22,885 bases of DNA from a virus: the IMG/VR virus record IMGVR_UViG_3300018084_000016, positions 1 to 22,885 of that record, one strand, 5' to 3'. Shown piece after piece: positions 1-22,885 of this stretch. The notes under the pieces are model-generated. The model saw only the letters and a list, made by a program, of their open reading frames with translations. It was not told the origin of the DNA and ran no database searches. A program made the position numbers and the translations under genes. How positions within the stretch are numbered: position 1 is the stretch's first letter; each line of letters starts with the position of its first letter.

Positions 1-3000
1 ATTCCCTCCTGCAATTTGTTCGATCAGCTTTTGAATCTCACTCTTACCGCGCTTCTTAGTAGGAGACAACCCGGCATCACGTAGCCCTTGCAGCATCTTA
101 TCGACCTGATCTTGAATTTCAAGAGAAGCGTAATATGCCTGCTGTTCTGGATCAGAGGTGACAACCGACTGACCACCAATCCAGGACGTGAGTGCTGCAT
201 TACCGGTGCGTTTCGCGGTAATAGAACCCGGGCCTGTAATCCCCGCCAATCTTGAGGCAGGAATCTGCCCTAGGAGGTAAGTATAGTAGGGGTTAGCCCC
301 TGGGCCTTCAATGCCCTGCCTCGACGTGGGGCCGACATTACTGCCCGGTATAAGGGACAACAGTTTAGCTCCGAAGGGAGTAACAGGAGCACGTGGATGT
401 CTCTCATCGGCGATGGGCTGTTTAGTGAAGAAGGACTTGTTTTGGTAGAGTTCGATTGGCGTCTTGATCGCCGGGGACAGCATAGCTGCCACTCTATCAA
501 ACGCTTCTCCCTTACCCTGAAAGGGAATCAGATCGGAGACGCCGAACTGAGGCATGTAATATTTGCCCTTTCCAATAGGAAAGCCCATGCCTGTTTCAAC
601 AAACTCAGGCACCGGAACACCTGACTCTTGCCCTGAGGCATAAGTTGATTCCTGTGCCAGCTTAGGAAAGGCCGAGTATCGTCCAGGCTCCTGAAATATC
701 TTCTTGACCTGATAAGGAATATTCTTTCTCGTCCAGGTATAGAAGGGGAAGATAGAATCCCTGAGCTTCTGCTCAAACGGAGTCAGATCGGAGTAGTCGA
801 AGTGGGCCAGCTTGACTCGCATAGCGGCTTCTCCTGCACTTTCCCCTAGAGCCTGACGACGCCACATATAGTGGGTCAGACGACCCCAATTCTCTGCCGA
901 CTTGTTGAAGTCCTGCATGACCTTGGTGGTAAGAGCAATGTATTGGTGATTCTTTCGGAGAGCACGGCTCGTGTTACCACCATACTTGAAGTATTTTTCA
1001 ACCCGCGCAATATCACCCGCGAACAATCCCGCCAAGATACCGTGGTCAGCAGCTTCTTGCACCCAACCAAAGGCAGCTGGATCTCCGTCCGCAGCCGATT
1101 TCATGGTGCGAGCAGCACGAGTTCCGTACTTACCAAGAGCGGCGGGGCCAATACCTGAAAGCCACATATTCCACATATCCGTCATGGTGTTGCGAATACG
1201 ATATCCTGGGTTAACAATGGTGACAAGTACCTTCCAAGCACCCTGCCACTTGGCGAATCCATGAACAAAGTTGTCTACCGTGGAATCATTCCCGCTTACA
1301 ATTCGTTCCAACCGGAGAAAACTATCTGCTGCATCCTGTGGGAACGCAAACGAGTGCCCATACTTATCAGTGGCCCTGGAATCAACTTGCAGATGAGGCT
1401 TCATTGCCGGGTTAGCTTTGCCCCGAACTGCCTTCTTATATTGTGCGTTGGCAGCTTTGAGCTCAACCTTGGCTTCCTTCAGAGCATCCTTAGCGGTGTT
1501 ATGGGCCAGCAAAGGCTCAGACACGGCCAATTTGTGGGCGTTCGTGCGAGGATTATCAATCGCCTTGAGGGCGTCATCCAACTGCTTTCGCAACTTGACC
1601 ATCTTGATCTGGTTCTTCGCCATCTGAGGGGTGGTAACCTTGGCAGCCTTCACCTTGCGAAGTTGGGCCTCAAGTGCCTTCAACCTGTCCCTCTTAATCA
1701 TGGTGGAAACAAAGGGGGTTCCATCGGCGGTACGCATTTTAACAGGAGCGTGCTTTAGATCAGGGTGGGCTTTCTTAGCTTCATCCCACAACCTAGTGGC
1801 TATCCCTTGGCGATAATGCCGGGGATTGACCACTAGCCCCTGAACTTCCCATCCCTTGCCTTTTTTGACAATCAGGATATGACCAAGTTCGTCGCCCTTG
1901 TTCTTCAAATTGAACTGCTTTGCAGCACCTTTAGCTGTGGTTTGGACGCTAACTCTGCCGGACACAACCTTGTCTGCTGGAACTTCTTTACGCAGTTTTG
2001 CGATTTGACCTTCTAGCTTCTTAACGGCCGTTGCTTTCGCACCTGTGCGTAGTTTGGTGGTAGTGGCTGCATAGCCCTTTTCCGCCACCTTCTGAGCATT
2101 AAGGAGTTCATTTTTTATCTTCTGAACAGCCTTATCGTAATCCCCTTCTGCATGAGCGGCAGCACGAATGGCGGCGTCATGCTTAGCAAGAGCCGCTTCT
2201 GTCCGTTTCACACCAAGAGCTACAGACTTCTCATTAACAAGCCGGGTAGGCACGCCGATGCTAGCCTTCAGGGTGTTGATAAGAGCCATATCCGCCTGAC
2301 GCTCAGCCCCCGCCCTAGAGCGGTGAGCCAACAGCCTAAATGGATTGGTCTCAATATTCGTCGGGAGAGCTCCGGACTTCACTAGCTCCTTGATTTGAAG
2401 GATGGAGAGGGCACCTGTTCTACCCTTCTGGAAGCCAGCCTCCGTCAATAGACCTCGCTGAGAGATAGTGGGAATAGCGGTTTCACCATCTTTAAGAAGG
2501 ATATGCGGAACGTACATCCGCCCATGCTCCCCGAAGTTCTCCACAGCTACGCCCGCAGCCCGGTCGAACTTGTACATAGATTCGGTAGCCTCAAAGTAAC
2601 GCCGAATGGCGTCTTCCTGGGAGGCATCCAACATCCCTCGCTTCTTTAGCAAGCTGATGTATCGCTCATTAAGACGAAATCCGCCTGTCTTGATGGGCAC
2701 AACTGCTTTCCATGCATTCCCCTTGGCGGTCTTGAGGGGCTGTTCCATGTGATGCAGCCCTTGTAGGAAGTGGTCAACATCCATTGTCTCGTCAACGCCG
2801 TTAAGGATTTTCCCGATCAACTGTCGCTGCATGACCGCGTTCTGCTCAGCAACATGCTGGCGAGCGACCTGTCCTGAGCGAACAATGGGATTCTTCCAAT
2901 CAGGGATGAAACCCTTACCCAGCCGGTCAGATAGTTGGCTGATAACAGGGATACCTGCACGAGAAATACGTTGTCCTGGACGTGCTAGAGCAGGAGTGAG

Positions 3001-3963
3001 GGGTACCTTAATGTGATGCTTGCGGGTACCATACTTGAGATAGATTTTACGATAGTCGAATTCCAAGGCTTCTTTATGAGCAAGAGAAGTGGCAATGGCC
3101 TCTTCTGACTTAGCCGCGATAGCCTCTTCATGGGTTAGTCCCATGATCGGGCGAGACCTGTTAGCTTTGTTCAACTGTAGAAGTGCATGGCGAGACGCAA
3201 ACTTTTTTCCTCCCGCCTTCAGCAACTCCTCAGTAACCTCGTCAGTTGCACCCTTTAGCGCCTTCTGTCCTGCCTCTTCGGCAGCCTTCTTAAGTAGTTT
3301 AGGGGTAACAGACCTAGCGCCTGCCTTCGCAGCCATATAGCCCGCCGTTGCGCCTCCACCACTGGGTACAGAGGCACCGAGGGATAGAAGCATAAGAGGA
3401 TCGGTAACAATATCGAGACCGAAACCCGTAGCTCCTCTAATCTTACGATGTCCCTTAAGTACGCCATGTTCGCCAAGAACTTCACCGAAGCCCTGGCGCT
3501 CTTTGCCTGTGAAACCACGCTTTGCTGCTTCACCAATATCCTTGATTTCACCAAGTCCGGGTGCGTTGCCCTTCCGAGCCTTATCTCGAATATCCCATGC
3601 TTCGTTAACGGAGGCAGTAACGGCCCACGAGGGGCGCATTAGCTTGTCCATTGCCCAAGTGGCACCACCAAGAGCTCCCTTGCCAACACCCTTCAGCTTA
3701 TCACCGAAGGATTGGTGCCCCTGGGACTTAAAAGCAGCTAGAGTAGTTGCCGTCTGTCGTGGAGTAAACCCAGCTGAAGCAAGAGCAATCGCCTTCTGCT
3801 CCTCTGGGATATTAGACCGAAGCATGGCAAGGATAGCCGCTTTATTAATTGACTTCTTTTTCTTGGCCTTGGGCTTGGGAGGCTTATAGGTAGGAGTCGT
3901 CAGCCCACCGAAACCGGAGCCAGACGAACTAGGGCCTAGACCTCCGAACGGGTTAGCTGCCAT
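1..3963 (-). CDS. Very large internal virion (ejection-type) protein with embedded GNAT-like domain; 3' end outside window
   Basis: An uninterrupted frame of 1321 codons starts at ATG 3963 behind AGGAGGAG and has no stop before the window edge. The N-terminus is Gly/Ser-rich and then very basic (KPPKPKAKKKK, about residues 30-40). A hydrophobic Gly/Ala-rich stretch with GLDIVTDPLMLLSLGA follows near 160-180. Long charged helices lie at about 580-660 and 755-850. Between them, about 662-755, is a GNAT acetyltransferase-like segment with VVNPRHYRQGIATRLW (R-x-x-G-I-A, the acetyl-CoA pyrophosphate-loop type). Near 1070 is FPFYTWTRKNIPYQ, a motif I associate with giant phage virion proteins. It is the last of three successive Gln/Ala-rich virion-type genes, resembling the gp14-gp15-gp16 arrangement of T7, where gp16 is about 1318 residues. 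The ejection role is inferred from size and position. I saw no lysozyme or transglycosylase signature. Confidence 0.8.
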   Translation of the reverse strand, partial: MAANPFGGLGPSSSGSGFGGLTTPTYKPPKPKAKKKKSINKAAILAMLRSNIPEEQKAIALASAGFTPRQTATTLAAFKSQGHQSFGDKLKGVGKGALGGATWAMDKLMRPSWAVTASVNEAWDIRDKARKGNAPGLGEIKDIGEAAKRGFTGKERQGFGEVLGEHGVLKGHRKIRGATGFGLDIVTDPLMLLSLGASVPSGGGATAGYMAAKAGARSVTPKLLKKAAEEAGQKALKGATDEVTEELLKAGGKKFASRHALLQLNKANRSRPIMGLTHEEAIAAKSEEAIATSLAHKEALEFDYRKIYLKYGTRKHHIKVPLTPALARPGQRISRAGIPVISQLSDRLGKGFIPDWKNPIVRSGQVARQHVAEQNAVMQRQLIGKILNGVDETMDVDHFLQGLHHMEQPLKTAKGNAWKAVVPIKTGGFRLNERYISLLKKRGMLDASQEDAIRRYFEATESMYKFDRAAGVAVENFGEHGRMYVPHILLKDGETAIPTISQRGLLTEAGFQKGRTGALSILQIKELVKSGALPTNIETNPFRLLAHRSRAGAERQADMALINTLKASIGVPTRLVNEKSVALGVKRTEAALAKHDAAIRAAAHAEGDYDKAVQKIKNELLNAQKVAEKGYAATTTKLRTGAKATAVKKLEGQIAKLRKEVPADKVVSGRVSVQTTAKGAAKQFNLKNKGDELGHILIVKKGKGWEVQGLVVNPRHYRQGIATRLWDEAKKAHPDLKHAPVKMRTADGTPFVSTMIKRDRLKALEAQLRKVKAAKVTTPQMAKNQIKMVKLRKQLDDALKAIDNPRTNAHKLAVSEPLLAHNTAKDALKEAKVELKAANAQYKKAVRGKANPAMKPHLQVDSRATDKYGHSFAFPQDAADSFLRLERIVSGNDSTVDNFVHGFAKWQGAWKVLVTIVNPGYRIRNTMTDMWNMWLSGIGPAALGKYGTRAARTMKSAADGDPAAFGWVQEAADHGILAGLFAGDIARVEKYFKYGGNTSRALRKNHQYIALTTKVMQDFNKSAENWGRLTHYMWRRQALGESAGEAAMRVKLAHFDYSDLTPFEQKLRDSIFPFYTWTRKNIPYQVKKIFQEPGRYSAFPKLAQESTYASGQESGVPVPEFVETGMGFPIGKGKYYMPQFGVSDLIPFQGKGEAFDRVAAMLSPAIKTPIELYQNKSFFTKQPIADERHPRAPVTPFGAKLLSLIPGSNVGPTSRQGIEGPGANPYYTYLLGQIPASRLAGITGPGSITAKRTGNAALTSWIGGQSVVTSDPEQQAYYASLEIQDQVDKMLQGLRDAGLSPTKKRGKSEIQKLIEQIAGGN

Positions 3964-3971
3964 TACTCCTC

Positions 3972-5138
3972 CTATTTATGCCCATATTTAGGCTTTATAA
4001 CTCCCGGCCCTTTACCGGCCGGATCGAAGATTAGTTGCCCCGCCTTATTTAGCCGCCACTTAGTCCATTGTTTGTGAGCATGACTTAGCCGGAGAATCTG
4101 TGCAAAGGCATTCTTAACAGCCTCTATAGCACGAGGATCATTTGCAAGATTCATCTGAGCAAGAGCGGTCATTGCATTTTGAAGTGCAATCTTGGGACTA
4201 ATACCAAAGGTACTACGAGGACTCAAAGCCCCACTAAAGGCTGCATTTCCGATGTTGCTTTTGGTTGCTGGATCGTTCCAATCTACACCATTTGGACTGT
4301 TAGCAATTTTCCGTAGCTCAATATTGGACTTCTTGAGGGCCAACTTCTGAGCTTTGAGGCTCATATTGCCTTGTTGAATCTGTTGACCACCTTGAACAAT
4401 ATCCTGTTGACCCTTAGTGATGTCCTGCTGTCCAAGGATCTGAGCCTGCTTTAGTGCAGCCTGACCGGTCTGATACTGAAGCACATCCTGTTTGCGACCC
4501 CAAGCCATAGTCATAGCGTCCATCAGATTCTTCTGATAAGCCGCTGCCTTCTCGCGTTGAACGTCCCTCAGGTTTCCCTGAAGTTCATTTTGCTGAGAAT
4601 TGAATTCACCTGAAGCCCTGCGTCTAGCATCGAGCGACTGTGCGCCAAGAATAGGAGCCATACGGGCATCAAACGCCTTATCAGAGGCTCCGAGCCCGGT
4701 AAGCATATCTATTCCTGCCTGACCGTAAGAAGCCCCCTCAACGCCTCCTGCACCACCGAACAGGTCATTGATGTTCCCCTGCCCCTGCTGAGCCTGAGCA
4801 ATACCCTGATCCCATGCTGCGGTAGCCTGCGAGGCACCATAAGCTCGCTGATCTTCAATCTGAGCAGCCCAGCCCTGAAGATCCTTCAGAGCCTCGTCCT
4901 CTTGTGCCTGACTATTGGCAATCTGCCGCTGAACCTCAGAAATGTCGGTACCATACGCCAGATCCGTCATCGTCTGTGCCAATGTCTTCGGATCAAATCC
5001 AATGCCGGAAGGTTTCTTAGGCCCCTTACCCACCTTAGGCCCCTTACCCGCCTTAGGGTTCTTGATAACAACCTTCTTTGTCAAAGGGGTACCACTTTCA
5101 CGTAGCGGTCTACCCGTCTTTGGGTCAACCCCTCTCAT
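3972..5138 (-). CDS. Probable internal virion protein, Gln/Ala-rich (388 aa)
   Basis: The frame begins at ATG 5138, overlapping the stop of the upstream gene by one base (TAATG), and ends 8 nt before the giant gene. The N-terminus carries RGVDPKTGRPLRESG followed by a Lys/Gly/Pro-rich linker with two near-identical GKGPK units. The middle is rich in Gln, Ala and Asp and predicted helical by eye, with short repeats such as GQQDITKGQQDIVQGGQQ. A small basic tail with Lys, Gly and Pro closes the protein. There is no signal peptide, membrane segment or catalytic motif. Composition and position, second in a trio between the tail proteins and the giant protein, fit an internal core or ejection protein (compare T7 gp15 or P22 gp20), but this is inference from context rather than a family match. 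Confidence 0.65.
   Translation of the reverse strand: MRGVDPKTGRPLRESGTPLTKKVVIKNPKAGKGPKVGKGPKKPSGIGFDPKTLAQTMTDLAYGTDISEVQRQIANSQAQEDEALKDLQGWAAQIEDQRAYGASQATAAWDQGIAQAQQGQGNINDLFGGAGGVEGASYGQAGIDMLTGLGASDKAFDARMAPILGAQSLDARRRASGEFNSQQNELQGNLRDVQREKAAAYQKNLMDAMTMAWGRKQDVLQYQTGQAALKQAQILGQQDITKGQQDIVQGGQQIQQGNMSLKAQKLALKKSNIELRKIANSPNGVDWNDPATKSNIGNAAFSGALSPRSTFGISPKIALQNAMTALAQMNLANDPRAIEAVKNAFAQILRLSHAHKQWTKWRLNKAGQLIFDPAGKGPGVIKPKYGHK
5016..5057 (-). repeat. 18-nt tandem repeat in coding sequence (GKGPK linker)
   Basis: Two adjacent 18-base units (5016-5033 and 5034-5051) differ at a single base and are followed by a six-base partial third copy. They encode consecutive GKGPK-type units in the N-terminal basic linker of the 388-residue protein. 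Near identity at the DNA level suggests recent slippage duplication. Confidence 0.75.
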
Positions 5139-5821
5139 TATCTACCCCCTTGGAATACTGGTTTCTTTACTACCTTCTTAACCGGTGTGGCACCTGATTC
5201 ACGGAGGGGCCTACCAGTTTTCGGATCTATCCCCCTAGGGGCTATTGATCTGAGCACAGGGAGCGGTGGAGCTTGGTACCCAACCGGAAGTGTCATACCC
5301 AAATTTCCAACCTGGTTAGGATCATACTGAGGATCATACCCAGGATCAGTCCAATCACCCCAAGCATCTCCTGCTGCACCCTGTAGGGAGGCCAACATTT
5401 CATCATTCTTCTGGCGTTCGATGTCACCCATCTGGGCCTGGTATCCTGACTCGTAATCTGCCAGGGAGTTCTTAAAGCCTAGCGATTGAACCGCCTGTCC
5501 ATAACGGAGCGCAGATTCCCCCTGATTACCAAGTCCGGGGCCAAAGAATCCACGCTGTTGTGCCTGTTCATTAGCAGCATGGAGTTCAGAACCCTGACTC
5601 TGTAGCATCTGCTGATAGCTACCATATTGTGCATTAGGATCTACCTGATAGTCTTGATTCAGTCCGCCTTTGATCTGCGTCTGCTGGCGTTGAGACATTA
5701 ATTGACTCTTAGCGCGCTCATAGGCAGACTGAGCTTTAGCCTGATCTTGTAGATAAGTGCCAGCACCAGGGATCAATCGGGCTTGACCACTGGAAGTGTC
5801 ATAATAACTAGAAGTTGCCAT
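5138..5821 (-). CDS. Probable small internal virion protein, Gln-rich (227 aa)
   Basis: ATG 5821 overlaps the stop of the fibre gene by one base (TAATG). The product is rich in Gln, Ala, Ser, Gly and Tyr, with a helical middle (QAQMGDIERQKNDEMLASLQ) and a Pro/Asp/Tyr-rich segment near 155-185. Its C-terminal 30 residues include RGIDPKTGRPLRESG and KKVVKKP, which are almost the same as the first residues of the next protein. No catalytic motif, signal peptide or membrane helix is visible. As the first of three consecutive virion-type genes ahead of the giant protein it is the best candidate for the small ejection protein (compare T7 gp14 or P22 gp7). That role is inferred from order and composition only. 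Confidence 0.6.
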   Translation of the reverse strand: MATSSYYDTSSGQARLIPGAGTYLQDQAKAQSAYERAKSQLMSQRQQTQIKGGLNQDYQVDPNAQYGSYQQMLQSQGSELHAANEQAQQRGFFGPGLGNQGESALRYGQAVQSLGFKNSLADYESGYQAQMGDIERQKNDEMLASLQGAAGDAWGDWTDPGYDPQYDPNQVGNLGMTLPVGYQAPPLPVLRSIAPRGIDPKTGRPLRESGATPVKKVVKKPVFQGGR

Positions 5822-6633
5822 TAGCTGACCGTTCGGGGTGAGACGATTATGTGTCTATCGTAGTACGAACCGGTTCCAGAACCAGAACCCCCGTCGGCCA
5901 CTTTGTACTGCAACTTAGCGACCCACGACGCGGTGGCGGCGCTAAGACAGTAAGTCCAGGCACCTCCCCCCTCCGCAAACGCATTAAGGGAATCCGCGCG
6001 AATATACTGTAGCTGGCTTCCGTTCACCATGAGTCCCGCTATCGTGGCCGCGCCGTTGGTGTTGTTCTCCATCGCGGCCCCGAAGTAGATGTCGTAGTCT
6101 CCCGAGAGAGGAATCGTGAAGGTCGGGCCGTCGGTGGTGAGGTCGGCAGAGGCGGTAGAGGGCGTGCTCTCGTATGTCTTCACCCGGGCAACCTTCGGGA
6201 GTCCGCCGATGTACTGCCACTTGGCGAGCGTCGAGTTGTATCGCAGGTACCAGGCGTAGGTCGGAGCGGACGTGGAGTCCACGAAGATCGTCTGCTGGCC
6301 GTCTACGGGAGATCCTGGAAGTGTCGTCTGGTAGGTAGGAGCACCCGCGCTGGCCCAGGTTCCATCTCCGCGAAGGAAGTTGGAGGAACTGGGAGAACCG
6401 GAGCCAAGGCTTCCGACTCCAATGCGCGTGACGCTGGAACGCACCCAGGCCGAACCATTCCACACCGGAACTTCGCCTGAGACAATGCCTGAGGGTTTGG
6501 CAGCATAGCTGTCGAGCAAGGTATCAATCGCATCCATTCCAGCATTGAACCCTTTACCAGAAGGAGCATCCACGGCAGTATTGAACTTCGGGATACCCTT
6601 TGCAGTAGGTGTACCGGTAGCGTCCTGTGCCAT
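5821..6633 (-). CDS. Tail-fibre-like / candidate receptor-binding protein (270 aa)
   Basis: The frame starts at ATG 6633, 3 nt after the upstream stop. The N-terminus (residues 1-50, KGIPKFNTAVDAPSGKGFN) looks like a virion-attachment segment. It is followed by VPVWNGSAWV and FLRGDGTWA, short Gly/Trp motifs typical of phage fibre and appendage proteins, and then a beta-rich C-terminal domain (about 150-270) with ADLTTDGPTFTIPLSGDYDI and many Thr, Ser, Gly and Ala. The base composition changes within the gene. Around 6480-6633 it is near 50% GC, like its neighbours, whereas lines counted between about 5880 and 6480 are 62-67% GC. This suggests that the C-terminal portion was exchanged. Function as an adhesin is inferred from motifs and position. 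Confidence 0.65.
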   Translation of the reverse strand: MAQDATGTPTAKGIPKFNTAVDAPSGKGFNAGMDAIDTLLDSYAAKPSGIVSGEVPVWNGSAWVRSSVTRIGVGSLGSGSPSSSNFLRGDGTWASAGAPTYQTTLPGSPVDGQQTIFVDSTSAPTYAWYLRYNSTLAKWQYIGGLPKVARVKTYESTPSTASADLTTDGPTFTIPLSGDYDIYFGAAMENNTNGAATIAGLMVNGSQLQYIRADSLNAFAEGGGAWTYCLSAATASWVAKLQYKVADGGSGSGTGSYYDRHIIVSPRTVS

Positions 6634-6636
6634 GTT

Positions 6637-6921
6637 TTAACTCGCTTTATAGTATGGAATTACGAATGGCGCACCTGTGTAATCAAGGATACGAATATAT
6701 CCCGATGGTGTGGCCGGAGGTGCTGTAGCTGAACCAGCGGCTCCTACGCTGAGTTGTGCTTGAGAGAACTGAACCTGGTCACCAAATATATGTTTCACAT
6801 TGACCGATAGTTCATCACACACCAACGTAGGAATCCGCGAAGGAGGAGTTTCCTCTAGCGCGTTCTGTAGGAAGCGAACCAACCGTTCTACAGTCCACTC
6901 GCCAATTGTTTCTTCTGCCAT
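6637..6921 (-). CDS. Small tail-associated structural protein (94 aa)
   Basis: I place the start at ATG 6921, which overlaps the stop of the nozzle-like gene by one base (TAATG). The frame stays open upstream to 7005, but that part lies over the end of the previous gene. The N-terminal half is helical and charged (EWTVERLVRFLQNALEE). The C-terminal half has LSVGAAGSATAPPATPSGYI and ends with a short beta segment and PYYKAS. GAAG...ALPATP...GY...PYY is a pattern I have seen at the C-termini of small phage tail and head-fibre proteins, although no activity is attached to it. Lying between nozzle and fibre genes, it may be a fibre adaptor. That role is a guess from context. Confidence 0.65.
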   Translation of the reverse strand: MAEETIGEWTVERLVRFLQNALEETPPSRIPTLVCDELSVNVKHIFGDQVQFSQAQLSVGAAGSATAPPATPSGYIRILDYTGAPFVIPYYKAS

Positions 6922-9566
6922 TAGATTCTCCCGAGTCTCTGCCACTTGTAGGCAATCTGGAATGGCCCTAGATGTGCTCTTGTAACCGCCGGGGAGTTTT
7001 GCCACAGTCGGAAACTGAGCATCTGTGAGCGTTTAAGGAACTTGATCCGCTTTGGCTTAAAGTTTGCCAGCGTTAGAGTTTCCCAAGTGGGGAACAGTAG
7101 TGCCAAGTTGTCCCAGGTACCCACCAATACAACCAATTGATCCCAGGTGTACACCGTCGTTGGATAGGCGGCTGTGGCCGTTTTACCAATGCTTTGTAGT
7201 CCGGGAACGGTGTCAATCCTAAGTGTATCTCCCTGTGAGATATACGTTAGGGAAAGTTGCTTGAACAACTTTTTGTGCATTGAGTCGCCCTCGGTGAATT
7301 TCTTACTTTCAACGTAGAAGTCTGGCCCACAGGTGAGTACCTGTGCGTAGGCGACCAGAGGCCCATCGGCGGTACTTACTGCTCCGAAGGGATCTGCCAA
7401 TCCGCCTGCGTAGGTATCTGTGTTGAAGTTGAGTCCAAGAGCGGTAGCTCCTTTGTAGAAGTTGACCAGTCCACTGGTTTCAACGTGGTTGCCGATCCAG
7501 TAATCACCAGGGGCAAGCTCCACCGCTGTAGTGAAGGTATAGTCCCTAAAAGCGGGGCCGTCTGCTTGGTTAAGGGCAACCACACTAGTAGTCCCGAGAA
7601 GTGCAGTAGGAACCCCTGCAACATCGGAATATATGCCTGCTCGGACGTTGCAGGCAGTTGAACCCCCACCTTGTCCCACAGAATAAATTGCAATCTTGTA
7701 GATAGCAGCCCTCGTTGGGACAGTAATCTTGGAGAAGTATTTGGTGTCAGCGGCCCCTGCAAAAGTAGTTGCTGTTCCAAGAGAAGTCACTCCATATCGG
7801 TAAATTCCCGCACTTGCACCAAGGTCACAAAGAACGGAATCATTGTCGTCTACATCGAACAGATCAAACCCTTGGCATATTACTGCCTTGGTGTTATCGT
7901 TCACGATGTAAAGATTTTGCTTGCCGGTATCAGCAGGGGTCTCCGTATAACCTCGGAAGGCCATATTGGTGAAGATTGAAAACGCCCTGGTCTCCAAGTT
8001 AATTACATAGGTCAGTGACGTAGGAGTAAAGGATAGAGTTCCTTTTTGAACACCCACATTCGGATTGAGATTCTCAATGTGGAGCAAGTAATGTCCACGA
8101 ACCACCATACCCCACAAACGATAAGAAGCAGGGTTCATGTTGCGAACCGCGTTGCGGTAATAATCACCTAGTTTTTCGGCGGAGAGGTTGGAGACTGTGA
8201 TCCCGTCGTAAAAGTAAATACCGTCCACCCCTGCCCAGATAACGCCACCGCCATAAGGCTGTGCGGACATACCAGATAGGGTTCCGTCGTCCTGGATTTT
8301 CTTGATTGAGAAAGTCGTCGCCGTGGAACCGGTGATTGCATAGGTCTCGTTCTCCTTGATGACAATTAGCCCGTTATAGGCCGGAATAAGCGCCTTAATG
8401 GGTGTATCTGTCCCTACGGACGAGGATACATCAAAGAAGTCCCCATCGTAGGTACTGAGATCGAGGCCCTCGGGATCCCCTGGATCGGAGAACCATACAC
8501 GCGAAGTACGAGTAAGGGCGCGACCGTTATTAGCATACCACTGACGCCCTGCATAGAAAGCACTGAGGAATCCCACTTTGTTATCTGAACCCATTGTGCT
8601 AAGTGTCCAATCACCATCACCCCTGAGCGCAACAAACTTCTCGTTGTTCAGAGCAAGAGCGGAGTTGGCAGCCAGAGTAATGCTGATCTCATTAGTGACC
8701 GTGGTAACCTTGCCCACCCACGCCATATCGGAGGCGCGATAAATATTCCACGTTCCTGTTGCCATTGACTGGGAAACAAACTTGGTGTTCGCTCCTGTAA
8801 CAGTGGTGGTAGATGTGGCGGTAGTAATCCGACCCTTAACGACCTTGTACTGAAAACCTCTAACGGAGGTAGCAGTATAGACTTGGCCGGTACTGGTGTA
8901 GTTCGCAACGTCTAGGAGGGTGATAGAGGTATCACTATCCACAGACTTGACTACTCCAATCAACGTCTGAGTAAAGTTTCCTCTACTTGCATCAGAGGTA
9001 TTACCAAAGATGTACATGCCGGAAGAAACATTTGCCAACCAGGAGGTGCCAGTTCCAGTAAGCGTTCTAGAACCAAGGGTCATAGCAAGAGTACCCGTGG
9101 TGTAGTTTGCTTTGTTCCCGCCCCGCCAGAATCCTAGTGTTTGGGTAGGTGAAGCGGAGTTGTATTGCGAAGACGTGCCAAGGGTAGCACCGCCAAGAAG
9201 AGTTGGCTTAGCATCAACAATATAGTAAGGCGATTGAGGCAGAAACCCGTTCCAGGTAAATGCTGTAGCGGTTGAAAAATCATCCGATAGCATCTGAAAT
9301 TGTCCCGTTGCATTGTCTCCCACGAACACACCAACTCGATATCCACCTGCCGGGGTGATTGTGCCAATAATTCCACAGCCCTTTTTAGCGAAGGTGGGGA
9401 AACCGGATGCACCCCTTACAGGCCCTCTACGCCGAACTAGTCCGGGATAATCAAGCAGAGCATCTTGTAGATATCTTGCTTCACCATCTGAGAGTGTGTG
9501 AGCAGGCTGTGCTAGATTCATACCCTCTGGGAGGCCATCGAACGTCTGTGCTTCCAACGCAGCCAT
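6921..9566 (-). CDS. Nozzle-like tail protein (tail tubular B / P22 gp10 type) with inserted beta domains (881 aa)
   Basis: ATG 9566 lies behind AAGGAGG, whereas a TTG at 9569 would leave only one base of spacing, so ATG is chosen. The body has propeller-like blades: SRVWFSDPGDPEGLDL (about 355-370), then FFDV, KALIPAYNGLIVIKENETYAI (391-411), IKKIQDDGTLSG and VIWAGVDGIYFYDG (442-455). This style of repeated beta structure is seen in podovirus nozzle proteins that close the tail below the adaptor. Residues about 157-225 and 245-300 are two related beta modules (TLTGTGTSWLANV and TTVTGANTKFVSQ). Residues about 590-745 form an inserted beta-sandwich-like segment (VRAGIYSDVAGVPTALLG, ELAPGDYWIG) before the conserved-looking VESKKFTEG end. 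It directly follows the adaptor gene, the expected order. The exact family was not searched. Confidence 0.8.
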   Translation of the reverse strand: MAALEAQTFDGLPEGMNLAQPAHTLSDGEARYLQDALLDYPGLVRRRGPVRGASGFPTFAKKGCGIIGTITPAGGYRVGVFVGDNATGQFQMLSDDFSTATAFTWNGFLPQSPYYIVDAKPTLLGGATLGTSSQYNSASPTQTLGFWRGGNKANYTTGTLAMTLGSRTLTGTGTSWLANVSSGMYIFGNTSDASRGNFTQTLIGVVKSVDSDTSITLLDVANYTSTGQVYTATSVRGFQYKVVKGRITTATSTTTVTGANTKFVSQSMATGTWNIYRASDMAWVGKVTTVTNEISITLAANSALALNNEKFVALRGDGDWTLSTMGSDNKVGFLSAFYAGRQWYANNGRALTRTSRVWFSDPGDPEGLDLSTYDGDFFDVSSSVGTDTPIKALIPAYNGLIVIKENETYAITGSTATTFSIKKIQDDGTLSGMSAQPYGGGVIWAGVDGIYFYDGITVSNLSAEKLGDYYRNAVRNMNPASYRLWGMVVRGHYLLHIENLNPNVGVQKGTLSFTPTSLTYVINLETRAFSIFTNMAFRGYTETPADTGKQNLYIVNDNTKAVICQGFDLFDVDDNDSVLCDLGASAGIYRYGVTSLGTATTFAGAADTKYFSKITVPTRAAIYKIAIYSVGQGGGSTACNVRAGIYSDVAGVPTALLGTTSVVALNQADGPAFRDYTFTTAVELAPGDYWIGNHVETSGLVNFYKGATALGLNFNTDTYAGGLADPFGAVSTADGPLVAYAQVLTCGPDFYVESKKFTEGDSMHKKLFKQLSLTYISQGDTLRIDTVPGLQSIGKTATAAYPTTVYTWDQLVVLVGTWDNLALLFPTWETLTLANFKPKRIKFLKRSQMLSFRLWQNSPAVTRAHLGPFQIAYKWQRLGRI

Positions 9567-9575
9567 CAAGCCTCC

Positions 9576-10217
9576 TTAGTAGTCGTAGATATCGTCCTCG
9601 TCAATGACGAAGATTTGGTCAGATCGTTGATACTGTCTGCGGAACAAATCCTCATGCATCTGCTGAATCTTGTTCTCGAAGTCAATCTGAAACATGTTCC
9701 CGTTTTCCGGATCATCTTCCATCTTGTACAAACGAAAGAGCGCACCAAGAACAATAGCCTGGTGATGTCTCGCAGGTAGAAGGATGGACGTTGATACATC
9801 ATTTTCGGTCAATTCCACCTGGGTAGCGATGTAATCAAGCTGAAACCGACCTGTCGAAACCGGGGGTACCGGATAGAGTCGGATCTGTCCCGCCACAAAA
9901 TAATAACTGGCAGGATCAGAGACCAGAGAAATCTGGTTTCCATAGCGATCTCGAATTGTGGACAACCTCTCGGGCCAGAGAGAGACCCCGTTTGTAAGGT
10001 CAAATAGCCAAAGAGCCGTCTTGAAGTCGGTGGGCATATTTGTAGGAGCAGGTGAAGCTCCGTCAAAGTTGAGGGCCACCGTCTTCTCCAAAAAAGGCCA
10101 CGGTTCACGAGATTCAATATCCCAGATGGCATCGTTAATCTTTGCCAACTTACGTTCGGTGCTGGTGTCTTCAAACCCGTGATCCACCAATTCCGACAGA
10201 ATCTCTGAAACGTCCAT
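9576..10217 (-). CDS. Head-to-tail adaptor protein (T7 gp11 / P22 gp4-like) (213 aa)
   Basis: ATG 10217 overlaps the upstream stop by one base. The protein starts with a helix (DVSEILSELVDHGFED) followed by INDAIWDIESREPWPFLEKT, the WPFL-type segment characteristic of podovirus adaptor proteins. Then come NMPTDFKTALWLF, GQIRLYPVPPVSTG and LDYIATQ, and a helical C-terminal half with LLPARHHQAIVLGALFRLYK. About 200 residues is the normal size for this family, which forms a dodecameric ring below the portal and joins it to the nozzle. The neighbour downstream is the nozzle-like gene, the order found in T7-like and P22-like tails. The acidic tail DEDDIYDY is notable. I am fairly sure of the assignment. 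Confidence 0.82.
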   Translation of the reverse strand: MDVSEILSELVDHGFEDTSTERKLAKINDAIWDIESREPWPFLEKTVALNFDGASPAPTNMPTDFKTALWLFDLTNGVSLWPERLSTIRDRYGNQISLVSDPASYYFVAGQIRLYPVPPVSTGRFQLDYIATQVELTENDVSTSILLPARHHQAIVLGALFRLYKMEDDPENGNMFQIDFENKIQQMHEDLFRRQYQRSDQIFVIDEDDIYDY

Positions 10218-10678
10218 TACATTGCCCTACGAAGGCCCATCTGGATTTGTGGCTGAGGCTGCTGACCATAACTCTGAAGCAACTGCTGAATCAGTGGATT
10301 CATAGCGAGATGCTGCTGAGACGGGCCTGTTAGACCCAGTGATCCACCCTGATATTCCGGTTGTGGCGGTCTGAAAGAGCCCGCGAATGATTGCTGAGCT
10401 CCAATATTGGGAGGTTGGAACTGGGGAGCTTCAATTGCACCCTGCCCATAGCCCTGCCCTTCGCCACCATAACCAGCTAGTATCTGAGGAAGTGCCTGGC
10501 CTCGCTGACCCATTGCATTTCCTCCACCCCCACCAAAGCCCAAACCACGGCCAAATCCTGCGCCAGCAGGACGCCCAACTCTAAGTCCACCACCAGCACC
10601 ACCCTTACCACTTCTACCCATCAACTTGGCAATTAGGGCGCGCTTGCGCTGTTCAGTGGGATCTCCTGGTACAAACAT
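10217..10678 (-). CDS. Gly/Gln/Pro-rich low-complexity protein of connector region (153 aa)
   Basis: ATG 10678 overlaps the upstream stop by one base and is preceded by AGGAG inside the preceding gene. Residues 1-24 are basic (TEQRKRALIAKLMGRSGKGG), then a long Gly-rich tract (GGGLRVGRPAGAGFGRGLGFG and GGGGG) gives way to Gln/Pro-rich sequence (QFQPPNIGAQQSF, QPQPQIQMGLRRAM). It looks disordered throughout and I do not recognise a family. It sits between capsid-side small genes and the tail adaptor and is joined to both neighbours by TAATG overlaps, so it is probably translated with them. A connector-associated or internal head protein is possible, but nothing in the sequence proves it. Confidence 0.6.
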   Translation of the reverse strand: MFVPGDPTEQRKRALIAKLMGRSGKGGAGGGLRVGRPAGAGFGRGLGFGGGGGNAMGQRGQALPQILAGYGGEGQGYGQGAIEAPQFQPPNIGAQQSFAGSFRPPQPEYQGGSLGLTGPSQQHLAMNPLIQQLLQSYGQQPQPQIQMGLRRAM

Positions 10679-10842
10679 TAGTATCTCCTCTTTGGTTTAG
10701 GATAGGGTTGAGTCCCACGGATGGGAGCGTCTTTACCTACGCCACCCCGGCCCTTAATATACTTGACCAACTGACGCTTCTTGCGTCCAATTGCATCATC
10801 AAGATTCCTAGGGTCTGGCAGGCCGAAAATTTGCTGTGCCAT
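10678..10842 (-). CDS. Small basic protein in capsid-tail junction (54 aa)
   Basis: This short frame runs from ATG 10842 to TAA 10680-10678. Its start overlaps the upstream stop by one base and its stop overlaps the next start by one base, so both ends use TAATG. The N-terminus is MAQQIFGLPDPRNLDDAIGR, followed by a basic helix KKRQLVKYIKGRGGVGK and a Pro/Arg/Lys-rich tail ending KRRY. The last codons also hold the AGGAG for the following gene. I do not recognise the family. Perfect fit between two coupled genes is the main reason to accept it. A basic small protein in this place could bind DNA or a connector, but that is speculation. Confidence 0.7.
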   Translation of the reverse strand: MAQQIFGLPDPRNLDDAIGRKKRQLVKYIKGRGGVGKDAPIRGTQPYPKPKRRY

Positions 10843-11285
10843 TATTTTTCTCCCGTCTCACCTGGCATAAATACTCTGACAGGAGCCTTATCAGACCCCT
10901 TCTTTCTGAAACCCCATTCTATCGCTTCAGCCAACTGGCCGTCTGCATTCGAGTGGTCATTCTTTTTCTTTAGCAATTCGTTCTGGCGATCCCATTCGTC
11001 AATGATTTCATGCCCACGTCTTGTGGCATCAGACAAATAGAGTCGCTTCTTGATCTCCAATGGGGCTGGGATCCGATTCGGGGGCACAAATCCCAAGATG
11101 GGAAGATCCCCATGTCCACTGGCGTCATTTGAACCGGCCTTAAGATAAACACAATACTGTTGCGTCTTCTCGTTAAAGCCAAAATCTAGGTCTGGATCGT
11201 ACTCCTGCGCCGCCTTACGGGCAGCAATTAGCTCCCGGTCTTGGTGTCCAGCGGGAGTCCAAATCTGTGCGGTCTCGCGTTCCAT
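10842..11285 (-). CDS. Conserved-looking protein of unknown function after the capsid gene (147 aa)
   Basis: The frame is open to ATG 11327, but that upstream start sits inside the strong hairpin at 11306-11353 and has no ribosome binding site. The ATG at 11285 is preceded by AAGGAG at proper spacing, so I start there. The protein has EYDPDLDFGFNEKTQQYCVY (a beta-like segment), LPILGFVPPNRIPAP, then a charged helical end with SDATRRGHEIIDEWDRQNEL and KKKNDH. The pattern of Y-D-P-x-L..N..T with a later D-x-R-R-G helix resembles small hypothetical proteins I have seen next to phage capsid genes, but no function is known to me. Its stop overlaps the next start by one base. Confidence 0.7.
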   Translation of the reverse strand: MERETAQIWTPAGHQDRELIAARKAAQEYDPDLDFGFNEKTQQYCVYLKAGSNDASGHGDLPILGFVPPNRIPAPLEIKKRLYLSDATRRGHEIIDEWDRQNELLKKKNDHSNADGQLAEAIEWGFRKKGSDKAPVRVFMPGETGEK

Positions 11286-11305
11286 GCTTCTCCTTATTTG
11301 GGACT

Positions 11306-11353
11306 GGGGCGGGGAGTAGGAAGCCATACAGCGAACCTACTCCAAACCGCCCC
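11306..11353 (-). promoter_or_regulatory. Strong hairpin just after the major capsid gene
   Basis: Between the capsid stop and the next ribosome binding site the minus strand reads GGGGCGG, TTT, GGAGTAGG, a 15-nt loop, CCTACTCC, CCGCCCC. This gives 15 base pairs, eight of them next to the loop and seven at the base, separated only by a three-base bulge. No T-run follows, so a classical intrinsic terminator is unlikely. Possible roles are mRNA 3'-end protection, partial termination or an RNase site that raises capsid mRNA over downstream messages. Confidence 0.75.
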
Positions 11354-11367
11354 ATTATCCACCAGGA

Positions 11368-12609
11368 TTAGATCCCGGAAGGATCGTCCGTCAAGCCGTA
11401 CAGGAGCAGCTGCGTATTACGCCGCTGTGCGCCGAGGTTACAATACTTGGCAAGCACAGCTTCCCAAGCGTCATATCCAACAACCCACTTGAGGATGTTG
11501 CCATCCTCGTCCAGCCAGTTCCAGTCGCCTGTATCGAACATCTTGAGCTCCTTCTCCGCAAGGAAGAACACCTTGCCGAAGGGAGCCTGCCGATCCACGA
11601 TAAAGGGCGCTCCGAAGTAGTCGAGTGCCTTAAACCCTCCGTGGAGAGTCATAGGCTCAACATACCTCACCTGGGGCTGAAGCAGGTTAAACAGCGCACG
11701 CTGAATGCCCGGACTTGAGATCATGCCAGACGTATCTCCACCGGCAACCGTCACCGAGTTGATAGCCTGGGTCATAAGATCAAGCGTAAGAGCACCCGCA
11801 GCGTTAATCCGCTGGTTGTCCCACCATCCGTTACCCGCCGCAGAAGCATCAATACCACCGAAGGTATTGGCTGCCGTAGGTAGCACCTTGCCGAGTCCGT
11901 CAATTTCATACGAAACACCAGCAACGGCGTTACCCTGTCGGAAGATAAAGTCCGTACCGGAAGTCATCGTGACGGCAGCACCGTCAATCGTAATCTGTGC
12001 CAAAGACACAGACACGTCCGAAACTCCACGATCAGCGAACCGGGTAGTAGGAGCAGCAACCGTGCCTCCGTCAATCTGCATACCAATATAGATTTCGCCC
12101 TTACGAAGCGGCTCAGCAGTATTGGTAGAACCACCGGCGATAGGCCGGATGTCGATGACGTTAGCAGCAGCAGCGGAACCACTCGAAATACGAGCGGTAC
12201 CGTCTCCGTACAACTGACGGGCAATGTCCATCTTCAGGTCGTTTCTCATACCATTGATCTCGCCCTCAAGCACCTTAAGGAAGGAGCCTGCCTGGGTAGC
12301 CGTCTTCACGCGGCCGAGTCCTGTGATACGAACGCGCCCATAGAGCGCCTTAATATCAAAGACCGGCTTAGCATAAAGCTGAGCACCCGGGTTAGCGAAT
12401 GCAACGTTTTCGCCGCGTGCGAACACGCCAGAAGAACGCTGCTTATGGACAGAGAGGACAACCTGGTTGCCTGCGAAGTCCTGGGACTCACGGCCGATGC
12501 GCTGCGGAAGCAACACCTCGTTGTTTAGCTGCTCCACGACGGAGCCAAGATAAACGTCCTTGAGTACACCAGAAAGAGTCGAGGCAACAGATGCACCTAG
12601 AAAGGCCAT
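11368..12609 (-). CDS. Major capsid protein, HK97-fold type (413 aa)
   Basis: ATG 12609 is preceded by AGGAG at good spacing. The protein lacks a long pro-domain, starting MAFLGASVASTLSGVLKDVY, and continues with ENEVLL-type residues and VVLSVHKQRSSGVFARGENV, an E-loop-like basic segment. It then has KALYGRVRITGLGRV, a spine-helix-like EGEINGMRNDLKMDIARQLY (about 115-135), a beta-rich insertion with ADRGVSDVSVSLAQITIDGA, the helix LTLDLMTQAINSV, and a C-terminal core with KALDYFGAPFIVDRQAP and ELKMFDTGDWNWL. These features are standard for HK97-fold capsid proteins. It follows the scaffold gene and precedes connector genes, as expected. Its 413-residue length is typical. Confidence 0.9.
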   Translation of the reverse strand: MAFLGASVASTLSGVLKDVYLGSVVEQLNNEVLLPQRIGRESQDFAGNQVVLSVHKQRSSGVFARGENVAFANPGAQLYAKPVFDIKALYGRVRITGLGRVKTATQAGSFLKVLEGEINGMRNDLKMDIARQLYGDGTARISSGSAAAANVIDIRPIAGGSTNTAEPLRKGEIYIGMQIDGGTVAAPTTRFADRGVSDVSVSLAQITIDGAAVTMTSGTDFIFRQGNAVAGVSYEIDGLGKVLPTAANTFGGIDASAAGNGWWDNQRINAAGALTLDLMTQAINSVTVAGGDTSGMISSPGIQRALFNLLQPQVRYVEPMTLHGGFKALDYFGAPFIVDRQAPFGKVFFLAEKELKMFDTGDWNWLDEDGNILKWVVGYDAWEAVLAKYCNLGAQRRNTQLLLYGLTDDPSGI

Positions 12610-12656
12610 CAGTTTCTCCTCTTATCGAACTTAACTACAGTCCTAGAGTAGAGGGG

Positions 12657-13466
12657 TTAACCGAGTTGAGCTCTGATGATCTCCATTGCAGCAGCCCTGG
12701 TCTGTTCCTCCGTCTTAGGTACCACTGGCACCTGAGTTGCACCACCCGAAGGCAATGCAGCCGGAGTATTGACCGAAGACTTGCTACTAAGATACCGGGC
12801 GAGGACTTGATCCTGCACCGCCTGATATTGCGCCGAAGCGGCCATAAGATCACCGTTCGTTGCAAATCCCAGGTCGATAACGGACTGCATATCCTCTTGA
12901 GTCCAATCTGGATGCTGACTCTGAATAACAGAAATCTGCCGATCCAGATGAGCCGACAGGTTAGCTGTCTGCCACTCATCCTGCATCTGGTCACGCCATT
13001 GCTCAAGTTCAGCAATCTTTTCCTCATAGGGATCAGGCCCGACGGGCTGCCCGTATTCATCGTACTGTTCCTCAGGCTCCTGCGCTTGGAGGTAGCCCTG
13101 CTGCGCTAGCTGGGCTTCTAGGGTCTGGTACGCTTGTAGGGCGAACTGTGGGTCTGAATTAAGCGCCTGGATGAACTGCATAGCCTGTTCGGCTTCAGCC
13201 CTCTGCGCCGCAGCCGCCTGAGTCTTCTGCGTATAATCCGCCTGCATTTCACGCTCACGCGCTCGCAGGAAGATTTGCGCCTCTTCAGGTAGACCGCTGA
13301 TGTCGATACTCTTTGAGGCAGGCTCCGGTGGAGTCTGCTGACTCGGTACGACAGGTGCCGCTCCTGGCGCGCCTGCTGGCGCATCGGGCTGGTTTCCGGC
13401 CTCCTGAGCCGACGGATCGGTCTCTAGAGCCTGGAAGGCCCCCAAAGCTGCATCATATTCTGACAT
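12657..13466 (-). CDS. Scaffolding protein (269 aa)
   Basis: ATG 13466 has AAGGAG at correct spacing. A frame extension to 13523 would run over the end of the preceding gene and has no better site, so it is not used. The protein is acidic with an Ala/Pro/Gln-rich, probably disordered N-terminus (APAGAPGAAPVVPSQQ). It then has a helical, heptad-like centre (RAREREMQADYTQKTQAAAA and AELEQWRDQMQDEWQ) and a C-terminal part ending TRAAAMEIIRAQLG. A helical acidic protein immediately upstream of the major capsid gene, of about 270 residues, is the usual scaffold. In podoviruses scaffold directs procapsid assembly with the portal and then leaves. The start follows the previous stop by one base. Confidence 0.85.
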   Translation of the reverse strand: MSEYDAALGAFQALETDPSAQEAGNQPDAPAGAPGAAPVVPSQQTPPEPASKSIDISGLPEEAQIFLRAREREMQADYTQKTQAAAAQRAEAEQAMQFIQALNSDPQFALQAYQTLEAQLAQQGYLQAQEPEEQYDEYGQPVGPDPYEEKIAELEQWRDQMQDEWQTANLSAHLDRQISVIQSQHPDWTQEDMQSVIDLGFATNGDLMAASAQYQAVQDQVLARYLSSKSSVNTPAALPSGGATQVPVVPKTEEQTRAAAMEIIRAQLG

Positions 13467-13467
13467 G

Positions 13468-13989
13468 TTACTCCTTCTCTGCGGGGAGGAGTTCTCGATA
13501 TTCAGTCGAGACTGGCTCCTCAAACGCTTCGATTTCTGCTGCCCGTGTCCGGGCCGCGTCTAGCATACCGACAACTAGCCCTGAAAACAGTTCCCGCAGT
13601 TCTTCAACCGGGGGAAGGGCGAGCGTATGCTCCACCCTGGTCGTCTCGGAGATAGCCTCGTATGCACGGATCTTGTCCGAGAGGATGCCGATGCCGGTAG
13701 TCAGTTGCGGAATGGTGGCGCGTTCGCCACTATCCAACACCTGCTCCAACTTCTGCAATAGCTTGCCTCGGATTCGGACAGCATCGGAAATGAAGTCGGA
13801 GGCTACTAGTTCCACCTCGGCAATAATGCTCTGGGGAACTACATTCGCCTCCCACTCCATTTTCCAACGTCGAACAGCGGAAGCATCAATTCCTGTGTTT
13901 CTCGCTGTACGCTTTACATTGCCTTCATTCACTTGAAGCTCGGCGTAAACAACCGCCTTTTCTCGATCAGTGTACGTTCTCCTAGCCAT
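13468..13989 (-). CDS. Helix-turn-helix protein, candidate displaced small terminase subunit (173 aa)
   Basis: The frame starts at ATG 13989, overlapping the portal stop by 8 nt. Residues 24-43 (NVKRTARNTGIDASAVRRWK) are a clear helix-turn-helix, preceded by a helix beginning TDREKAVVYAEL. The middle (55-115) is helical (KLLQKLEQVLDSGE, TTGIGILSDKIRAYEAI) as in small terminase oligomerisation domains. The C-terminal part is acidic. A small terminase normally sits upstream of the large subunit, whereas here the gene lies between portal and scaffold. No other small-terminase candidate is visible in the window, so this is the best one, but a transcription or head-assembly regulator is possible. 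The DNA-binding motif is firm; the packaging role is inferred. Confidence 0.65.
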   Translation of the reverse strand: MARRTYTDREKAVVYAELQVNEGNVKRTARNTGIDASAVRRWKMEWEANVVPQSIIAEVELVASDFISDAVRIRGKLLQKLEQVLDSGERATIPQLTTGIGILSDKIRAYEAISETTRVEHTLALPPVEELRELFSGLVVGMLDAARTRAAEIEAFEEPVSTEYRELLPAEKE

Positions 13990-16426
13990 TAGACTTCGGC
14001 TTTGGCTTGAACGAGGACTCCTTGAGCTTCTTCTCAGCTAGGTCTGCATCGGCTTTCGCCTTGCGTTCCTTGTGCTCCTGAAGGCCAGCGTCTCCTCCCG
14101 ACTTCTGGAAGTGCTGCTCTTGACGCTGCTGATTCTGTTGCGCGATGGTACCGGATCGAATTGCTGCATCTGCCAACTTAGCCTGGATTTCCGTAGACTT
14201 AAGCTGCATATCCAGCGGAGTAAGCGGATCGTTACCCGCTTCATCCTGGTCGATCTTGTCAATACTATCCGACACCCACGTTTCAAGCGGCGGCTCCTGC
14301 ATATCCTCAGGCGTAACATCAATGCCTGCACGATCCAGGATCTTAGCCGTTGCGGTAGGCCCTGCGGTGCTCTTAATCTGCAACGTCGGGGTAACCGGCT
14401 TGAACTCAATGGGTTTCGGCATCTGCGCCAATGCTTCCTGAGAAAGAGCAAAGTGCGTCATAAAGGACTGTTTGACCTCCATCGGCAATGTCTCGAACTC
14501 AGTGGACTTCATAAACAGTGCATGAACGTCCAAATGGGACTGTAGATTCTCGAAGGGCTGTGGACGGAGGCTCTCCTGCTGCATATAGTTCTGAATTGCC
14601 TCCGGATCGGTAATTGGTTCTCCACCAGGGCCAACCGCCTGCCCACTCTCAGCTTGCATCTGGGCGTTCTGCAAAGCAACTGAATTGACTGGTTGCCCTG
14701 CTAGGATTCTATCGTGCTCACGATATGCCTGATCTTCGTCGGCTTGGAATGTCATGCCGAGACCGTGCAGATCCGCGATATCAAGATACTTGTACGCCTG
14801 ATCTGGGCGGAGGATTCCTCTCTCCACATAGTCCATAATTCTCTGCTGCCTACCCGCACGGGTGCGTGGTAGCGCGGAACCGGTCTCAACGTGAATAGAC
14901 ACCCCACCCTTCAGATCAGCCTGTGAGAAGCGGCGTGCTTTGGTACTGCCACCGCTACCATAAACCTTCAGAAGGCGTGGTTCCTTGTAATATTCCTGTG
15001 CCAGATTCAACATGAGCTCGCCAGACCGTCCAAGGACTCGCTCCAAGAGCAAGATCCTCGGTGCAAGGCGGTCTGTCGCCATTTCCTGCAAGAGATCAAT
15101 GGCAATACCAGCCTCTACGTTCGGAGGCGGGGTACCTTCGGTAATGTCCACGATCCCGAATGCCTGACGAATATCGTCCCTCAGGTTCTTCAGGTGCTCG
15201 AAGACATATGGAGGCATACTAGGAAGTTGTTCAACCTCCGGTTTGTGGTCGCCAATGAGGTTGTACTCGTAAATTGCTCCCGGCTCGGAAGTCAATCTAA
15301 CACCCGTCAAGGAGCCGGTGGGTGCCCACACGCGAGGCTTAAGCGTAAGATTCTTGTACTCGACAATCTGGCTGATGGTCTTATTCAGATCCTTCTGAAT
15401 CGGAATAGCTCCTTCAACATCTCCCATGTCGTAAATCTGGCCCGGCACACGAATGCCCGGGAACTTGACCAAGGGAAGTTTGTCGGTCGGATAGGGCCAC
15501 GCTTCATCCTCAAGGATATGTTCGTCTACCCAGGTAACAACCCGTCCGTTGGGAATAGTTGCCTGAGGCAAGAAGTAGCCTACATTGACGCCTTTGACAC
15601 TCGGTTCTGTCGCATTGAGCGCGGAACCAGGCATCGTGGAACCAACATCGTTTCCCGAGGGAATAGCGTCCGCTTTAACGTCTACTTTCCACTTCTTGTT
15701 GATTTCCTCCGGCGTCATGTTATGAACACAGATGGCATACTTGGCCTCATCAAAGACCTTCGCAGATTCATCACAGAACACATCAAACGGGGAGAGAACC
15801 TCTACCTTGATATCTCCCATGTAGACGACCTTCTCCTGTGGCTGGATACCTTGATTAGAGAGTTCCGCACGGAATAGATCCTGCATGGAAGAGTCGGTGA
15901 TAGGGTTGCCGTTCGGGTCGAGTAGGAAGCGCATCTGCTTACCGGCGTCCTTGTCCCAGGTGACCTTCCAATAGCCCTGTCCGGTGATAATAGTCCATAG
16001 GAGTGCTTCTGCCAGTTTGTCGTCCAGACTGAACTCAGTCCACCAATGCTCCAATAGCTTGTCGGCTAGCTGAGCGGCCTTAATGTCCGCATCGGAGCCA
16101 GACGAGGCTGTAGCATGGGTAACCGGCTTGGTCTTCGTTAGCTTAGCCAGAAGCGCGTGGGCACCAGGCGAGATTTGATTGTTCACGATCCTCACCCGGT
16201 AGCGAGGCTTTTCGCCATCCTCCACCGGTAGGGACTCCAACCGTTTAAGGGATTTGTTGTAATATGTGTACTGTTTTCCCTTATAGAAGGCGAGACTCAG
16301 CTTCCACTGAGCCTCAAGATACTGGCGACCACGCTTCAGGCTGTCCAGTTTTTCATTGAGATCGGAGGCAGACAAAAGTTTACTTACATCCTTCGTCTGT
16401 CCTGCGGCCTGGTCTGAATCAGCCAT
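13982..16426 (-). CDS. Portal protein, P22-type (814 aa)
   Basis: ATG 16426 is preceded by AGGAGA. The N-terminus has the helical KRGRQYLEAQWKLSLAFYKG segment and NNQISPGAHALLAKLTKTKP, then LLWTIITGQGYWKVTWDKDA, a stretch found in P22-like portals. Later come VEVLSPFDVFCDESA, LPLVKFPGIRVPGQIYDMGD and the channel-type helix LNKTISQIVEYKNLTLKPRV. A segment GIVDITEGTPPPNVEAGIAI and the helical domain LLLERVLGRSGELMLNLAQEY follow. The C-terminal 130 residues are Gln/Lys/Glu-rich and coiled-coil-like (TIAQQNQQRQEQHFQKSGG), suggesting a barrel or disordered tail. At 814 residues it fits the long portals of podoviruses (P22 gp1 is about 725). It follows the terminase cluster and precedes the scaffold, the expected order. 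Confidence 0.92.
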   Translation of the reverse strand: MADSDQAAGQTKDVSKLLSASDLNEKLDSLKRGRQYLEAQWKLSLAFYKGKQYTYYNKSLKRLESLPVEDGEKPRYRVRIVNNQISPGAHALLAKLTKTKPVTHATASSGSDADIKAAQLADKLLEHWWTEFSLDDKLAEALLWTIITGQGYWKVTWDKDAGKQMRFLLDPNGNPITDSSMQDLFRAELSNQGIQPQEKVVYMGDIKVEVLSPFDVFCDESAKVFDEAKYAICVHNMTPEEINKKWKVDVKADAIPSGNDVGSTMPGSALNATEPSVKGVNVGYFLPQATIPNGRVVTWVDEHILEDEAWPYPTDKLPLVKFPGIRVPGQIYDMGDVEGAIPIQKDLNKTISQIVEYKNLTLKPRVWAPTGSLTGVRLTSEPGAIYEYNLIGDHKPEVEQLPSMPPYVFEHLKNLRDDIRQAFGIVDITEGTPPPNVEAGIAIDLLQEMATDRLAPRILLLERVLGRSGELMLNLAQEYYKEPRLLKVYGSGGSTKARRFSQADLKGGVSIHVETGSALPRTRAGRQQRIMDYVERGILRPDQAYKYLDIADLHGLGMTFQADEDQAYREHDRILAGQPVNSVALQNAQMQAESGQAVGPGGEPITDPEAIQNYMQQESLRPQPFENLQSHLDVHALFMKSTEFETLPMEVKQSFMTHFALSQEALAQMPKPIEFKPVTPTLQIKSTAGPTATAKILDRAGIDVTPEDMQEPPLETWVSDSIDKIDQDEAGNDPLTPLDMQLKSTEIQAKLADAAIRSGTIAQQNQQRQEQHFQKSGGDAGLQEHKERKAKADADLAEKKLKESSFKPKPKSNG

Positions 16427-16433
16427 TGTTCTC

Positions 16434-16784
16434 CTAGATTGTGCTTAGATCCTCGTCATAGTCGAGGACAATTTCGTTGTCAAATTCAAGCGCACGAAGC
16501 AACTCTTCGGCCTCAGCCATACTAATCTGCTGAGTTTCCTTCATAAAGCGGATATCTTCTTCGCTCTCACTCATGTAAAGGGGCGTTTTACTGCGCGTAG
16601 GGACTGGTTGTGAGGCTAGCTCCTGAGTATGTTTTAGCAGTTTCGCCAGATCCTCTTTCAGGATTTCCACTCTCAGCGTCAGAAGAGAGGTCTTCTCCCG
16701 CTCCACCGTCAATTGATCCTGGGTCAACTTCAACTCGCGCGACTTCACCCACAGTTCCGCTTCCAGATCCCGTCGGTGTAACAT
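16434..16784 (-). CDS. Coiled-coil protein overlapping the zinc-ribbon gene (116 aa)
   Basis: I choose ATG 16784 because GGAGGAG lies just upstream at suitable spacing. The longer frame to 16820 lacks a comparable site. The N-terminal two thirds form a charged coiled coil (DLEAELWVKSRELKLTQDQL, EREKTSLLTLRVEILKEDLA), then Pro-rich TRSKTPLYMSESEEDI and an acidic end (VLDYDEDLSTI). It shares 197 nt (16588-16784) with the C-terminal coding region of the zinc-ribbon gene in another frame. The heptad-like pattern and ribosome binding site argue that it is real. It lies directly upstream of the portal, so it may act in assembly, but I do not recognise a family. Confidence 0.65.
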   Translation of the reverse strand: MLHRRDLEAELWVKSRELKLTQDQLTVEREKTSLLTLRVEILKEDLAKLLKHTQELASQPVPTRSKTPLYMSESEEDIRFMKETQQISMAEAEELLRALEFDNEIVLDYDEDLSTI

Positions 16785-17115
16785 CAATCTCCTCCATGAG
16801 TGCTGTAGGATTCTCGGCAAGCTGCCTCAAATCGTTGAATAGAATGTCAATGCGGCGTTTGAGCCCCTGTAGGACTCTCTGTGCCTGCAATGTGTCATTC
16901 TCCGCTCGCTCGACGGTTGCTCTGTCAGCAAGGTCAAAGTGAACCAACATGGAGTTGATGCACTTCTCGCAGACGTATCGCCGTCCCTGTAGGTTAAAGG
17001 GATGTCCGTCGAAATAACGTTCGGTGTCGATGACCTTGGTACCGTGATCCGGTGTGGTCTCACACAGAAAACACAAATTTGGGCGCTGTAGGCGTCCACC
17101 TATTGTGAGCTTCAT
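16588..17115 (-). CDS. Zinc-ribbon protein with C-terminal low-complexity tail (175 aa)
   Basis: ATG 17115 overlaps the HNH stop as ATGA. Residues 15-18 (CFLC) and 49-52 (CEKC) form two Cys-x-x-Cys pairs about 34 residues apart, typical of a treble-clef or zinc-ribbon fold. A helical segment follows (ERAENDTLQAQRVLQGLKRR, about 69-90). From about residue 111 to the end the composition becomes Gly/Ser/Glu-rich (TPTGSGSGTVGEVARVE), and this is the stretch that overlaps the coiled-coil gene in another frame. The overlapped tail may therefore be a by-product of the second gene. Zinc-binding small proteins next to phage HNH and terminase genes are common, but the precise role is unknown. Nucleic-acid binding is a reasonable guess. 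Confidence 0.65.
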   Translation of the reverse strand: MKLTIGGRLQRPNLCFLCETTPDHGTKVIDTERYFDGHPFNLQGRRYVCEKCINSMLVHFDLADRATVERAENDTLQAQRVLQGLKRRIDILFNDLRQLAENPTALMEEIDVTPTGSGSGTVGEVARVEVDPGSIDGGAGEDLSSDAESGNPERGSGETAKTYSGASLTTSPYAQ

Positions 17116-17429
17116 AGCTCTATAACCTCCATGTGTCCATTTTCTGCTTTTCTATGGCAGTTCGCACAGAGAACCACGCACTTCTGAATCTCTGCGATCA
17201 GTCGTGCCAGATTCGCCCTCGGCGCTCTACCGATAGAAAAGAGCTTTTCAGACGGATCGACATGATGAAAGTCCATGCAGTATGTGGGGTGTTCTTCACC
17301 ACATGACTCACACGGCCTGTCTTTAAAGAAGTTGACGATTCTTCGCCAATCCTCACGATAAGCCGCATCCTTGGCCTGCTTAGACTCGAAGAACCCTTTA
17401 GGTTTGCGATTCTTCTTGTATGTCCTCAT
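17112..17429 (-). CDS. HNH endonuclease (105 aa)
   Basis: ATG 17429 overlaps the terminase stop by one base (TAATG). A GTG at 17435 is less likely. The N-terminus is very basic (KKNRKPKGFFESKQAKD). The HNH core shows CESC (a structural zinc pair), then MDFHHVDP with the catalytic His pair, and CVVLCANCHR, the second zinc pair plus the N/H residues of the motif. About 105 residues is typical for free-standing phage HNH proteins. HNH proteins next to the large terminase support packaging cleavage in several phages (HK97 gp74 is the known example). Its position immediately downstream suggests such a role, but a homing nuclease cannot be ruled out by sequence alone. The motif is intact. Confidence 0.85.
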   Translation of the reverse strand: MRTYKKNRKPKGFFESKQAKDAAYREDWRRIVNFFKDRPCESCGEEHPTYCMDFHHVDPSEKLFSIGRAPRANLARLIAEIQKCVVLCANCHRKAENGHMEVIEL

Positions 17430-18931
17430 TACCACTCGCTTCCTAAATGCTCGTCCATCGTGTGCAGATCCTTCCTCTTGCTGGCCGCTTTGGCTGCAAG
17501 TTCAACCCACATACTTGCAGTAGAGGCCGCTCCTTCGAGGATAGGGGCTTCATCTGGGCGTTTCTGACTTGGTAGAAGAACTCCGGCAATGCGAAGTGCC
17601 ATTTCTACTGAGTCCAAACAGTCGTCTTGGGGATTCTTCTTGAGGGAATCGTAACCAACCCACTCATTGATAAAATCCGACTGATCCCGACTAATCTTGA
17701 TTCTTCCTGTGCGAAAGTATGGAGTCATAGCCAGGATGCGTTCAAACTTCTTTCCCTTGGCCCATAGGGGGACAACGGGTGGCAGCCCTTCAAGTCGCTG
17801 AACCTGTTGAACAAGGGCTGCCTGGTACGCGGTTTTCTCAATACCAATCCCGTAGGGGCTATACTTCTGGAACCACTGATTAATTTTGTCTACCTGTTCC
17901 GGAAACGGAATACGACCTGCCCACTGGTCTACAAGATAGGCTTGCTTTCTGTCTTTTGTGACTCCAATTGCTGAGATAGCAAATCGGTCGGCTGTATCGG
18001 CAAGAGAAATTGCGGGATCGACAGCCACAAACATAGTGAGACCGGGGAATGAACCATCAAGACCACGGTATGCGTCCAATTCCGCAGCTTCGTAGTAATG
18101 TAGCCATTCACCTGACAACTCCTTTCCCGCCATAGCATCAAAAGAAGCCATGAACTCTTGCTTGAATTTGAAGGGGTGATACTCCTCTGCAAGGCGCTTC
18201 CACTCCGCTACGTCGTAGTAAGGACTGTCAATAGAAAAATACTCTACACGCCCGTGTGATGGGTTAGCCAACGCCTTGTCAGACCAGAAATGGTTGTAAA
18301 ACCAGTTCTTTCCGTCTGGGGTGGTAGCAGAAATGAACATGCCTAGGGTCTGGGTGAGCGACGGGGAACTAACGTCCCACGCCTCTTCATTCACAATGAA
18401 CGCAGCTTCATCCATCCACATGATGTCCACACCTGCACCTCTGAGCTTGGTGGGGTTGTCTGCGGTCTTAAACAGCAGGAATGATCCGTTGGCGAACTCG
18501 ATCCACTGGTGGCCTCGGTTCTCCTTATAGTCCACATCCTCCACCATACCGGCTGCCTGCAATACCTCGCGGATAGCCAACTTAGACCAGAGGCCCATCG
18601 TGTAGTCCTGGGCCATAACCCAGATCACTAGCGGTCTACGCGAGTTCGTACCATGGAGATCCTGGTGGAATACCTCGGGGTGAAGCGCGTAGAAGATTGT
18701 TTCCCAGGCTGCTGCTAGGGTTTTACCCCCTCGCCTGCCTGCAACAAGGTGCCGGAAGCGGCAAAGCCTGGTATTCTCTGGATTCGTGTTTGTGTGAAAC
18801 AGGAATTGCCAGTAATGCGGGTGGTAGCCGTGTTGGGCAAACCACAAAAACTTCTGGGGATATCGGGCCAGAAGGTCAACAACATCCCCATCAGAGAGGG
18901 TAATGCCGTCTCCCCGGTGGAAATCGGGCAT
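17429..18931 (-). CDS. terL: Terminase large subunit (500 aa)
   Basis: ATG 18931 is preceded by AAAGGAGGG. The packaging ATPase shows Walker A AGRRGGKT (64-71), a following WVMAQDYTMG, an LRGAGVD segment, Walker B VDIMWMDEA with catalytic E175, and the SATTP motif III (201-205). The nuclease domain shows FVAVDPA with D305, GIGIEKTAYQ with E365, and DDCLD (436-440) as the third acidic site. The ends are complete, with a normal length of 500 residues. It powers DNA translocation into the procapsid at the portal and cuts concatemers. The HNH gene overlaps its end, and no obvious small terminase gene precedes it, which is unusual. The family is certain. Confidence 0.96.
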   Translation of the reverse strand: MPDFHRGDGITLSDGDVVDLLARYPQKFLWFAQHGYHPHYWQFLFHTNTNPENTRLCRFRHLVAGRRGGKTLAAAWETIFYALHPEVFHQDLHGTNSRRPLVIWVMAQDYTMGLWSKLAIREVLQAAGMVEDVDYKENRGHQWIEFANGSFLLFKTADNPTKLRGAGVDIMWMDEAAFIVNEEAWDVSSPSLTQTLGMFISATTPDGKNWFYNHFWSDKALANPSHGRVEYFSIDSPYYDVAEWKRLAEEYHPFKFKQEFMASFDAMAGKELSGEWLHYYEAAELDAYRGLDGSFPGLTMFVAVDPAISLADTADRFAISAIGVTKDRKQAYLVDQWAGRIPFPEQVDKINQWFQKYSPYGIGIEKTAYQAALVQQVQRLEGLPPVVPLWAKGKKFERILAMTPYFRTGRIKISRDQSDFINEWVGYDSLKKNPQDDCLDSVEMALRIAGVLLPSQKRPDEAPILEGAASTASMWVELAAKAASKRKDLHTMDEHLGSEW

Positions 18932-18941
18932 TTGCCCTCCT

Positions 18942-19286
18942 TTACTTGCTTAGAACCAATAGTCTCTTAGATTCCGCCGCACCAGATAGATCGGCGTTGG
19001 TGGCAGCCTCAATGAGGCCAACATCGGTACCCGCCGTCTGGTTATAAGCAACCAACTTCTTGGTGACCGCATCCCACTCGACAAAGGTCTTATTGGTAGC
19101 ATCTACTGCTCCACCAACAACGTCAACCGCAAGAATGGAACCCGTTGCTCCGGGAACCTGCGCGACATCAAAAGCTGCACCACCGGCCACGTAATTCGCG
19201 CCAGAGGTGGGTCTAACATCGACAATTGTATATCGAAGATCGCCGAAAACACCGGCTTTCACTTTGGTAACTGTCCCAAGGGCCAT
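18942..19286 (-). CDS. Probable small decoration or minor head protein (114 aa)
   Basis: ATG 19286 has AAGGAAGG upstream. The sequence MALGTVTKVKAGVFGDLRYT is followed by short beta-like segments (SILAVDVVGG, FVEWDAVTKKLVAYNQTAG) and an Ala/Asp end with ATNADLSGAAESKRLLVL. Small beta-rich proteins with a GVFGDLR start and a terminal NADLSG are familiar to me from phage head-region gene sets, usually of unknown or decoration function. It is placed directly before the terminase, away from the capsid gene. There is no signal peptide, metal motif or catalytic motif. The virion role is inferred. Confidence 0.65.
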   Translation of the reverse strand: MALGTVTKVKAGVFGDLRYTIVDVRPTSGANYVAGGAAFDVAQVPGATGSILAVDVVGGAVDATNKTFVEWDAVTKKLVAYNQTAGTDVGLIEAATNADLSGAAESKRLLVLSK

Positions 19287-19333
19287 TATACTTGCCTTCC
19301 TTTAGATTCGAGGTTCCCCAGGAGGGGGCTGCC

Positions 19334-19495
19334 TTAGCTTTCCTCTTTTACGTGATAACGTTTGAGGAATCGTTCAAGTTGATGACGTTCCTCGTTTACC
19401 CGAGCCATATTACACTCATGCGGCGAAGTTGGGTTGTAGTAGCGCCCACATTCCTCGCACCACTGAATATCCTCGGGATTTTGTATGTGGGCCAT
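19334..19495 (-). CDS. Small Cys/His zinc-knuckle-like protein (53 aa)
   Basis: A frame from ATG 19495 to TAA 19336-19334 encodes 53 residues. It carries WCEECGRYYNPTSPHECN, a C-x-x-C plus H-x-C arrangement suitable for one zinc, and then a charged helix ERHQLERFLKRYHVKEE. The ribosome binding site is weak, so translation may depend on the gene above, whose stop lies 9 nt upstream. After the stop a CCCC-4-GGGG mini-hairpin at about 19316-19327 precedes the next gene. I cannot name the family. Nucleic-acid or protein binding is the usual role of such miniature zinc folds. Confidence 0.65.
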   Translation of the reverse strand: MAHIQNPEDIQWCEECGRYYNPTSPHECNMARVNEERHQLERFLKRYHVKEES

Positions 19496-19504
19496 GTTAT
19501 TGGC

Positions 19505-19762
19505 TTAATAGAAAGCCACTAGCGATGTTGCCGCCGTTCCTGTGGCCTTAATATGGGTCGCTTTAACCCAAATAGTGGAGCCCACAACTGTACCCGCAAA
19601 GGTTACCGTCTGACCCCCAGGAGTAATCACGACGACAGCCCCTCCGGTTGCTCCAACATAAAAGCCGGAGATTGGGTGGGCTACACCATCACGACTAACT
19701 ACCGGGACGGTATCACTCGGGGTCACAGCAATAGCGTTAGGCGTGCCCGCTGGATATGCCAT
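19505..19762 (-). CDS. Small beta-rich spike/decoration-like virion protein (85 aa)
   Basis: I choose ATG 19762 because AAGGAG lies upstream. The frame is open to 19813, but that part overlaps the end of the repeat-protein gene. The product is Ala/Val/Thr/Gly-rich: ITPGGQTVTFAGTVVGSTIW and HIKATGTAATSLVAFY. The combination of a central GGQTVTF strand with a terminal KATGTAAT is like short phage proteins sometimes labelled spike-base or head-decoration components. It has no cysteine, no transmembrane region and no catalytic motif. It sits in the row of small virion-type genes before the terminase. The structural role is likely and the exact location in the virion is unknown. Confidence 0.6.
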   Translation of the reverse strand: MAYPAGTPNAIAVTPSDTVPVVSRDGVAHPISGFYVGATGGAVVVITPGGQTVTFAGTVVGSTIWVKATHIKATGTAATSLVAFY

Positions 19763-19770
19763 ATTTCTCC

Positions 19771-20319
19771 TTAAGAATGGGACAGAATTACTGGTAGATA
19801 CTCGTCTCGCCAAGTTCCGGCTGGGCCTGCAATTGAAGGAACTTCGAGTTCCGCAAAGGCTATTTCAGCCTGTGCATTGGCATTAGGCACCTCAAACTCC
19901 GCCCATGAGATATCCGCACGTGTATCCGCTGTGGGAACCTCAAGTTCGGTAAATGAGACATCTGCCCGAGAATTAGCGGTAGGAACCTCCAACTCGGCCC
20001 AAGATATTTCACCTTGTGCGCTGAGGAGAGGAACCTCAAATTCAGCCCATGATATCTCCGCTTGAGCATTAAGAGTTGGAACCTCAAGTTCAGTCCAAGA
20101 TATTTCCGATTGGGCATTCGCCGTAGGTACCTCAAATTCAGACCAAGAAATCTCGGCTTGTGCATTGAGAAACGGTACCTCAAGTTCGGCCCAGGAGACT
20201 TCAGCCTGTGCATTTAGAAAAGGAATCTCAAATTCAGCCCAGGATATTTCCCCGTGGACATCAACTTTGAACCCGTGGGAGTATATTGGGTAAGAGTACC
20301 CACGCCCAAGACGGGCCAT
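19771..20319 (-). CDS. Protein made of nine 16-residue repeats (182 aa)
   Basis: ATG 20319 lies 3 nt after the previous stop. Residues 1-23 (MARLGRGYSYPIYSHGFKVD and a short linker) are followed by nine consecutive 16-residue units with consensus EISWAEFEVPTANAQA (residues 24-167), then a 15-residue tail GTWRDEYLPVILSHS. Each unit has one aromatic/acidic strand (xISWxEhEVP) and a variable PxxNAQ turn. The strand position after the first Glu alternates Phe and Leu in eight of nine copies, pointing to an ancestral 32-residue dimer. Regular acidic and hydrophobic spacing suggests a beta-solenoid or stacked fibre, but no family is recognised. A structural appendage of the virion is the most sensible inference from its neighbours. 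Confidence 0.75.
   Translation of the reverse strand: MARLGRGYSYPIYSHGFKVDVHGEISWAEFEIPFLNAQAEVSWAELEVPFLNAQAEISWSEFEVPTANAQSEISWTELEVPTLNAQAEISWAEFEVPLLSAQGEISWAELEVPTANSRADVSFTELEVPTADTRADISWAEFEVPNANAQAEIAFAELEVPSIAGPAGTWRDEYLPVILSHS
19819..20250 (-). repeat. Nine 48-nt coding repeats
   Basis: Nine in-frame tandem units of 48 nt encode the 16-residue repeats of the 182-residue protein. They differ at many silent positions but keep the ISWAE(F/L)EVP core, which indicates selection on the protein rather than fresh DNA slippage. There are no spacers, so this is not a CRISPR array. Confidence 0.85.
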
Positions 20320-20322
20320 GAC

Positions 20323-20784
20323 TTACGCTCTAGTCCACTTGAGCCAGGCAAGCACGTTAACATTGGCGGTCACGTTGATATTGAGGCCAATGGAGTCCGC
20401 GAGTCCCGCAGGAGAATTCTCCTCTGTCCCAAGTGGGTTGGGAAGGATCAAGCTACCCATAAACTGTGGAACATAACCCTGTTTCACAACAGTATAGGTT
20501 GTACCTTCCGCTGAGAAGTTCTGACCAACCGTGAGTCCGTGGGCAATAGCTGCCCCTGCAACCTGGGTTGTAACGGCGGTACCTGACTGGGTTCCTGCCG
20601 TAGTTTCGTCTGAAGTGAACAACCCCCAAGTGGCCGGAACTGCGGTTGCGGTAACTCCGTCGGTGAAGATTGCCAACTCTAGAATCTTGATGTTAAACCC
20701 TGTTGGGGTAATCAACTTCAAAATTGTCTTGGAGCCAGCGGTTGCCGCAAAAACTGTGTTGCGTGTAATATATACAGCGTCCAT
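20323..20784 (-). CDS. Probable minor virion protein, beta-rich (153 aa)
   Basis: ATG 20784 lies 8 nt after the previous stop. The sequence starts MDAVYITRNTVFAATAGSKT and has strand-like segments LKLITPTGFNIKILELAIFT, ATWGLFTSDETTAGTQSG and VVKQGYVPQFMGSLILPNP, ending IGLNINVTANVNVLAWLKW. A final INVTA.VNVLAWLxW pattern resembles a group of phage structural proteins of unknown function. There is no signal peptide or enzyme motif. It is one of several such genes between the leader and the terminase, and shares their Thr/Ala/Gly bias, so a virion role is likely. Confidence 0.6.
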   Translation of the reverse strand: MDAVYITRNTVFAATAGSKTILKLITPTGFNIKILELAIFTDGVTATAVPATWGLFTSDETTAGTQSGTAVTTQVAGAAIAHGLTVGQNFSAEGTTYTVVKQGYVPQFMGSLILPNPLGTEENSPAGLADSIGLNINVTANVNVLAWLKWTRA

Positions 20785-20792
20785 GTAGCTCC

Positions 20793-21566
20793 TTAATAGC
20801 GATTAGCTCTCTGTACAGCGAACTGTACAATAATGGGTTTGGGTGGGAGAACCGTAGCAGCCGGTGCTGAATCCCTAATACCAATCATGAGATTGGCGTG
20901 AAAGGAAGCGGTCGCGCCTGTGGCTGTTGAATTGCCTGTTGCACCCTGAGTAGCTAGGGTTCCTGTAAAGCATCCGAGCCATCCACCGTTACCTGATGCT
21001 GCTGCATCATCAAACCGCTCGGTGATTGAAGCTAGAGCGGCATTTGTGTGGGCTGACATTTCCGCTGTACCACCCGCAATATCCGGTTTAGATTGGGCAA
21101 CTAGGTGAATAATCAACTGGTCAGCGGTGTCGGTCGTGATTCCTGTCCATTCGAGAGAAGTATTCTCTGAGGCGGTCTCCGGTGTGGCTGTCCAGCCTGT
21201 ACCAGAAGTAGCTGATCGAGCATCTGCCAAGGTTGCCCAGGTACCAGAAGAACGTCTGAATGAGAGGATTGTGGCAATGACATGGTTCCCAGGGTCATCT
21301 GTAATAGGAGATCCATCAGAGCCATTCCAAATACGCTCAAACACCGTCAACCGTGTTGCAACGGTTGCTGTACCACTAGCACACTGAACAGGCGAGCCAG
21401 GATGAGCAGTAAAACCTGCGGGAGTTGTAAGTGAAACAGTTTCATTCTGTGTCTCAGTTATACAAAGTTCATAATCACCGGTAGCATGAGAAGCATTTGG
21501 GTTAATTGTAACCGTTGTGGTGGTCTCAACAAGGGTACCCGCAGCTACAAAGGTCGGAAAAGCCAT
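20793..21566 (-). CDS. Probable virion protein, Thr/Ala-rich beta-sandwich type (257 aa)
   Basis: ATG 21566 lies 7 nt after the previous stop, with a weak ribosome binding site. The start MAFPTFVAAGTLVETTTTVT and the following GDYELCITETQNETVS, TTPAGFTAHPGSP and FERIWNGSDGSPITDDPG give a pattern I recognise from a widespread set of phage virion proteins with no assigned role. The middle has SFRRSSGTWATLADARSAT and the end ASFHANLMIGIRDSAP. Cysteines at several places are unusual among its neighbours. No enzymatic motif is visible. It may be a surface or fibre-related protein. The family function is not known to me. Confidence 0.6.
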   Translation of the reverse strand: MAFPTFVAAGTLVETTTTVTINPNASHATGDYELCITETQNETVSLTTPAGFTAHPGSPVQCASGTATVATRLTVFERIWNGSDGSPITDDPGNHVIATILSFRRSSGTWATLADARSATSGTGWTATPETASENTSLEWTGITTDTADQLIIHLVAQSKPDIAGGTAEMSAHTNAALASITERFDDAAASGNGGWLGCFTGTLATQGATGNSTATGATASFHANLMIGIRDSAPAATVLPPKPIIVQFAVQRANRY

Positions 21567-21573
21567 GTTAGAC

Positions 21574-21996
21574 CTAGACCTGCGTTGCTACAAATTCAAG
21601 CCGCAGATCGGCATAGTTGGTAATTGCATCCGCTTCTGCACCGGAAAGGGTATACGAGGTAGATGTAAAGGAGGTGGGCAGAGTGTTATCCGCCTGTGAG
21701 GTAATCTGTACCGCTCCTACCATAAGCCGAACTGTGAGGTTGATGTCCGCTGAGCCGGATGCAGGCTGCTTCCTACGCCTCCAACGCATGACGTGGTTCG
21801 CTGAGGAAACCGGATCTGTAACCGTGGTGAGCAGAGTTTCATACTCATTTGCACCAGGCGGAGCCGCTGTTTTGATATAGTCGGCATCATCGAACGCAGA
21901 TTCATCAATTTCCTGGAACATATTGACTGAAGTGCCGTCATCTTCAACCCAAGCGGTATTAACGGTATCGGCACTAGGCCGAGCAAACTGCGCCAT
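21574..21996 (-). CDS. Probable virion protein (140 aa)
   Basis: ATG 21996 overlaps the previous stop by one base (TAATG). The N-terminus is MAQFARPSADTVNTAWVEDD, then MFQEIDESAFDDADYIKTAA, and strands such as HVMRWRRRKQPASGSADINL and TVRLMVGAVQIT. The C-terminus reads EADAITNYADLRLEFVATQV. The series ARP...W, IDE..FDD.DYI and DL.L.F.A recurs in small proteins I have seen in phage structural operons. Length is normal. Role unknown, most likely a head or tail accessory protein. Confidence 0.6.
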   Translation of the reverse strand: MAQFARPSADTVNTAWVEDDGTSVNMFQEIDESAFDDADYIKTAAPPGANEYETLLTTVTDPVSSANHVMRWRRRKQPASGSADINLTVRLMVGAVQITSQADNTLPTSFTSTSYTLSGAEADAITNYADLRLEFVATQV

Positions 21997-22277
21997 TAGC
22001 GCCTCCGTCCTCTAAATTGTGACCAATATCCTATCCCCGGGAGGTTGAATCCCTTGTTGGGATGGAGTCTGATCCAGTATTTGAAGTCCTGGTAGGGAAC
22101 CATTTTTGATTCATCTTCGTGAACAGGGGAATTTTGTATCCCTTCACGGAAATTTGTAAACTCACCCCACTGAAAGATAACCGCCTTACCCCGCTTCTGA
22201 ATAAACTTACTGCCTACTTGCCACACAGCAAGAGCAATAACTACCCCAGCGAGCGTAAATAGGACACTAAGTAGCAT
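21996..22277 (-). CDS. Small membrane-anchored protein (93 aa)
   Basis: ATG 22277 has AAGGGAG upstream and lies within the last codons of the preceding small gene (11-nt overlap). Residues 2-20 (LLSVLFTLAGVVIALAVW) form one hydrophobic helix, followed by a basic segment (KFIQKRGKAV) that would favour the cytoplasmic side. The rest is soluble and ends in arginines (FRGRRR). I see no holin-type second helix and no lysis partner nearby, so calling it a holin would not be justified. A membrane-attached phage accessory protein is all that can be supported. It is coupled to the next gene by TAATG. Confidence 0.6.
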   Translation of the reverse strand: MLLSVLFTLAGVVIALAVWQVGSKFIQKRGKAVIFQWGEFTNFREGIQNSPVHEDESKMVPYQDFKYWIRLHPNKGFNLPGIGYWSQFRGRRR

Positions 22278-22431
22278 TTTGCTCCCTTTCCTTCTCCCAT
22301 TTGTAGAGGGGAGAGCGAATTTCTTTCAGATTTTCGTCTATTTCGGCTTGTAGAGCCTGTTTCGGACGTTTTCCTTGTGTTTCCCGGTATGGTAGACCCG
22401 TTCGGATCTGCTTCCGGTACGTTCTACTCAT
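22267..22431 (-). CDS. First small gene of the cluster (54 aa, basic helical)
   Basis: This 54-residue frame runs from ATG 22431 to TAG 22269-22267. GGAGG lies 7 nt before the ATG. The product begins MSRTYRKQIRTGLPYRETQG and continues with the charged KRPKQALQAEIDENLKEIRS and a Lys/Glu end. It is basic and probably helical. The ribosome binding site and the first two start bases lie in a 6-bp hairpin, and a nine-codon ORF runs across it. I do not recognise the family. It may be a DNA- or RNA-binding regulator, but there is no direct sign of that. Confidence 0.6.
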   Translation of the reverse strand: MSRTYRKQIRTGLPYRETQGKRPKQALQAEIDENLKEIRSPLYKWEKEREQNAT

Positions 22432-22453
22432 CGGATTTCCTCCGATTGGACAC
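22424..22453 (-). CDS. Candidate nine-codon leader ORF
   Basis: A GTG at 22453 with AGGAG exactly five bases upstream opens a nine-codon frame (MSNRRKSDE) that stops at TAG 22426-22424, just past the ATG of the 54-residue gene. Translating it would open the hairpin covering that gene's start. It is too short to be judged by composition and may be chance. Confidence 0.3.
   Translation of the reverse strand: MSNRRKSDE
22430..22446 (-). promoter_or_regulatory. Hairpin that covers the ribosome binding site and start of the first gene
   Basis: The minus strand reads ATCGGA, GGAAA, TCCGAT: a perfect 6-bp stem with a 5-nt loop. The Shine-Dalgarno GGAGG straddles the stem and loop, and the A and T of the ATG lie in the second arm. 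Such a structure would reduce initiation unless opened by a ribosome or an RNA-binding protein. Confidence 0.5.
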
Positions 22454-22594
22454 GTTTTCTCCTAAATTATTGGATGAACCCCGCCGAACATCCTGTTTCC
22501 CCGGGGATAACCCCGTCTCACAGTCTTGGGGCGAATATGAGCATATGGACGGCGCTGAAGTTAGCCACTAAGGGGCCACACTACCGCCAACTTA

Positions 22595-22720
22595 CTACGC
22601 CTTTTCGCCTATATAGCTAAAGTTAGCCTGCAAACCTTCTCCTAACCTAGAAAAAGCCTTACCTATACAGTTTTCAGCTACATTTGTAGACCTTCGCTTA
22701 ATAAAGCCTAAAAGGCTCAT
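22595..22720 (-). CDS. Weak small ORF in the leader (41 aa)
   Basis: ATG 22720 opens a 41-codon frame ending at TAG 22597-22595, starting MSLLGFIKRRSTNVAENCIG. The same frame is open upstream to a GTG at 22744. The peptide looks protein-like, with a hydrophobic start and an Arg pair, but no ribosome binding site precedes either start, and the region is AT-rich. I list it as uncertain; it could be a leader peptide or chance. Confidence 0.25.
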   Translation of the reverse strand: MSLLGFIKRRSTNVAENCIGKAFSRLGEGLQANFSYIGEKA

Positions 22721-22748
22721 ATAAGCATATATTAGGTCTTTCACTAGT

Positions 22749-22777
22749 ATATTACCCTTGGGAGGCACTATTGTAAA
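22749..22777 (-). promoter_or_regulatory. Candidate sigma70-type promoter for the late structural cluster
   Basis: The minus strand has TTTACA at 22777-22772, 17 bases, then TAATAT at 22754-22749. The first box matches TTGACA in 5 of 6 positions and the second matches TATAAT in 4 of 6, with ideal spacing, in an AT-rich stretch just upstream of the leader. A 9-base direct repeat GAAAGACCT flanks it (22785-22777 and 22742-22734). No better promoter is seen in the window. Confidence 0.5.
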
Positions 22778-22885
22778 GGTCTTTCTTCAAATATCCCCCA
22801 AAAGGGGTACAGTCCGAAGGACTTATGTCATGTTTTTGTAGTGAAAAACTTTTTCCCCTGTAGGTTCCAGACAAGCTGAAACTTG

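Follow-up and report, generated by a model that had tools for sequence, protein, structure and literature searches.

The window examined here, a stretch of 22,885 bases that constitutes the record of an uncultured phage, raises the question why a giant virion-type protein should carry a segment resembling a GNAT acetyltransferase and what such a domain could do there. The initial annotation had described an open reading frame at the left edge of the window (1-3963, minus strand) with this segment inside it, and both were found as described. The gene is the same in an independent assembly (L002; 0 differences over 3963 bases), which extends it beyond the window edge by no more than the residues YGG and a stop codon and so brings the full length to 1324 residues. 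The gene belongs to a minus-strand podovirus-like structural module that comprises the large terminase, the portal, the major head protein and tail and internal-virion-type proteins. The features relevant to its genetic context are:

1..3963 (-), giant virion-type protein, 1321 of 1324 codons inside the window (open reading frame list, completed from L002)
634..1281 (-), conserved C-terminal core of this protein, residues 895-1110, common to a wide family of giant proteins (core profile)
3972..5138 (-), 388-residue protein directly upstream of the giant gene on the same strand, without PHROG or Pfam match
6921..9569 (-), 882-residue tail or internal virion protein of the podovirus-like structural module (phrog_511 and others)
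9576..10217 (-), 213-residue tail protein (phrog_10775, phrog_2941)

Elsewhere in the window, a small gene for an HNH endonuclease directly follows the large terminase gene (17112-17435, minus strand), and a 182-residue protein (19771-20319, minus strand) consists of a unit of about 14 residues repeated in tandem, in variants of ISWAEFEVPTANAQAE. Near copies of one sequence are present at the C-terminus of the product of a 227-codon gene (RGIDPKTGRPLRESGATPVKKVV) and at the N-terminus of the 388-residue protein encoded next (RGVDPKTGRPLRESGTPLTKKVV). They straddle the overlapping stop/start junction around position 5138 (minus strand) and look as if they had arisen by local duplication.

The part of the giant protein that resembles GNAT enzymes was delimited by several independent approaches:

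1708..1968 (-), mini-GNAT core, residues 666-752 (Pfam, independent HMM, AlphaFold2 model, Foldseek, VIA-align)

The Pfam family Acetyltransf_1 matches residues 622-788 with 22.4 bits (E=0.00015; curated cut-off 20.7), and the whole giant protein with 19.0 bits, just below that cut-off, a value that taken by itself would leave room for a chance resemblance. When named phages were searched with the domain by tblastn, no match was obtained at E 0.1 and only insignificant ones at E up to 10; two of these (Tonenili and Roseobacter phage CRP-902) fell in GNAT-like segments, and such weak matches led to short GNATs in actinophage proteins. The matches in JalFarm20 and Bromden lie antisense to annotated genes and were discarded. 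In an hhalign comparison the window domain aligns with a profile of five actinophage mini-GNATs over 59 columns (37% identity, P=8e-6), and the match takes in the C-terminal H-S/D-G pattern. A scan of viral contigs with the five-member profile yielded 18 loci; an HMM built from 14 of them, with the window left out, gives the giant protein 41.8 bits (E 1.1e-11), as compared with a best score of 9.6 bits for 2000 shuffled versions of the same protein. Searching viral contigs with the domain itself recovered the same virus only, and none of 597 pattern matches considered as cellular relatives was confirmed.

Structure prediction and comparison with solved GNATs, as proposed in the initial annotation, led to the same fold from two different alignments. 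A first AlphaFold2 model of residues 655-765, built on the mini-GNAT alignment (mean pLDDT 83.3, pTM 0.73), consists of four strands, the P-loop helix and a short strand, after which a last helix runs on into the stalk described below. The top Foldseek matches in the PDB are GNATs with a probability of 1.00, and nearly all matches listed are acetyltransferases or GNAT-family proteins; the modest E-values (best 1.4e-3) are what a domain of this small size would lead one to expect. With VIA-align, Z-scores up to 9.8 were reached, and RibT, RimI and PanZ are among the nearest solved structures. RibT from Bacillus subtilis (5xxs; Z 8.9, 87 aligned residues, rmsd 2.5) is the nearest of the small solved GNATs in sequence and one of the nearest in fold, but it is a free-standing cellular protein whereas the window GNAT is an insert. 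Since the mini-GNAT alignment could bias the first model, a second one comprising residues 532-916 was built from relatives of the giant protein alone, none of which contains a GNAT (pLDDT 80.7, pTM 0.48). RibT again came first in the fold search with this model; its low pTM implies that the way in which stalk and flanks are arranged as a whole deserves less trust than the local folds do. The unit of strand 4, P-loop and helix 3 that is central to the GNAT superfamily is present. A chance match is contradicted by the shuffle control, the profile-profile score and both fold searches, and we consider it scarcely credible. As judged by sequence profiles and predicted structure, residues 661-758 are a miniature GNAT domain.

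Closely related giant proteins and the second model define how this domain is embedded:

1690..1983 (-), inserted segment, residues 661-758, absent from L003/L046 and L004/L047 (alignments, search gaps)
1984..2232 (-), outgoing stalk helix of 83 residues, 578-660 (AlphaFold2 model of residues 532-916)
1423..1689 (-), returning stalk helices, residues 751-847, given here as 759-847 (AlphaFold2 model; aligned in insert-free relatives)

Whether relatives lack the insert had been put forward as a check, and two of them do: L003 (78% identical) and L004 (69%) match both flanks and skip residues from about 660 to 756. The domain is likewise missing from the stalk position in L048 and L049. Its absence from such close relatives makes it look like a swappable cargo module. 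The insert is not marked as foreign by base composition, its GC content (50.0%) not differing from that of the gene (52.0 +/- 2.0). The insert-free relatives also bear on the idea that the GNAT acts on phage proteins, acetylating the giant itself or its virion partners during assembly. As part of a structural protein the domain could meet acetyl-CoA in the producing cell, but close relatives with the same neighbouring genes do without it, and we regard a phage target as very improbable.

In the second model the GNAT occupies about residues 670-750, preceded by the helix 578-660 and followed by the helices 751-847, which agrees with its earlier description as lying between two long charged helices and would place this in-frame insertion where an antiparallel coiled-coil stalk has its tip. 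Among 44 non-redundant family members, the distance between two conserved anchors is mostly 55-85 residues, as opposed to 210-341 residues in the clade of the window; it is also long in L108, L111 and L113. By this measure the stalk is a clade-level elaboration, confined to six members of a large phage family. In a more distant relative (L050, 38% identical) a different stretch of about 120 residues is found between the same two helices. It begins near residue 617 (KEVFDEKAFDD...LQLKITHSK), has no match in Pfam and gave only a weak one to PHROG 12725, which is annotated as of unknown function. The stalk tip has thus taken up at least two different inserts.

A PHROG search gave no match for the giant protein and a PDB sequence search nothing convincing through its core. 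Searching viral contigs with the core profile yielded 353 relatives, the best 80 of which were kept; the core contains an invariant PFY..RK..P, and complete members in the fetched DNA are 842 to 2291 residues long. Among cultured phages, matches were obtained in Microbacterium phage Shocker (gp37) and Cellulosimicrobium phage DS1. Within the window's clade, the neighbouring gene codes for NlpC/P60, for SLT with NlpC/P60, or for SLT with M15 domains. An SLT transglycosylase is fused to the family members L089 and L066, an ADP-ribosyltransferase (ART-PolyVal) domain is present in one member, and PHROG matches in the family include DNA methyltransferase, ParB-like nuclease and 'internal virion protein with endolysin domain'. 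L066 (4045-10917, plus strand), with its C-terminal SLT domain the 2291-residue member, furthermore shows a sub-cut-off match to gp82 of mycobacteriophage L5. In cellular genomes the core was found at eight loci, seven in metagenome-assembled genomes of varied groups and one on a Streptomyces contig, a mixture too diverse for a host to be named.

The giant protein shows features of a polyvalent protein, being a large multidomain protein encoded with virion genes in a family in which GNAT, ART and SLT domains vary, as well as two features of podovirus ejection proteins, a place after the tail genes and a link to wall hydrolases. T7-type ejection proteins such as gp16 pair with a transglycosylase or are fused to one; like the giant, they are large proteins whose genes close a podovirus structural module, but in the families searched they have no detectable sequence relation to it. 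The designation as an ejection-type protein fits this context of podovirus-like gene order and adjoining or fused wall hydrolases, and the same context together with the literature suggests that the giant is packaged and injected. On the other hand, 28 of the 44 relatives match PHROG 19395 ('tail fiber protein; host specificity'), which makes a location outside the cell conceivable: the giant would be a tail or host-contact component, and the GNAT a displayed binding domain. PHROG names are transferred annotations, however, and the mostly helical nature of the modelled part, the adjoining or fused wall hydrolases and the ART domain in one relative fit an ejected protein better. We consider the outside location improbable.

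Whether a delivered GNAT could be an enzyme depends on its active site, for which two features were mapped:

1798..1815 (-), acetyl-CoA loop Y717-R-Q-G-I-A722, which departs from (Q/R)xxGx(G/A) (HMM column comparison)
1846..1848 (-), Glu706 in strand 4, a position occupied by Glu in 7 of 14 relatives (window-free HMM alignment column)

The R-x-x-G-x-A motif of the initial annotation turned out to be out of register, the actual site being Y-R-Q-G-I-A. In N713-P-R-H-Y-R-Q-G-I-A722 the arginines lie five and two residues, not three, before the glycine. The residue three before Gly720 is Tyr717, at a position occupied by R or Q in all 14 relatives, which renders catalysis uncertain and weakens the case for a modifying enzyme. 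Furthermore, helices 1-2 and strands 6-7 of the canonical GNAT order are absent from the model. The loss of these substrate-side elements is equally a point against an enzyme, yet the open face that it leaves would suit a protein surface better than a small-molecule pocket. Both observations favor the view that the fold serves a non-enzymatic role, as a degenerate GNAT that binds acyl-CoA, DNA or a host protein, or that does no more than stabilise the stalk tip or act as a spacer there. PanZ, one of the fold matches, is a GNAT acting as a binding co-factor, and the different insert at the same tip in L050 indicates that the position tolerates unrelated domains. Against such a role, the G-x-A part of the loop (Gly720 and Ala722) and Glu706 are retained; the latter, also by its spacing to the end of strand 4, is presumably in register with Glu173, the general base of GCN5. 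Moreover, other mini-GNATs are similarly short, so that the missing elements are not a decay specific to the window copy. On account of the non-consensus Tyr717 the non-enzymatic role stays a serious rival, tentative as we hold it, and acetyltransferase activity as read from the sequence is possible rather than assured.

GNATs in phage structural contexts have precedents. Iyer et al. (2017) described two GNAT families in injected polyvalent phage proteins and predicted that they modify proteins; the second family is exemplified by a stand-alone GNAT encoded among late structural genes, gp113 of Mycobacterium phage Alice (PMC5512222). This proposal was repeated in a 2021 survey of jumbo phages, which drew a comparison with Rac of phiKMV-like phages (PMC7824862). 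The window-free HMM assigns 37.2 bits to Alice gp113, as compared with 41.8 for the window protein. Both are small RimI-like GNATs among phage structural genes for which action on proteins after injection is predicted; gp113, however, stands alone whereas the window GNAT is inserted in the stalk of a giant and has Tyr as first P-loop residue.

Mini-GNATs were also encountered in phage ParB-nuclease proteins, in structural proteins and in a polyvalent protein with LPD38 and ART domains (L033). Tonenili gp97, Blubba gp73, Phabba gp84 and gp70 of Rhodococcus phage E3 have the same short architecture as the window domain, and the actinophage mini-GNATs share with it the pattern GHL...E...VHPD.rrqGIA...HS...dG.aw. 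They differ from it in residing in ParB-nuclease or other structural proteins without this giant core and in keeping R or Q in the loop. L033, with 1638 residues and ART-PolyVal, GNAT and LPD38 domains, is a giant with a mini-GNAT like that of the window, although the GNAT lies elsewhere in the chain. Its residues 1091-1289 align weakly to the giant core (hhalign score 39-40, maximum of 30 shuffles 19.6). LPD38 is present in L033; neither a Pfam scan nor a direct search with the family (PF18857) gave a match in the window's giant or its relatives. Membership of the giant in LPD38 was rejected, as hhalign against the LPD38 region of L033 gave a null result and the weak core match falls immediately before that domain.

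Two further viral proteins came to light in the course of these comparisons. One of 1042 residues (L031, 2127-5255, plus strand) contains at least three GNAT stretches and weak Arr-type ADP-ribosyltransferase and SprT-like matches, and an open reading frame of at least 2265 codons (L032, 3-6800, plus strand) has a mini-GNAT near residue 1666.

Taken together, the GNAT is most likely a delivered protein-modifying module. In full, the reading that a mini-GNAT inserted at the stalk tip of a podovirus-type virion protein of the polyvalent or ejection kind is delivered to modify a host protein is one in which we place about even confidence; a point against it is that, among the members sampled from the best 80 of the 353 relatives, only the virus of the window has a mini-GNAT. 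The giant protein would be packaged and, together with a wall hydrolase, would accompany the DNA into the cell. Presented there by the stalk, the GNAT may acetylate an amino group of some host protein at an early stage of infection, a target proposed by analogy with other polyvalent GNATs.

GNATs carried by injected polyvalent proteins had been predicted before (PMC5512222), which limits the surprise. What is new is the location of this one, on the tip of a stalk peculiar to its clade, together with the alternative insert in L050. It is conceivable, though we regard it as rather doubtful, that the stalk evolved as an exchangeable mount carrying a GNAT, another domain or nothing at its tip, by which effectors brought in at infection could be swapped among related phages with the ejection core left untouched. 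Proteins that a phage introduces along with its DNA belong to its earliest tools of infection, and characterised examples of injected enzymes are few. A family whose core is fixed while its stalk tip varies provides natural pairs with and without the domain (78% and 69% identical), by which the role of a delivered domain becomes testable.
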